From positions 1-64,000 of the forward strand of contig CAMWSS010000003.1 in NCBI GenBank assembly GCA_947177035.1: DNA of 64,000 bases, given 5' to 3'. The notes under the pieces were generated by a model. That model was not told where the DNA came from. It did not search any database and was given only the letters and a program-made list of their open reading frames with translations. Shown here in pieces: positions 1 through 64,000 of the stretch (position 1 is its first letter; each line of letters starts with the position of its first letter). This stretch comes from an uncultured Porphyromonadaceae bacterium (lineage in GTDB: Bacteria > Bacteroidota > Bacteroidia > Bacteroidales > Muribaculaceae). Both the position numbers and the translations under genes were made by a program.

Positions 1-124
1 CAGTGCGGTCGTTGCGGTTTGTGTTGCCGAGCGAACTGCAGTCATAATCGGCTGCATTCGCCACCGAGGCAATACCCGCAACGGCTGCAACTGCCACCGA
101 TTTGAAGAGTAAATGCTTCTTCAT
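1..124 (-). CDS. N-terminus of a secreted protein (partial, runs off window start)
   Basis: Reverse strand reads MKKHLLFKSVAVAAVAGIASVANAADYDCSSLGNTNRNDRT..., a start plus Sec signal peptide, open to the window edge. Confidence 0.6.
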   Translation of the reverse strand, partial: MKKHLLFKSVAVAAVAGIASVANAADYDCSSLGNTNRNDRT

Positions 125-281
125 AAGTTAAGTGTGTAATGTTAGTTATAATTGTGAATTGTAAAATATCATGGCATTATTACCCGGCAAAAGTAACCTA
201 AAAAATGCAAATTTGCAACTATCAATTGCAAAAAAATCAAAAATCCACAGCATTCACAGCAACATGCCTGACTTCGGCAAT

Positions 282-1364
282 TCAGTCGAGCATCAGGGCG
301 ATGCGGGGCCGGATTGCCGGAAGTCCGGTCACGTCGGCAATGGGGCGGCTGCCGAACATCAGCGCGGTGAGCACTTCGGGGGTGACGTCGAGATCGGGAA
401 CACAGCCTGCCGGCATGGCGGCAATATGCTCGACCGATGCGGAGCGTATGCGATAGCAGCCGCAGTTGTCGGCCACAATCGGATCTGAAACTCTGACGGT
501 TAGGTCGAGCGACGGATTGGCCGCCGCGATTATCGAGAGCGCATGGCCCGCATTGACAACCCGGAGCATGGCGCCGGGCTGGAAGTTTCCGCCTTCAACG
601 TCATCGCCCGGATGGGTCATCAGCGTCAGCGGTCTGTCGGGGCAGCGTTTGCGCATGACGGTGAGCACGGCGTTTGCGGCGTCGTCGCTGTCGGCGAGAA
701 GTTCGGTGATGCGAACCACGTCGGAAGCCGGCTCGTTGCGTCCCCACGCCATGGCCACGACGCGGCCGCTCTCCGCCTCGGCCACGGCGGCAAACGGGGA
801 GTTGCCGATGCGGGCGTCGTCCATCACGGTGAGGAACTGGGTGCGCGATTGCTGAACGGCGCAGAGGCGGGTTGCCGTCAGGCGCTCAAAGTCGGGATAT
901 AGGCGCAGAGGGTCGCCCGATGCCTCGACATAGTTGCCGGAAAAGGGGAAACGGTGGGCGGCGGTGTAGCGCTCGGGGCGGCAGTAGCCCACGGTGGCGA
1001 AGCCGAAGCGCCGGTAGTACTGCCGGAGAGTGTCTGACGCCGGGATCAGGCCGACGAAAGTGTCGCCGCGTCCTGCCGCCTCGGCCACGGCCATAGCCAT
1101 GAGCCGGCTCATGAATCCGCGGGCGCGGTATTTGCGGAGCGTTCCTGCTCCATAGATATAGGCCAGTCCGACTCTGTCGCCGTGAAACGTCATGGCATAG
1201 GATAGCAACAGCAACGAGCTTACGGTCACATTGTCGGTCGGATCGCTGAGGGTCAGGGCGTCGTCATCGCAATATGCTGCGTCGAAAAACATTTTTTTCC
1301 ACTCAGCTCCATCGGCGGGAAAGCACTCCTGCCAGATTTTCAGAATGTCAGCTTTTTTGCTCAT
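282..1364 (-). CDS. GNAT family N-acetyltransferase
   Basis: 360 aa ORF; GNAT-like segment GAGTLRKYRARGFMSRLMAMAVAEAAGRGDTFVGLIPASDTLRQYYRRFGF. Confidence 0.75.
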   Translation of the reverse strand: MSKKADILKIWQECFPADGAEWKKMFFDAAYCDDDALTLSDPTDNVTVSSLLLLSYAMTFHGDRVGLAYIYGAGTLRKYRARGFMSRLMAMAVAEAAGRGDTFVGLIPASDTLRQYYRRFGFATVGYCRPERYTAAHRFPFSGNYVEASGDPLRLYPDFERLTATRLCAVQQSRTQFLTVMDDARIGNSPFAAVAEAESGRVVAMAWGRNEPASDVVRITELLADSDDAANAVLTVMRKRCPDRPLTLMTHPGDDVEGGNFQPGAMLRVVNAGHALSIIAAANPSLDLTVRVSDPIVADNCGCYRIRSASVEHIAAMPAGCVPDLDVTPEVLTALMFGSRPIADVTGLPAIRPRIALMLD

Positions 1365-1458
1365 TTTTCAGGTATCAATAGGAGGGGTCAGTGATGCGGC
1401 ACCGCTAATATATTAAGGAGTGCCTCATCACTGATAACAATCGTGGCATGGCGGCCGT

Positions 1459-2667
1459 TCACGCCTGCTTCAGATCGTGGCCCATGCGGGAGCGCTTCGT
1501 GGCCAGATAGCGTCGGTTGTATTCGTTGGGGGCCGTTTCGATGGGCACTGTCTCGACGATCTCCAGACCATAGCCCTGAAGGCCCACGCGCTTGGTGGGG
1601 TTGTTGCTCATCAGGCGCATTTTTGTCACCCCGATGGCTTTGAGAATCTGAGCTCCGACGCCATAGTCACGCTCGTCGGCCTTGTGGCCCAGACAGATGT
1701 TGGCGTCGACGGTGTCCATGCCCTCTTCCTGGAGCTTATAGGCTTTCATCTTCTCCATCAGTCCGATTCCGCGGCCCTCCTGCATCAGGTAGACCACGGC
1801 GCCGCGGCCCTCGCTCTCGATTCGGCGCATGGCCGTGTGGAGCTGTTCGCCGCAGTCGCAGCGGCGAGAGGCGAAGATGTCGCCGGTGGCACAGCTGGAG
1901 TGCACGCGCACCAGCACCGGCTCGTCAGACTCGCGCAAGTCGCCTTTGATGATGGCTATGTGTTCGAGTCCGTTGCTTTTCTGGCGGAAGGGGATGGCGC
2001 GGAAGTGTCCGTATTCCGTCGGGAGATCCACCTCAACACCCTGCTCGACAAGGCTTTCAGTGCGGTTGCGATATGACACCAGGTCGGCGATGCTGATGAG
2101 TTTGAGGCCCCATTCGTCGGCGAGGCGGCGCAGTTCCGGCAGGCGGGCCATCGATCCGTCGTCGCTCATGATCTCCATGAGCGCAGCGGCGGGCCGCAGT
2201 CCGCTCAGGCGGGCCAGGTCGACGGCGGCTTCGGTGTGGCCCGTGCGGCCGAGCACTCCGGCATCGTTGGCATAGAGCGGGTTGATGTGGCCCGGACGGC
2301 CGAAGGTGGCGGCCACCGACGCGGGGTCGGCCAGGGCGCGGATTGTGGCGCAACGGTCCTGGATGCTCACTCCGGTGGAGCAGCCTTCGAGTTTGTCGAC
2401 GGTGACGGTGAAGGGGGTGCCGAGCACCGAGGTGTTGTCAGGCACCTGCGGGTCAAGCGCGAGTTCGCGTGCACGACTCATGGTGATCGGCGCGCAGAGC
2501 ACTCCGCGGGCGTTTTTGAGCATGAAGTTGACCTGCTCGGGGGTGATCTTCTCGGCCGCGACAATCAGGTCTCCCTCATTTTCGCGGTCTTCGTCGTCAA
2601 CGACAATGACGAACCGGCCCTGCCGGAAATCATCCAGAGCTTCTTCTATAGTATCGAGTTTAATCAT
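1459..2667 (-). CDS. ribBA: Bifunctional 3,4-dihydroxy-2-butanone-4-phosphate synthase / GTP cyclohydrolase II
   Basis: RibB motif [16 protein letters not shown] and RibA motif [21 protein letters not shown]...QEGRGIGL. Confidence 0.95.
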
Positions 2668-4585
2668 TTTCAGTGGTGATTATATTTTCAATTTTGTCTG
2701 TTTCGTCTTTTATGAGCGCCACCTTGCGGCGGAAACGGAGCTGCCAGCGTCTGGCCAGGAGCCACACCGGCATTCCCAACGGCAGGCACCAGAACATGAA
2801 GCGGCTTCCGGCCGATGCCGCCGACGGGTGGAGAATGCGGAAGTTATGGAGCAGCGGCAGGCGGTTGAGCGCGTTGATAATCCTGACCGAGCGGGAGTTG
2901 GAGAGATATGCGACTGTGAGTTCCAGCGCGGCGGCGACTTCCTGCACTCGCCGCGACGGATATCCGCCGCCGATCCAGTAGTCGCGATAGCTCTGCGGCC
3001 GGCCGAAGTCGGCCTGAAATGAGAGACATGCCTGCCTGAGGGCGGCCGTCATCTCCAGCGCGCGCTCCGTGTCGACTTCCTCGATCACCACCTCTTTGCG
3101 CTGCAGCTCGCGGCGGTCGGTGTTGAGCAGTCCGCGCAGCATGTTTTTATAGGCGTCGGCATTGAACACGGCCGAGTCGTTGACGGCCTTGTAGGTCACG
3201 AAGAAACCGAGTGGCAGCAGGATCGACGAGCTGAGCCACACGCCCTGCCAGACGGCCACCTTGCCGTCGCGCGCCAGTTTCATGCCGGTGTTGTCGATGA
3301 TATAGTAGACAATGAACAGCAGCACTGAGATGACCAGCGGCATTCCGAGGCCGCCTTTGCGTATGATGGCGCCGAGCGGGGCTCCGATAAAGAAGAAGAC
3401 GATGCAGGCCAGCGAGAGGGTGAATTTTTTTTGCAGCTCGATCGAGTGGCGGCGCATGATCTTGGCTTCGTCGTCCATATAGAGCGAGCGGCCGAGGTTT
3501 TCCATGCGCTTCTGCTGCACGGCTCCCTGGGCCGACATGAAATACCGGCGTCGCGCCGAGAGATCGGCCGCGGCAAAGAGCGAGTCGATGTCGACCGGGC
3601 GCGCCATCGCGTCAATATGCTTCGGCTCGGTCACCGACGATCCGTCGGGCGCCACCGTCTCGCGATATCGTTCGAGTCCGAGAATCCGGTCGCCGAGCAG
3701 GGCGTTGCCGATGTCGGTGCCGAGGCTGTCGACCCGCTGATGGAGCGAATCGATCGAGTGAGCGAGCTGGCTGACGTTCTTGCCGATATAGAGCGAGCGC
3801 ATGTCGCTCTCGTCCATGCGGGTGAAGTTGGCGTCGAAGTCGAGCATGAACTGCTTGAGCCTGAAGCTTTCGCGGCGATAGAGCTGATTGCGGGCCGCGG
3901 TGTTGACTCCGGTGGCGTCGCGCAGATTCTCGAACAGTTCGCCGGTGTGCATGGTCAGATAGAGGTGGGTCTTGTCGTCGCTCATGGCCAGCGCGGCCGA
4001 GTCGGCCAGGATCACCCTTGACCGCTCGAAGCCCTGACGGATGTCGTAGATCATCACGTCATAGAGCATTCCCGTTTCGTGGTTCTTCTCGCTGACGAAT
4101 ATGTTGACGTTAGGGAGCTGATAGTTGAACTCGCCCTCCTTAATGTCGAGTTCGGGCGATTTCTGCCTCATCGATCGCAGCAGGGTCCACATGCGCGCCT
4201 GGGCCAGCGGCAGGGCGTTGTTCTGGAAGAAAAAGGCGCCTATCGAGATGAAGACCATGAGCCATATAAGCGGCTTCATGACCCGGAAGAGCGAGATGCC
4301 TCCCGCCTTCATTGCCGTCAGCTCGAAGCTTTCGCCGAGGTTGCCGAACGTCATCAGCGAGGCCAGCAGAATCGCCAGCGGCAGAGCCAGGGGCACCATC
4401 GACAGGGCGGCATAGAAAAACAGTTCGGCCAGCACGTCAATGCTCAGGCCCTTGCCGACCAGGTCGTCGATATGCTGCCACAGGAACTGCATCAGCACAA
4501 TGAACGTGCAGATCAGGAAGGTCATCACAAAGAGCGGCAAAAAGCTCTTGAGCATGAACCGGTCAAGTTGCTTTAGCGGAAACAT
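2660..4585 (-). CDS. LptF/LptG (YjgP/YjgQ) family permease
   Basis: 641 aa; N-terminal [47 protein letters not shown] typical of LptF/G family; overlaps ribBA start. Confidence 0.85.
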
Positions 4586-4674
4586 GGTGCAAAGTTACGC
4601 AGAATTCTCCGCGTGCGCAACAATTTGGATGTTTCGCCGTTTTTATGTAAGTTTGCAGTGTAAAAACCAATCGA

Positions 4675-5262
4675 ATGAAAAGATTTATTCTTGTCGCCAT
4701 AGTGGCGATTGTCGGCCAGTTGGCCGGAATCCAGGCCCAGAATGCCGTTTACGATATGGCCATAGCGCCCAAGGACACGGCGCGCGTCCAGTCGGTCCAC
4801 GACCCGATTCCGGGGCCAGGCTATGCAGGCGCGGCCTCGCTCGACATTCTTGCCGCAGGCCCATACGGAAACACGGCCATCGGCGCCACGACGGTGCACG
4901 GGGTGATGTTTCGGGAGCGCTATTATTTCGGAGCCGGAGCCGGCTTCCTGCATGACACCGGCAACTCGAAATGGACCATCCCCGTGTTTGCCGAAGGACG
5001 CATATATTTCAAGTCGGCCAGCCGCAGGATCTATCCCAACATCGGCATACGCGCCGGCGGCCTGATAGCGCAGCAGGGCGGCACGGGTTTCTACAGCACG
5101 CTGACGGCCGGAGTGCGGATTCCGCTTGGCCGGCGTCTGGGCCTGATCGGCGAGGTCGGCCCGCAGCTCACGTCGAAATACGTCAGCGACGGATATAACG
5201 CCCCGTATCGCTCGCAGGGCAACAGATTCGGCTTCGCGATCAGAGTGGGGCTGTCGTTCTGA
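4675..5262 (+). CDS. Outer-membrane beta-barrel-like secreted protein
   Basis: 195 aa, signal peptide ending in IQAQ, amphipathic strands, terminal aromatic residue (RVGLSF). Confidence 0.55.
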   Translation: MKRFILVAIVAIVGQLAGIQAQNAVYDMAIAPKDTARVQSVHDPIPGPGYAGAASLDILAAGPYGNTAIGATTVHGVMFRERYYFGAGAGFLHDTGNSKWTIPVFAEGRIYFKSASRRIYPNIGIRAGGLIAQQGGTGFYSTLTAGVRIPLGRRLGLIGEVGPQLTSKYVSDGYNAPYRSQGNRFGFAIRVGLSF

Positions 5263-5322
5263 GCGGATTTTCCAAGCATCGCATTTTTTTAACACAATTC
5301 TTTCACCTATACAGTTATACAC

Positions 5323-7932
5323 ATGAAAAAGACCCTCTTCAAGTGGCTGATGGCGCTGATGGCGGTGGTTTCCGTCACGGCCATGCAGTCATGCAAAGAC
5401 GACGGACCCGACGACAACGGCGGCGGACTCGGCAAATATGACTTCACGATAGCCGAAGACGACCTCTATCATAGCGTCGACAAAAATGGCGGACAGATCG
5501 AGATCGACATCCTGACGAGCCTGCCCAAAACACAATGGACGGTAGAATACGACGCCAACTGGCTCATGGCCATGCAGGGGTCGACCATCGACGGCCACGC
5601 ATCGCTCACGATCAACGTGCAGCCCAATTCCGACAACCGGCGCGAGGCCACAGTGAAAGTCAGCAGCCTGACCCGCAACTACAACATCACCATCCGCCAG
5701 TATGGAGTCAACGGCGTCGAGGCCGAAGAGGACTTCCAGGTGAAACCGACCGGAGCGACGGCATCGTCGGAACAGCCGGGCAGCGGCGAAATCAAATACA
5801 GCTATGACGACGATCCGGAGACAATGTATCACTCGCACTGGACCAACACCCGGATGCCGGTGACGCTGGAATATTACTTCTCCGGCCAGGAGTCGATCGA
5901 CTATATCGACTATGTGCCCCGCATGGGCGGCGGCAACGGCGCTTTCGGCAAGCTCAGCGTCGAGGTGGCAACCAATGCTTCACGCAGCAACTATCAGTCT
6001 ATCGGCGATTTCGACTTCCAGGAGCAGGCCACATCAAGCCGCATCAACCTGCCTGAGAGCATGAAAGCCACCGGCGTGAAATTCATCGTCAAGTCCGGAA
6101 CCGGCGGATTCGCGTCGTGTGCCGAGATGAAGTTCTGGCGCCGCAACACCGACCGCAAGCTCGACAAGGAGCTGCTGACGGTGTTTACCGACCTGACCTG
6201 CACCGAGCTGAAACCGGGTGTAGGGCCTGAAGAGATCGGCGCCCTGAGCAACGAGTTCTTCCAGGATCTGGCCGAGATCATACGCACCGACTCTTATGAC
6301 CCGATCGAGAAGCTGATCCGCATCCACGAATATGAACCGTATTCCAACCCCGTGGAATGGGCCGAGAAGCTGATGACCAAGATATACAGCAATCTCGACA
6401 ACCCGATGGGCATACACGTCACCAAAGGCCAGACCGTGATCCTGTGTGTAGGCCCGACCCACGGCCACAGCGTGTCGGTTATGTGTGTGGGCGAGCACAA
6501 GGCGTCGGGCAGCGACGACTATGCCATCCCCGATGCCTCAGGCCCGTCGTATCTGCTGACCGAGGGCGTCAACGTGCTCACGATGACCTCCGACGGCCAG
6601 CTGTTCCTGATGTACACCGCCGATCCTTCGCAGCCGAAGATCAAGGTGCACGTTCCCGTCGGCGACAACGGCCGCCTGGCCGGCTACTTCGACCTGAAGG
6701 AGCACAAGACCGACGAAATGTATAAGAAGATCGTGGCAAAGGCCACCCACAAATACTTCGTCGTGAAGGGCGAGCGCATGATGTTCATGTTCCACCGCAA
6801 CAGCCTGGCCTGCTCGTCGATGGTGAGCGCCATCCAGACCTGGGACCAGTTCGTGAAATGGCAGCAGGACTTCATGGGCATCGACGATGTGCGCCCCTCG
6901 AAGTGGAACAACCACCTGATGGGAGTGTCGATGGAAGGAGCCTACATGTGGGCCAGCAACTGGCGCATGGGCTTCATCAACACATATCTCGGCAACATCC
7001 TTGAATATAACCAGCTGATGGCCGAAGAGGACAACGCCTGGGGTCCCAACCACGAGATGGGCCACGTCAACCAGCTGGCCATCAACTGGATCTCGACCAC
7101 CGAGAGCTCCAACAACCTCTTCTCCAACTATGTGCTCCACAAGCTCGGCAAATACAAGAGCCGCGGCAAGGGCCTGATGTACCGCCACGAAAACATGTAC
7201 CGGTACGATGAATGCTGGGCCAACTTCACCTGGCACGACACCGGACTCTATCAGGGCGAGGACGCCGAACTGCACATGCGCATGAACTGGCAGCTCTGGA
7301 ACTATTACCACCGCGTGCTCGGCGACGAAAAATTCTTTGCCCGCGTCTTCCAGAAGATGCGCGAAGTGGGCCTGAGCGAAGGCGAGGATCCCGGCCGCAA
7401 GCAGCTGGAATATGCCAAGGCCTGCGCCGACGCAGCCGGCGAGGACCTGACCGACTTCTTCGAAGCCTGGGGCTTCTTCCGTCCGATCACCACCACGGTA
7501 GAGCAATACGGCACTTATACCTATCGCGTCACCCAGACCATGATCAACTCGGCCAAGAGCCACATGGCCCAGTATCCCAAACCCCGACACGCGTTTGAGT
7601 ATATCGAAGACCGCCATGCGTCGGAGTTCCCGACCGGCGACTACCGCTACTCGACAGTCGGCGACGTCGGCCACTATTCGACATATGCCGAAAACAAGCA
7701 GCTTTCGGGCGGCATCTCGGCCAACATCAACGGACGCACCGTCAAGATCAACAATGGCAACGAGGCAGTGGCCTTCGAGGTGCGCACTGTCGGCAACGAC
7801 GGTTCTTACGGCGAAATCCGCTGGGCATCTAACTTCCTGACCTTCACCGTGCCGTCAGAAGTCAACATAAGCGGCACCGCCCTCTATGCGGTGCAGGCCG
7901 ACGGCCAACGCCGACAGCTGGGCAAGTTCTGA
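5323..7932 (+). CDS. M60-like (enhancin family) metallopeptidase lipoprotein with BACON and F5/8-type C-like domains
   Basis: Lipobox TAMQSC; BACON-like GGQIEIDILTS...WTVEYDANW...NRREATVKVSS; zinc motif NHEMGHVNQ. Confidence 0.85.
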   Translation: MKKTLFKWLMALMAVVSVTAMQSCKDDGPDDNGGGLGKYDFTIAEDDLYHSVDKNGGQIEIDILTSLPKTQWTVEYDANWLMAMQGSTIDGHASLTINVQPNSDNRREATVKVSSLTRNYNITIRQYGVNGVEAEEDFQVKPTGATASSEQPGSGEIKYSYDDDPETMYHSHWTNTRMPVTLEYYFSGQESIDYIDYVPRMGGGNGAFGKLSVEVATNASRSNYQSIGDFDFQEQATSSRINLPESMKATGVKFIVKSGTGGFASCAEMKFWRRNTDRKLDKELLTVFTDLTCTELKPGVGPEEIGALSNEFFQDLAEIIRTDSYDPIEKLIRIHEYEPYSNPVEWAEKLMTKIYSNLDNPMGIHVTKGQTVILCVGPTHGHSVSVMCVGEHKASGSDDYAIPDASGPSYLLTEGVNVLTMTSDGQLFLMYTADPSQPKIKVHVPVGDNGRLAGYFDLKEHKTDEMYKKIVAKATHKYFVVKGERMMFMFHRNSLACSSMVSAIQTWDQFVKWQQDFMGIDDVRPSKWNNHLMGVSMEGAYMWASNWRMGFINTYLGNILEYNQLMAEEDNAWGPNHEMGHVNQLAINWISTTESSNNLFSNYVLHKLGKYKSRGKGLMYRHENMYRYDECWANFTWHDTGLYQGEDAELHMRMNWQLWNYYHRVLGDEKFFARVFQKMREVGLSEGEDPGRKQLEYAKACADAAGEDLTDFFEAWGFFRPITTTVEQYGTYTYRVTQTMINSAKSHMAQYPKPRHAFEYIEDRHASEFPTGDYRYSTVGDVGHYSTYAENKQLSGGISANINGRTVKINNGNEAVAFEVRTVGNDGSYGEIRWASNFLTFTVPSEVNISGTALYAVQADGQRRQLGKF

Positions 7933-7973
7933 TCCGGAGCCTGTCTGCCCAACCTATCACAGACACTTAACTC

Positions 7974-8011
7974 CCGCCCGGTCCGCCGCAATCCTCTGGC
8001 GGACCGGGCGG
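7974..8011 (+). terminator. Rho-independent-like hairpin after M60 peptidase
   Basis: CCGCCCGGTCCGCC gcaatcctct GGCGGACCGGGCGG perfect inverted repeat; no following T-tract. Confidence 0.6.
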
Positions 8012-8027
8012 ATAACTAACAAGACCA

Positions 8028-8750
8028 ATGAGACTGAAGCACCTGCTGCTCGGACTGGCCGTCACCGCCATGACGGCCGGCGCCATCGAGCCTGTAAAGC
8101 CCGACATGGAGCAAATACGCGCCGAGGTGACAAACCCCAAGTCGCGCTACTACTACCCGAAACTCATGGCGGAATATGAACGCAACGACACGGTGATGAC
8201 GGCCGACGACTACCGCCACCTGTATCTCGGCGCCGTGTTCCAGGAGGATTTCAACCCCTATCGCCATTCGGCCTATGCCGGCCTGATCGAGGAGCTGTAT
8301 TACAAAAGCCACCACTCGCGGTCGGAATGCGACTCGATCATCAAGTATGCCGAGATTTCGCTCAAAGACAACCCGTTCGACCTCAGGCAGATCAACTTCC
8401 TGATCTATGCCCTGCGCGAAAAGAAGAAAAACAACCTGGCCAACATATGGCAGTTCAGGCTCAACCACCTGCTCGAAGCGATAGCCGGCACCGGCACCGG
8501 ACTCGATCCCGAAAACGCCTGGTATGTGATCTATCCCCGACACGAGTATTACGTGGTCAACCTTCTGGGCCGGGTGGCCGACAAGCAGGAATTCGAGCCT
8601 CCATACTTCGACCGCATCTCGCTGGTTCCCAAGAGCGAGAAAGATCCCGCGGCATATTACTTCAACGTGCGCCACATTCTTGAAGAATATCTCCGCAAGT
8701 TTCCCGAAGAACCAGATATTCCCGAAGAGCAGAACCTGCCGGCGGAGTAA
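8028..8750 (+). CDS. DUF4919-like secreted protein
   Basis: 240 aa, signal peptide, AEVTNPKSRYYYPKLMAEYERNDTVMTADDYRHLYLGAVFQEDFNPYR. Confidence 0.65.
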   Translation: MRLKHLLLGLAVTAMTAGAIEPVKPDMEQIRAEVTNPKSRYYYPKLMAEYERNDTVMTADDYRHLYLGAVFQEDFNPYRHSAYAGLIEELYYKSHHSRSECDSIIKYAEISLKDNPFDLRQINFLIYALREKKKNNLANIWQFRLNHLLEAIAGTGTGLDPENAWYVIYPRHEYYVVNLLGRVADKQEFEPPYFDRISLVPKSEKDPAAYYFNVRHILEEYLRKFPEEPDIPEEQNLPAE

Positions 8751-8818
8751 TTTGTTAGAATTCACAGATAAATACGTAAATTTGCACTGAAATAAAAACC
8801 AAAATTCACTTTAAGACA

Positions 8819-9442
8819 ATGAACGACAAGAACTTTGACCGCATCAGCTATGCTCTTGGTCTGAGCATGGGCAACAACTTCCGCGCATCAGGAATCGAAA
8901 GCATCAACGTGGCTGACTTCGCCGAAGGCGTGCAGGCCGTTTTTTCCGGCTCGACAGACCTGAAAATGAGCTATGATGAAGCCAAGGAAGAGATCCGCAA
9001 ATACTTCACCGCCATGCAGGAACGCCAGCAGGCCGAAGCAGCCAAAGCCGGCGAACAGAACCGCCGCCTCGGAGCGGCATATCTGGCCGACAACGGCAAG
9101 CGCCCCGAAGTGGTGACCACCGCATCGGGCCTGCAATATGAAATCATCCGCAAGGGCGAAGGCGCCACTCCCAAAGACACCGACCGCGTCAAGGTGCACT
9201 ACACCGGACGCCTGATCGACGGCACCGTGTTTGACGACTCCGTTGAACGCGGCGAACCGGCCACCTTCGGCGTGACCCAGGTTATCCCCGGATGGGTCGA
9301 AGCCCTTCAGCTGATGCCTGTCGGCTCGAAATGGCGTCTGCACATCCCGTCGGAACTGGCCTACGGACCAAACGGAGCCGGCGGTGTGATCGGTCCCGAC
9401 GCCGTGCTCGTCTTCGACGTTGAGCTTCTCGAGATTCTCTAA
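8819..9442 (+). CDS. FKBP-type peptidyl-prolyl cis-trans isomerase
   Basis: VKVHYTGRLIDGTVFDDSVERGEPATFGVTQVIPGWVEALQLMPVGSKWRLHIPSELAYG. Confidence 0.93.
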   Translation: MNDKNFDRISYALGLSMGNNFRASGIESINVADFAEGVQAVFSGSTDLKMSYDEAKEEIRKYFTAMQERQQAEAAKAGEQNRRLGAAYLADNGKRPEVVTTASGLQYEIIRKGEGATPKDTDRVKVHYTGRLIDGTVFDDSVERGEPATFGVTQVIPGWVEALQLMPVGSKWRLHIPSELAYGPNGAGGVIGPDAVLVFDVELLEIL

Positions 9443-9470
9443 ACCAACAACCAGTCATATATCAACTATT

Positions 9471-10400
9471 ATGAAACACTTCTCACTGACAGCCCTCGCC
9501 GCCGCCACCCTGCTCTGCGGCGCCATGACATCATGTGGCGACAACACCGGAGCGGCAGCCGCAGACGGCGAAACCCTGCAGCAGCGTCTTGACAACACTC
9601 TGGCTTCGGCCAAAACATTTGCCGATAGCCTCACCGCCGTCGAAGGCACCTTCATCGGCGCGTTTTTCAACGCACAGATGAGCGCCCCCAACCTCCCCAA
9701 GCCCATCAACAAGAGCGAGTTCATCCGCGGCATGAGAGACGCTCTCAAATGCGACACGGCCGACATGAGCTATATCTATGGCTTCAACTCAGGCGCGACC
9801 GCCCTGCAGACGTATGCCGATCTGGCCAAGAATGAAGGAGTGAACCGCGAGGCGTTTGTCAACACGATCGTCGCCGCCCTGCGTCTCGACTCGGTCAGCC
9901 AGGAAGAACTGACTCCGATCCGCGCCGAATTCGAGAACTACAACCGCCTGGTGGCCCAGAGAGCCGAAGAGAAAGCCAAAGAAGAGGCCCGCAACTCCGA
10001 CACCGGCAAGGCAAACATTGCCGCCGCCGCTGACTATGCCAAGCGCCTCGACGGCAGCTCCGACTTCATGAAACATGATTCCGGACTCTATCACCGCGTG
10101 ATCACCGAAGGCTCGGGCGACAAGCTCGCTGTCAACGAACGCGTCAACGTGAACTACACAATGAGCCATCTCGACGGCACCGAAATCAGCTCGACGAGCA
10201 CTCCGCGCCCGATGTATGTGGCTTCGCCCACGGTCAACGCCCTCCGTTCGGTCCTGCCCCTGATGAAGGCCGGCGAAACCGCTGAATTCTTCGTGCCCTA
10301 CGAACACGCTTATGGCGAACTCGGCAACGAACCCGCCGGCGTGGGCCCCTGCGAATCGCTCATGATCAAGGTGACAGTCACCCCGATCGACGCAAAATAA
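9471..10400 (+). CDS. FKBP-type peptidyl-prolyl isomerase lipoprotein
   Basis: Start MKHFSLTALAAATLLCGAMTSCGD (lipobox); FKBP_N-like N-terminal region and a divergent FKBP domain (VNVNYTMSHLDGTEISS). Confidence 0.82.
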   Translation: MKHFSLTALAAATLLCGAMTSCGDNTGAAAADGETLQQRLDNTLASAKTFADSLTAVEGTFIGAFFNAQMSAPNLPKPINKSEFIRGMRDALKCDTADMSYIYGFNSGATALQTYADLAKNEGVNREAFVNTIVAALRLDSVSQEELTPIRAEFENYNRLVAQRAEEKAKEEARNSDTGKANIAAAADYAKRLDGSSDFMKHDSGLYHRVITEGSGDKLAVNERVNVNYTMSHLDGTEISSTSTPRPMYVASPTVNALRSVLPLMKAGETAEFFVPYEHAYGELGNEPAGVGPCESLMIKVTVTPIDAK

Positions 10401-10426
10401 CGCTTTTCCGGCACACAGCTCTTCCG

Positions 10427-10463
10427 GCACCGGACGCCCCCCATAGCGTCCGGTGCTTTTTTT
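10427..10463 (+). terminator. Intrinsic terminator after tandem FKBP genes
   Basis: GCACCGGACGC cccccata GCGTCCGGTGC TTTTTTT. Confidence 0.9.
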
Positions 10464-10548
10464 GCGCCGGCTCGGAGGCCTACTGCCGATGCTCCGCACG
10501 GAAATCTACCGTCAGGCCCTGTCGCCGACCCTTACCTTTGCTGTCGAT

Positions 10549-11091
10549 ATGAAAATCGACAGCAAATTCTTTGAGCAGCGCTGGGTCCGGGCGATCCAGG
10601 CTGAGTTCGGCGCCCAGGGGGTGCTCGCAGTGATCCGTCTTCTGACTTCAATTTTTGATTCGCCGGAAGGCTATTGGCGCGACTGGTCGGCGATGGACCA
10701 GGCCGTGCTGGCCGGCGAGACAGGCATGACGGTCGACGAGGTCAAGCGTCTGATAGACCGGCTGGTGGAGTACGACATCATCAACGGCGACAAGCTCCGG
10801 CGACACCACACAGTAACCTCCCGCACCATCCAGCTGGAATACATACGCCAGGCTGGTGTGGCACGCGCGCGCAAACTCGACTGGAAGACACACCCGCTGA
10901 TTTCACTGGAGGAGCTGCTGGAATTGGGCATAGCTCCGGCCATCGTCGAGGATTTCGATGAGGAATACGGCGTGCCGCTCCCCGTCAGCCGCCGCGCGCC
11001 AGAACTATATCCCGGATTCCGACAGGTGAGACTGCGTCACCGCGACCCCTGTGTCCACATCTATCGCGTGGTCAGGCTCAAAAAAACCTGA
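10549..11091 (+). CDS. DUF4373 / Lin1244-like domain protein
   Basis: MKIDSKFFEQRWVRAIQAEFGAQGVLAVIRLLTSIFDSPEGYWRDW...; ATG preceded by TACCTTTGC promoter-like box. Confidence 0.6.
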   Translation: MKIDSKFFEQRWVRAIQAEFGAQGVLAVIRLLTSIFDSPEGYWRDWSAMDQAVLAGETGMTVDEVKRLIDRLVEYDIINGDKLRRHHTVTSRTIQLEYIRQAGVARARKLDWKTHPLISLEELLELGIAPAIVEDFDEEYGVPLPVSRRAPELYPGFRQVRLRHRDPCVHIYRVVRLKKT

Positions 11092-11093
11092 TT

Positions 11094-11485
11094 CTGACGC
11101 CACGACTCCAATCGATCCTGCATTAATCGAACTGGAAGACGACGCATTTTCAGTCATAGACACTGAAGCATGCAGTCTTTTCGTCCCGGCGGAATCGGTG
11201 GAACTCTACAGGAACGCTCCGCAATGGTGTGAATTCAGCCACATAGCGCCGATAGAACAGTCGGGGACCGACAGCGTGGAGCATGACAACGGAGTGTCGG
11301 TCAGCGCCAGCGAAGGAGTGCTGACAGTGAGCAGCTCGTCCGCGGCCTCTGTGTCGGTCTATGATGTCAACGGCCGGCGTGCAACCGGCGGCACCGTGTG
11401 CGGCAAGGCGGACTACCGAGTATCTCCGGGAATTTATCTGGTGACAGTCGGCAACAGGCGCTGTTTCAAGATCAGCGTCAGGTGA
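11094..11485 (+). pseudogene. Remnant C-terminus of a BspA-like LRR_5 surface protein with T9SS-type tail
   Basis: DDAFSVIDTEACSLFVPAESVELYRNAPQWCEFSHIAPIE then SVSVYDVNGRRA...SPGIYLVTVGNRRCFKISVR; no signal peptide or LRR array upstream. Confidence 0.65.
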
Positions 11486-11572
11486 CGCGGCAGGCCCCCA
11501 CTGCTCTTCTCTTGAACCATTTGCGGGCCAGCGGCGTTGTAGATTAAGAATTTCTCTCTAACAGACCTTCTT

Positions 11573-13216
11573 ATGACTACTAAAACGACAAAACCGCTGA
11601 CCCGCGACTATGAAAGCCGCCTGTCGGAACTCTCCCCTTTTGAAATCAAGAACGAACTGATTGCCCTGGCCGAGAAAAAGGCACGGCAGTCAACAGCCAC
11701 GTTCCTCAACGCCGGCCGCGGCAATCCGAACTGGGTTGCCGCCGATGCCCGCGAGGCATTCTTTATTCTGGGTCCGTGGGCGCTCGACGAGTGCCGCCGC
11801 CAGGGCACACGAGAACCGGGCATAGCCGGAATTCCGGTGGCGGGCGACGGAATAGCCGACAGGCTGGAAAAGTATCTGGCGGACCACTCTGACACCGAGG
11901 GCGGCCGCCTGCTGAACCGCCTGTTCCGCATGGCCACGTCGGAGCTTGGATGCGACCGCGACTCGCTGGCCTATGAGTGGGCGGAAGGAATCGTCGGCGA
12001 CCAGTATCCCACACCGCTGCGCATTCTCACCAACACCGAGAAGATCGTGCGCCCGTATCTGGCACAGGAGATGGGACGCCGAGATCCCGGCAAGGGCGCC
12101 GACTATGATCTCTTCGCCACCGAGGGCGGCACGGCGGCAATGTGTTATATCTTCGACTCGCTCCAGGTGAACCATCTGGTCAACAAAGGCGACCACATCG
12201 CCCTGATGACCCCGATATTCACGCCTTACATGGAGATTCCGGAGCTGGACCGCTATCAGTTCAACGTCACCGACATAAGCGCCAATGCCGTCGACACGGA
12301 CGGATATCACGACTGGGTTTATCCGAAGGAGGAACTTGACAAACTGCGCGACCCGAAAATCAAGCTGCTCTGCCTGATCAATCCGTCAAATCCGCCGAGC
12401 TATCGACTGAGCGAGGAGAACATGAAGCAGCTCGTCGACATTGTCAGGAAAGACAACCCGAATCTGATGATCGTGACCGACGACGTCTATGGCACGTTTG
12501 CCCGCGATTTCGAGTCGCTGATGTATGTGTTGCCCCACAACACGCTTTGCGTCTACTCGTTTTCAAAATATTTCGGCGCCACCGGATGGAGGCTGGCCGT
12601 GGTGGCCCTGCACCGGAAAAATATTTTCGACAAGCTCATCGCCGCCCTGCCGGAAGAGAAGAAAAAGGATCTCGATAACCGCTATGGGTCACTGACCACG
12701 GAGCCGAGAGACATCAGATTCATCGACCGCATGGTCGCCGACTCACGCGCCGTCGCTCTGAACCACACTGCCGGCCTCTCCACTCCGCAGCAGATCCAGA
12801 TGTCGCTCTTTGCCGGAAAATGCCTGCTGGATTCGGCCGACGTGTATCGCCACGCCATGCAGTATATAATATCCGAGCGCCTCGACGCCCTGTGGAGCAC
12901 CACCGGCTTCAAACTGCTGCCCGACCCCACCCGCGCAGGCTATTATTCAGAGATCGACCTGATGGTCTGGGCCCGCAAATTTTATGGCGAGCAGTTTGCC
13001 GACTGGCTCAAGAAGACCCACAACCCGCTCGACGCCGTCATGCGCCTGTCGACCGAAACGGCCGTCGTGCTGCTCAACGGCTCAGGCTTCAACGGTCCGG
13101 AGTGGTCCGTGCGCGCGTCGCTTGCCAACCTTGACCGCGACGCCTATCTGAAAATCGGCAGCGCCATCCGCCAGATTCTGGACGGATATCACACCGAGTT
13201 CCTCGACAAGAAATAA
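11573..13216 (+). CDS. asdA: Bifunctional aspartate transaminase / aspartate 4-decarboxylase
   Basis: 547 aa PLP fold-type I enzyme; NAGRGNPNWVAADAREAFFILGPWALDE; PLP-lysine region VYSFSKYFGATGWRLAVV. Confidence 0.85.
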   Translation: MTTKTTKPLTRDYESRLSELSPFEIKNELIALAEKKARQSTATFLNAGRGNPNWVAADAREAFFILGPWALDECRRQGTREPGIAGIPVAGDGIADRLEKYLADHSDTEGGRLLNRLFRMATSELGCDRDSLAYEWAEGIVGDQYPTPLRILTNTEKIVRPYLAQEMGRRDPGKGADYDLFATEGGTAAMCYIFDSLQVNHLVNKGDHIALMTPIFTPYMEIPELDRYQFNVTDISANAVDTDGYHDWVYPKEELDKLRDPKIKLLCLINPSNPPSYRLSEENMKQLVDIVRKDNPNLMIVTDDVYGTFARDFESLMYVLPHNTLCVYSFSKYFGATGWRLAVVALHRKNIFDKLIAALPEEKKKDLDNRYGSLTTEPRDIRFIDRMVADSRAVALNHTAGLSTPQQIQMSLFAGKCLLDSADVYRHAMQYIISERLDALWSTTGFKLLPDPTRAGYYSEIDLMVWARKFYGEQFADWLKKTHNPLDAVMRLSTETAVVLLNGSGFNGPEWSVRASLANLDRDAYLKIGSAIRQILDGYHTEFLDKK

Positions 13217-13248
13217 AAACACACCTACCCGCATATACATCCGACGAA

Positions 13249-13285
13249 GGCCGGCGGCAGGACGCGCACACGTCTGCCGCCGGCC
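13249..13285. terminator. Strong hairpin after asdA
   Basis: GGCCGGCGGCA...TGCCGCCGGCC inverted repeat (11 bp). Confidence 0.65.
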
Positions 13286-13408
13286 GCTTCGCGTCATAAC
13301 CGGCCGAGCATGCGCGTAAAAACCACGCTCCCACACTTGCCATTCTCAATTTTTTTGTTGACCTTTGCAGATGATTATACCGATTATTTTTTTACACATT
13401 GTCTATAC

Positions 13409-14077
13409 ATGAAATCTAATCTCTTTCTTAAAGGCGCTCTGGCTGTGGCCATGCTTCTGTCGGCTTCAGCATGGAGCAGCGCCAAAATCAAAGTGGCCTG
13501 CGTCGGCAACAGCATCACCTATGGCTCACAAATAGTCAACCGCGAAGAAAACAGCTATCCCGCCCAGCTTCAATCGTATCTCAAGGACGATTATGAAGTA
13601 GTGAACTTCGGCCGCGGCGGCCGCACCCTGCTTGAGAAAGGCGATATGCCATACACTGCCACCGACGAGTTCCGCATGTCGAAGGAATTTGCCCCTGACA
13701 TCGTGCTGATCAAGCTGGGCACCAACGACTCCAAACCTCAGAACCGGAAGTATTTCAGCGAATTCAAAACAGACTACAAGGCTCTGATCGACACTTACAG
13801 GAATCTTGACAGCCATCCTGACGTGATCCTCCTGACGCCGGTGCGCTGCTATCTGCCCAAGGGCCATGAGATAGATTCGACATTCATCAGCGCCGACGTT
13901 GTTCCCGCCGTGAGGCAGATCGCATCAGAAAACGGCCTGGAGATCATCGAGCTGCACGACCTGTTTGGCGACGTTTGGGACAAGGAGATAATGCCCGACC
14001 AGGTGCACCCGTCGGCCGAAGGCGCCGGCAAGATGGCCCGGAAAATCGGCGAATATATCCTCTCCAGAAAGCAGTAA
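13409..14077 (+). CDS. SGNH/GDSL hydrolase
   Basis: Signal peptide MKSNLFLKGALAVAMLLSASAWSSA; VACVGNSITYG, IKLGTNDS, DQVHPSAEGA blocks. Confidence 0.85.
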   Translation: MKSNLFLKGALAVAMLLSASAWSSAKIKVACVGNSITYGSQIVNREENSYPAQLQSYLKDDYEVVNFGRGGRTLLEKGDMPYTATDEFRMSKEFAPDIVLIKLGTNDSKPQNRKYFSEFKTDYKALIDTYRNLDSHPDVILLTPVRCYLPKGHEIDSTFISADVVPAVRQIASENGLEIIELHDLFGDVWDKEIMPDQVHPSAEGAGKMARKIGEYILSRKQ

Positions 14078-14224
14078 AGCCACCTGAAATATGCTGTCAA
14101 CAGCCCTGCGGCAGACATCAATTTGACTCATTTGTCGGCTGGAATTTGGTAGACTCAAAAAAAACACCTACCTTTGTGGCTCTGAAAATACGACATTTTT
14201 ACGTAAAATCTATAATTTATCGCG

Positions 14225-14380
14225 ATGAAAAGAACATTTCAACCCTCCAACCGCAAGAGAATCAACAAGCACGGATTCCGTGAAAGAATGTCGACCGCCG
14301 ATGGCCGCAAGGTCCTCGCCCGCCGTCGCGCCAAAGGCCGCAAGAGCCTGACCGTTTCTGATCACCTCGCTTCAAAATAA
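14225..14380 (+). CDS. rpmH: 50S ribosomal protein L34
   Basis: 51 aa [51 protein letters not shown] (below the ORF track size cutoff). Confidence 0.97.
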
Positions 14381-14413
14381 GAAACGCGCTGAGGGAGAAA
14401 CAACCTCTTTTGA

Positions 14414-14459
14414 CCGGAGCCGCATCCTGACGAGGATTGCGGCTCCGGCCCGTTTTTTC
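14414..14459 (+). terminator. Intrinsic terminator after rpmH
   Basis: CCGGAGCCGCATCC tgacga GGATTGCGGCTCCGG cccg TTTTTT. Confidence 0.85.
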
Positions 14460-14540
14460 AACATGACAAACCGGCCCGGGAGCGTGCGGACGCACACGAA
14501 ATCCAGGGGCCGGTTTGCCGTCAATGCAAGGCTGAACGGA

Positions 14541-15542
14541 TCAGCCGAGATAGGGGTTGAGGCGATGCCAGTCGGGGATGCGCGGCAGGATTCCCATCTC
14601 GATCACCTCGTCGCGCAGCTTGCACAGATGCTGATAGCTCTTTTCCAGTTCCTTCCGCTCCTCGGGAGTGCCGCCCAACGGCAAAAGGGTCACGCCGTTT
14701 TTGTCGATGGTCGTCTCCATTGCCATCATGATGTGGCGGAAATCGCCACTGTTGACATATGCACCCGCAGGCCAGCGGAAAGGCGCTCCGCCCATGGCCG
14801 CCGCTATCATCTCGATCGACAGGTAGGCCGGACTCTGGAACGACGAGCGTCCGCGCAGCTCAATGATGTTTTTGCCGCCCTGGACCACTTTCTGCCTGAT
14901 CACTTCCCAGTCTGCCGCAGGCAGAGTGCCGTCATCGATCATCTGCTTCAGCGGCTTGCCCTTGACAGCGGCCGTGGATTCAAACACGGCCATCTGCTCG
15001 CCATGGCCGCCATAGGTGCGGGTGCCGGTCACTTCGTCTTCCGGAACATGAAAATATTTGGCCAGTTCCGAGCGCAGGCGGGTAGAGTCGAGCGCGGCGA
15101 GAGTCGACACGCATTCGGGCTTCAGTCCGGAATACACCAGAGTGATCAACCCTGTGATATCGGCCGGATTGAACACAACCACAATGTGGCGCACATCGGG
15201 GCAATATCGGCGCACGTTCTCGCCAAACTCCTTCGCGATCTCGGCATTGCCCTTGAGCAGGTCCTCGCGCGTCATGCCTGCCTTGCGGGCCGCGCCTCCG
15301 CTCGACACCACATAGGCCGCGCCGGTCAGCGCCTCGCGCACGTCAGACGTAAACGTCAGATTCATGCCCTCGAAGCCGCAATGGCGCATCTCTTCGGCCA
15401 CGCCTTCAAGCGCCGGAGCATATGGATCGTAAAGGCATACGTTAGGAGTCAGTCTCATCATCATGGCAGTCTGGGCCATGTTTGACCCGATCATGCCGGC
15501 TGCGCCCACTATCGTGAGCTTTTCATTTGTAAGGAATTCCAT
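14541..15542 (-). CDS. mdh: Malate dehydrogenase
   Basis: 333 aa; KLTIVGAAGMIGSNMAQTAMMM Rossmann start, GGAARKAGMTREDLLKGNAEI, TYGGHGEQMAVF. Confidence 0.85.
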   Translation of the reverse strand: MEFLTNEKLTIVGAAGMIGSNMAQTAMMMRLTPNVCLYDPYAPALEGVAEEMRHCGFEGMNLTFTSDVREALTGAAYVVSSGGAARKAGMTREDLLKGNAEIAKEFGENVRRYCPDVRHIVVVFNPADITGLITLVYSGLKPECVSTLAALDSTRLRSELAKYFHVPEDEVTGTRTYGGHGEQMAVFESTAAVKGKPLKQMIDDGTLPAADWEVIRQKVVQGGKNIIELRGRSSFQSPAYLSIEMIAAAMGGAPFRWPAGAYVNSGDFRHIMMAMETTIDKNGVTLLPLGGTPEERKELEKSYQHLCKLRDEVIEMGILPRIPDWHRLNPYLG

Positions 15543-15710
15543 GATTTTTTTTAGAGCTTGTTTAATCTAAACTATTGTCTAATCATAACACCTGCCGGAA
15601 GCTTACGGTTCGCGGAACCACAGTCCCGAATCGAATCGGGCAAGAACGCATTCACAAATATTAACACGCCTGAGCAGCCATACGGCCCGAAACGGGAAGT
15701 AACTTTGCCG

Positions 15711-15735
15711 GCAGAAAGTCACGTTGGCTTTCTGC
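15711..15735 (+). promoter_or_regulatory. 5'-end hairpin downstream of a TAACTTTG promoter-like element
   Basis: GCAGAAAG tcacgttgg CTTTCTGC immediately after TAACTTTG (15700-15707). Confidence 0.5.
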
Positions 15736-15751
15736 TAACAATTACACCACT

Positions 15752-15826
15752 ATGTCAATACTCGTGATCTTTTGCGCCTTAGCATGGTTAGGAGAAGCTC
15801 TCAAGGAGGGCAGCAACATCAAATAG
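15752..15826 (+). CDS. Candidate 24-aa hydrophobic small protein
   Basis: ATG...TAG encodes MSILVIFCALAWLGEALKEGSNIK; preceded by promoter-like box and hairpin. Confidence 0.4.
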   Translation: MSILVIFCALAWLGEALKEGSNIK

Positions 15827-15956
15827 CAGTCCTGCTTCAGCTTTATTTCTTCAAAAATACATCCGTTTCAGTTGTCACGCAAAAAAGCAGGCAAAAATAT
15901 CCGCCCCCGGTGGTATAGCCATAGCGAATAGTTTTGGGGATTACGGCGGAATGTCG

Positions 15957-15964
15957 TATCTTTG
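15957..15964 (+). promoter_or_regulatory. Bacteroidetes -7 promoter element (TATCTTTG) for lptD-like gene
   Basis: TAnnTTTG motif upstream of likely GTG start at 15992. Confidence 0.55.
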
Positions 15965-15991
15965 CAGGTCAGTAAGTTGAATGTTTACTCA

Positions 15992-18745
15992 GTGAGAACC
16001 CGTCTCATCACCATATTCGCGCTCTGCCTGCTGCTCTGCGGCATGGCTTCCGGTGCGCCGTCAGACGACGGTGCGGTCGCCATGCAGGAACTGCAGGTGT
16101 CTGACTCCATAATGTCGGCAACCGACAGCATCAGAAGCATCGCGTCACAGCCCGACACGACTTCTGCCGCCATACCGTCGCCGACCGCCAGACCCCAGTC
16201 GAGAATTCGCCGCGAGAAAGTCGATCTGGACCATCAGGTCGAGTTCCAGTCGTCGGACTCCATGATCATGGAGGGCAAGTCGCTGGCAAAAATGTTTGGC
16301 GACAGCAAAGTGACATATGGCGATATCGAACTGCAGTCGGAAAACATCGAGATGGACCTGCAGAACAACACCGTCTATGCCACCGGCACAGTCGATTCGC
16401 TCGGAGTGCTCGAAGGGACTCCCGTGTTCCGCAACGGATCGGAGACGTATGAGTCAGAAACGATGAGCTACAACTTCAAGACCGAACGTGGTTTCATCAC
16501 GAATGTGGTTACCCAGCAAGGCGAGGGCTATCTGACCGGCGGACAGTCGAAAAAGATGGACAACGGCGAGTTCTACATTGAAAACGGGCGCTACACCACC
16601 TGCGACAACCACGAAAATCCCCACTTCCACCTGCAGCTGACGCGCGCCAAAGTCAAACCGAAGTCCAACATCGTGACCGGTCCGGCATATATGGTGCTGG
16701 CCGGACTGCCACTGCCGCTGGCGGTTCCGTTCGGTTACTTTCCGTTCACTGAAAAATACTCTTCGGGCGTGATATTCCCGACTGTCGGCGAAGACCACAA
16801 CCGCGGCTTCTATCTCGACAACGGCGGCTACTACTTCGCCATATCCGACAACATTGACCTGGCCCTGACCGGACAGATCTACACAAAAGGCTCATGGGGC
16901 CTGTCGGCACGGTCGACATACGTGAAACGCTATAAATTCTCGGGCAATTTCCAGGCCTCGTTCCTCAAGACGGTCTATGGCGAAAAGGGCAATCCCGATT
17001 ATGCCACGGCGACAAACTTCCAGGTGCTCTGGAGCCACACCCAGGACCCGAAAGCCAACCCGAATCTGAGCTTCTCGGCATCGGTCAACTTCGCAACAAG
17101 CGGATATTCGCGCAACGACGTCAACTCATATTATAACAGCAACTTCACCGAAAACACCAAAGGTTCGACAATCAACATGACCTACCGTCTGCCGGGGTCG
17201 AAATGGTCGTTCAGCGCCACGGCAAGCATCAACCAGCGATCGAGCGACAACACCATGTCGATGTCGTTTCCCAACCTGACGGTGTCCATGTCTCAGATCG
17301 CGCCGTTCAAGCGCAAGAGGGCTGTCGGCGCCGAAAAATGGTATGAGAAAATCAAGCTATCCTACAGCGGACAATTCCAGAACTCGCTGACCAGCAAGCA
17401 AAACGAATTTTTCAAGAAAAGCCTGATCAAAGACTGGCGCAACGGCATGAAGCACTCAGTGCCGGTGTCGGCCACATTCCAGATGCTTAAATATATCAAC
17501 ATCACGCCGTCGCTGCGTCTGGAAGACAGGATGTTGTCATCGAAAGTGCGCAGACATTGGGACCCGAACGCGTCGGCCGAAGTGTGTGACACGACCTACA
17601 GTTTCTACAACGTGTGGGACTTCTCGGCCTCGCTCTCCTTCTCCACCAAGCTCTATGGCTTCTACCAGCCGCTGCCCTTCCTCGGCGACAAGGTCAAGAT
17701 GATACGCCACGTGCTCACGCCGTCCATCTCATTCACCGGATCGCCCGACTTCAGCTCGCCGTTTTTCGGATATTACGGCCGCTATCAGAAGCCGACACCC
17801 GACGGCAAGGGCCACACCACCGAGGTATACTCGATGTTTCCGAACGCCTTGTATTCCGTGCCTGGGCGCGGCAAACAGGGCATGATGACGGTGTCGCTTG
17901 CCAACAACGTGGAGATGAAAGTGCGCTCCGACAATGACTCCACGGGCGAGAAAAAAATCTCGATCATCGAGAATCTGCAACTTAACCAGAGCTATAATTT
18001 TGCGGCCGACTCGATGCGCCTGAGCAATCTGAACGCATCGATCCTTCTGCGACTGGCCAAGAACTTCAACCTCAATCTCTCCACCACCTGGGACGTCTAT
18101 ACCTACAAGCTCAACCAATATGGCAACCCCTACCGCTGCAACACCCTGCGCATGCAGGCAGGCAAAGGTTACGGCCGATTGTCGAGCACGGGCACATCGT
18201 TCTCCTACACGTTCAACAACGCCACCTTCGACAAACTCTTCCGCCGCAACAAGGACAAAGACAAAAAGGAAAACGGCGAAAAAGATCCAGGAGACAATTC
18301 CGACCGACAGCCTCAGTCGGGCAACCGGAAAAAAGGGAAAAACGACAGCGAAGGCGAATTTGACGCCGACGGATATCAGCACTGGAAATTTCCGTGGAAT
18401 TTCTCGGTCAACTACTCCGTGAACTATGGTTATGGCGCCTTCAACAAGAAAAAAATGGAATATGACGGCAAGTTCACCCAGAATCTGTCGTTCTCAGGCT
18501 CCGTACAGCCTACACCGAACTGGAATTTCTCATTTTCAGCATCATACAACTTTGATCTCGGCAAAATCGCCTACATGAACTGCAACATCAGCCGCGATCT
18601 CCACTGCTTCACCATGACGGCGAGCTTCGTGCCTGTCGGCCCATATAAAAGCTACAATTTCCACATTGCCGTCAAATCGTCGCTGCTCTCCGATCTGAAA
18701 TATGACAAACGATCGTCCTACTCCGATGGCGTCGACTGGTATTGA
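15992..18745 (+). CDS. LptD-like outer-membrane LPS assembly protein
   Basis: OstA/LptD-like (VTYGDIELQSENIEMDLQNNTVYATGTVDS; PVFRNGSETYESETMSYNFKTERGFI); GTG start gives MRTRLITIFALCLLLCGMASGA signal peptide. Confidence 0.85.
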   Translation: MRTRLITIFALCLLLCGMASGAPSDDGAVAMQELQVSDSIMSATDSIRSIASQPDTTSAAIPSPTARPQSRIRREKVDLDHQVEFQSSDSMIMEGKSLAKMFGDSKVTYGDIELQSENIEMDLQNNTVYATGTVDSLGVLEGTPVFRNGSETYESETMSYNFKTERGFITNVVTQQGEGYLTGGQSKKMDNGEFYIENGRYTTCDNHENPHFHLQLTRAKVKPKSNIVTGPAYMVLAGLPLPLAVPFGYFPFTEKYSSGVIFPTVGEDHNRGFYLDNGGYYFAISDNIDLALTGQIYTKGSWGLSARSTYVKRYKFSGNFQASFLKTVYGEKGNPDYATATNFQVLWSHTQDPKANPNLSFSASVNFATSGYSRNDVNSYYNSNFTENTKGSTINMTYRLPGSKWSFSATASINQRSSDNTMSMSFPNLTVSMSQIAPFKRKRAVGAEKWYEKIKLSYSGQFQNSLTSKQNEFFKKSLIKDWRNGMKHSVPVSATFQMLKYINITPSLRLEDRMLSSKVRRHWDPNASAEVCDTTYSFYNVWDFSASLSFSTKLYGFYQPLPFLGDKVKMIRHVLTPSISFTGSPDFSSPFFGYYGRYQKPTPDGKGHTTEVYSMFPNALYSVPGRGKQGMMTVSLANNVEMKVRSDNDSTGEKKISIIENLQLNQSYNFAADSMRLSNLNASILLRLAKNFNLNLSTTWDVYTYKLNQYGNPYRCNTLRMQAGKGYGRLSSTGTSFSYTFNNATFDKLFRRNKDKDKKENGEKDPGDNSDRQPQSGNRKKGKNDSEGEFDADGYQHWKFPWNFSVNYSVNYGYGAFNKKKMEYDGKFTQNLSFSGSVQPTPNWNFSFSASYNFDLGKIAYMNCNISRDLHCFTMTASFVPVGPYKSYNFHIAVKSSLLSDLKYDKRSSYSDGVDWY

Positions 18746-19214
18746 CCGCGACAACACGCCGCTGGCAATCAGTGAGGTGACCGCCGACAAAAAGCGATAT
18801 TTGCCGCTGCTGCTCGAGGGCGATGAGTCGGAAGCGATGATCGACCGCTATCTTGATCGCGGACGACTCTATGCCGGCTTTCTCGGCGACAGGGCCGTTG
18901 CCGTCTGTGTGGTCACCGAGGAGGCCGACGGGCTGGTCGAAGTGAAGAACCTGGCAGTTGACTCGGGCGTGCGCCGCAGAGGTTACGGACGGCAGATGCT
19001 CCGATATGCCGAAAAGCTGCATCAGGGAGCCACCGTGACTCTCGGCACCGGCGAAACTCCATCAACACTCCGCTTCTATGAATCGTGCGGCTACAGATTT
19101 TCCCATCGCATACCTGGATTTTTCACCGACAATTATCCGCACCCGATAGTTGAGGAGGGAGTGACCTTGCGTGACATGATATATCTGACAAAAAGCACCG
19201 CTCAGAGATCATAG
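18702..19214 (+). CDS. GNAT family N-acetyltransferase
   Basis: VKNLAVDSGVRRRGYGRQMLRYAEK acetyl-CoA loop; overlaps lptD 3' end; a second ATG at 18726 is possible. Confidence 0.85.
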   Translation: MTNDRPTPMASTGIDRDNTPLAISEVTADKKRYLPLLLEGDESEAMIDRYLDRGRLYAGFLGDRAVAVCVVTEEADGLVEVKNLAVDSGVRRRGYGRQMLRYAEKLHQGATVTLGTGETPSTLRFYESCGYRFSHRIPGFFTDNYPHPIVEEGVTLRDMIYLTKSTAQRS

Positions 19215-20158
19215 GCATAGGCGTCATAGCAGACGGCGCGGGCGCCAAATCCCTCTTTCTGGTGGATCAGTCCGTGGTTGAGCACCGCGCCACCGCGCTC
19301 GGTCGAGATCCCGAAGTCGAAAAACCGCGATCCACACCCGCATATCAGCGTCTGAAACAACAGATCGAGCGCGCCGCAGTCGCGTCCGGCATCCGACGCC
19401 GAAATATACTGCACGTGTGTCACCTCCGGTCCACACTGATAAGTGACACACCCTGCCACGACCTCACCATCAATACGGGCCACGTTCAGACGGATATTGT
19501 CGGGAAACCGGCTGCCGAGCAGCATCATCTCGTCGATCGTGTGCACCGGAGCGACGCCGTGACGCTCCGCCAGGTTGTCGGCCAGGATTTTCCAGAATGC
19601 GGCATAGTCGGCTGAATCCGTTTCAATAACGACCCCGGCTTTCTGAGCCTTCCTGACGCCGCGCCTGCGATTCTGGCTGAAGGCCAGAGGGCTACCGGTG
19701 TCAATGACCGATGCCACCGCCCGGGCCTCGAGACGCGCACCGCAGCAGGCGAAAAGAGCATACAGATCTTCTTCGGCCGGCAAGCGATGATAGATATGCG
19801 GCACAGGCTTATACACGACCCCGACGCAGCCTTCGGCGCGCAGCAGAGCGTTGATACCTGCAAATGCCTCGATGACAGCCGACTGCGTCACCGCAGGCGC
19901 CGTGAGCAATCCGCCATACGTCAGCCCTCCGTGCGAGCACACCGTGCCGTCGTCACGACGGTCGGCAGGAAAAACCGCCACAAGGGTGTCACCGTCAGAC
20001 ACCATAAGCGACGAATCCCGGAAGCGATGGCTGTGATAGTCCATATAGCCCCGCATATGCAGAAACGTGGAGTTACGCGCTTTGCTGACAAAATCGTCCC
20101 AGAGGCCGCGGTCGGCCTCCGGGACGTAATGTCGGACTGTCAGACGTCTGTCGGTCAT
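19202..20158 (-). CDS. FemAB/GNAT-like acyltransferase
   Basis: 318 aa; RRGVRKAQKAGVVIETDSADYAAFWKILADNLAERHGVAPVHTIDEM; FDFGISTE. Confidence 0.75.
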   Translation of the reverse strand: MTDRRLTVRHYVPEADRGLWDDFVSKARNSTFLHMRGYMDYHSHRFRDSSLMVSDGDTLVAVFPADRRDDGTVCSHGGLTYGGLLTAPAVTQSAVIEAFAGINALLRAEGCVGVVYKPVPHIYHRLPAEEDLYALFACCGARLEARAVASVIDTGSPLAFSQNRRRGVRKAQKAGVVIETDSADYAAFWKILADNLAERHGVAPVHTIDEMMLLGSRFPDNIRLNVARIDGEVVAGCVTYQCGPEVTHVQYISASDAGRDCGALDLLFQTLICGCGSRFFDFGISTERGGAVLNHGLIHQKEGFGARAVCYDAYAYDL

Positions 20159-21354
20159 AATGAGTCGACAGCGGCCTTGAGCCTGCGCATGGCCTCGGCC
20201 ATGACGGAAGCCGGCGCTCCCACGTTAAGACGCATATGTCCTTCGCCGCCGGGGCCGAACATCTCGCCGTCGTTCAGCAGCAGACCGGCTTTCTTGACAA
20301 AAAGCTCCTGGAGCCGGTCATGGTCAAGACCAAGCGCCGTGCAGTCGAGCCACACCAGAAACGATGCTTCGGGATGATACGGTTTGATGGCCGGAATCTC
20401 GGCCGCGCAATATTCGCTGACAAAATTGACGTTGCGCTCGATCTGGGCGAGCATCTCCTTGCGCCATTCGGCTCCATGGGTGAATGCAGCGATGGTGGCG
20501 ATGGGCGAGAAGATGTTGGGGTCGGCAAACTCATTGGCATCCATCCACTCAAACAGCTCCTTGCGAAGTCGGGCGGAAGGCACGATGGCATATGAGCTGA
20601 CCACTCCGGCCATGTTGAAAGTCTTGCTCGGAGATCCGAAGGTGACAGAACATTCGGCGGCTTCGGGGCTTACGGACGCGAACGGAATGTGGCGTTGTCC
20701 CCACAGAGCCATATCCGAATGTATCTCGTCGGATATCACGATTATGCCGCGGTCGTGACAGAATTTGGCCAGACGGCGCAAAGTGTCGGCATCCCAGAGC
20801 ACCCCGCCTGGATTATGGGGGTTGCAGAGAATCAGCAGACGGCACTTTTCGTCGGCCACCTCAGCCAGATGGTCAAAGTCCATCTCATACTTGCCCTCGG
20901 CATTGATTTTAAGCGGATTGAACACAACCTGACGGCGATTGCCCTCAGGCACCATGCGGAACGGATGATAGACCGGAGGCTGGATGATGACCTTCTCGTC
21001 TTCCTTGACAAAACGGTTGATGACAAAGCCTATGCCCTTGACGATGCCGGGCACAAAGCGGAACCATTCTGTCTCGGTCTTCCATCCGTGAAGACCTTCT
21101 ATCCAGCGGCTGACGGTGGGCCAAAGCTCGACTGGAGGATCTGTATACCCAAGCACAGGGTGATCAAGACGTCGACGCAACGCGTCGATGATAAAGTCTG
21201 GCGTCGGAAAGTCCATGTCGGCGATCCAGAGCGAGATCAGATCGGCATCTTCACTTTCAGCACCGGTCATGGCCGGTATGCGACAGTACTTTATAGCGCC
21301 GGTGTAATGACGGTCAACCGGCGTCACAAAATCGAAATGTGAGTTTTGTGTCAT
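20155..21354 (-). CDS. PatB/MalY-type PLP-dependent aminotransferase (C-S lyase)
   Basis: ADMDFPTPDFIIDALRRRLDHPVLGYTDPP; LLILCNPHNPGGVLW; FGSPSKTFNMAGV. Confidence 0.9.
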   Translation of the reverse strand: MTQNSHFDFVTPVDRHYTGAIKYCRIPAMTGAESEDADLISLWIADMDFPTPDFIIDALRRRLDHPVLGYTDPPVELWPTVSRWIEGLHGWKTETEWFRFVPGIVKGIGFVINRFVKEDEKVIIQPPVYHPFRMVPEGNRRQVVFNPLKINAEGKYEMDFDHLAEVADEKCRLLILCNPHNPGGVLWDADTLRRLAKFCHDRGIIVISDEIHSDMALWGQRHIPFASVSPEAAECSVTFGSPSKTFNMAGVVSSYAIVPSARLRKELFEWMDANEFADPNIFSPIATIAAFTHGAEWRKEMLAQIERNVNFVSEYCAAEIPAIKPYHPEASFLVWLDCTALGLDHDRLQELFVKKAGLLLNDGEMFGPGGEGHMRLNVGAPASVMAEAMRRLKAAVDSL

Positions 21355-21430
21355 GGTTAAAAATTAAAGTCAGTGTGCAAATGTAGTCATTTATTTGCAT
21401 ATTCCATCCAAAAAATCTTATTTTTGCAGC

Positions 21431-21922
21431 ATGAATATAACAATCGCCGTAACCGGCATCACCTCTTCAGGCCGCGACGCGGTCAGGCAACTGGTGGCGC
21501 AACACTTTGGTCCAGACGTGGATTATATCCATGAGGCAGACGGTTCGCCGGCGCTCTCCGGCCGACCGGAGCGCATCTCGGCAAGCCATTCGCGCCACTG
21601 GGCCGCTCTGGCCATACACCCCACCCTGCGGCCCGGAGTGGACATTGAAGAAGATCGCCCCGAACAGCTGGCCAGAGTGGCCCGGCGGTTTCTGTCGGAG
21701 CGCGAACAGCCGATCTGGAGCGGACGTCTGCTGGAAGCCTGGACCTGCAAGGAGGCCGTCTACAAAGCAGCCGGATGCCGCGGACTGGCACTGGCCGACA
21801 TTGACCTGACGGTTGCCGGAGAAGCCTCAGTGCCCGACGGACGACGGTTCAGCCTGACAACGATATTTACCGATGACTATGCGCTGACAGCAGCGCTGCC
21901 AATAACAGCCGACCCGAAATGA
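21431..21922 (+). CDS. 4'-phosphopantetheinyl transferase superfamily protein
   Basis: PGVDIEEDRPEQLARVARRFLSERE and LLEAWTCKEAVYKAAG motifs. Confidence 0.85.
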   Translation: MNITIAVTGITSSGRDAVRQLVAQHFGPDVDYIHEADGSPALSGRPERISASHSRHWAALAIHPTLRPGVDIEEDRPEQLARVARRFLSEREQPIWSGRLLEAWTCKEAVYKAAGCRGLALADIDLTVAGEASVPDGRRFSLTTIFTDDYALTAALPITADPK

Positions 21923-22155
21923 ACGCAACAGAAGAGACAATCGCGCAGCTCAGCCAGCTGATCGAACAGAACCCCGATGACCCGCAGGCGTATTATCGCC
22001 GCGGAAGCCTGTACTGGAAACTCGGCCGGCGGGCAGCCGCCATAACCGACTTCAACGCATCGGCCCGCATCGACCCCGACGGCCCGGGGGCAGTGGCCGC
22101 CGAACACGCCATGGCCATCATGTCTTTTTTCAACCCTGACCAGTTCAACCCCTGA
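21919..22155 (+). CDS. Small TPR-repeat protein
   Basis: PDDPQAYYRRGSLYWKLGRRAAAITDFNASARIDP; ATGA overlap with upstream gene. Confidence 0.7.
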   Translation: MNATEETIAQLSQLIEQNPDDPQAYYRRGSLYWKLGRRAAAITDFNASARIDPDGPGAVAAEHAMAIMSFFNPDQFNP

Positions 22156-22185
22156 GGGGCTTGATCAGAACCGCCCGGAAACACA

Positions 22186-22217
22186 GCGGCCACCGCCTGA
22201 AACCAGGCTGTGGCCGC
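22186..22217. terminator. Bidirectional terminator-like hairpin between convergent genes
   Basis: GCGGCCAC cgCCTGaaacCAGGct GTGGCCGC. Confidence 0.55.
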
Positions 22218-22248
22218 ATATTCTAACATACACTACACACACATTGGA

Positions 22249-22872
22249 TCAGTCCACGTGAAAGAAGTCAACATCGACAGATCCTCCGGTCTTTTTTGTT
22301 GAGAAATTATATATGGCGAACTCGCTTGACGGATCGGCGGCAAACGCTGAATCGCCGACCGGAGTCCACTGCTCGCCATCGGAGCTGAACGACAGCGTCG
22401 CGAGATGATTGTCGCCGATCTCCGTCCGCAGATAGACTGTGTGGCCCGGCATCGGAATGACGAGCTTGTCGGCATCATTCTCCTCAAGCACCACAAATTT
22501 GCGTATGCCACGCACCTTCACACTGAGAAGCGCATTGTTCTGACCTGTGACAATGCCGAATCCGGCCGCATCACCCTCCTTCATCTTCGCCGTCGTGATC
22601 TTGACAACGGCCGTGCACGCCTTATCGCCCACGGGCTGCACAAGAGTGCCCTGAGCCGATCCGAAATCCTTGGAAACAGCAGTTGTCTTCAGACGCAACT
22701 TGCCGGGAGCGGCCGTCAGGCTCATGCCATCCGATTCCGCAGGTGCGTTTTTCCAATGCCAGTGACTGCCGAGGGTTGCCGAGTCAAAATCATCACTTGT
22801 GGCCGGAGCGGCCGCAAAGGCCATTGATGCCGACATAGCGGCGGCCACTGTGAGCGCAATTAAATTCTTCAT
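22249..22872 (-). CDS. Secreted concanavalin-like / beta-xylosidase C-terminal-like protein
   Basis: SDDFDSATLGSHWHWKNAPAESDGMSLTAAPGKLRLKT...VYLRTEIGDNHLATLSFSSDGEQWTPVG. Confidence 0.65.
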   Translation of the reverse strand: MKNLIALTVAAAMSASMAFAAAPATSDDFDSATLGSHWHWKNAPAESDGMSLTAAPGKLRLKTTAVSKDFGSAQGTLVQPVGDKACTAVVKITTAKMKEGDAAGFGIVTGQNNALLSVKVRGIRKFVVLEENDADKLVIPMPGHTVYLRTEIGDNHLATLSFSSDGEQWTPVGDSAFAADPSSEFAIYNFSTKKTGGSVDVDFFHVD

Positions 22873-22979
22873 TGTCTATCTGTGTTTTTGATTTATTGTC
22901 ATGCTATGATATCAGGTTGCAAAGTTAACGCCAGGAAGCGGAAGCCTTCAACTGATAATGAAACAAATGACTCTATCTG

Positions 22980-23028
22980 CGTTACATATCAACGCAACTT
23001 CGTTACATATATCTTTCTTCACGTTACA
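22980..23028. repeat. Three CGTTACA boxes phased at 21 bp
   Basis: CGTTACA at 22980, 23001 and 23022 in the divergent intergenic region. Confidence 0.6.
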
Positions 23029-23189
23029 CGCCAACTGATTATCAGCCACATAACCACATCATGCCATTTCACGCCGCAGCAGCATCCGAGCCAATGCCCG
23101 ACACCTCGCGTCACCCGGGCCAATGTTGATTATTTGTGACCGACACCATTTTTTATCTCCACATTCTTGACTCTGCGGAGAAAATTCAC

Positions 23190-23197
23190 TAAATTTG
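23190..23197 (+). promoter_or_regulatory. Bacteroidetes -7 promoter element (TAAATTTG) for ppdK
   Basis: TAnnTTTG motif about 85 nt upstream of ppdK ATG. Confidence 0.55.
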
Positions 23198-23281
23198 CAC
23201 AATAGTATTTAGCCGCATCAGTGGCAGCGACAGAACGAATTCAATATAATATTATTATAATCAATCAATTAACCAAGATTT

Positions 23282-25996
23282 ATGAAAAGAGTCTATACAT
23301 TCGGCGACGGAAAAGCCGAAGGAAAAGCCTCCGACAGAAACCTGCTCGGCGGCAAAGGCGCTAATCTGGCTGAAATGAACCTTCTGGGTATGCCAGTGCC
23401 TCCCGGCTTCACCATCACCACCGACGTCTGCACAGAATACACACAGTATGGCCGCGACGAGGTTGTCAGCCGCATCAAGGCCGAAGTGGAAGCCGCTATG
23501 GCCCACGTCGAGACCCTGACCGGCAAAAAGTTCAACGACCCCGAAAATCCCCTTCTCGTATCAGTACGCTCAGGTGCCCGCGCATCAATGCCCGGCATGA
23601 TGGACACCGTGCTCAACCTCGGCATGAACGACGCGACTGTGGCATCTCTGGCCGAAAAGAGCGGCAACCCCCGTTTTGCCTGGGACAGCTACCGCCGCTT
23701 CGTGCAGATGTATGGCGACGTGGTGCTCGGCATGAAGCCGAAGTCCAAGACCGACATCGACCCGTTTGAAGCCATCATGGACAAGGTCAAAGAGGAAAAA
23801 GGCGTCAAGCTCGACACCGAACTGACCGTCGAAGACCTTCAGGCTCTTGTAAGACTCTTCAAAGGCGCCGTCAAAGACTTCACCGGAAAAGACTTCCCCG
23901 ACAACGCATGGGATCAGCTCTGGGGCGGCATCTGCGCCGTGTTTGACAGCTGGATGAACGAACGCGCCATCCTCTATCGCCGCATGAACCAGATCCCCGA
24001 AGAATGGGGCACCGCTGTCAACGTGCAGGCAATGGTCTATGGCAACATGGGCAACAACTCAGCCACCGGCGTGGCATTCAGCCGCGACGCAGCCACCGGC
24101 GAAAACATCTTCAACGGCGAATACCTGATCAACGCCCAGGGCGAAGACGTCGTTGCCGGCATCCGCACCCCCCAGCAGATCACCACTGAAGGATCACGCC
24201 GTTGGGCCGCACTGCAGGGCATCTCTGAAGAAGAGCGCGCATCCAAATATCCCTCGCTCGAAGAATCAATGCCCACCTGCGCCGCCGAACTGATCGCCAT
24301 CGCACACCGTCTGGAAGACCACTACAAAGACATGCAGGACATGGAATTCACCATCCAGGACGGCAAACTCTGGATGCTCCAGACCCGCAACGGCAAACGC
24401 ACCGGCGCAGCAATGGTGAAAATCGCCATGGACCTGCTCCGCGCAGGCGAAATCGACGAAAAGACCTGCCTGATGCGCATGGAGCCGCAGAAACTCGACG
24501 AACTGCTCCACCCCGTATTTGACAAAGCCGCCCTCAAGCGCGCCAAAGTGGCCGCCAAGGGTCTGCCCGCATCGCCCGGCGCAGCTTCCGGCCAGATCGT
24601 ATTCTTTGCCGACGACGCCGAAAACTGGGCCGAACGCAAAAAGAAAGTCGTGCTCGTGCGCATCGAGACATCGCCTGAAGACCTGCGCGGCATGGCCGTG
24701 GCACAAGGCATCCTCACAATGCGCGGCGGCATGACCAGCCACGCAGCCGTTGTGGCCCGCGGCATGGGCAAATGCTGCGTATCCGGCGCCGGTGAAATCG
24801 TTGTCGACTATGAAGCCCGCACCGTCACCATGGGCGGCAAGACCTACAACGAAGGCGACTGGATCTCGCTCAACGGTTCGACCGGCGACGTGTATGACGG
24901 CCAGGTGCCCACCACCGAACCCGAACTCGACGGCGACTTCGGCGCAATCATGAACCTCGCCGAAAAATTCACCAAGACCCTCGTCCGCACAAACGCCGAC
25001 TCACCCCGCGACGCAAAACAGGCTCGCGCATTCGGCGCCCAGGGCATCGGCCTCTGCCGCACAGAACACATGTTCTTTGAAGGCAACCGCATCGACGCTG
25101 TCCGCGAAATGATTCTCGCTTCCGACGTCGAAGGCCGCCGCGTCGCTCTGTCCAAACTGCTCCCCATGCAGCGTGGCGACTTCGAAGGAATCTTTGAAGC
25201 CATGGACGGATACGGCGTGACCATCCGCCTGCTCGATCCCCCGTTGCACGAATTCGTACCCCACCAGACCGCAACCCAGAAGGAACTGGCCGAAAAACTC
25301 GGTCTCACCCTCGAAGAAGTGAAAGCCAAGGTAGACTCACTCGAAGAGTTCAACCCCATGCTCGGACACCGCGGCTGCCGCCTCGGCATCACCTACCCCG
25401 AAATCACCGAGATGCAGACCCGCGCCATCATCGAAGCCGCCCTCGCCGTCAAGGCCCGCGGCATCGACGTGCACCCCGAAATCATGATTCCTCTGGTAGG
25501 CTCGCTCAAAGAAATCCAGAACCAGGCTGCCGTCATCCACGCCACTGCCGACAAAGTATTTGCCGAACAGGGCCGCTCGCTCCCCTACCTCGTCGGCACA
25601 ATGATCGAAGTGCCCCGCGCCGCTCTGGTGGCTGACCAGATCGCAGAAGTGGCCGAATTCTTCTCATTCGGCACAAACGACCTCACCCAGATGACATTCG
25701 GCTTCAGCCGCGACGACGCTCCCAAGTTCCTCAAATACTACAAGGAACATGGCATCATCAAGGTTGATCCGTTTGAAGTCCTCGACCAGGAAGGCGTAGG
25801 CCAGCTCGTGGAAATGGGCGTCAAGAAAGGCCGCGCAACCCGCACCGACCTCAAAGTCGGCATCTGCGGCGAACACGGCGGCGAACCCTCGTCAGTCAAG
25901 TTCTGCGCCAAACTCGGCATGAACTATGTCAGCTGCTCGCCCTTCCGCGTGCCCATCGCCCGCGTAGCTGCGGCGCAGGCTGCCATCGAAGAGTAA
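23282..25996 (+). CDS. ppdK: Pyruvate, phosphate dikinase
   Basis: 904 aa; GGKGANLAEM, LTMRGGMTSHAAVVARGMGKCCVSG, GTNDLTQMTFGFSRDDA, CGEHGGEPSSVKFC. Confidence 0.97.
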   Translation: MKRVYTFGDGKAEGKASDRNLLGGKGANLAEMNLLGMPVPPGFTITTDVCTEYTQYGRDEVVSRIKAEVEAAMAHVETLTGKKFNDPENPLLVSVRSGARASMPGMMDTVLNLGMNDATVASLAEKSGNPRFAWDSYRRFVQMYGDVVLGMKPKSKTDIDPFEAIMDKVKEEKGVKLDTELTVEDLQALVRLFKGAVKDFTGKDFPDNAWDQLWGGICAVFDSWMNERAILYRRMNQIPEEWGTAVNVQAMVYGNMGNNSATGVAFSRDAATGENIFNGEYLINAQGEDVVAGIRTPQQITTEGSRRWAALQGISEEERASKYPSLEESMPTCAAELIAIAHRLEDHYKDMQDMEFTIQDGKLWMLQTRNGKRTGAAMVKIAMDLLRAGEIDEKTCLMRMEPQKLDELLHPVFDKAALKRAKVAAKGLPASPGAASGQIVFFADDAENWAERKKKVVLVRIETSPEDLRGMAVAQGILTMRGGMTSHAAVVARGMGKCCVSGAGEIVVDYEARTVTMGGKTYNEGDWISLNGSTGDVYDGQVPTTEPELDGDFGAIMNLAEKFTKTLVRTNADSPRDAKQARAFGAQGIGLCRTEHMFFEGNRIDAVREMILASDVEGRRVALSKLLPMQRGDFEGIFEAMDGYGVTIRLLDPPLHEFVPHQTATQKELAEKLGLTLEEVKAKVDSLEEFNPMLGHRGCRLGITYPEITEMQTRAIIEAALAVKARGIDVHPEIMIPLVGSLKEIQNQAAVIHATADKVFAEQGRSLPYLVGTMIEVPRAALVADQIAEVAEFFSFGTNDLTQMTFGFSRDDAPKFLKYYKEHGIIKVDPFEVLDQEGVGQLVEMGVKKGRATRTDLKVGICGEHGGEPSSVKFCAKLGMNYVSCSPFRVPIARVAAAQAAIEE

Positions 25997-26020
25997 TCCC
26001 CTGAATAATCAGCAATTAAC

Positions 26021-26064
26021 AAAGGCTGCAATGCATGTCCCAATCGGCAGCATTGCAGCCTTTT
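26021..26064 (+). terminator. Intrinsic terminator after ppdK
   Basis: AAAGGCTGCAATGC ... GCATTGCAGCCTTTT. Confidence 0.85.
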
Positions 26065-26097
26065 CTAACTTCTTTAAGAACTTACATCCTTAAGGTG

Positions 26098-26140
26098 TTT
26101 AAAGTCCTTAAAGACTCTAAAGACTTTATAATCCTTATGA
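26098..26140. repeat. Degenerate 9-bp tandem repeat leader
   Basis: TTTAAAGTC/CTTAAAGAC/TCTAAAGAC/TTTATAATC/CTTATGAAA directly upstream of the four-helix-bundle gene. Confidence 0.6.
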
Positions 26141-26150
26141 AATTTAGGCT

Positions 26151-26696
26151 ATGAGCGATTTAATCCCCAACAGAGGCAATTACAAGAAACTTTTGAGTTA
26201 TCAAAAAGCCGATGTTATTTATCAAATCACTTACTATTTCGCTGAACACTATATTCCTTATGGCGACAGGACTAAGGACCAGATGATTCAGGCGGCTCGT
26301 AGCGGGAAGCAAAATATCATCGAAGGATGTGCAGCTTCTTCCACGTCTGCCAAGACTGAAATTAAGCTTGTCAATGTGGCTAAAGCAAGCCTGAAGGAAT
26401 TGCTCGAGGACTATGAGGATTATCTAAAGACTCATAATAAACCTCAATGGCTCAAAGGATGTTTGGAATTTGAGGCAATGCGAAAACTTGGCAGAGAGCA
26501 CAATGACGCCGAATTTTTCATGAACTTAATAGTAAGACGCCCACCCGAAACGATAGCCAACATGGCTATTATTCTAATCAATCAGGCCGACTACTTGCTC
26601 TTTAGACAACTTGAGAAATTATCAGAAGGATTTATTAATAATGGTGGGTTCTCAGAAAGAATGTCAACACTTCGTCGCAACAATCGCGGCTACTAA
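26151..26696 (+). CDS. Four-helix-bundle protein (four helix bundle suffix/S23-like)
   Basis: [80 protein letters not shown]. Confidence 0.8.
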
Positions 26697-26716
26697 ATAA
26701 CTATTTTCTCCTGATT

Positions 26717-27268
26717 ATGACACAGAACGAGATTGACCGCTTGAGCATTGAGAAGGCCAAGGCGCTTTTCTCGACAGGCAAAGTGTATGAGATTGAGGTC
26801 GGCACTACTGCCGGACTTCAAGTTATTCATCGCGCGCTGTTTGATGGACTTTATCCATTTGCAGGTGAAATACGCAAATTAAATATATCAAAAGGCGGTT
26901 TTCGTTTTGCCTACTCTCTCTACCTTATACCGGCACTTGAAGCAATTGAAAAGATGCCGGAAACGACGTTTGAGGAAATCATTGCCAAGTACGTTGAGAT
27001 GAACATAGCCCACCCATTTATGGAGGGAAACGGACGAGCTACCCGGATATGGCTCGACATGATGCTTCGCCGTGCGCTCGACAAAGTCGTTGACTGGCGT
27101 CAGATCACTCGCGAAGCCTATATGCAGGCCATGGAACGCTCCCCTATCAACGATCTTGAACTCCGCTTTCTCCTCCAAAACGCCCTCACCGCGGGAACCG
27201 ACGACCGCGACATAATTTTCCACGGCCTCGACCAATCCTACTATTACGAAGGCTACGAACCCGAATAA
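26717..27268 (+). CDS. Fic/DOC family protein, class III-like
   Basis: Fic motif [17 protein letters not shown]-terminal SYYYEG fits [S/T]xxxE[G/N]. Confidence 0.9.
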
Positions 27269-27366
27269 ACGGGCAATCAAAGCGAGTATTCACTTTGTTG
27301 ACAAACGATTCCCAACGGACCGATCTGATAATTGAAAAACAAAGAAATAAGTGGCGATGGCCCTGA

Positions 27367-28929
27367 TCAGAGGCCGAGCGCGGAGCGTATGGCCGAGCGA
27401 AGACGCGCGGCGTGCGCGCCGTTGGCCTTCAGCAGATTGAGGATGGCAGTGATATAGCTCTGCTTGTCGCCACAGCCGGTCAGTGACGACACGTTGCTCT
27501 GCGGGAGCATCGACTTCTGATTGTAGACCCTGAGCACCGATGCATAGTCGTCGGCATCGAGATATCCGTGGAACTCGCGGCAGAAGTTTTCATAGGTGGC
27601 GCGGGGATTTATGAAGTCCACCAGATCGGCAAGATGATCTTCAAGTCTGGAAATGTTGGCAAACCGGCCGTCGATGCGGTGCTCGACAGTGTGCTTGACA
27701 ACATGGCGGGTGTGAAGCAGCGCCTGCTGGCGCAGATCGGCCTTGAACATGGCCATCACAGCCGCTTTGGTTTTGGCAAAAGCGCGTTCTTCGTCACGGC
27801 GGTGGGCGGCGGCCACGGTCTTGATCACCTCCTCGAGCATCAGCAGATTTTCAATTTCAGCCACCTCCGGCACCATCACGCGTTTGCGTCTGAGGTATTC
27901 TACCTCCTGGGCCGAGCGGCGGTCCCGGTCAACTATGCCGCAACTGTCCAGATGATGAAACGCGCCAAGCGAATTAAACACCCTGACCGACTCGATCACG
28001 CGGTCGCACGACCCGAGCGCCTTGACCGTATATTCCGGGAATATAAGCGGATAAAGTTTGGCGTCGATCGATCGGGTGTCGTCGCCTTCAATAAACATTA
28101 CCGGACGCCGCGAACCGAGAATGGTCATATAGAGCTCTTCGCTCAACTGCGTGTCGGGCGGCAGCAGATCATAGTCATAGGCCGAACCGTCGGGCGAGCA
28201 GCCTCTCACCCATACGGTAGTGGCCGCCGAGCGTGTGGAGGCGAAATCAAGGTCATGAGTGGCATAGATGAAGCGGCAGTCCGGACGAAGCGCCTCCACC
28301 CGGTCCCACACAAGGCGCATGGTCGACGGGTGGAGGAACATTCCGGGAGAATCAACGGGAATTATGGCTTCGGCAGGGGCGTGAAGAACGGCGCCGAGAT
28401 AATAGAGCACAAGCTTCTCGCCGGTCGAGAGCTTCATGCGAGGACGCGACGCGCCTGAACGGTCGGTGAAAAGCAGTTCTCCGCCACTGCGCAACACTCC
28501 GTTGTCTGGAAATATTTCCTGCCACATGGCCAGCACGCGGTCGATCATCGTTTCCGGCATGTCGCCCTTGCCGCCACGCTCGATCTTGAATTTCAGCAGA
28601 TTGACCACCTCTTCCGAGATCATCAGAGCCACAAGGCGTTCAAACTGGGTGGCCGGCGCGGTCCATCCGCCTCCGTGGAGCAGCGGAGATTCGGCCATGG
28701 CGGCGGCAAACTGTCCGTCGAGCGACGCCGGGGCGGCATCGCCGTCAAACGCGCCGAACAGTGCCTTCAGCGGCGACAGCGGAAAGACTTTGGCCTGGTC
28801 GGCGTCGGCAAGCATCCGGTCAACAAACCGGGACTTGCCGGAACCATTGGCGCCTATCACAAGAAGTTGCCTGGCAGAGTCGGGCAGAATCGGAGCGGGC
28901 TTACCGTCAAGACGAGGAGGCAGGAACAT
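27367..28929 (-). CDS. ABC-type ATPase fused to TOPRIM/DUF4435-like domain (candidate single-chain PARIS-like protein)
   Basis: Walker A GANGSGKS; signature LSTGEK; Walker-B-like AIIPVDSPGMFLHP; H-loop ATHDLDF; TOPRIM-like FIEGDDT ... GIVDRDRR ... AEIENLLM. Confidence 0.75.
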   Translation of the reverse strand: MFLPPRLDGKPAPILPDSARQLLVIGANGSGKSRFVDRMLADADQAKVFPLSPLKALFGAFDGDAAPASLDGQFAAAMAESPLLHGGGWTAPATQFERLVALMISEEVVNLLKFKIERGGKGDMPETMIDRVLAMWQEIFPDNGVLRSGGELLFTDRSGASRPRMKLSTGEKLVLYYLGAVLHAPAEAIIPVDSPGMFLHPSTMRLVWDRVEALRPDCRFIYATHDLDFASTRSAATTVWVRGCSPDGSAYDYDLLPPDTQLSEELYMTILGSRRPVMFIEGDDTRSIDAKLYPLIFPEYTVKALGSCDRVIESVRVFNSLGAFHHLDSCGIVDRDRRSAQEVEYLRRKRVMVPEVAEIENLLMLEEVIKTVAAAHRRDEERAFAKTKAAVMAMFKADLRQQALLHTRHVVKHTVEHRIDGRFANISRLEDHLADLVDFINPRATYENFCREFHGYLDADDYASVLRVYNQKSMLPQSNVSSLTGCGDKQSYITAILNLLKANGAHAARLRSAIRSALGL

Positions 28930-28950
28930 ATTTTCTTTTCTTACAAAGTG

Positions 28951-29565
28951 TTATTGATGACCGGCAAGACGGGCCACGTATTTGCCGATGATGTCAAATT
29001 CGAGATTGACGACAGAACCTTCTTCTATGCAACGGAAGTTGGTATGTTCGAGCGTGTAAGGGATAATGGCCACTCGAAACGACCGGTCGGTCGAATCGCA
29101 AACGGTCAGGCTCACGCCATTGACCGTCACCGAGCCTTTCTCCACAGTGAAGTAGCCTTTGGCTGCAAGCTGCGGGTCGACGTCATATTCAAACGTGAAA
29201 TATATGCTGCCGTCCATCGGCTCGCGGGCGGTGCACCGGGCGGTGCAGTCCACGTGGCCCTGCACGATGTGGCCGTCAAGCCGGCCGTTCATCAGCATCG
29301 AGCGCTCCAGATTCACTTCATCGCCGGCTTTGAGCAGACCGAGATTGGAGCGGCGCAGAGTCTCCTCCACCGCCGTCACGCGATAGACCGACTGCGCCTT
29401 GTCCACTTCCACAACGGTCAGACACACGCCGTTGTGGGCCACCGACTGATCTATTTTCAGTTCGGAAGCCATCTGGGCGTGCATGACCAGATCGACGTTG
29501 CCGCCTTTCGGCTCTACAGCCACCACGCGGGCGGCCTCTTCTACTATTCCGGAAAACATCAGCAC
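28951..29565 (-). CDS. ribE: Riboflavin synthase alpha chain
   Basis: MFSGIVEEAA; duplicated lumazine-binding barrels (VAHNGVCLTVV; VTVNGVSLTV). Confidence 0.95.
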   Translation of the reverse strand: MLMFSGIVEEAARVVAVEPKGGNVDLVMHAQMASELKIDQSVAHNGVCLTVVEVDKAQSVYRVTAVEETLRRSNLGLLKAGDEVNLERSMLMNGRLDGHIVQGHVDCTARCTAREPMDGSIYFTFEYDVDPQLAAKGYFTVEKGSVTVNGVSLTVCDSTDRSFRVAIIPYTLEHTNFRCIEEGSVVNLEFDIIGKYVARLAGHQ

Positions 29566-30497
29566 ACAGCAGTCAGGAATCTCACACCTTCATTTCCGGG
29601 AACAACCGTGGCACGGCCATGATCGGCACTGAGCAACAGCGTTGTGCCGGCCGGAGCGTCAATGCCGTCGACTTTGGCTCCGCCTTCCAGAACCATCACC
29701 ACCGTAAACGATCCTTCGGTCGGCTCGATTTCCACAGGTTCAGTGGCGTGGCAGTGGCGGGTGGTGAAATACGGGCAGGTCACGATCGGCGTGGCGGCGT
29801 CTGCCGGGTCATATGCCGTGCGATAGTCCGGCAGAATCGTGTCGAAATCAATCGCCTCGCGCGCCTCGGCAATGTGGAGCTGACGCGGACGACCGAAGTC
29901 ATAGATGCGATAGGTGATGTCGCTCGTCTGCTGAATTTCGGCAATGAAGCAGCCGGCGCCGATGCTGTGCACACGTCCGGCAGGCAGGAAAAACACGTCG
30001 CCCGGCTTCACGCGATAGAGTGCGAGCATATCTTCCAGACCGGCAGTGCCTTCCACTTCCAGATATTTCTCTTTTGTGGATCCTTCGACCAGACCGGCGC
30101 GCAGAGTGGCGTCATCGGCCGCAGAGATCACATACCACATTTCCGTCTTGCCCATCGAGCCGGGACCGTGCAGACGCACTGCGGTCTCGTCGTCGGGGTG
30201 CACCTGCACCGACAGGTCGGCACGGGCGTCGATAAACTTGATCAGCAGCGGAAACACTCCGCCAAACTGTTCGGCCACGCGCTTGCCCAGCAAGTCCGCG
30301 CCATGACGCTCAATCAGCTGCGGCAGCGTCAGTCCTGCCTCGGGGCCTTCGGCCACCACGGACTCCATGCCTTTGACGGCGCTTATTTCCCAACTTTCGC
30401 CCATCGGCTCCTCGGCGGCGGGCAGGTGCTTGAATTCGGTGAGTTTGCTGCCACCCCACACCGTGGGCTTGAGCAGCGGTTCAAACTTATAAATCAT
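29559..30497 (-). CDS. manA: Mannose-6-phosphate isomerase, class I
   Basis: FEPLLKPTVWGGSKL; SVQVHPDDETA; GDVFFLPAGRVHSIGAGCFIAEIQQTSDITYRIYDF. Confidence 0.92.
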   Translation of the reverse strand: MIYKFEPLLKPTVWGGSKLTEFKHLPAAEEPMGESWEISAVKGMESVVAEGPEAGLTLPQLIERHGADLLGKRVAEQFGGVFPLLIKFIDARADLSVQVHPDDETAVRLHGPGSMGKTEMWYVISAADDATLRAGLVEGSTKEKYLEVEGTAGLEDMLALYRVKPGDVFFLPAGRVHSIGAGCFIAEIQQTSDITYRIYDFGRPRQLHIAEAREAIDFDTILPDYRTAYDPADAATPIVTCPYFTTRHCHATEPVEIEPTEGSFTVVMVLEGGAKVDGIDAPAGTTLLLSADHGRATVVPGNEGVRFLTAVC

Positions 30498-30656
30498 AAT
30501 GTTGAATCTTGCTTATTTTTTCCAATGCCACAAATTTACACATTTTTTCGGAATCAGCGCCAACCAGACCCGCTCCATGAAGCGGCACGGCATATTAATG
30601 TACGTTAAATTTAACGCCTCTCAATTCGATTTTCACCGCAATAACGAAAAAATGAG

Positions 30657-30664
30657 TAATTTTG
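30657..30664 (+). promoter_or_regulatory. Bacteroidetes -7 promoter element (TAATTTTG)
   Basis: TAnnTTTG upstream of the relA/spoT gene. Confidence 0.5.
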
Positions 30665-30696
30665 CATTTCATCATATCTAAAACGACTTTTATGCT

Positions 30697-32907
30697 ATGC
30701 AGCTGATTCCAACCCACCACCATCTGACGGAGCTGCCTCAGATATTCAGAGCGTTGCTCCGTGCGGTCGGCTCCGTGGCCGAACCGGGCGACATCAAGAC
30801 AATGCGCTCGCTCATCGGGCGTGGCGTTGAGGCGGGAATCTATTCGCAGGGGCCATTCGGGCTGGACGAACTAAAACACAGACTCTACACAGCGCTGCTA
30901 ATGGCCGAGGCCGTGAGCCCCGACCGCAGCATGACCCTGGCCCTGCTGATCGACCCGCTGTGTAGCGGCGGAGTGCTGACGCGCCAGCAGGTGGCCGCGC
31001 AGTTCGGCGCCGACGTCGAGAAGCTCGTGGGCGGAATGTCGAACGTGGCCGGCCTCTATGCCAAAACTCCTGCCGTTGATTCCGACAATTTCCGGAATCT
31101 GCTGCTCAGCTTCGCGGCCGACATACGCGTGATCATCATGATGATCGTGGAGCGCCTCGAGCTGATGAGGGCCATAAACCACCACCGCGACGAAGAGGCC
31201 GTCAGACACGTGGCCGCCGAAGTGCGCTACCTGTATGCCCCGCTGGCCCACCGGCTCGGACTATACGCCATCAAGAGCGAACTTGAAGACCTGGCGCTGA
31301 AATATACCAACCGCGAGATCTTCACCCGCATAGCCCACGATCTGAATCAGCGCAAAGCCGCGCGAGAGGCATATATCGCCGACTTCATCGGCCCGGTCAA
31401 ACAGAAACTCGAAGCGGCCGGTCTGAAATTCGACATCAAAGGCCGCACAAAATCGATTTCGTCCATCTGGAACAAAATCCAGAAACAGCATAACGACCTT
31501 GACCACATCTATGACCTGTTCGCCATCCGCGTGATCATCGACACCCCGGCCGAGCGCGAAAAGGCCGACTGCTGGCTGGCATACTCCATAATCACGGACA
31601 TGTACAAGCCTAATCCCGCAAGGATGAAGGACTGGATCTCCATTCCGAAAAGCAACGGATATGAAAGCCTGCACACCACAGTCAACGGCCCGCAGGGGCG
31701 CTGGGTCGAAGTGCAGATACGCACCCGCCGCATGGACCTCGTGGCCGAAAAAGGTCTGGCCGCACACTGGCGCTACAAGGGCCTGAAAGGCGAGAACTCG
31801 CTCGACGCTTGGATGAACAACGTGCGCGACATTCTGGAGACGGCCGATTCCGGACCGATGGAGCTGATGAAAAACATGAGCATGGACGTCTACAGCGACG
31901 AGGTGTTCGTGTTCACTCCCAAAGGCGACCTGCACCGACTGCCCAAGGGCGCCACAGTGCTCGACTTCGCCTTTGCCGTCCACACCAAAGTGGGATGCAG
32001 CTGCATCGGCGGCCGCGTCAACGGCAAGAACCGCAAGCTGAACCATCGGCTCAACAGCGGCGACACGGTCGAGATCAACACCTCGGCCAACCAGACCCCT
32101 AACCAGGACTGGCTTAAATGGACTCTCACGTCAAAGGCGCGGACAAAGATCCGGCAAGTGATCAACGAAGCCAAAAACCGACAGGCCACGCTGGGCAAGG
32201 AGATGCTGATGCGACGACTCAAGAACCGCAAAATCGAGTTTGACGAACCGACCCTGATGCGTCTCATCAAAAAACTCGGGTTCAAGACCGTGACCGACTT
32301 CTTTGCCGAACTCGCGGCCGAGAGCCTCGACCCCGGACGCGTGGTCGAACAATATGCCGCGGCACTCCACCACGAAGAGACCGCCGAAACGCGCTCGGCC
32401 GGCGAATTCGTGCTTCAGTCGCCCGATTCCGACGAATCGGCCGGCGGCGGAGCGCCCGACGTGCTGATCATCGGCTCCTCCCAGATCAAAGGCATGAACT
32501 ATAAGCTGGCACGCTGCTGCTCGCCGATCTATGGCGACAAGGTGTTCGGCTTCATATCGTCAGACGGCGTCGTGAAAATACATCGCGACGACTGCCCCAA
32601 CGCCGCCCATATCCGCGAACGCTACCCCTACCGCATCATCAACACCCGCTGGAGCGGAAAGGCCGGCGAACAGTTCGGCGCCACAATCTCAGTGATGGGA
32701 GTCGATGACCTCGGCATCGTCACAAACATCTCGTCGATCATCAACAAGGAGCGCGACATCTCGCTGCGCAACATAGCCATCGACTCACACGACGGTTCCT
32801 TCCGCGGCACTCTCACCGTGGGCGTAAGCTCCACCTCAGCGCTCGACACTCTAATACGCAAAATCAAAACAATCAAAGGCGTTAAACATGTGCAACGCAA
32901 TAAGTAA
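30697..32907 (+). CDS. RelA/SpoT family (p)ppGpp synthetase/hydrolase-like protein
   Basis: Synthetase YDLFAIRVIIDT and SIPKSNGYESLHTTV; TGS VFVFTPKGDLHRLPKGATVLDFAFAVHT; C-terminal ACT. Confidence 0.92.
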   Translation: MQLIPTHHHLTELPQIFRALLRAVGSVAEPGDIKTMRSLIGRGVEAGIYSQGPFGLDELKHRLYTALLMAEAVSPDRSMTLALLIDPLCSGGVLTRQQVAAQFGADVEKLVGGMSNVAGLYAKTPAVDSDNFRNLLLSFAADIRVIIMMIVERLELMRAINHHRDEEAVRHVAAEVRYLYAPLAHRLGLYAIKSELEDLALKYTNREIFTRIAHDLNQRKAAREAYIADFIGPVKQKLEAAGLKFDIKGRTKSISSIWNKIQKQHNDLDHIYDLFAIRVIIDTPAEREKADCWLAYSIITDMYKPNPARMKDWISIPKSNGYESLHTTVNGPQGRWVEVQIRTRRMDLVAEKGLAAHWRYKGLKGENSLDAWMNNVRDILETADSGPMELMKNMSMDVYSDEVFVFTPKGDLHRLPKGATVLDFAFAVHTKVGCSCIGGRVNGKNRKLNHRLNSGDTVEINTSANQTPNQDWLKWTLTSKARTKIRQVINEAKNRQATLGKEMLMRRLKNRKIEFDEPTLMRLIKKLGFKTVTDFFAELAAESLDPGRVVEQYAAALHHEETAETRSAGEFVLQSPDSDESAGGGAPDVLIIGSSQIKGMNYKLARCCSPIYGDKVFGFISSDGVVKIHRDDCPNAAHIRERYPYRIINTRWSGKAGEQFGATISVMGVDDLGIVTNISSIINKERDISLRNIAIDSHDGSFRGTLTVGVSSTSALDTLIRKIKTIKGVKHVQRNK

Positions 32908-33721
32908 AATCACCGCACTGGCCGTAATGGCCGCTGCCGCCGCCCTGTCGTCATGCGGGCCTGACAAAGAGGCCGAAGCCGCCGACCGCCTTGTGGCCCA
33001 GGCCAAAGGCGCCATCGACCGCTCCGATTTCGACTCGGCATTCATATATCTCGACTCGCTCAGCTCAGGCTATCCCCGCCAGATCGAGGCCGGACGCCGC
33101 GGACTGGCCCTGCGCCCCGCGGCAATCGCCGGAAAGACACAACAGGAAATCATGGAACTGCAGATGCTCATGCAGGACGCCTCCGCACGCGTCGACTCGC
33201 TCAGGCCCCGCTTCAAGGCCGTGCCGCCGGGCGACGACCTGCTCGAAGGCTACTACATCAGCGTCGACGCGCCCGACGACTTCCGCTCGCGCAACACGGT
33301 GATCGCCCGCGTCACCCCCCGCGGCGAGTTCGTCATGGTGTCGTCGCTTGCCGGACGCACCACCCGCCACACCCACATAATCCTCAGCTCAGGCCAGGAA
33401 TCCGCCAGAACAGGATCAGTGGCTTTCGACGCCTCCCTTCCGCTCAGCCGCGAAAGCGTGCGATTCGCCACCGGCTCGGCCGACGAAGTGGGCCGCTTTG
33501 CCGAGTCGATCGACGACGGACGCACTGCCACCGTCATCTTCGCAGGCGGCAAATCCGAAGCCAAAGCCCGGCTGTCGGCCAAGGAAGTCCACGCAATCGC
33601 CGACTCATGGCGCCTGTCGCAGGCCATGAGCAGCCTCGCCCCGATGGCCTCACGACTCGAACAGCTGAAAGCCAAACTGCAGCTGGCGCGCGACCAGGAC
33701 GTCAACGTCAACAAAAACTGA
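32888..33721 (+). CDS. Lipoprotein of unknown function coupled to relA/spoT
   Basis: [26 protein letters not shown] lipobox; overlaps upstream gene by 20 nt. Confidence 0.7.
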
Positions 33722-33759
33722 ACCATCACATCATAACAATTATCCATCATAACAACAAA

Positions 33760-34764
33760 ATGAACATAGCAATCGTCGGCGCCTCAGGAGCCGTCGGCCA
33801 GGAGCTTCTCCGCGTGCTGGCCGAGCAGGAATTTCCCATCGAACGTCTTGAACTTTTCGGCTCGAAGCGCAGCGCCGGCCGGACATACACGTTCCGCGGC
33901 AAAGAATATGTGGTCAAAGAGCTTGTGCACGATCCCGAACTCTTCCGCGGCATCGACATAGCCTTCACGTCAGCCGGCGCAGGAACCAGCAAGGAATTCG
34001 CGGCCGACATCACCGCTCTTGGCGCGCTGCTTATCGACAATTCGAGCGCCTTCCGCATGGACTCCGACGTGCCTCTGGTAGTGCCTGAAGTAAACCCCGA
34101 CGACGCATTCAACGCGCCGCGCCGCATCATCGCCAACCCCAACTGCACCACCATCCAGATGGTCGTGGCCCTCAACCCGATCCACAAGCTCTCGCCGATC
34201 AGCCGCGTGCACGTGGCCACCTATCAGGCGGCAAGCGGAGCCGGAGCCTCGGCCATGGACGAGCTTGTCAGCCAGTACTCCAGCCTTGTCAAAGGCGAGG
34301 AACCGACAGTTGAGAAATTCGCCTATCAGCTGGCCTACAACGTGATACCCCACATCGACGTCTTCCAGGACAATGGCTACACGAAGGAAGAGATGAAAAT
34401 GTATTTCGAGACCAAAAAGATCATGCACGCCCCGGCGCTCGACGTGTCGGCCACCTGCGTGCGCGTGCCGGTGATGCGCGCCCACTCCGAAGCAGTGTGG
34501 GTCGAGACCGAACGCGAGCTGTCGCTTGACGAAGTGCGCGACGCCTTCGCCTCCGCTCCCGGTCTTGTGGTCATCGACAACCCCGCCGGAAAAGAATATC
34601 CGATGCCGCTCTTCACAGCTGGCAAAGACCCGGTGTTCGTGGGCCGTCTGCGCCGCGACATCACCAATCCCCGCGGCATGTCGTTCTGGATCGTCGGCGA
34701 CCAGATCAAGAAAGGCGCCGCACTCAACGCCGTGCAGATCGCACAGCTCTTTCTGAAAAAATAA
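33760..34764 (+). CDS. asd: Aspartate-semialdehyde dehydrogenase
   Basis: [53 protein letters not shown]. Confidence 0.96.
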
Positions 34765-34788
34765 TCACCCGCACCCACAAAACTCCTG

Positions 34789-36183
34789 ATGCCGATGCCT
34801 TCACGCTCCTCGTCACGCCTGTCACAACAGCAAAGCCTCTCCCAGCGCCTGCTCCCGCAGCAAGTGCGGCTGGCGCGCATGCTCGAGCTGACCGACCGGG
34901 AAATGGAAGAGGAGGTGAAGCATCAGCTCGAGGAGAATCCCGCACTCGAGCAATCAGAGGCGAATCCTGCGCCGGAAACCGACGGCAACGCTCAGCCCGC
35001 GGCCTCAGACCCAGGCGAACGCCGCTATCTCAACATACGCCCTCAGTCCACCGACGGCCCAGACCCGGGAACTCTGGCAGTGGCGCGCGCGGCGACTCTG
35101 TCGGAATTCCTGTCAGAGCAGCTGCACGAACAGAATCTGCCGGAAAAGACCCTCCGGCTCGCCGAATACATGACAGGCAGCATCGACTCCAACGGATGGT
35201 TCACCAGGACGATACCGCAACTCGAGGCCGACGCCGAGGCCAACTTTGAACCGGCGTTTGACTTCTCGACCGACGACGTGCGCCGCGCCTGGAGCGCCAT
35301 ACGCGCCCTTGACCCGCCAGGCATCGGCGCGATGGACCTGCGCGACTGCCTGCTGCTCCAGCTCGACCGTCTGCCCGACAAGACTCCCCACGTGCAGGCG
35401 GCACGCGAAGTGGTGCGCCACTACTTCGACATTTTCTCCCACCGCAACTTCGCTCTGCTGGCCGACGAGAGCGGACTCGACACCGACAGCATCCGCGAAG
35501 CCAACAAACTTATACTCACTCTGAATCCGAAACCGGCGGCCCATATCGCGGCCGAGAGCGACGCAAACCCCACCCAGAGCGTGGTGCCGGACTTCATTGT
35601 CGACACCGACGGCGAATCCGTGACAGTGAGCATGCCGAGCAATCTGCCGGAACTGGCCGTGGAGGAGAGTTTCAACATCACCGACGAAGCCCCTGACACC
35701 GACGGCAACGAATTCATACGCACCTGCGCGCGCGAAGCCCGGTCATTTATCGACCTGATCAGGCGCCGGCGCCAGACCCTGATGCTCATCGCCTCCGTCA
35801 TCGTGCGCATCCAGCGCGAATTCTTCCTGTCGGGCGACGATGAAAGCCGCATCCGGCCGATGGTGCTGCGCGACGTTGCCTCGGCCGCAGGCATGGACAT
35901 ATCGACGGTGAGCCGCGCCGTTGCCGGAAAATGGATAGCCACCCAGTTCGGCGTCTATTCGCTGAAAAGCTTCTTCAACGAACAGGTGGCCGACTCTTCG
36001 TCGCGCGAAGTGCTGGCCGCCCTGCGCGAAATCATCGAAAACGAAGATCCATCCGCCCCGCTGGGCGACGACACCCTCACGGCCATGCTCAATGAGCGGG
36101 GCTACAAGCTCGCCCGACGCACCGTCGCCAAATATCGCGACCGGCTCGGCATCGCCCCGTCGCGCATGCGCCGCACCATCTGA
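34789..36183 (+). CDS. rpoN: RNA polymerase sigma-54 factor
   Basis: QQQSLSQRLLPQQVRLARMLELTDREMEEEV; RPMVLRDVASAAGMDISTVSRAVAGKWI; RRTVAKYRDRLGIAPSRMRR (RpoN box). Confidence 0.96.
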   Translation: MPMPSRSSSRLSQQQSLSQRLLPQQVRLARMLELTDREMEEEVKHQLEENPALEQSEANPAPETDGNAQPAASDPGERRYLNIRPQSTDGPDPGTLAVARAATLSEFLSEQLHEQNLPEKTLRLAEYMTGSIDSNGWFTRTIPQLEADAEANFEPAFDFSTDDVRRAWSAIRALDPPGIGAMDLRDCLLLQLDRLPDKTPHVQAAREVVRHYFDIFSHRNFALLADESGLDTDSIREANKLILTLNPKPAAHIAAESDANPTQSVVPDFIVDTDGESVTVSMPSNLPELAVEESFNITDEAPDTDGNEFIRTCAREARSFIDLIRRRRQTLMLIASVIVRIQREFFLSGDDESRIRPMVLRDVASAAGMDISTVSRAVAGKWIATQFGVYSLKSFFNEQVADSSSREVLAALREIIENEDPSAPLGDDTLTAMLNERGYKLARRTVAKYRDRLGIAPSRMRRTI

Positions 36184-36220
36184 CTCAACACACCCACACG
36201 CACGCATCCCGTGAACCAAA

Positions 36221-36268
36221 GGGAGTGGAATGCTGTTATGATGACATAACAACAATATTCCATCTTCC
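36221..36268. promoter_or_regulatory. Dyad element upstream of rubrerythrin
   Basis: TGTTATG ATGA CATAACA with GGAAT/ATTCC outer arms. Confidence 0.45.
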
Positions 36269-36274
36269 CTCATT

Positions 36275-36826
36275 ATGAAAGACTTCAGAGAAAAAATCAA
36301 AGGTTCGAGAACTGAGCAGAATCTGCTGACAGCTTTTACCGGTGAATCCGTTGCTCGCAACAAATACATGATGTATGCCTCGCAGGCCCGCAAAGACGGA
36401 TATGAACAGATCGCCGACATTTTCGAGGAAACAGCCCACAATGAAGGCGTACACGCCAAAATCTGGTTCAAGATCCTGCATCACGGAGTGCCCCACACTC
36501 TGGAAAATCTGAAAGACGCCGCAGCCGGCGAGAACTATGAATGGACCGACATGTATGCCGAATTCGAGCGGGTGGCCAAGGAAGAAGGCTTCACCCACAT
36601 TGCCAATCTGTTCAGAATGGTCGGCGAAGTCGAACGCACCCACGAGGCACGCTACCGCAAACTCATCGACAATATCAACCAGGCGATAGTCTTTTCGCGC
36701 GACGGCGACATGGTGTGGATCTGCGCCAACTGCGGACACCTGCACTTCGGCAAAAAGGCGCCCGAGCGCTGTCCGGTGTGTGACCACCCGCGGGCTTTCT
36801 TCCAGATCCGCGCCGAAAACTACTGA
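36275..36826 (+). CDS. Rubrerythrin
   Basis: [46 protein letters not shown]; rubredoxin-like [24 protein letters not shown]. Confidence 0.96.
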
Positions 36827-37839
36827 TCAACAGAGTTGGCTGCCGGCTGCTGCGGCATAAGGCCAATGCGGCTGACTATCAGGCGCCACACAACGATTCT
36901 GATGCGGTCTGCGGCAACGCAGACCGCATATATTACCACAAGTCCCAGAGCGAACGACAGCAGGCAAAGCGGCCCTGAAACGGCTTCATAGAGCCTGATG
37001 CATGCGGCCCTGAACGACGGGGCTATGTAAGGATTCATGTGTATGAGATAGACCGCGAATGCCGAGGAAGCCAGCGTGTTTATGAAATTCGACCGGTCAA
37101 TCTTCAGTCGCGCGAAGGCGCTGAACAATCCCACAGACGCCATGATCACCAGCGGATTGGTGTATGCTTCGGCCGACAGCGACACCCCGGTGCGGGCAAT
37201 CAGAGCCATCAGGGCGACGTTGGCCACCACGCTGACCGGATAGAGCCACGACAGAGGGCGCAGAGCGGAACTGCGACGGCGCAGCAGGGCGGCGAGCAGG
37301 TATAGCCCGACGAACGACAGCGACGAATATCCCCCGTCGAAGATGGCGCCGTCGGCAATCCAGCCAAAGCAGGTCTGCACCAGATAGAATGCGGCCACAA
37401 TGACGGCAAGCGTGACGGAAGAGGCTCCGCGGATCAGGCGGTTGAGCAGCGGCGAAACCAGATAGAGAACCAGATATGAGCCGACAAACCAGTTGCGCCC
37501 GAGCAGCAACGCGTTGTCAACCACGCCGGCAAGGTCAAACTGCGCCTTGCCGAGCATGATCATGGCAAGGTATATGCCGCCCGAATAAAACAGGCACTGG
37601 AAAAGGAACGCCGCCAGTCCGCGCAACGACGGACGGATGCCGAACCACCCGGAAATCATCACAAACACGTTGACACACACCAATGCGGCCGATTCCACGA
37701 GCATGCGGGTGAGAGCCGGAACGGGAGTGGCGGATATTTCCGCCCACGACGGCACTCCGAGGCTCCAGAAGTCGGCATGCACGGTCAGCACAAGCATCAT
37801 GCAGACAATGCGCAGCAGTTCGAAGTTGGACTGCCTCAT
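36820..37839 (-). CDS. Acyltransferase family membrane protein
   Basis: [24 protein letters not shown]; multiple TM segments; [12 protein letters not shown]. Confidence 0.85.
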
Positions 37840-38426
37840 TTCTTAGTCGACGGAAGCAGGCGGAAGGTCATGCGGTGAAGCGGACACGGGCCGTGGAGCG
37901 CGATCGCGGCGCGATGCGATGCCGTCGGGTATGCCTTGTTGGACTCCCAGCCATATTGCGGATACTCGGCCGCAGCCGCCCTGATGAACTCGTCGCGGTG
38001 GGTTTTGGCAAGCACCGAAGCGGCGGCGATGTTGGCAAGCTTGGAGTCACCTTTGACAACTGTGGTGAACGGCACTGAGCGCCACTGGGTGAAACGGTTG
38101 CCGTCGACCACCACATGCTGCGGCTCGACGCCGAGAGAGTCGAGGGCGCGGTGCATGGCCAGGATCGAGGCTTTGAGAATGTTGATCCGGTCGATTTCGG
38201 CCGCATCGACCGAGGCGACAGCCCACGCCAGGGCCTCTTTTTCGATGATGGCCCGCAGCCTGTCGCGCGAGCGCTCTGTCAGCTGCTTGGAGTCGTTGAG
38301 GTCAGGATGTGAGAATCCGCGCGGCAGGATCACCGCGGCGGCAAACACGGGGCCGGCAAGGCATCCGCGGCCGGCTTCGTCGCAACCGGCTTCGACAAGG
38401 TCCGGAGAAAGGGAGTCTGGCAACAT
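37836..38426 (-). CDS. rnhB: Ribonuclease HII
   Basis: EAGCDEAGRGCLAGPVFAAAVIL; LNDSKQLTERSRDRL; DSKLANIAAASVLAKTHRD. Confidence 0.96.
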   Translation of the reverse strand: MLPDSLSPDLVEAGCDEAGRGCLAGPVFAAAVILPRGFSHPDLNDSKQLTERSRDRLRAIIEKEALAWAVASVDAAEIDRINILKASILAMHRALDSLGVEPQHVVVDGNRFTQWRSVPFTTVVKGDSKLANIAAASVLAKTHRDEFIRAAAAEYPQYGWESNKAYPTASHRAAIALHGPCPLHRMTFRLLPSTKK

Positions 38427-38474
38427 TTATTATCAAACAAGCTCTTAGTGTGGGGAGGAGGAGGGAGAATCTTT

Positions 38475-38927
38475 TCAGATGATGACCTTGTAGCGGCGCA
38501 TCACCGAGCGCACACGGGCCATAAACATATTGACAGAGACCGGCTTGCACAGCACCATGTCGACACCTGCATTGTAGGCGTCGACTGATTCTTCGTGCGA
38601 GAGCATCACTATCGCGCAGTCATTGCCCGACTCACTTTGACGGATCTGGCGCAGAGTCTCGACGGCATGGTCGGCGGTGAGCGGGTCGCAGTCCACCACA
38701 AAAAGGCGACAGCGTCCGCATTCCAGAGCCAAGGCATCGAAAATCCGCATTTCCTTCACGGCCACTCCGACTTCGCGCAATGAGGTAGCGATCAAGCGCC
38801 TGAGCCTGACATCTTCGGATGCGACAACCGCTGCGGCTACCGTTTCGGAGAAGCCAAGGGCATAATCATTGTCAATGGAGCTATTCATCATCTCTTCGGG
38901 AGGACAAAGGTAATGAGCATTCTCCAA
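38475..38927 (-). CDS. Stand-alone response-regulator receiver-like protein
   Basis: VVASEDVRLRRLIATSLREVG; FVVDCDPLTADHAVETLRQIR; GVDMVLCKPVSVNMFMARVRSVMRRY. Confidence 0.7.
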   Translation of the reverse strand: MENAHYLCPPEEMMNSSIDNDYALGFSETVAAAVVASEDVRLRRLIATSLREVGVAVKEMRIFDALALECGRCRLFVVDCDPLTADHAVETLRQIRQSESGNDCAIVMLSHEESVDAYNAGVDMVLCKPVSVNMFMARVRSVMRRYKVII

Positions 38928-39005
38928 TCAGTCTCACACGGTAACCCGTTTGTATTGCGATTTTGTTGGTTCTTTAACCTGCGGGCGACATTCCCGCGCT
39001 CATTG

Positions 39006-39722
39006 TCATGAAAGGCGCGTCGCAGCCAGTGCGAAGACCGACAGCCTGGCCTCAGGAAATGCGTCATGGAGCGCTTCGGCGCAGGCCGCGACAGTGGCTC
39101 CAGTTGTGATCACGTCGTCGACAATAAGAATGTGGGCCGGCGGCGGCGATATTTTCCGTTTCATAAAGAAAGTGTGGCGGGCATTGGCCAGACGGTCGGC
39201 CGCATTTTTGCGCGTCTGGCTGGAATGATGGCGCGCCCCGAGCAGATCTGTCACCGCCGCCGCTCCGACCACATCGGCAATCCCCATAGCCACGGCGTGT
39301 GACTGATTGTAGCCGCGGCCGATGATCCGGCGCAGGCTGAGCGGCACGGGCTGTATGGCATCGACACCGTCGAAGAATCCTGTGCCGGCGATCTGCGAGG
39401 CATAGTCGCGTGCGAGGCGGCGTCCGACGGATGGCAGACCGGAATATTTCACGCGATGGATCAGCGTGGCATAGGGCGAGTGCTTCTCATAGTGGAACAA
39501 TGCTGTGGCGCGGTGTATCGGCGCATGACACATCAGTCTTTCGTGCAGATTGTTCCATTCCGGAGAGTGGTGAAATCCGGTGTGAGGCATGTTGAGCAGG
39601 CACCCGATGCAGAGATCGCGCTCGCCGGCCACCAGCACCCGGCCGCAGACCAGACACACGTCGGGATAGACAACCGACAGCAGGGCCTCAGTCAGTCGGC
39701 GCAACATCGCTGTCGTCGCCAA
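39006..39722 (-). CDS. ComF-family phosphoribosyltransferase
   Basis: CLVCGRVLVAGERDLCIGCLL zinc-finger; PRPP motif ILIVDDVITTGATVAACAEAL. Confidence 0.93.
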   Translation of the reverse strand: MATTAMLRRLTEALLSVVYPDVCLVCGRVLVAGERDLCIGCLLNMPHTGFHHSPEWNNLHERLMCHAPIHRATALFHYEKHSPYATLIHRVKYSGLPSVGRRLARDYASQIAGTGFFDGVDAIQPVPLSLRRIIGRGYNQSHAVAMGIADVVGAAAVTDLLGARHHSSQTRKNAADRLANARHTFFMKRKISPPPAHILIVDDVITTGATVAACAEALHDAFPEARLSVFALAATRLS

Positions 39723-40188
39723 GGGCGCCGCTTTCCACCACCCGCATGATCAGCGACGGTTCGAAGCCGCGCCCGGCGGCAAATCGCATCAACTTGCCGC
39801 AGATGGCATATTCGTCATCACTGTCGGGCAGCTGCCGCAGCTTGGCCCTCAGCAGCGCCAGAAGGTTTGCTTCATAGACCTGCTGATCGATCTCTTCATC
39901 AAGAGCTTCGTCGATATACTCGCGGTCAACCCGCTTGAGCCTCAGCGCCTGGCTGATTTTCAGGCGTCCCCAGCGCGAATAGAGGTAGCGGTCGCGCACA
40001 AAGGCCCGGGCGAAGCGGCCGTCGTCGATAAACCTGGAGTCGACAAGGCTCTGCACAACCTGTTCGGCCCGGCGGCCCGTCACCCCCCACCGACGGAGTT
40101 TTTCAAGGGCTTCGCCGGTGCTCACTTCCGCGCGCGCGCAGAGGTCTTGCAACTTTGCCAGAGCCTGTTCGGGAGTGAGAATCTTCAT
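39688..40188 (-). CDS. recX: Regulatory protein RecX
   Basis: LRRWGVTGRRAEQVVQSLVDSRFIDDGRFARAFVRDRYLYSRWGRLKISQALRLKRV. Confidence 0.88.
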   Translation of the reverse strand: MKILTPEQALAKLQDLCARAEVSTGEALEKLRRWGVTGRRAEQVVQSLVDSRFIDDGRFARAFVRDRYLYSRWGRLKISQALRLKRVDREYIDEALDEEIDQQVYEANLLALLRAKLRQLPDSDDEYAICGKLMRFAAGRGFEPSLIMRVVESGALGDDSDVAPTD

Positions 40189-41039
40189 CGGCGGCGGGAG
40201 ATTACGGCAAAACGCCGCCGCCCGTAAAGGTCGGCAGTGATTTCAACTTCGCTGAAACCCGACTCGGCTGCCAGAGCGACATAACACCCTGACTGGAGCG
40301 GATTTATCTCAAAGAACACCGCGCCGTCATCGGCCAGGTGAGAGGCGGCATAGCCAAGCACCGCGCGATAGAAGCGCAGCGGATCGCCGTCGGGCACAAA
40401 AAGCGCCAGCCCCGGCTCATGATCAAGCACATGCGGCTCCATAAGCGTCCGTTCGGACTCCATCACATATGGCGGGTTGCTGACGATCACATCGAATTGC
40501 CCGGCAGGCATCGAGCAGGCATCGAGCAGGTCGGCCCGGCGGAAGTCGACGCGGACTCCACTCGCAGCCGCATTTTCACGCGCCACCGCAAGCGCGGCGT
40601 CACTGACGTCGATGGCCGTGACGGCCGGAAAGCGCAGGCGTCGGGCAAGCGAGATGGCAATGCATCCGGAGCCTGTGCCGCAGTCGAGCAGGCGCAGGTC
40701 CGTTCTGTCACCACAGAAATCGGCTACCATATCGGCCAGCTGTTCTGTTTCCGGGCGCGGGATAAGCACGTCGGGCGTCACCTTGAGGGTGAGACCGCAG
40801 AAACGCGCATGGCCCATCACATACTGGATCGGCTCGCCGTTTTGCAGGCGCGTCAGTATGGCATCGATTTTCCCGGGAATGAACGGCGGCACGGCGGACT
40901 CCGCGCGAAGCACAGTTTCTACCGGAGTCAGGCGCATCACGTCTTCAAGGATGATGCGCTCCATGGCCGCCGCCTCGCCCGCGCCGAAACGGGGGGTCAG
41001 CGCCGAGCGTATGCCGTGCGACAATTCTCTGACAGTCAT
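40185..41039 (-). CDS. prmC: Peptide chain release factor N5-glutamine methyltransferase
   Basis: DVLIPRPETEQLADMV; LLDCGTGSGCIAISLA; FDVIVSNPPYV. Confidence 0.95.
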   Translation of the reverse strand: MTVRELSHGIRSALTPRFGAGEAAAMERIILEDVMRLTPVETVLRAESAVPPFIPGKIDAILTRLQNGEPIQYVMGHARFCGLTLKVTPDVLIPRPETEQLADMVADFCGDRTDLRLLDCGTGSGCIAISLARRLRFPAVTAIDVSDAALAVARENAAASGVRVDFRRADLLDACSMPAGQFDVIVSNPPYVMESERTLMEPHVLDHEPGLALFVPDGDPLRFYRAVLGYAASHLADDGAVFFEINPLQSGCYVALAAESGFSEVEITADLYGRRRFAVISRRR

Positions 41040-41082
41040 ATGCTATATCTGATACGTGTGGTGAAGGGCAAGGATAATAAAA

Positions 41083-41117
41083 AAGCCGTCCTGATCTGAA
41101 TCCAGGCCGGCAATTTT
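41083..41117. terminator. Bidirectional terminator-like hairpin
   Basis: GCCGTCCTG atctgaat CCAGGCCGGC flanked by A-run (left) and T-run (right). Confidence 0.55.
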
Positions 41118-41135
41118 TTTCTGCTAAGTTGTGAA

Positions 41136-41348
41136 TTATTCAGCAACTACGGTGCTGTCAGCGCAGCAAGCAGCAGTGTCAGCGCAGCAAGCGGCGGTGT
41201 CAGCGCAGCAAGCAGCTGAGTCAACCACTTCTTCGATCACTTCTACTTCAGTAGCAGCAGCTTCTTCGGTCTGAGCTTCCTTGTTGCCACCGCAGGCTAC
41301 GAGAGCAGCAGCCGATGCTACAGCGAGCATGAGAATGTACTTTTTCAT
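41136..41348 (-). CDS. Small lipoprotein with CCAD repeats
   Basis: MKKYILMLAVASAAALVACGGNKE... DSAACCADTAACCADTAACCADSTVVAE; lipobox LVAC. Confidence 0.75.
   Translation of the reverse strand: MKKYILMLAVASAAALVACGGNKEAQTEEAAATEVEVIEEVVDSAACCADTAACCADTAACCADSTVVAE
41156..41220. repeat. 21-bp in-frame tandem repeat encoding AACCADT
   Basis: Three near-identical copies of GTGTCAGCGCAGCAAGCAGCA on the + strand. Confidence 0.8.
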
Positions 41349-41515
41349 TTTGTTTTTAGTTTAATTGAGTATAACGTTATTTTGTGCTTCAAAAACGGTG
41401 CAAAGTTATGGCAAAAAAATGAACTTGCAAACATTTTTTAGGATTTTTTTTGATTTTTAGCTAAAAAACGGATATTTTTCTTTATCTGCAAAGTTCAGAA
41501 TAGCCTTATCTGCCA

Positions 41516-42808
41516 CTATGTCAACACTTTCACTCTCACGCTTGCAATGCGGTGGGATGATATGTCAAGAATCAGGAAACGGCATCGGCCATATGCCAGG
41601 CTCTCTTTTTCTTTCGGGAAGTCTCCTTTGATGGCCAGAAGCATGCCTGCAAGTGTCTCGCAGTCTTCGGTCACGCCGGCAAAAGAGTCTTCATCCAGTC
41701 CGGTAATGCGGAAAAAGTCGTTGAGAAGCGTTTTTCCGTCAAAGACGTATGTGTCGTCAGGCAGCCGCCGATACGTCTGCTGCTCTTCGTCGTATTCGTC
41801 ATTGATGTCGCCGACAATCTCTTCAAGCACGTCTTCCAGAGTGACCACTCCCTGCGTTCCGCCGAATTCGTCGACCACGATGGCCATATGCACCTTGCGC
41901 CGGCGGAAGTCTTCGAGCAGGTCGTCGATCATACGCGATTCGGGGACGAAATATGCCTGGCGCAGGAGGCTCTGCCAGCGGAAGCCTTCGGGCCGTCCCT
42001 CGACATAGGGGAGGAGGTCGCGGCTGTAGAGCACGCCTTTTATGTTGTCCTGCGTCTGCTCATAGACCGGAATGCGCGCATAGCCGCTCTCGTTGACCAC
42101 CTCCATCACCGTTGAGAAGTCTGAGTCCATGTCGAGGTCGGTCATGTCGACGCGGGGCGTCATGATCTCGGAGGCGGTCGTGTCGCCGAATTTGAGGATT
42201 TCCTGAAGCATCTGGCGGTCGTCGCGCTTCTCCACGTCGTCGGTCAGTTCCAGCGCCTGGCTCAGCTCGTCGGCAGATATGTTATGAGGCTTTTTGGCAA
42301 CGACACGGTGCACGATCGATGAGCTGCGCACAAGCATCGATGCGGGCAGATATAGCAGCCTGACCAGAAAGGAGAGAGCGCCGGAGGCCATGTGAGCCCA
42401 CTTCAGCGGCCTGGTCTGGGCATATAGTTTGGGGAGTATCTCGCCAAACAGCAGAATCAGGAAGGTGAGGATGACCGATTGCAGGATGAAGCTCAGCACC
42501 GCGCCCATGCCCGAGAAGACAGGGCCAAGGGCAAAGTTGGTGAGCACGACTATGGTCACGTTGACAAGGTTGTTGGCGATGAGGATCGTTGCGAGCAGCC
42601 GCTCCGGATTCGCGAGCAGCCGGCGCACCGCGGCGTTGCGGTCGGCCGAGTCATGTTCCCGGTCATCATCATCGAGTGCGTCGGGCGAAAGGGAGAAAAA
42701 GGCTATTTCACTTCCCGACACGAAGCCGGAAGCCGCCAGCGCCATAATGGCTACGACAAGCGCCACGATCTGCGTGGCATTCAGATATAAAAAAGGGTCA
42801 GGGTCCAT
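41516..42808 (-). CDS. gldE: CNNM/CBS transporter-associated protein, GldE-like
   Basis: DUF21-like membrane region, CBS pair (IMTPRVDMTDLDMDS; VVDEFGGTQGVVTLEDVLEEIVGDI), CorC_HlyC tail. Confidence 0.75.
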   Translation of the reverse strand: MDPDPFLYLNATQIVALVVAIMALAASGFVSGSEIAFFSLSPDALDDDDREHDSADRNAAVRRLLANPERLLATILIANNLVNVTIVVLTNFALGPVFSGMGAVLSFILQSVILTFLILLFGEILPKLYAQTRPLKWAHMASGALSFLVRLLYLPASMLVRSSSIVHRVVAKKPHNISADELSQALELTDDVEKRDDRQMLQEILKFGDTTASEIMTPRVDMTDLDMDSDFSTVMEVVNESGYARIPVYEQTQDNIKGVLYSRDLLPYVEGRPEGFRWQSLLRQAYFVPESRMIDDLLEDFRRRKVHMAIVVDEFGGTQGVVTLEDVLEEIVGDINDEYDEEQQTYRRLPDDTYVFDGKTLLNDFFRITGLDEDSFAGVTEDCETLAGMLLAIKGDFPKEKESLAYGRCRFLILDISSHRIASVRVKVLT

Positions 42809-42914
42809 AAATCAACCGCAAATTTAGCACTTTTTCCGCATTCTGCCAAAAATGCGGCATCGCCCCCGGCAATGGCCGGAGGCGATGGATCGGTTACGGG
42901 TCGGAAGCGTATGT

Positions 42915-43625
42915 TCAGTAAACGAGGGTGCCGATCGGCTCGCCCGAGAGGACTTTGGCGAGATTTCCCGGAGTGTCCATGTCGAACACGATGATCGGCA
43001 GGTGATTTTCCTTGCACATGGCGGTGGCCGTGAGGTCCATCACCTTGAGACCGCGCTGATAGACTTCGTCGTAGGTGATTGAGTCGAACTTTGTGGCCGA
43101 CGGGTCTTTTTCAGGGTCGGCGGTGTAGATGCCGTCGACGCGTGTTCCTTTGAGCATCACGTCGGCCTCGACTTCCACTCCGCGGAGCGAGGCGCCGGTG
43201 TCGGTGGTGAAGAAGGGATTACCGGTGCCTCCGCTGAGAATGGCCACTTTGCCGGCACGCATTGCGTCGATGGCGCGCCATTTCGAGTAGTGGTGGCCTA
43301 TGGGGTGCATGGCTATGGCAGTGAGCACTTCGGCCGGCTGTCCGACTGATTCGAGCGCAGAGCTGAGAGCCAGCGAGTTGATCACAGTGGCGAGCATACC
43401 CATCTGGTCGCCCTTGACTCTGTCGAAGCCCTGCGAGGCGCCTTTGAGTCCGCGGAATATGTTGCCTCCGCCGATGACGATGGCCACTTCGATGCCGGAG
43501 CGCACAGCTTCAGCGATCTGGAGGGCATACTGGTTAAGACGGGTGGTGTCTATTCCGTGGCCTGAGCCGGCGGCGAGTGACTCGCCGCTCAGCTTCAGAA
43601 GCACACGTTTGAATTTACGCTCCAT
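42915..43625 (-). CDS. pyrH: UMP kinase
   Basis: KRVLLKLSGESLAA; IVIGGGNIFRGL; TGNPFFTTDT. Confidence 0.97.
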   Translation of the reverse strand: MERKFKRVLLKLSGESLAAGSGHGIDTTRLNQYALQIAEAVRSGIEVAIVIGGGNIFRGLKGASQGFDRVKGDQMGMLATVINSLALSSALESVGQPAEVLTAIAMHPIGHHYSKWRAIDAMRAGKVAILSGGTGNPFFTTDTGASLRGVEVEADVMLKGTRVDGIYTADPEKDPSATKFDSITYDEVYQRGLKVMDLTATAMCKENHLPIIVFDMDTPGNLAKVLSGEPIGTLVY

Positions 43626-43632
43626 ATCGGGA

Positions 43633-45312
43633 TCAGAGTACTGAAGAGATGTTGAAGCGCGAGAACTCGAGGTCGTTGCGGGCGCGATCGGCCATTGTGC
43701 GGTCGAGTCTGATCGACTGACGCAGGTTGGTGAGGATCATCGCTTCGTTGTTTGTGCGGGCGCCGAGCACAGCCATTATATAATAGGTGTAGGCGTCGGG
43801 GTTGGAGATGGCGGCAAGAGTCTTCTTGGCACCGGAATAGTCCTTGGTGAGGATCTGGGCCACGGCGGCATTGTTGGAGTTGACGCCTTCGAGCGCACGG
43901 GCAGCAGCGACGTTGTCGCCCTGTTTGAGATAGTAGACGCCGAGAGCTTCGCCGAGTTCGGGAGCGGCGGCGGCATTGCCGAAGCGGCTCTGGGCACCTT
44001 CATAGTTGGCGTCGATCATGTCTACCAGGCCGAGGTTCATCTGGGGTTCGGCAGCGGCCGGGGCAAGGCGTGCGGCCTGGGCGAAGCATTCGCGTGCGGC
44101 GGCATAGTCACCGGCGCGATACTGGCAGAGGCCGACGTTGTTGAATGTGCGGTAGTCGGTGGGATAGAGTTCGGCAGCGGTGGAGTAGATCTGCACTTTT
44201 TCGTCGTTGCTGTCGGTGAGAGTGGCGAGGTAGAGCAGTTCGTCGACGCTGAGTTCGGAGGGGTTGGAGCGATATGCCGCACGGATTTCGTCGTCGCTCT
44301 TGCCGATCACGTTGATTTTGGCGCTGATGCGCGAGTAGCGCAGCTGCGGCAGGATCTCTTCGGCCAGCTGTTCGAATACGTTGGTGAGGTTGCGCAGTTC
44401 ACGGTCGCGGACATCGGGATCCTTATACATTTGCAGCACACTGAGGATAAGGTCTTTGTCCTGGATGTTGCTGGCTTCGACCAGACGTTTGAAACCGTCC
44501 CAGTCTTCGGGGGTGAAATCGGCGGTAAGTTCACCGAACGATTTGCCCTTGAGCTGCTTGTTCATGTAGTCGACGGTTGTCTTTTCGCGTTTTTCGGCAA
44601 GCTTGGTGTTGAATTCCATTGTGCCGTCGGGCGAAGCGTATGAACGGATGTTGATCTCCTCGATCTCGCGACGGGAGTCAGCGCTTGCTTCGTCGATCTG
44701 CTTGTGGAGGTTGGTCACGGCCTCTGTGCGCAGCTGGTTGTCGCGGATGTTTGCCTGGTTGATCAGGAACATGATGTCGGCGTCATATTTTTCGGCGATC
44801 ACGCGCTGGAATTTATCGGCGCCGAGGGCGGGGTTGACAGAGCCGACAGTGGCGAGAGTGGCGGTTGCGACCACGCCGTTAGCGACTGTCACGCGGGGGA
44901 GGACATAGGTTTTTGAACCTTGAACCACGTTGAAGGCCAGTTCGAGGTTGCTGTGTGCCATCTCAGGGGTGTAGGCCACTTTGACGGGAATTGTCACCGC
45001 GCCGCCTTTTTCATAGGAGATGGTCGGGTTGTTGCCGCGCACTTTCTCACCCTGGAAGGTGTATGACGCGGAAGCGGCTTCGCCACCCTGCCATGCGACA
45101 TAGGGGGTGACGGTCACCACGGCGTTTTTGCGGAAATATTTGGCGGGAATGCGGGCCGACACTGTGGCGGGAACGTTTTCGCCGACAACTTCGAGTGGAT
45201 TGGGGTTGACTGTGAAATAGTCAGCTTTCATCTGCCCGAGCTTTTTTGAGCAGCCGGTGGTGAGGGTCATGGCTGCTGCCAGGGCAAGAGTGATAGAGAT
45301 TTTGCTGTTCAT
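43633..45312 (-). CDS. TPR-containing lipoprotein with OmpA-like region
   Basis: AMTLTTGCSKK lipobox; IRSYASPDGTMEFNTKLAEKREKTTVDYM OmpA-like; TPR-like YRTFNNVGLCQYRAGDYAAARECFAQAARLAP. Confidence 0.75.
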   Translation of the reverse strand: MNSKISITLALAAAMTLTTGCSKKLGQMKADYFTVNPNPLEVVGENVPATVSARIPAKYFRKNAVVTVTPYVAWQGGEAASASYTFQGEKVRGNNPTISYEKGGAVTIPVKVAYTPEMAHSNLELAFNVVQGSKTYVLPRVTVANGVVATATLATVGSVNPALGADKFQRVIAEKYDADIMFLINQANIRDNQLRTEAVTNLHKQIDEASADSRREIEEINIRSYASPDGTMEFNTKLAEKREKTTVDYMNKQLKGKSFGELTADFTPEDWDGFKRLVEASNIQDKDLILSVLQMYKDPDVRDRELRNLTNVFEQLAEEILPQLRYSRISAKINVIGKSDDEIRAAYRSNPSELSVDELLYLATLTDSNDEKVQIYSTAAELYPTDYRTFNNVGLCQYRAGDYAAARECFAQAARLAPAAAEPQMNLGLVDMIDANYEGAQSRFGNAAAAPELGEALGVYYLKQGDNVAAARALEGVNSNNAAVAQILTKDYSGAKKTLAAISNPDAYTYYIMAVLGARTNNEAMILTNLRQSIRLDRTMADRARNDLEFSRFNISSVL

Positions 45313-45526
45313 TTTTTACGATGGATGAATGATTTGATGTAGTAATTATTAACTGCCTGCAAATTTAGCAATAATTTTTGAGTCGCATCACATAATAACC
45401 GATTAAAGTGAGTCATCATCCGGCTTGTTCATTCAGTTTTCAGGGTTTGCATGTCAGCACTCGGCCTGAAGATGATTTTTTTTGAGGAAATTTCATTTTT
45501 TTAAGTGCGGTTCGGAGATTTGTGCG

Positions 45527-45534
45527 TAACTTTG
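45527..45534 (+). promoter_or_regulatory. Bacteroidetes -7 promoter element (TAACTTTG)
   Basis: TAnnTTTG about 40 nt upstream of purF-like ATG. Confidence 0.55.
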
Positions 45535-45574
45535 CACTTTCATTTCCAACATCAGATACAAAGTAACAGATCTT

Positions 45575-46987
45575 ATGGGAGGTTTCTTTGGGGTCGCCGC
45601 CAAGCATAGTTGCCGCGCCGACCTGTTTTATGGAGTTGATTACAACTCCCATCTTGGCACCCGTCGCGCGGGTATGGCCACTTATGACTCGGCAGAGCAT
45701 CGTTTCTGCCGTTCGATCCACAGCCTTGAAAGCACATATTTCCGGACAAAATTCGAGGCTGAGCTTCCGAAGTTTAAAGGCGACACCGGCATCGGCGTGA
45801 TCAGCGACACCGATCCGCAGCCCATTATCATCAATTCCCATCTTGGCAAATATGCGATAGTCACCGTAGCCAAGATCAGCAACATCGACGCGCTTGAGCG
45901 CGAGCTGCTGGACGCGGGAGTCCATTTCGGAGAGCTGAGCGGCGGAGTGACCAATCAGACGGAGCTTGTGGCTCTGCTGATCAACCGCGGGCGCACGTTT
46001 ACGGAAGGCATCGAGAACGTGTACAACAAGATCAAAGGGTCATGCTCGATGCTGATCCTGACAGAACACAATTCCATCATCGCCGCGCGCGACAGACTCG
46101 GGCGCACCCCGATCGTGCTCGGACACAAGGACGGCGCCTATGCCGCCACGTCGGAAACGACGGCGTTTCCCAATCTGGAGTTCGAGCCGCTGCGCGATCT
46201 TGGCCCCGGCGAGATCGTGGAGTTCACGGCCGACGGAGTGAACGTGTTGCGCGAGCCTGGCGAAGAGATGCAGATTTGTTCGTTTCTGTGGGTATATTAC
46301 GGCTTCCCCACTTCATGCTATGAAGGGAAAAACGTGGAAGAAATGCGTTTCGACACCGGCTTCATCATGGGCCAGAAAGACGACACTCCGGTTGACTGCG
46401 CATGCGGCATACCTGACTCCGGCGTCGGCATGGCGCTGGGCTATGCGGCCGGCAAGGGCGTACCCTATCGCCGCTGCATATCGAAGTACACTCCCACATG
46501 GCCGCGCAGTTTCACTCCCAGCGACCAGTCCATGCGCAATCTGGTGGCCAAGATGAAACTGGTGCCCAACCGCGCCATGCTGTCGGGCAAGCGCGCGCTG
46601 TTCTGCGACGACTCGATAGTGCGCGGCACCCAGCTCAACGACAACGTGAAAGAGCTGTTCAGATACGGCGCCAAGGAGGTGCACATGCGCATCGCCTGCC
46701 CCCCGCTCATCTATGGATGCCGCTATGTCGGCTTCACGTCTTCGAAAAGCGACATGGAGCTGCTGACCCGCCGCATCATCGGCGAGCTTGAAGGCGATCC
46801 CGACAAGAATCTGGAAGAATATGCCCGCACAGGTTCACCGCAATATTGCGCGATGGTTGAGAAGATTCGCCAGCGCTTCAATCTGACGTCGCTGAAGTTC
46901 AATACCATTGAAACCCTGATCGAGGCCATCGGCCTGCCAAAGTGCAAAGTGTGCACACACTGCTTCGACGGAACCGGCCGCGGCTGA
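45575..46987 (+). CDS. Amidophosphoribosyltransferase homologue lacking N-terminal Cys
   Basis: PurF architecture: YNSHLGTRRAGMATYD, GIPDSGVGMALGYA, ALFCDDSIVRGTQL; begins MGGFFG instead of MCGxxG. Confidence 0.85.
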   Translation: MGGFFGVAAKHSCRADLFYGVDYNSHLGTRRAGMATYDSAEHRFCRSIHSLESTYFRTKFEAELPKFKGDTGIGVISDTDPQPIIINSHLGKYAIVTVAKISNIDALERELLDAGVHFGELSGGVTNQTELVALLINRGRTFTEGIENVYNKIKGSCSMLILTEHNSIIAARDRLGRTPIVLGHKDGAYAATSETTAFPNLEFEPLRDLGPGEIVEFTADGVNVLREPGEEMQICSFLWVYYGFPTSCYEGKNVEEMRFDTGFIMGQKDDTPVDCACGIPDSGVGMALGYAAGKGVPYRRCISKYTPTWPRSFTPSDQSMRNLVAKMKLVPNRAMLSGKRALFCDDSIVRGTQLNDNVKELFRYGAKEVHMRIACPPLIYGCRYVGFTSSKSDMELLTRRIIGELEGDPDKNLEEYARTGSPQYCAMVEKIRQRFNLTSLKFNTIETLIEAIGLPKCKVCTHCFDGTGRG

Positions 46988-47036
46988 TTTAACCATTATT
47001 AACACAGTTAAAGACTCTTATCCAGCAGAAAAAGAG

Positions 47037-47044
47037 TAACTTTG
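47037..47044 (+). promoter_or_regulatory. Bacteroidetes -7 promoter element (TAACTTTG) for rplU-rpmA
   Basis: TAnnTTTG motif about 100 nt upstream of rplU. Confidence 0.6.
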
Positions 47045-47142
47045 CACCCGCAAAATCATATTTATTTCGCCCGGGCCGACCAAGCAGGCGGCATAGCGCA
47101 GCCTCGCCCGACGAAGCTAACCATCTACACCTAACCAAACTA

Positions 47143-47463
47143 ATGTACGTTATCGTAGAAATCCAGGGCCAGCAGTTCAAAGCTGAAAAGGACAAGTTCC
47201 TTTATGTCCACTATCTCGGCGACAACGCCGCAGAAGGCTCCACAGTGGAGTTTGACCGCGTGCTTCTCGTTGACGCCGACGGTGCCGTGAAAGTCGGCGC
47301 TCCCACCGTTGAAGGCGCAAAAGTCGTTTGCGAAGTAAAGCGTCAGCTTGTCAAGGGCGACAAAGTCATCGTCTTCAAGAAAAAACGCCGCAAAGGCTAT
47401 CGCCGCAAAAACGGCCATCGCCAGTGCTTCACTCAGGTAGTGATCAAAGACATTGTTGCATAA
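47143..47463 (+). CDS. rplU: 50S ribosomal protein L21
   Basis: [25 protein letters not shown]...[27 protein letters not shown]. Confidence 0.97.
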
Positions 47464-47488
47464 CTCTTAAACCCCAAGTTAGTAAGAA

Positions 47489-47752
47489 ATGGCACATAAG
47501 AAAGGTGTCGGCAGTTCAAAGAACGGCCGCGAATCAGAAAGCAAACGACTCGGAGTTAAGATTTTTGGCGGCCAGTTCTGCAAGGCCGGCAACATCCTGA
47601 AGCGTCAGCGTGGCACCGTTCACCATCCCGGTCTGAACGTTGGCATCGGCAAGGACCACACCCTCTATGCTCTTGTAGACGGCACCGTCCTGTTCACCGA
47701 AGGCCGCAACGGACGTCGCTTCATCAACGTGACTCCCGTGGCTGAGGCATAA
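47489..47752 (+). CDS. rpmA: 50S ribosomal protein L27
   Basis: [48 protein letters not shown]. Confidence 0.98.
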
Positions 47753-47787
47753 GCTTCGCCACCGCAACACAAAACCTATTACACGCC

Positions 47788-47817
47788 GCAGGGCGCGACC
47801 GATCGGTCGCGCCCTGC
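47788..47817. terminator. 30-bp perfect palindrome after rpmA
   Basis: GCAGGGCGCGACCGATCGGTCGCGCCCTGC. Confidence 0.7.
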
Positions 47818-47934
47818 CTGCGTTTGCTGCGGCGTCCGCCCGGCGGGCGGCTCTCTTTATCGTGTCGGTTGCTCACGGTGATATTTCAGCATCTCCACGA
47901 AAAGATAATGCCGCGACACATAAATCCGGATTCT

Positions 47935-48173
47935 TCAATAACTGACTTTGCTTACCGAGATTCTACCGTCGGGACTCATGATCCGGCGTATATAAAAACC
48001 AGAGGGAATAACATCGGGCGAAAACTCAGAAATATCGCCTTTGAAAACTGTGATTCCCTGAAGTGTCAGCAATTCGACACTCTGCGCGGCTTGCATCCGT
48101 CGGCATCCACTGTCGCATATGACGTGCTCAGCCCCAAAACGGCCACGCCCAGAAGCATGATGAAACGGCACAT
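47935..48173 (-). pseudogene. Signal peptide plus T9SS-type C-terminal tail, split by a frameshift
   Basis: Frame 1: MCRFIMLLGVAVLGLSTSYATVDADGCKPRRVSNC*; -1 frame: AQSVELLTLQGITVFKGDISEFSPDVIPSGFYIRRIMSPDGRISVSKVSY*. Confidence 0.6.
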
Positions 48174-48176
48174 GGT

Positions 48177-48716
48177 TCAGATTTTCGAGAGAGCGCCGGT
48201 GACGGAGTCCATGATGTAGCCGGCGACGCGCACGTCTTTGGCCATCAGTGGGTGATTGCGTATCAGATCGACGGTTTCGGCCACGGCATCGGCCGTGTCG
48301 GTGAATCCGTGCAGCCAACCGTTGAGGTCTATGCCGCAGTGGCGCATCAGCGATATGTGCTCTTCGTCGACTCCACGCCCGCGCATCAGCTGGAGCATCT
48401 CTTCGGCATCCATGTCCTGCACGCCGCATCCGGTGTGGCCAATGACCATGATCTCGTCGACTCCGAGTTCATAGACGGCCACAAGGAGCGATCGCATTGT
48501 GCTGTCGAAGGGGTTGGTGATGGTTCCGCCGGCGTTTTTTATCATTTTGACATCGCCGTTTCTGAGACCGAGGGCCGCTGGAAGCAGTTCGACAAGGCGA
48601 GTGTCCATGCAGGTCACGATAGCGATGCGTTTGTCGGGATATTTTGAAGTGGCGAAGCGTTCGTAGCCTTTGGAGGCCACGAATTCGCGGTTGTATTGAA
48701 GCAGTTCGTCAATCAT
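48177..48716 (-). CDS. Beta-carbonic anhydrase
   Basis: IAIVTCMDTRLVELLPAALGLRNGDVKMIKNAGGTI (CxDxR); MVIGHTGCGVQDMD (HxxC). Confidence 0.93.
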   Translation of the reverse strand: MIDELLQYNREFVASKGYERFATSKYPDKRIAIVTCMDTRLVELLPAALGLRNGDVKMIKNAGGTITNPFDSTMRSLLVAVYELGVDEIMVIGHTGCGVQDMDAEEMLQLMRGRGVDEEHISLMRHCGIDLNGWLHGFTDTADAVAETVDLIRNHPLMAKDVRVAGYIMDSVTGALSKI

Positions 48717-51700
48717 TTCGGTTTAACAGGTGTGAATCGCGGGGTGCGTATACGAGGTTTCAGTTCTCCGCCCATGAGCAGCATGGTGCGTCCGCCGTCA
48801 ATGACGGCAGTGGCGGCGCCGGCGCGCGCATAGTCCGGCTCCCGGTTTCCGATGACCCAGCGGTCGGTCTGGGGGTCAAACACGCAGACCCGTCCGTTGA
48901 AGCGATACCATTCCTTGGGATGCGAGAGATAATCGTCGGGCTGGCTGCGGAGCGCGTTGAGGAAGACTTCGCGGTTGACTCCTCCAGTGCACACGATCTT
49001 GCCGCCGATGCATTCAGCCACACCGCCTCCAAGGCTGATCTTGGTGCGTCCGACGGTGGGAGCCGGCAGCATTGACCAAGAGTCGGAAGCGGGATCATAG
49101 CGGATTCCGTCGCATTGCAGCGTCGGCGAGTCATAGCCCTCATGGCGGGGCGCGAATCCGCCCCAGAGGTAGAGCCGTCCGTCAGGAGCGGCGGCCATTA
49201 CCGGCTGCACGCGCGGGTTGCCGGGCATGTCGGCCAGGCGGGTCCATCCGGCAGGGATGTCGGCCAGATCGAGCGACAGGAGTCCCCGCCAGGGTTTTCC
49301 GTCGGCGTTTCCTCCGGCCACAAATATTTTGGTGCCCACTGCGGCAGCATATGCGTTGTCAACGGCCACCGGCAGGTCGGGGAGCGGCTCAAGCACGGCC
49401 ATTGAGTCGGCATCGAGAGTGAGCAGCCAGGCCGAGCGCAAGCCCTCGCCACCGATCATGGCCAGGCCAAGCGGCGTTGCAGCCGATGCGCCATAGGCCG
49501 TCGGTTGCGGCAATTCGCCGATCCGCTTTCCGTCGGTGGCCCGATAGATGCCTTTGTAGTAGACTTTTTCAATTCCTGGCGCCAGCGGGTCGTCATAGGG
49601 GAAATTGCATCCGCCGGCAATGACCGGCACGTCGCCGACCGATCCACCGAAAGCGGCAGACACGCCATGCTCCAGACCACGTTCTGTCACGTTGGCCTCT
49701 ACACGGAAAGTCGATGCGGGAAGCGAATCCGAATTCACAAGATTGGCTTTTGTAAATGGCTGCCAGCCATAGCGGGCAAAACGGGGATTTTTCATATCAG
49801 GATTTGTAAGTAAAATGGTGTCGGATTTTATAGTTGCGCTGGCCGGAAGATAGAATCCTTCGGTTTCGGCGATTTCAAATGTGAGCGGCGATGATCCGTC
49901 GGAGGTGGTCATTCCTCCGGCATCGGCCATGATGAGTCTGATCTCTCCGGGAAGCGCCTCGGCCTTGACGGGGTTCGGGCCGCGCGCCGCGACGTGGTCC
50001 ATGCCATAGACGTCGTGGAGGGCCAGCCGGGCCAGCCGGCGGCCGACGGGCGCCTTGCGCTTCGGGTGCACGTCGTGCGGGTCACCGACGTCGTGCGTCA
50101 CTGCCATGCCGACTCCCGGAATGTTTTCGGCCAGTCGACGCTGGCTGTCGCGGAAGGCGGGCCATGACGGGCGGCCGAGGCTGCTGAGCTGGGTGGTGAG
50201 AAACGGCAGGTCGGGGCGGCCGAATTCCTTGCGCCATGAGCTGACCAGAAGCGGGAAGAGGGTTTCGTGCACTTCGGCGTTGTGGGCGTTGCTTTCGCCC
50301 TGATACCATATCACGCCCGAGACCGGATAGGCACCCAGCGGTCTGATGCCGGCATGAAACAGGTATGACGGTTCATAGGGGTGACGGTGGCCGCTCTGGC
50401 GTCCGCCGATATTCTCGGCGGCACGTTCCTGCACCCAGGGCTGGACATAGTGGTTGCCGAGCCAGTCGAGCAGGATTTCGGGCAGACCGTGGCGCAGAGT
50501 CTCGATGTCGATGAAGCTTTCGGTTCCGGCTCCGCCGACCGGATTGGAGATGATGCCCACGGGCACCTGGAGCGAGTCGGCGAGCATGGCTCCGAAGTGC
50601 CAGGCCACGGCCGAGAACCGACCGTCGGGCGCCGCCCACTTTGCCGGCAGATAATAATCGAGGGTGTCGACCGCAGCCAGCACGCTGTCGGGCCACTGGC
50701 CCGCGGCGGGACGCACACGGTCGCTCATCCGAAACACCCGCAGCAGCGGGTTTCCTGCCGGGTCGGCCGGAGCATCGTCGCTCCAGTCCAGCTGGAACTC
50801 CATGTTGCTCTGGCCCGACGCGATCCAGACCTCGCCGGCCATCACGTCGGCAAACCGCAGCGTGGTGTGTCCGTCGGTCACCGTCATTTCATATGGTCCG
50901 CCGGCTTTCAGCGGCGGCAGAGTCACCTGCCAGCGTCCGAGATTGTCGGCCCTTGCGGAGCTTGTGGCCCCGGCCAGAGTCACGGTCACTTCGGCGCCTG
51001 AATCGGCCCGTCCGCCCAGTTTCAGGAAGCGGTCACGCGGCAGCACCATCGAGTCGCCATAGACAGGCGGAAGCGCCAGTCCGCCCCAGCGACCGGTAAT
51101 TGCTCCGCGCACATAGTCGGCCATGAGCACGGTTCCTTCGGGCACGGGATGCAGATTGTCGGGCAGCAGTTCCGGACGTCCGTCGAGCGGCTCGGCAAAG
51201 TCGATCAGCTCGACGCCTGTGTGTCGGGCCACTCCGGCGATCCGCTCCCGGATCAGGTCGCGCCACTGGCGCGTGCCCGACTTGAAGCGGCGGTGTGCGG
51301 TTCCGATCGGAGCCATGTTGGCCACGATGATCCTCACGTTCGGATTTATGGTCCGCAGAGTGTCGATCAGCCAGCAATAGTCGGTCGAGAAGGAGTCAGA
51401 CCAGTGTGGCCAGTCGCGCGGATCGGTGTCGTTCGTGCCGAGATGGATCACGGCGATGTCGGGGGCGAATTCAAAAGCCCTTGCCGCCTCGGCGGTTTTG
51501 TGCCACGGGTTGTGGCCGTTGCGCAGCAGGGTGGCGCCGTTGCGTCCGAAGTTGCCGACTTCGAAATCAGAGCCGAGCATCTGTTGCAGACGCGCCGGAT
51601 ATGACTGAGTGTCGCGGTCGGGCAATCTGTCGCCATAGGTTATGCTGTTGCCGATGCACGCCACCTTAACCCGGTCTGTCGTGGCGGCGCATACCGCCGG

Positions 51701-51757
51701 CGCAGCGGCCAGTGCCGCCGCAGCCCAGAGAATCGTCTTGCGGATACGTCGTCCCAT
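48713..51757 (-). CDS. SGNH hydrolase - sialate O-acetylesterase - kelch/cyclically-permuted mutarotase fusion
   Basis: 1014 aa; N-terminal VACIGNSITYGDRL...LGTNDTD; middle GEVWIASGQSNMEFQL and VIWYQGESNA; C-terminal kelch blades (AGGCNFPYDDP, FVAGGNADGKPW, LYLWGGFAP). Confidence 0.85.
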   Translation of the reverse strand: MGRRIRKTILWAAAALAAAPAVCAATTDRVKVACIGNSITYGDRLPDRDTQSYPARLQQMLGSDFEVGNFGRNGATLLRNGHNPWHKTAEAARAFEFAPDIAVIHLGTNDTDPRDWPHWSDSFSTDYCWLIDTLRTINPNVRIIVANMAPIGTAHRRFKSGTRQWRDLIRERIAGVARHTGVELIDFAEPLDGRPELLPDNLHPVPEGTVLMADYVRGAITGRWGGLALPPVYGDSMVLPRDRFLKLGGRADSGAEVTVTLAGATSSARADNLGRWQVTLPPLKAGGPYEMTVTDGHTTLRFADVMAGEVWIASGQSNMEFQLDWSDDAPADPAGNPLLRVFRMSDRVRPAAGQWPDSVLAAVDTLDYYLPAKWAAPDGRFSAVAWHFGAMLADSLQVPVGIISNPVGGAGTESFIDIETLRHGLPEILLDWLGNHYVQPWVQERAAENIGGRQSGHRHPYEPSYLFHAGIRPLGAYPVSGVIWYQGESNAHNAEVHETLFPLLVSSWRKEFGRPDLPFLTTQLSSLGRPSWPAFRDSQRRLAENIPGVGMAVTHDVGDPHDVHPKRKAPVGRRLARLALHDVYGMDHVAARGPNPVKAEALPGEIRLIMADAGGMTTSDGSSPLTFEIAETEGFYLPASATIKSDTILLTNPDMKNPRFARYGWQPFTKANLVNSDSLPASTFRVEANVTERGLEHGVSAAFGGSVGDVPVIAGGCNFPYDDPLAPGIEKVYYKGIYRATDGKRIGELPQPTAYGASAATPLGLAMIGGEGLRSAWLLTLDADSMAVLEPLPDLPVAVDNAYAAAVGTKIFVAGGNADGKPWRGLLSLDLADIPAGWTRLADMPGNPRVQPVMAAAPDGRLYLWGGFAPRHEGYDSPTLQCDGIRYDPASDSWSMLPAPTVGRTKISLGGGVAECIGGKIVCTGGVNREVFLNALRSQPDDYLSHPKEWYRFNGRVCVFDPQTDRWVIGNREPDYARAGAATAVIDGGRTMLLMGGELKPRIRTPRFTPVKPK

Positions 51758-51763
51758 ACAGCG

Positions 51764-52951
51764 TCAGTGTTTGTCGGCCTGAAGAATGTCGTCAATGATT
51801 TCGCAGCTGCGAATCATCATGCGCGGAATGTGGAACGGGCCTTTGAAGATGTTGCCTTTGGCGCTCTGGGCCACAGATCCGTCGCGGTGCAGATAGCCGA
51901 ACCATTCACCCGAACGGTGGTCGGGGAAGTGGGCATAGGCCCAGTCGCAGGCCATCTGGTGGCGTCGCAGCCACTTTTCGTCGCCGGTGGCGCGGTAGGC
52001 GGCCAGGGTCGCGATCACGGCCTCGGTCTGTGGCCACCAGAACTTCATGTCCTGCGAGTAGTCCTGATTCGGGAAGCCTTTGCAGTCGCGGAAGTTGATG
52101 ATGCCGCCATATTGCTCGTCCCAGCCCCATTTCCAGCTCCATTCGAGAATGGTGAGCGCCATGTCGGCGAGCGAGTCGTCATGCCGGTGGCGGGCTTCGT
52201 CGAGCAGGAACCATGCGGTTTCGATGCAGTGGCCGGGATTGATGGTGCGGCCGGCAAGGGTGTCGATCAGCGATCCGTCGGGAGCCACGGTCTCGAGCAG
52301 CGCTTCATATTCGGGGTGCATGAACAGGCGGAGAGTCTCCACGTTGCGGGTGATGACGGCGTCGAGCAACGGATCCTGGATCACACGCCGCAGGGTGGCG
52401 GCCGTGTTGATCATTATCATCGTGATCGAATGGCCGATGCCGGGCTGCGCGGGCAGATATTTCGGTTCGAGCACCCCGGGAGTCTCCAGCCAGCGGTTCA
52501 CCTCCTTGAACAGGGCCAGAGCCTCGTCGGCATAGCTTTGCCGGCCTGTGGCCCTGGCATATTCGGCCTTGGCGATGATGGCGAAGCATTCCGAGAAGAC
52601 GTATCGGCGGCGACGCAGCGGAGTGCCGTCGGCGGCCACTTCAAAATACATCCGTCCGTCGGCTGGGTCATAGCAGTGGCTGTCGCTGAATTCAATGCAG
52701 CTGCGGGCAAATTCCAGATATTCGGGGCGCGGATCGATGCGGTTGTAGGCAGCGGCAAAGGTCCATGCGCAACGGCCCTGGAACCACACCGACTTGGTGG
52801 GGTCCATCAGCACTCCGTCGCGGTCCAGGCAGGTATACACACCGCCGTTGACACGGTCAAAACCGTGGCGCAGCCAGAACGGGAGGATATTGGCCGTCAG
52901 GTCGTCGCGATAGCGGTCGGCCCATCCTTTGAGATAATTCGTCCAGTCCAT
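51764..52951 (-). CDS. N-acylglucosamine 2-epimerase (AGE) family protein
   Basis: MDWTNYLKGWADRYRDDLTANILPFWLRHGFDRVNGGVYTCLDRDG; the ORF-track extension to 53338 overlaps nanA and is not needed. Confidence 0.93.
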   Translation of the reverse strand: MDWTNYLKGWADRYRDDLTANILPFWLRHGFDRVNGGVYTCLDRDGVLMDPTKSVWFQGRCAWTFAAAYNRIDPRPEYLEFARSCIEFSDSHCYDPADGRMYFEVAADGTPLRRRRYVFSECFAIIAKAEYARATGRQSYADEALALFKEVNRWLETPGVLEPKYLPAQPGIGHSITMIMINTAATLRRVIQDPLLDAVITRNVETLRLFMHPEYEALLETVAPDGSLIDTLAGRTINPGHCIETAWFLLDEARHRHDDSLADMALTILEWSWKWGWDEQYGGIINFRDCKGFPNQDYSQDMKFWWPQTEAVIATLAAYRATGDEKWLRRHQMACDWAYAHFPDHRSGEWFGYLHRDGSVAQSAKGNIFKGPFHIPRMMIRSCEIIDDILQADKH

Positions 52952-52953
52952 CG

Positions 52954-53877
52954 TCAGAGTCTGTTGCAGCGGTCGAAAAATCCGATTGCCTCGAGTTCGG
53001 CCTTCATGGCGGCCTCTTCGGCGTCGGTCACATTCTGGAAGGGGGTGCGGTTTGGTCCGAGGTCGAGTCCGATCAGCTTCATTATGCGCTTTCCGCCGAC
53101 GATGTTGCCCCTGTAGCGGCAGATCACGTTGATCACCTCCTGCGAGAAGTTCTGGTGATCGCGCGCCGCTTCGAGGTCGCCGCGGTTCCAGGCGTCGATA
53201 ATTGCGGTCAGCTCGCGGCCGTTGTAGTTTGTGGTTCCGCCGATTCCTCCGCGCGCGCCGCCCATGGCCAGACAGGGCAGTATGGTTTCGTCCTGGCCGT
53301 GGAGCATGTCGAACTTGCCGCCGGCATAGAGGCGGCACTGGTTGTATTCATAAAGGCTTTCAAACGTGTATTTGATTCCGGCGAAGTTGGGCACCCGGCC
53401 GTCTACAGCCTCAAGCAGTTTCACCATCGGGAGATAAGCGCCGTTGAAAGCGGGAATGTGGTAGAAATAGAAAGGCAGTCCGGGAGCGGCCGAAGCGATC
53501 TCTTCGATATATTTGACCAGCTCTTCCACGCGGCCGATTTTCGGAAACGGCGGAGCCATGGCGCCGATGCCCCATGCGCCGATGGCAGCGGCATGTGCGG
53601 CGAGTTCGCGGGCGCTCCTGACGCAGCAGGCGCCGACGTGGACAATCACCTTGAAGCCTTCGGGAGCGGCTTTGACCCAGGCTTCGGCCAGGCGCTTGCG
53701 TTCGTCGTCGGTGAGCATGTAGCCTTCGCCCGACGATCCGTTGATGAAGACGCCTTTCAGGCCATTCTTCTGAAGCATCGCGGCATAAGCAGGTATCGGT
53801 TCAAGATTTACTTCGCCATCAGGCAGAAACGGGGTGAACGGGGCGTCTATGAGTCCCTGGATTTTCTCAAAAGTCAT
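52954..53877 (-). CDS. nanA: N-acetylneuraminate lyase / DHDPS family
   Basis: GLIDAPFTPFLPDGEVNLEPI; GVFINGSSGEGYMLTDDERKRL; FYFYHIPAF; FAGIKYT. Confidence 0.93.
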   Translation of the reverse strand: MTFEKIQGLIDAPFTPFLPDGEVNLEPIPAYAAMLQKNGLKGVFINGSSGEGYMLTDDERKRLAEAWVKAAPEGFKVIVHVGACCVRSARELAAHAAAIGAWGIGAMAPPFPKIGRVEELVKYIEEIASAAPGLPFYFYHIPAFNGAYLPMVKLLEAVDGRVPNFAGIKYTFESLYEYNQCRLYAGGKFDMLHGQDETILPCLAMGGARGGIGGTTNYNGRELTAIIDAWNRGDLEAARDHQNFSQEVINVICRYRGNIVGGKRIMKLIGLDLGPNRTPFQNVTDAEEAAMKAELEAIGFFDRCNRL

Positions 53878-54030
53878 AGTGATTTTTCTGTTTTATGTTT
53901 TGATACCGCAAATGTAGTGAAAAAAACTCGTTTGTTTCATGTCCGGCCGCGATAAATTTGCAAAGGCCGGAGACCGCGCAGCGCGCAATCCCGGCCTTAG
54001 AGCCTAAATATTGTTACCGGCAGGACGGTG

Positions 54031-54873
54031 TCAGTCGGCCAACTGCCGGCCAGAGCATACGCCACGCGATCCCGGAGCCAGACCGCCGCACACGATCGTG
54101 AACTCGCGCTCGACGCCGGTGGTGTTTGGCTCCACGGTTATGGTGATCTCCTTCGGATCGCCATGCTTGTTGCGCTCAATGGTGAGCCAGTCGAGCGTAT
54201 AGCTGAACACCGCGTCAGGGTCCGTCCAGTAATCAACGAAATCCTGCGTGCCGTCCTCGGCCTTGAAGCTATGCTTGACTCCGCCGGCATACAGTTCAGT
54301 AAACACCCAATAGAGATGGCTCGCCATGACATTGGCCGTGGCGCCTTTTGCCGGAAACACCACTGTGCCGGGATTAGTGTGCCAAGCGCCGCCAAGCGGC
54401 ATATCCGACTCATTCTCGCAGACGAGAGTGTCGGTCACTTCGCCACGCTGGAATTCCAGATAAGCATATCGGTATTTGGGAAACTCGTCATCACAGAAAG
54501 GCTCAATGTCGCGCAACACCAGCTTACGGTCGGCATAGTGCAGATGCAACCACTCTACATTTTCGTCAAACGGAGAAGTGCCGCTCAGATCAGTGATATA
54601 AGTGGTCAGCGGATATAATTCAGGATATTTTTTGTTCATTTCTCCACCGAACGACACCGACGAAACAGTCCAGTCGTCCGAATCAAAGAATATGGTATCA
54701 CTTTCGGCATAGGCCAACAGGCAGACTTTGTCGACAGAAAATCCAATTCCGGATACCCCGATGGGCAATTGTTCACCTGAACCCTGAGGTTCGTCATTCT
54801 CAGAGGAAGTACAGCCGCATAAGCCAACAACAGAAGCGAATGCCATTCCGGCAATCAGTTTACGTGCTACCAT
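54031..54873 (-). CDS. Lipoprotein with BACON-like C-terminal region
   Basis: MAFASVVGLCGCTSSEND lipobox; VVFPAKGATANVMAS... EITITVEPNTTGVEREFTIVCGG. Confidence 0.6.
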   Translation of the reverse strand: MVARKLIAGMAFASVVGLCGCTSSENDEPQGSGEQLPIGVSGIGFSVDKVCLLAYAESDTIFFDSDDWTVSSVSFGGEMNKKYPELYPLTTYITDLSGTSPFDENVEWLHLHYADRKLVLRDIEPFCDDEFPKYRYAYLEFQRGEVTDTLVCENESDMPLGGAWHTNPGTVVFPAKGATANVMASHLYWVFTELYAGGVKHSFKAEDGTQDFVDYWTDPDAVFSYTLDWLTIERNKHGDPKEITITVEPNTTGVEREFTIVCGGLAPGSRGVCSGRQLAD

Positions 54874-54881
54874 AATCGAAA

Positions 54882-54920
54882 CGTTTTTTGTGTTAATAAT
54901 CGTTTTTTTGTGTTAATAAT
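54882..54920. repeat. Tandem 19/20-bp repeat in 5' leader of the 54031-54873 lipoprotein gene
   Basis: CGTTTTTTGTGTTAATAAT followed by CGTTTTTTTGTGTTAATAAT (T-run differs by one). Confidence 0.8.
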
Positions 54921-55234
54921 CGTTGTTGATCGCAAAGTAACAGTTAATCTGCGAAAAATGCAATACTCGTGGAGTTAATTTTTGTTAACCGCACTATCAT
55001 CTCTTCTATGGAAAACCTCATGACCGGCACGCCGACGGGGCGCGGCTTCTCAGTCGCGCCCCGTCGGGTAGTAAACCAATCATTATCACAATTCTTTACA
55101 ATGGAAAAAGCATTTCGTTGTTGTTTGTCAGTAAAACGCACACGCGCGGCATATGGTTCGGTCATATTCCGATTTTTTTTGCCGGCAGCATATAATTATT
55201 GCGTAAATGCTTGACTTCCGGCCGAAAAATGTTG

Positions 55235-55242
55235 TAACTTTG
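55235..55242 (+). promoter_or_regulatory. Bacteroidetes -7 promoter element (TAACTTTG)
   Basis: TAnnTTTG only 5 nt before the upstream ATG of the ftsX-like gene. Confidence 0.55.
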
Positions 55243-55274
55243 CATTCATGAAATCAAGCAAAGGCTTTTCGTCG

Positions 55275-56117
55275 ATGAGCATCCACGCCACGGCCACGGT
55301 GAGCGTGGCTTTGGTGTTGCTGCTGCTCGGCATGGTGGCGGTGCTCGGCATCGGTGCCCGCTCGGTCACGCGCGACATAAAGGAACATTTAGGATTTGAC
55401 ATAACTCTGGAGGAAGAAGCGAGCCTTGACGACGTCAACGCCTTCAAGCGCCTGCTTTCAGAAGCGCCCTATGTGGCGTCGTGGCTCTATCACTCGCCGC
55501 AGGAGGCCATGGACCAATGGCAGGAAGAGATGGGCGAGAATCTGGTGGAGCTGCTCGGAGTGAACCCGTTTCTGCCGGAGTTTGAAGTGAACGTGAAGGA
55601 GGCCTGGGCCAACGCCGACAGCCTCGACTCCGTGGTGCTCCCGATCATGGCGATGGAGCGGGTGGCCGAAGTCAGCGTGCACACCGAAGTGGTCGACAAA
55701 GTCAACCGCAACATCTCCACCCTGATGCTGATCCTGGTAGCCGCGGCCTGCGCCCTGGCCCCGATCTCGTTCGTGCTCATCAACAACACGGTCAGACTGA
55801 CCATCTATTCGCGCCGCTTCACCATCCACACCATGAAACTGGTCGGCGCATCGCGCGGATTCATACGTCGCCCGTTTCTGACGTCGAACGCCGCCTGCGG
55901 AGCAGTGGCCGGCGTGGTGGCCTCGGCGCTGCTGACGGCCATGACGGCCTATGCGCTGCGTTATGTCGATCCGGCGCTTGCCACCTATGTCAGCCCCCGC
56001 TCGGTGGCGGCGGTGTGTGTGGCCATGACCGCGCTCGGAGTGGCCATCTGCCTGCTGGCCGCCTGGTGGGCGACCCAGCGCTATCTGGTCAGGAGCTATG
56101 ACGAACTTTTCCATTAA
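55275..56117 (+). CDS. ftsX: FtsX-like permease / cell division protein
   Basis: VSVALVLLLLGMVAVLGIGARSVTRDIKEHLGFDITLEEEAS; FTIHTMKLVGASRGFIRRPFL; start at 55275 preferred over 55248 because of the promoter position. Confidence 0.85.
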   Translation: MSIHATATVSVALVLLLLGMVAVLGIGARSVTRDIKEHLGFDITLEEEASLDDVNAFKRLLSEAPYVASWLYHSPQEAMDQWQEEMGENLVELLGVNPFLPEFEVNVKEAWANADSLDSVVLPIMAMERVAEVSVHTEVVDKVNRNISTLMLILVAAACALAPISFVLINNTVRLTIYSRRFTIHTMKLVGASRGFIRRPFLTSNAACGAVAGVVASALLTAMTAYALRYVDPALATYVSPRSVAAVCVAMTALGVAICLLAAWWATQRYLVRSYDELFH

Positions 56118-56138
56118 AAAACAAAACCGACAACACAT

Positions 56139-56390
56139 ATGACTGAAAAAGATTCAAGACTCGACACCGAAACCGACGTGCAGTATCCGCTGACACGCAC
56201 AAACTTCATCCTGATGGGCGCCGCAGCCGCGATGATAGTGGCCGGATTCCTGCTGATGCTCGGCGGAAGCACCACCCACGAGCAGTTCAACCCCGACATT
56301 TTCAGCACCCGGCGCATCGTGATCGGCCCGGCAGTCTCATTCCTCGGATTCATCTTCATGGCCATCGCCATCATATTCCGCAAAAAATAA
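56139..56390 (+). CDS. DUF3098-like membrane protein
   Basis: YPLTRTNFILMGAAAAMIVAGFLLMLGGSTTHEQFNPDIFSTRRIVIGPAVSFLGFIFMAIAI. Confidence 0.85.
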   Translation: MTEKDSRLDTETDVQYPLTRTNFILMGAAAAMIVAGFLLMLGGSTTHEQFNPDIFSTRRIVIGPAVSFLGFIFMAIAIIFRKK

Positions 56391-56425
56391 TCTTCCACCT
56401 CCAAACACCGTAAAACATACATCTC

Positions 56426-57262
56426 ATGGACTGGATCGACGCCCTGATTCTCGGAATCATACAAGGTCTTTCGGAATATCTTCCCATCAGCAGCAGCGGC
56501 CACCTCGAAATCTTCAAGCAGGTGCTCGGAGTGGATCTCGACCCTGACGCATCGCTCGAATTCTCGGTGATGCTCCACGTGGCCACCGTTCTCAGCACAA
56601 TCGTGGTGCTGTGGCGCGAATTCTGGCCGCTGTGCGTGTCGTTTTTCACCTTCAGACGCGACGACCGCTTCTTCTACGTCTGCAAAATCCTGCTATCGTG
56701 CATTCCGGTGGCCATTGTCGGGCTGTTTTTCAAAGACGCCATCTCGGCCCTGTTCGAAGGCAATCTCAAGGTGGTCGGAGCATGCCTGCTGGTGACCGCA
56801 GCCCTGCTCGCCTTCGCCTACTTCACCCGCACCGAACCCGCCCTGAAAAATCCCGCCGGCGCCAAGCCCGCACGCGACATCACCTGGCTCGACGCCTTCA
56901 TCATCGGATGCGGACAGGCTGTGGCCGTGTTGCCCGGACTCTCGCGCTCGGGCACCACAATAGCCACCGGCATTCTGCTCGGCGACAAGCGCGAGCAGGT
57001 GGCCAAATTCTCGTTCTTCATGGTCATAATCCCGATTCTTGGAGAAGGCCTGCTCGACATCAAGGAGATGATCAGCCCTGACGCTGCCGCGGTCGCCGCC
57101 GGCGCCTCAGTGGGAATGCTGCCACTGCTGACGGGCTTTCTCGCATCGTTTATCGTCGGCTGCATGGCCTGCAAATGGATGATCGACATCGTCAAGAAAG
57201 GAAAACTGGTGTGGTTTGCCGTCTATTGCGTAGCCGCAGGAGCGCTCTGCCTGCTCTATTGA
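56426..57262 (+). CDS. uppP: Undecaprenyl-diphosphate phosphatase
   Basis: ALILGIIQGLSEYLPISSSGHLEIF; LPGLSRSGTTIATGILLG. Confidence 0.96.
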   Translation: MDWIDALILGIIQGLSEYLPISSSGHLEIFKQVLGVDLDPDASLEFSVMLHVATVLSTIVVLWREFWPLCVSFFTFRRDDRFFYVCKILLSCIPVAIVGLFFKDAISALFEGNLKVVGACLLVTAALLAFAYFTRTEPALKNPAGAKPARDITWLDAFIIGCGQAVAVLPGLSRSGTTIATGILLGDKREQVAKFSFFMVIIPILGEGLLDIKEMISPDAAAVAAGASVGMLPLLTGFLASFIVGCMACKWMIDIVKKGKLVWFAVYCVAAGALCLLY

Positions 57263-57295
57263 CCACTCTGTTAACCAACGCCATCAGACTGAATC

Positions 57296-58048
57296 ATGGA
57301 TTTTCTTTCCGGACATACATTATTGATCGACAAGCCGCTGGGCTGGACATCGTTTGACGTGGTCAAGCGGGTGCGCGGCGTGCTGACGCGCCGCTATGGC
57401 ATGAAGCGGCTGAAAGTGGGCCATGCCGGAACCCTCGACCCGCTCGCCACCGGAGTGATGCTCGTGTGCACCGGAAAAGCCACGCGCATGATCGACACCC
57501 TCCAGGCCGGAGTGAAGGAATATGTCGCCACAATGGCGCTCGGAGCCACAACCCCGTCATTTGACCTCGAAACGGAAATCGACGCAACATATCCCACCGG
57601 CCACATCACCCGGGAACTGACCGAGGCAACGCTCACCCGGTTTCTGGGACGGATCGAACAGGTGCCCCCGGCATTCTCGGCCGTGAAGGTCGACGGAAAA
57701 CGGGCCTACAAAATGGCCCGGCAGGGCAAAACGCCCGAACTGAAGCCGAAAGTGCTTCACATCGACGAGCTTGAACTGCTGGAATTCGACCAGCAACAGA
57801 TAAAGGTGAGAGTGGTGTGCAGCAAAGGCACATACATCAGGGCACTGGCACGCGACATCGGAACCGCGCTCGGCTCCGGCGCACACCTGACGGCGCTCCG
57901 GCGCACACGCGTCGGAGAAGCCTGCATAGACCAGTGTCTCGACATCGAATCGGCCATCGAATGGCTCCGGACTGTCGAAATCGAATTCCCCGACGACGCC
58001 CGCCCCGACAACGGCAGCGCCTCAAACAACGAAACAACAACGAAATAA
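57296..58048 (+). CDS. truB: tRNA pseudouridine synthase B
   Basis: [45 protein letters not shown]. Confidence 0.97.
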
Positions 58049-58076
58049 CTCAACCATATATATAACACCTCCGCCT

Positions 58077-59129
58077 ATGAAACTTTCGCAATTCAACTTC
58101 AGACTTCCCGAAGAATTGATTGCCCAGTATCCGCGTCCCTCGCGCGACGAATGCCGGCTGATGGTCATGCACCGATCGACCGGAAAGATCGAACACAAAA
58201 CCTTCAAAGACATTCTCGGCTACTTCGGCGACGGCGACGTGATGGTGTTCAACGACACCAAAGTGTTTCCGGCAAAACTCTACGGCAATAAAGAGAAGAC
58301 CGGCGCGCGCATCGAAGTGTTTCTGCTCCGCGAGCTGAACCCCGAACACAAACTCTGGGACGTGCTCGTGGAACCCGCCCGCAAAATCAGAATCGGCAAC
58401 AAACTCTATTTCGGCGACGACGACTCGCTGGTGGCCGAGGTGATCGACAACACCACTTCACGCGGACGCACACTCCGCTTCCTCTATGACGGGCCCCACG
58501 ACGAATTCAAGCGCGTGCTCTTCAGCATGGGCCAGACTCCGCTGCCCGAACACATCCGCCGCGAACCCGACCAGAACGACGCCGAAGCATTCCAGACAAT
58601 CTATGCGGCAAAAGAAGGCGCCGTGGTGGCGCCAGGAGCCGGACTGCACTTCTCGCGCGAGCTGATGAAACGCCTCGAAATCAAAGGAGTGGAACGCGGA
58701 TTCATGACCGTACACAGCGGACTCGGCACCTTCCGCGAAATCGACGTGGAAGACCTCTCGAAACACCGCATCGACTCCGAAGAGATCATCGTCGACGAAA
58801 CACTCGTCAACATGGTCAACTCGGCCAAAGACGCCGGCAAGCAGGTATGCGCAGTCGGAACCTCGGTGCTCCGCGGCATGGTAGGCGCCGAAACCATGGG
58901 CGGACACCTCAAGACGTTTACCGGCTGGAACAACAAATTCGTGTCGCCGCCTTATGACTTCACCGTGGCCACCTCGCTGGTCAGCAACTTCCACATGCCC
59001 CTGTCGACCATGCTCATGATGGTGGCCGCATTCGGCGGATACGAAACCGTGATGAAAGCCTACGACGCGGCCGTGGAGGAAAAATACTCCTTCGGCACAT
59101 ACGGCGACTCGCTGCTGCTGCTTCCCTGA
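58077..59129 (+). CDS. queA: S-adenosylmethionine:tRNA ribosyltransferase-isomerase
   Basis: [58 protein letters not shown]. Confidence 0.96.
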
Positions 59130-59168
59130 TTTTTCTCACTTTTCATACTATCACCCCACCCCACTGTT

Positions 59169-59729
59169 ATGACAAATCCCCAGACCTATCTTGGCCCCGC
59201 CGAAGAAAAAATGGAACTCGCCGTGGCATACCTCGACGAATCACTCAGCCACATCCGCGCCGGAAAGGCCAACACAAAACTGCTCGACGGAATCCGCGTC
59301 GACTACTATGGATCGGCCGCACCCATCTCCAACGTAGCCAACGTGTCGGTGCCCGACGCCCGCACCATCGTCATCACCCCATGGGAAAAGTCGATGTTCA
59401 AGGAAATTGAAAAGGCCATCATCAACTCCGAACTCGGAATCATGCCCGAAAACAACGGCGAAGTGATCCGCCTGAGCATTCCCCCGCTCACTGAAGAACG
59501 CCGCAAACTGCTCGTGAAGCAGAGCAAGGCTGAAGCCGAAACCGCCAAAGTGTCGGTGCGCAACGCACGCCGCGATGCCATCGACGGACTCAAAAAAGCG
59601 GTCAAGCAAGGCATGCCCGAAGACGTTGAAAAAGACGCCGAAGCATCTGCCCAGAAGCTCCACGACAAATACCTCAAGCAGATCGACGAACTCTTCGCCC
59701 AGAAGGAGAAAGAGATCCTCACCGTCTGA
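59169..59729 (+). CDS. frr: Ribosome recycling factor
   Basis: [56 protein letters not shown]. Confidence 0.97.
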
Positions 59730-59993
59730 CAATAATCCGACGCAAACGCCCGGACTCAACCTCCGCGGCGTTTGCGCCGGAACTCAAAAACAGACACCTG
59801 CCATCAAATCATCTATCTGACAAACATACACCCACCAATCATCATCAAAAAAAACACCGTTTCATTATATACTATCTACAATTACACCATTGCAAAAATT
59901 CCAGCAACACCCATATTTAAAACGTTGACATATTTTCGCCCTTCTTTGATGATTATGACAACGTTAGTTATTACGCAACCCTCAATTGGAATT

Positions 59994-60590
59994 ATGAATA
60001 AATACATCGCAACAAAAGTCGCAATAATTGCCCTATTAGCAATTATTACCTCTCAGGCTGGAGGATGCAAGACCAACGAAAAGGCAACGACGAAAACGAC
60101 TGCTACCACTGAGCAGTTAGAAGATAGTGAACAGGTCGAAGGTATACGTTACGTGCCTTTCACAAGATATCCTGACAACAAACTGAATTTCTCCGCTAAA
60201 GGCGGCACGTTGGTATGCAAAGCCGACACGACGTTCGGAAGCAGGGCGTTTTATATCTGCGAAATACGGTTTGATGATGGCTACCGCTATTCCCTATATG
60301 GTGGAGGATACTATTATTATCATAAAGAAAATTTTGACTATGAATCCCAGGAATTTCCGTCTGAAATGCGCGGATATCCGGGGAATTGGGATCCTTGTCC
60401 GCTCACATTCAGATGGGTCACAGTGTTTCTTGACGGATATGACCTGTTGGTGACGGTTGAACCTAACGAAACCGGCAAAAAGCGACATTGCGAAATCGCC
60501 ATTGCTGATGAGAACTATGGCTGGATCGTTGAGTGCACACAGAGCAGAGGGCCTTACAAGACAAAAAAATCCAAAAAGAAGAAGCAATAG
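59994..60590 (+). CDS. BACON-like lipoprotein, tandem copy 1
   Basis: MNKYIATKVAIIALLAIITSQAGGCKTNEK (lipobox); LNFSAKGGTLVCKADTTF...LLVTVEPNETGKKRHCEIAIADENYGWIVECTQSRGP. Confidence 0.7.
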   Translation: MNKYIATKVAIIALLAIITSQAGGCKTNEKATTKTTATTEQLEDSEQVEGIRYVPFTRYPDNKLNFSAKGGTLVCKADTTFGSRAFYICEIRFDDGYRYSLYGGGYYYYHKENFDYESQEFPSEMRGYPGNWDPCPLTFRWVTVFLDGYDLLVTVEPNETGKKRHCEIAIADENYGWIVECTQSRGPYKTKKSKKKKQ

Positions 60591-60625
60591 CAAAGCTACT
60601 GCGAACACTTTTTAAAATTGGAATC

Positions 60626-61222
60626 ATGAATAAATACATCGTAACAAAAGTCGCAATAATTGCCCTATTAGCAATTATTACCTCTCAGGCTGGAGGATGC
60701 AAGACCAACGAAAAGGCAACGACGAAAACGACTGCTACCACTGAGCAGTTAGAAGATAGTGAACAGGTCGAAGGTAGAGGTTACGTAAATTTCACAAGAT
60801 ATCCGGAAAATAAACTGAATTTCCCCGCTAAAGGCGACACGTTGGTCTGCAAAGCCAACACAAGTAGGAGAAGTATGTCTTTTTATATCTGCACAATCAA
60901 ATTTGATGATGACTACCGCTATTTCCTCTCAGATGGAGGATACTATTATTATCGAAAAGGTGAATTTGACTTAGACTCCAGGGAATGTATATCTGAGTTG
61001 CGCGGATATCCGGGGAATTGGGATCCTTGTCCGCTCACATTCAGATGGGTCACAGTGTTTCTTGACGGATATGACCTGTTGGTGACGGTTAAACCTAACG
61101 AAACCGGCAAAAAGCGACATTGCGAAATCATCATTTCCGATGAGGACTATGGCTGGATCGTTGAGTGCACACAGAGCAGAGGGCCTTACAAGCCAAAAAA
61201 ATCCAAAAAGAAGAAGCAATAG
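60626..61222 (+). CDS. BACON-like lipoprotein, tandem copy 2
   Basis: Exact 632-bp offset from copy 1, same length; near-identical N- and C-terminal regions, diverged middle. Confidence 0.7.
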   Translation: MNKYIVTKVAIIALLAIITSQAGGCKTNEKATTKTTATTEQLEDSEQVEGRGYVNFTRYPENKLNFPAKGDTLVCKANTSRRSMSFYICTIKFDDDYRYFLSDGGYYYYRKGEFDLDSRECISELRGYPGNWDPCPLTFRWVTVFLDGYDLLVTVKPNETGKKRHCEIIISDEDYGWIVECTQSRGPYKPKKSKKKKQ

Positions 61223-61238
61223 CAAAGCTACTGACGCG

Positions 61239-61273
61239 AACACAAAGGCTCCCGACGTGGAGCCTTTGTGTTT
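61239..61273 (+). terminator. Intrinsic terminator after duplicated lipoprotein pair
   Basis: ACACAAAGGCTCC cgacgt GGAGCCTTTGTGT TT. Confidence 0.85.
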
Positions 61274-61367
61274 AGCTGTATTGGTCAAAAACTCCAAAAT
61301 GAATGCAAAAATGGGAATTATATCCTTTTTTAACATTTGGCCATAAGCCCATCGCACGGATTTTAAG

Positions 61368-61375
61368 TAACTTTG
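61368..61375 (+). promoter_or_regulatory. Bacteroidetes -7 promoter element (TAACTTTG) for RND operon
   Basis: TAnnTTTG motif about 75 nt upstream of adaptor gene. Confidence 0.6.
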
Positions 61376-61448
61376 CACCCGATATATACCGACGATTTAA
61401 TAAATTTTTCCTCATTCAATTTCTTAAGGGATAAGACAGATTTCCATT

Positions 61449-62609
61449 ATGAAGCAAAAATTCAATTTCAAGGGACTGGCCACTGCAGTGGCCGCAGGCG
61501 CCCTTTGCGTGCTTTCGTCATGCGGTTCCAAAGAACAGGCAGGCCAGGGCGCCGGAATGGCCCCCTCGCTGGCCGTACAGACTGTAGCCCCTGGCTCAAT
61601 CCAGCTTGAATCCACTTTCCCCGCAACAATAAAGGGCAAGACTGACATCGACGTTCGCCCCATGGTGAGCGGAAACATAGTCTCTGTCCACGTCGATGAA
61701 GGACAGCGCGTCAACAAAGGCCAGCTGCTCTTCACCATCGACCAGGTGCCCTATCTCGCAGCAGTAGACCAGGCCCGCGCCTCGGTCAACGTGGCCAGCA
61801 CAGCAGTCGAGACTGCTCAGATCTCTTATAATTCAAACAAGGCGCTATTCGACAAAAACATCATCTCGGAACACGCCCTCCAGATCTCGGCCAACCAGCT
61901 CGCACAGGCCAAGGCCCAGCTCGCGCAGGCCAATGCCGGTCTGACCAACGCCGAAAAGAACCTGAGCTACACCCAGGTCGTGGCTCCGTCTGACGGCGTG
62001 GTCGGCTCGATCCCCCTGCGCGTCGGCGCCCTCGCATCGCCGTCCGGACAGGCTCTGACCACCGTCAGCGACAACTCCGAAGTCTATGCCTACTTCTCCA
62101 TCAACGAAAAAGATATCCTCTCAATGACCGACGGAGGCGCCAGCACTCTCGACGCGGCCATCGCGTCAATGCCCGAGGTGTCGCTCAAACTCGCCAACGG
62201 AACCACATTCCCCAACCCCGGCAAAGTTGCCACAGTCAGCGGCGTCATCGACCCGCAGACCGGATCGGCAACCGTGCGCGCGCTCTTCTCAAACGTCAAC
62301 AACATGCTGCGTTCTGGCTCAACCGGCTCAGTGGTGATGCCGGTCGAAACCACCGACGTGATCGTCATCCCGCAGAAGGCCACATATGAAGTGCAGGACA
62401 AAAAATTCGTCTTCACTGTCGACGAAAACAACACCCTCCACTCCACCGCCATCTCAATCCTGCCCCAGCAAGACGGACAGCACTATGTGGTGACCGAAGG
62501 CCTCAAGCCCGGCGACCGCATCGTCATCGAAGGCGTCGGCATGTCGGCCCGCGACGGAATCACCATCAACCCCGTCGATCCTGCCGCCAAAGCCGCCCCG
62601 CAACAGTAA
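61449..62609 (+). CDS. RND efflux periplasmic adaptor subunit
   Basis: Lipobox LCVLSSCGS; DVRPMVSGNIVSVHVDEGQRVNKGQLLFTID; YTQVVAPSDGVVGSIPLRVGAL. Confidence 0.95.
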   Translation: MKQKFNFKGLATAVAAGALCVLSSCGSKEQAGQGAGMAPSLAVQTVAPGSIQLESTFPATIKGKTDIDVRPMVSGNIVSVHVDEGQRVNKGQLLFTIDQVPYLAAVDQARASVNVASTAVETAQISYNSNKALFDKNIISEHALQISANQLAQAKAQLAQANAGLTNAEKNLSYTQVVAPSDGVVGSIPLRVGALASPSGQALTTVSDNSEVYAYFSINEKDILSMTDGGASTLDAAIASMPEVSLKLANGTTFPNPGKVATVSGVIDPQTGSATVRALFSNVNNMLRSGSTGSVVMPVETTDVIVIPQKATYEVQDKKFVFTVDENNTLHSTAISILPQQDGQHYVVTEGLKPGDRIVIEGVGMSARDGITINPVDPAAKAAPQQ

Positions 62610-62655
62610 CAAAAGTCACACTCTCAGTCACAGAACCAGAGATTAGAGAAAAAAC

Positions 62656-64000
62656 ATGAAGTTAAACACATTTATCAACCGCCCGGTACTATCCACGGTT
62701 ATCTCGATATTTATCGTGCTGCTGGGTCTGATCGGACTTGTGTCGCTGCCGATCACCCAGTTTCCTGACATAGCGCCGCCGACAATCTCGGTGTCAACGA
62801 CCTATAACGGCGCAAACGCACAGGCTGTGCTCAACTCGGTTATCGCCCCGCTGGAAGAAGCTATCAACGGCGCCGAGGGCATGACATACATGAAGTCGAC
62901 CGCCACAAACACCGGATCGGCCAACATATCAGTATATTTCGAACAGGGAATGGACCCCGACATGGCGGCTGTCGACGTGCAGAACCGCGTGGCCAAGGCC
63001 CAGAACCTGCTCCCTTCGGAAGTTAACCAGGTCGGCGTCCTCACCCAGAAACGACAGACTTCGATGCTGGTGGGCGTGGCCCTCTATGACAGCACCGGTG
63101 TCTATGACGCGGAATTCCTCGACAACTACATGAAGATCAACGTCATCCCCCGCCTCCAGCGCGTCTCGGGCGTGGGCGACGTGATGAGCTTCGGCGCCGA
63201 CTACTCGATGCGCGTATGGCTCAAGCCCGACGTCATGGCCCAATACGGCCTCGTGCCCTCCGACATAGCCGGCGTCATCGCCGAACAGAACATGGAAGCC
63301 GCCCCCGGCGGATTCGGACAACAGGGCAACCAGAGCTTCGAATACACCATGCGCTACCGCGGACGACTGGTAACCCCCGAAGAATTTGAAAACATCGTGG
63401 TCAGCGCCAACGCCAACGGCGACGTGCTCTACCTCAAAGACGTGGCCGACATCGAGCTGGGACGCGTGATGTATGGATTCGCCAACGCCCTCAACGGCTA
63501 TCCGTCGACATCGGCCATGGTGTTCCAGACCGCCGGATCAAACGCCACCCAGATCATCAACGACTGTCTGAAAGAGGTCGACGCCATGAAAGCCGACCTT
63601 CCCAAGGGACTCGCGTTCGCCATCCCGATGAACAACAACGACTTCCTCTATGCGTCGATCCACCACGTGATCCAGACCCTCATCGAAGCGTTCATCCTGG
63701 TGTTCCTTGTGACCTACCTCTTCCTCCAGGACATCCGCTCGACAATCATCCCCGCCATCGCCATCCCCGTGGCCCTGATCGGCACGTTCTTCCTGATGAA
63801 CATGATCGGATTCTCGCTCAACCTGATCACCCTGTCGGCCCTGGTGCTCGCCATCGCGATCGTGGTCGACGACGCCATCGTGGTGGTCGAGGCGGTCCAC
63901 GCCAAACTCGACGTGGGCTACAAATCCTCGCGCAAGGCAGCCATCGACGCCATGGGCGAAATCGGCGGAGCCATCGTCTCCATCACCCTTGTGATGATGC
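62656..64000 (+). CDS. RND efflux permease subunit (AcrB/HAE1-like), partial at window end
   Basis: MKLNTFINRPVLSTVISIFIVLLGLIGLVSLPITQFPDIAPPTISVSTTYNGANAQ...; open to window edge, hence absent from the ORF track. Confidence 0.95.
   Translation, partial: MKLNTFINRPVLSTVISIFIVLLGLIGLVSLPITQFPDIAPPTISVSTTYNGANAQAVLNSVIAPLEEAINGAEGMTYMKSTATNTGSANISVYFEQGMDPDMAAVDVQNRVAKAQNLLPSEVNQVGVLTQKRQTSMLVGVALYDSTGVYDAEFLDNYMKINVIPRLQRVSGVGDVMSFGADYSMRVWLKPDVMAQYGLVPSDIAGVIAEQNMEAAPGGFGQQGNQSFEYTMRYRGRLVTPEEFENIVVSANANGDVLYLKDVADIELGRVMYGFANALNGYPSTSAMVFQTAGSNATQIINDCLKEVDAMKADLPKGLAFAIPMNNNDFLYASIHHVIQTLIEAFILVFLVTYLFLQDIRSTIIPAIAIPVALIGTFFLMNMIGFSLNLITLSALVLAIAIVVDDAIVVVEAVHAKLDVGYKSSRKAAIDAMGEIGGAIVSITLVMM

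Follow-up and report, generated by a model that had tools for sequence, protein, structure and literature searches.

The window, a 64,000-nucleotide stretch of DNA from an uncultured Muribaculaceae bacterium, carries on its minus strand the Muribaculaceae orthologue of a chromosomal branch of fused AriAB (class-4 OLD) proteins, which is core in several Bacteroidales families. We favour, with modest confidence, the reading that this gene encodes a vertically inherited TOPRIM nuclease, impaired in ATP hydrolysis and gated by nucleotide, that has a resident role in the cell. The gene, its domains and its motifs are located as follows (window coordinates):

27367..28929, minus strand: open reading frame of 520 aa with an ATG start; single-chain ABC-ATPase and DUF4435/TOPRIM protein, fused AriAB homologue
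28114..28929, minus strand: ABC/AAA_21 ATPase half, residues 1–272, from AAA_21 and Foldseek matches
28831..28854, minus strand: Walker A, GANGSGKS, residues 26–33; G26, A27, N28, G29, G31 and K32 invariant
28414..28431, minus strand: ABC signature, LSTGEK, residues 167–172; S168, G170 and E171 invariant in the alignment
28327..28368, minus strand: degenerate Walker B, AIIPVDSPGMFLHP, residues 188–201; catalytic Glu replaced by Ser194
28252..28263, minus strand: H-loop, ATHD, residues 223–226; His in 63 of 64 aligned sequences
27490..28110, minus strand: DUF4435 domain, residues 274–480; Pfam 83.6 bits
28078..28095, minus strand: TOPRIM catalytic Glu motif, FIEGDD, residues 279–284; E281 invariant in full-length orthologues
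27916..27939, minus strand: TOPRIM DxD motif, GIVDRDRR, residues 331–338; D334, D336 and R338 invariant in the core clade
27847..27864, minus strand: VAEIEN motif, residues 356–361; E358, E360 and N361 invariant

The reading frame is uninterrupted and, by ORF check, a real gene; orthologues keep it open, and all of the motifs quoted in an earlier note on this DNA lie where that note placed them, including the longer forms ATHDLDF (residues 223–229), FIEGDDT (279–285) and AEIENLLM (357–364). The note had read the protein as a single-chain ABC-ATPase with a TOPRIM/DUF4435 portion and had proposed it as a candidate fused PARIS-like protein; the architecture and the family both hold. Pfam matches DUF4435 (E 2.4e-23, 83.6 bits, cut-off 27) and AAA_21 (E 4.8e-7, 30.6 bits, cut-off 27), and the PADLOC fused AriAB model PDLC02982 matches the 520-aa protein at 284.6 bits (E 4e-85); these E-values place the architecture far above chance. 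Both domains of fused AriAB are present in one chain, with the TOPRIM nuclease half occupying residues 273–520, and this is the one DUF4435 protein of the window's own genome.

AlphaFold2 modelled the whole chain (8 sequences) with a mean pLDDT of 84 and a pTM of 0.52, values that indicate reliable domains and an unreliable mutual placement. The best PDB matches of this model are the ABC ATPases of retrons and Septu (PtuA), and OLD (6p74) and GajA (8u7i) align over most of the model in Foldseek. Modelled by itself, the C-terminal half reaches a pLDDT of 90 and a pTM of 0.85, with AriB of E. coli PARIS as its top PDB match (8ux9_A; prob 0.97, E 9.3e-3, TM 0.31). As the E-value is approximately 9e-3 and the TM only 0.31, we grade the predicted fold as AriB-like, a weak match and not proven. 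The TOPRIM character that the note had ascribed to this half is upheld by Pfam DUF4435 and by AriB as the closest fold, though the TM is low. A sequence-only PDB search, with the single protein and with an alignment of the C-terminal half, found no true relative.

The gene is present in 218 of 247 Muribaculaceae genomes, 156 of the 171 good genomes and 29 of 30 genera, nearly always as one copy. Orthologues in the closer set are 46–97% identical, with the frame open; identity to the window protein is 73% in Muribaculaceae bacterium IMSAGC_006 and 53% in Heminiphilus faecis AM35. Every sampled genome of f22 (9/9), f109 (9/9) and f28, f60 and f88 (3/3 each) has a full-length (~515 aa) orthologue; f-numbers are the Bacteroidales family codes of the genome set, and G- and L-numbers its genome and locus codes. 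Within f105 some genera have it and others do not, with about half of the 80 genomes carrying it; the Parabacteroides distasonis orthologue WP_005857298.1 groups with this family. One of four f3 genomes has the gene, and most other Bacteroidales families lack it in an order-wide survey. The gene is cleanly absent from ~9% of good Muribaculaceae genomes and so is unlikely to be strictly essential. Ten of those lacking it still carry menA, and no trace of the gene adjoins it, so the absences are losses rather than assembly gaps at that spot; together with the patchiness in f105, they indicate that the gene is dispensable.

Inheritance is vertical, and not in the patchy manner of PARIS, a system detected in 5.2% of genomes (PMC9122126). 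On a 91-protein tree the 11 group labels can be explained by 10 changes, the fewest that 11 labels allow; on a 65-protein tree, 23 genus or family labels need 23 changes (minimum 22), whilst shuffling the labels gave a mean of 49.6 changes, with none of 200 shuffles as low as 23. The single extra change is a second copy in one genome (L077; G057:C79), nearly identical to L010 of another genus (G009), and reflects either assembly contamination or recent transfer.

Walker B ends in DEPE in every mobile or distant fusion examined, and DEPE is retained in families f28 and f3; it reads EEPE in f105 and Parabacteroides, and EDPE in f22, f60, f88 and f109. In Muribaculaceae, D or E comes first and the next residue is Ser (about two thirds), Asn or Asp; the two Glu counts at that position in the alignment are distant, non-orthologous copies (L079 and L080). 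The Ser that the note had remarked on at this position is therefore real: a non-Glu residue is the rule across Muribaculaceae, so Ser194 is not a sequencing slip. The intact ATPase catalytic residues of PARIS are not found here, as Walker A, signature and His are kept and the Walker B Glu is replaced. Scores against the PADLOC AriAB model are 348–582 bits for the mobile fusions, 414 for P. distasonis, 373 for f109 and 285 for the window protein. ABC ATPases without this Glu can bind ATP and close as dimers, with hydrolysis slowed. Judging by its sequence, hydrolysis in the window protein is probably impaired. An ATPase may stay active without the Walker B Glu, since changing E246 or E247 of Cran1 to alanine had no effect (PMC12796447).

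Against the sister species, dN/dS is 0.045, compared with 0.047 for manA, 0.047 for rel and 0.098 for ribE; other pairs with measurable dS give 0.03–0.10, both halves being constrained and the TOPRIM half slightly more so in most pairs. As the value equals that of manA and rel, there is no arms-race signal, and the diversification expected of a phage-protein sensor is not seen in these pairwise averages, which could hide a few sites. The gene has the attributes of a housekeeping core gene: single copy, vertical inheritance, purifying selection and a conserved neighbourhood. The upstream neighbour in the window is:

28951..29565, minus strand: ribE (riboflavin synthase), 21 bp upstream of the 520-aa gene, same strand

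The same-strand upstream ribE recurs in three other loci of the window's genus, and a divergent upstream ribE is found in f60, f88, f109 and one Muribaculaceae locus. Directly downstream, on the same strand, menA (identified by sequence, without a profile search) is present in 11/11 loci of f28, f60, f88 and f109 and in 19 of 43 loci from Muribaculaceae (two of these being one and the same place), usually at a spacing of <70 bp or with a short overlap; the remaining loci have unrelated, mostly metabolic neighbours. The order ribE, AriAB-like gene, menA is ancestral, shared by four families and part of Muribaculaceae, and the linkage may be mere chromosomal inertia. In the window genome menA is on another contig, and a menA-linked function was rejected, as the window's genus has menA elsewhere.

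PADLOC and Pfam find no defence genes near the 520-aa gene in the window besides an unlinked Fic (the PADLOC scan covered ORFs up to position 51757, leaving out a few small ones). A defence island was considered and discarded, the weak extra PADLOC matches being a PrmC-like methyltransferase and a phosphoribosyltransferase by Pfam. The defence role suggested by the earlier note is accordingly unsupported: the gene is near-universal, vertically inherited and set in a ribE/menA context without defence neighbours in the window. The opposite picture, which the note had held to be incompatible with its proposal, is that of a universally syntenic housekeeping gene outside any defence island; this is largely what we observe, save for the ~9% absence and one patchy family.

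The Fic gene (26717–27268, plus strand) encodes an NmFic-type protein adenylyltransferase (NCBIfam equivalog, 277 bits; PADLOC PDC-S04) and adjoins a gene for a four-helix-bundle-suffix protein. Its linkage to the AriAB-like gene was rejected on two grounds: in the sister species (L036) an extra 3.6 kb lies exactly between the two genes, and Fic sits in a segment of tenfold lower synonymous divergence (0.034 for Fic and 0 for the four-helix gene, against ~0.37 for the AriAB-like gene, ribE, manA and rel, all relative to L036). Positions 26151–27366 (four-helix gene, Fic and gap) mark a recent recombination or transfer boundary. Elsewhere in the window, a large sialic-acid-related esterase/NANM-like protein (48716–51757, minus strand) and an M60 peptidase with F5/8 and BACON domains (5323–7929, plus strand) are probable mucin-degrading enzymes.

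Plasmid or phage copies were found in Synechocystis, Campylobacter, Paraburkholderia, Psychrobacter, Pseudoalteromonas, Rhizobium and an Oenococcus phage. These branch outside the Bacteroidales clade in the 91-protein tree, and the distant homologues on plasmids and one phage adjoin mobile or toxin–antitoxin genes. Within the core clade, the mobile, patchy, defence-hotspot distribution of PARIS is not found. A plasmid location for this clade was rejected, as the sole match, from Parabacteroides distasonis, adjoins uvrA and tldD and looks chromosomal; so was a viral one, as two IMG/VR contigs (one sequence; L121, L122) look like host DNA at a prophage end. On these contigs the Muribaculaceae-type copy lies beside small ORFs, one of them repressor-like, which suggests prophage integration beside the AriAB-like gene. 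More canonical AriAB relatives, with a DEPE Walker B, are L080 (in G039; split in two frames), L142 (G350) and L079 (G008), both second copies, and L147, a fusion on a Paraburkholderia plasmid in tandem with a separate ATPase/DUF4435 pair.

In the mechanism we propose, the ATPase half would still bind ATP and close as an ABC dimer, with slow or no hydrolysis. Nucleotide occupancy would gate the tethered TOPRIM nuclease in a GajA-like manner, with neither a hydrolysis cycle nor release of AriB, and the substrate would most likely be tRNA or another structured RNA, by analogy with AriB; we infer both the gating and the RNA substrate from the relatives. The role would be a resident stress or RNA-processing function, possibly domesticated, rather than that of a mobile anti-phage cassette. 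Inheritance, synteny and selection favour such a resident role, whilst dispensability sustains an immune alternative. We further suggest, tentatively, as a quite possible history, that the ancestor of several Bacteroidales families domesticated a PARIS-type immune ATPase–nuclease as a resident nucleotide-gated RNase with a cellular role, the loss of the Walker B Glu marking the point at which an immune sensor driven by hydrolysis became a static sensor of nucleotide.

The serious rival to this resident role is a PARIS-like immune gene fixed as a vertical, constitutive guard, which would sense a phage protein or a phage-induced state and unleash a TOPRIM tRNase. AriAB family membership, the invariant TOPRIM site, dispensability in Muribaculaceae and the distant copies on plasmids and a phage all accord with it, but the lack of defence neighbours in the window, a core clade that is not mobile, and a housekeeping-level dN/dS without diversification do not. 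The Walker B Glu is also lost, yet ATPase catalytic residues are needed for defence by E. coli PARIS, which ATPase mutants abolish (the mutated residues are not given in the main text; PMC9122126). We consider this rival possible, if rather doubtful.

Walker A, the signature S-x-G-E, the H-loop His, E281, D334, D336 and R338 persist across nearly the whole Bacteroidales clade, a signature exception being S-D-S-E in two members of the f105/f3 branch. Since Walker A, signature and H-loop match the TOPRIM site in invariance, selection still maintains ATP binding, which makes it improbable that the ATPase half is a structural tether and the protein a constitutive, nucleotide-independent, RNase M5-like housekeeping RNase, even though the catalytic Glu is lost beside invariant TOPRIM residues and the active site of AriB resembles that of RNase M5 (PMC12409363). 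A decaying remnant or annotation artefact, suggested by the degenerate Walker B only, has already been refuted by the data on selection and conservation, with the frame open in >200 genomes and dN/dS of 0.03–0.10 in both halves, and we give it practically no credence.

This gene will probably lead annotation tools to report PARIS in almost all Muribaculaceae genomes; such calls would bias counts of gut defence systems, the inheritance and surroundings of the gene not being defence-like. Should domestication be true, a phage-defence nuclease has become core in a dominant gut lineage, and the tree shows which residue changed. A testable question is also opened, namely whether fused AriAB (class unclear, PMC10568477) needs ATP hydrolysis. 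We found no paper describing this branch in the searchable literature, though others may exist.

Among known systems, PARIS (AriA and AriB; class-4 OLD; E. coli B185) has an ABC ATPase and a DUF4435/TOPRIM protein in common with the window protein. In PARIS, an AriA hexamer holds AriB and frees it on sensing a phage protein, whereupon AriB dimers cut tRNA (PMC12409363, PMC11455837). The window protein, by contrast, is one chain, so its AriB part is not releasable; its catalytic Glu is lost, and its gene is not mobile. AriA has 464 aa, with signature to H-loop at 365–430, whereas the ATPase half here has ~272 aa, with the same stretch at 162–227, so ~200 AriA residues are absent; the window protein does not have the size of AriA, which forms the trigger-sensing hexamer. 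By profile it belongs to the AriAB/DUF4435 family, and it departs from PARIS in the Glu, the AriA-size sensor and the mobile, patchy spread. The fused AriAB proteins of Campylobacter, Synechocystis, Paraburkholderia, Psychrobacter and Oenococcus phage phi9805 have the same one-chain layout (24–33% identity) and are also compact, but differ in their canonical DEPE, higher PADLOC scores and plasmid or phage location.

GajA (Gabija) and class-1 OLD proteins likewise join ABC and TOPRIM in a single chain, and GajA works without ATP hydrolysis and is inhibited by nucleotide (PMC10568477). Given the fused chain, the shorter ATPase and the probably impaired hydrolysis, GajA is a better model than PARIS, although the window TOPRIM is of the DUF4435 kind, GajA is a DNase, and no UvrD/PcrA/Rep-like GajB helicase is adjacent, the neighbours being ribE and Fic. 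Cran1, a Sulfolobales OLD-family ATPase, differs in being archaeal, of another subfamily and a DNA nickase with Walker B acidic residues present, but it is lineage-fixed and is reported to be essential in the cell cycle and not to act in defence (PMC12796447), and thus offers a precedent.
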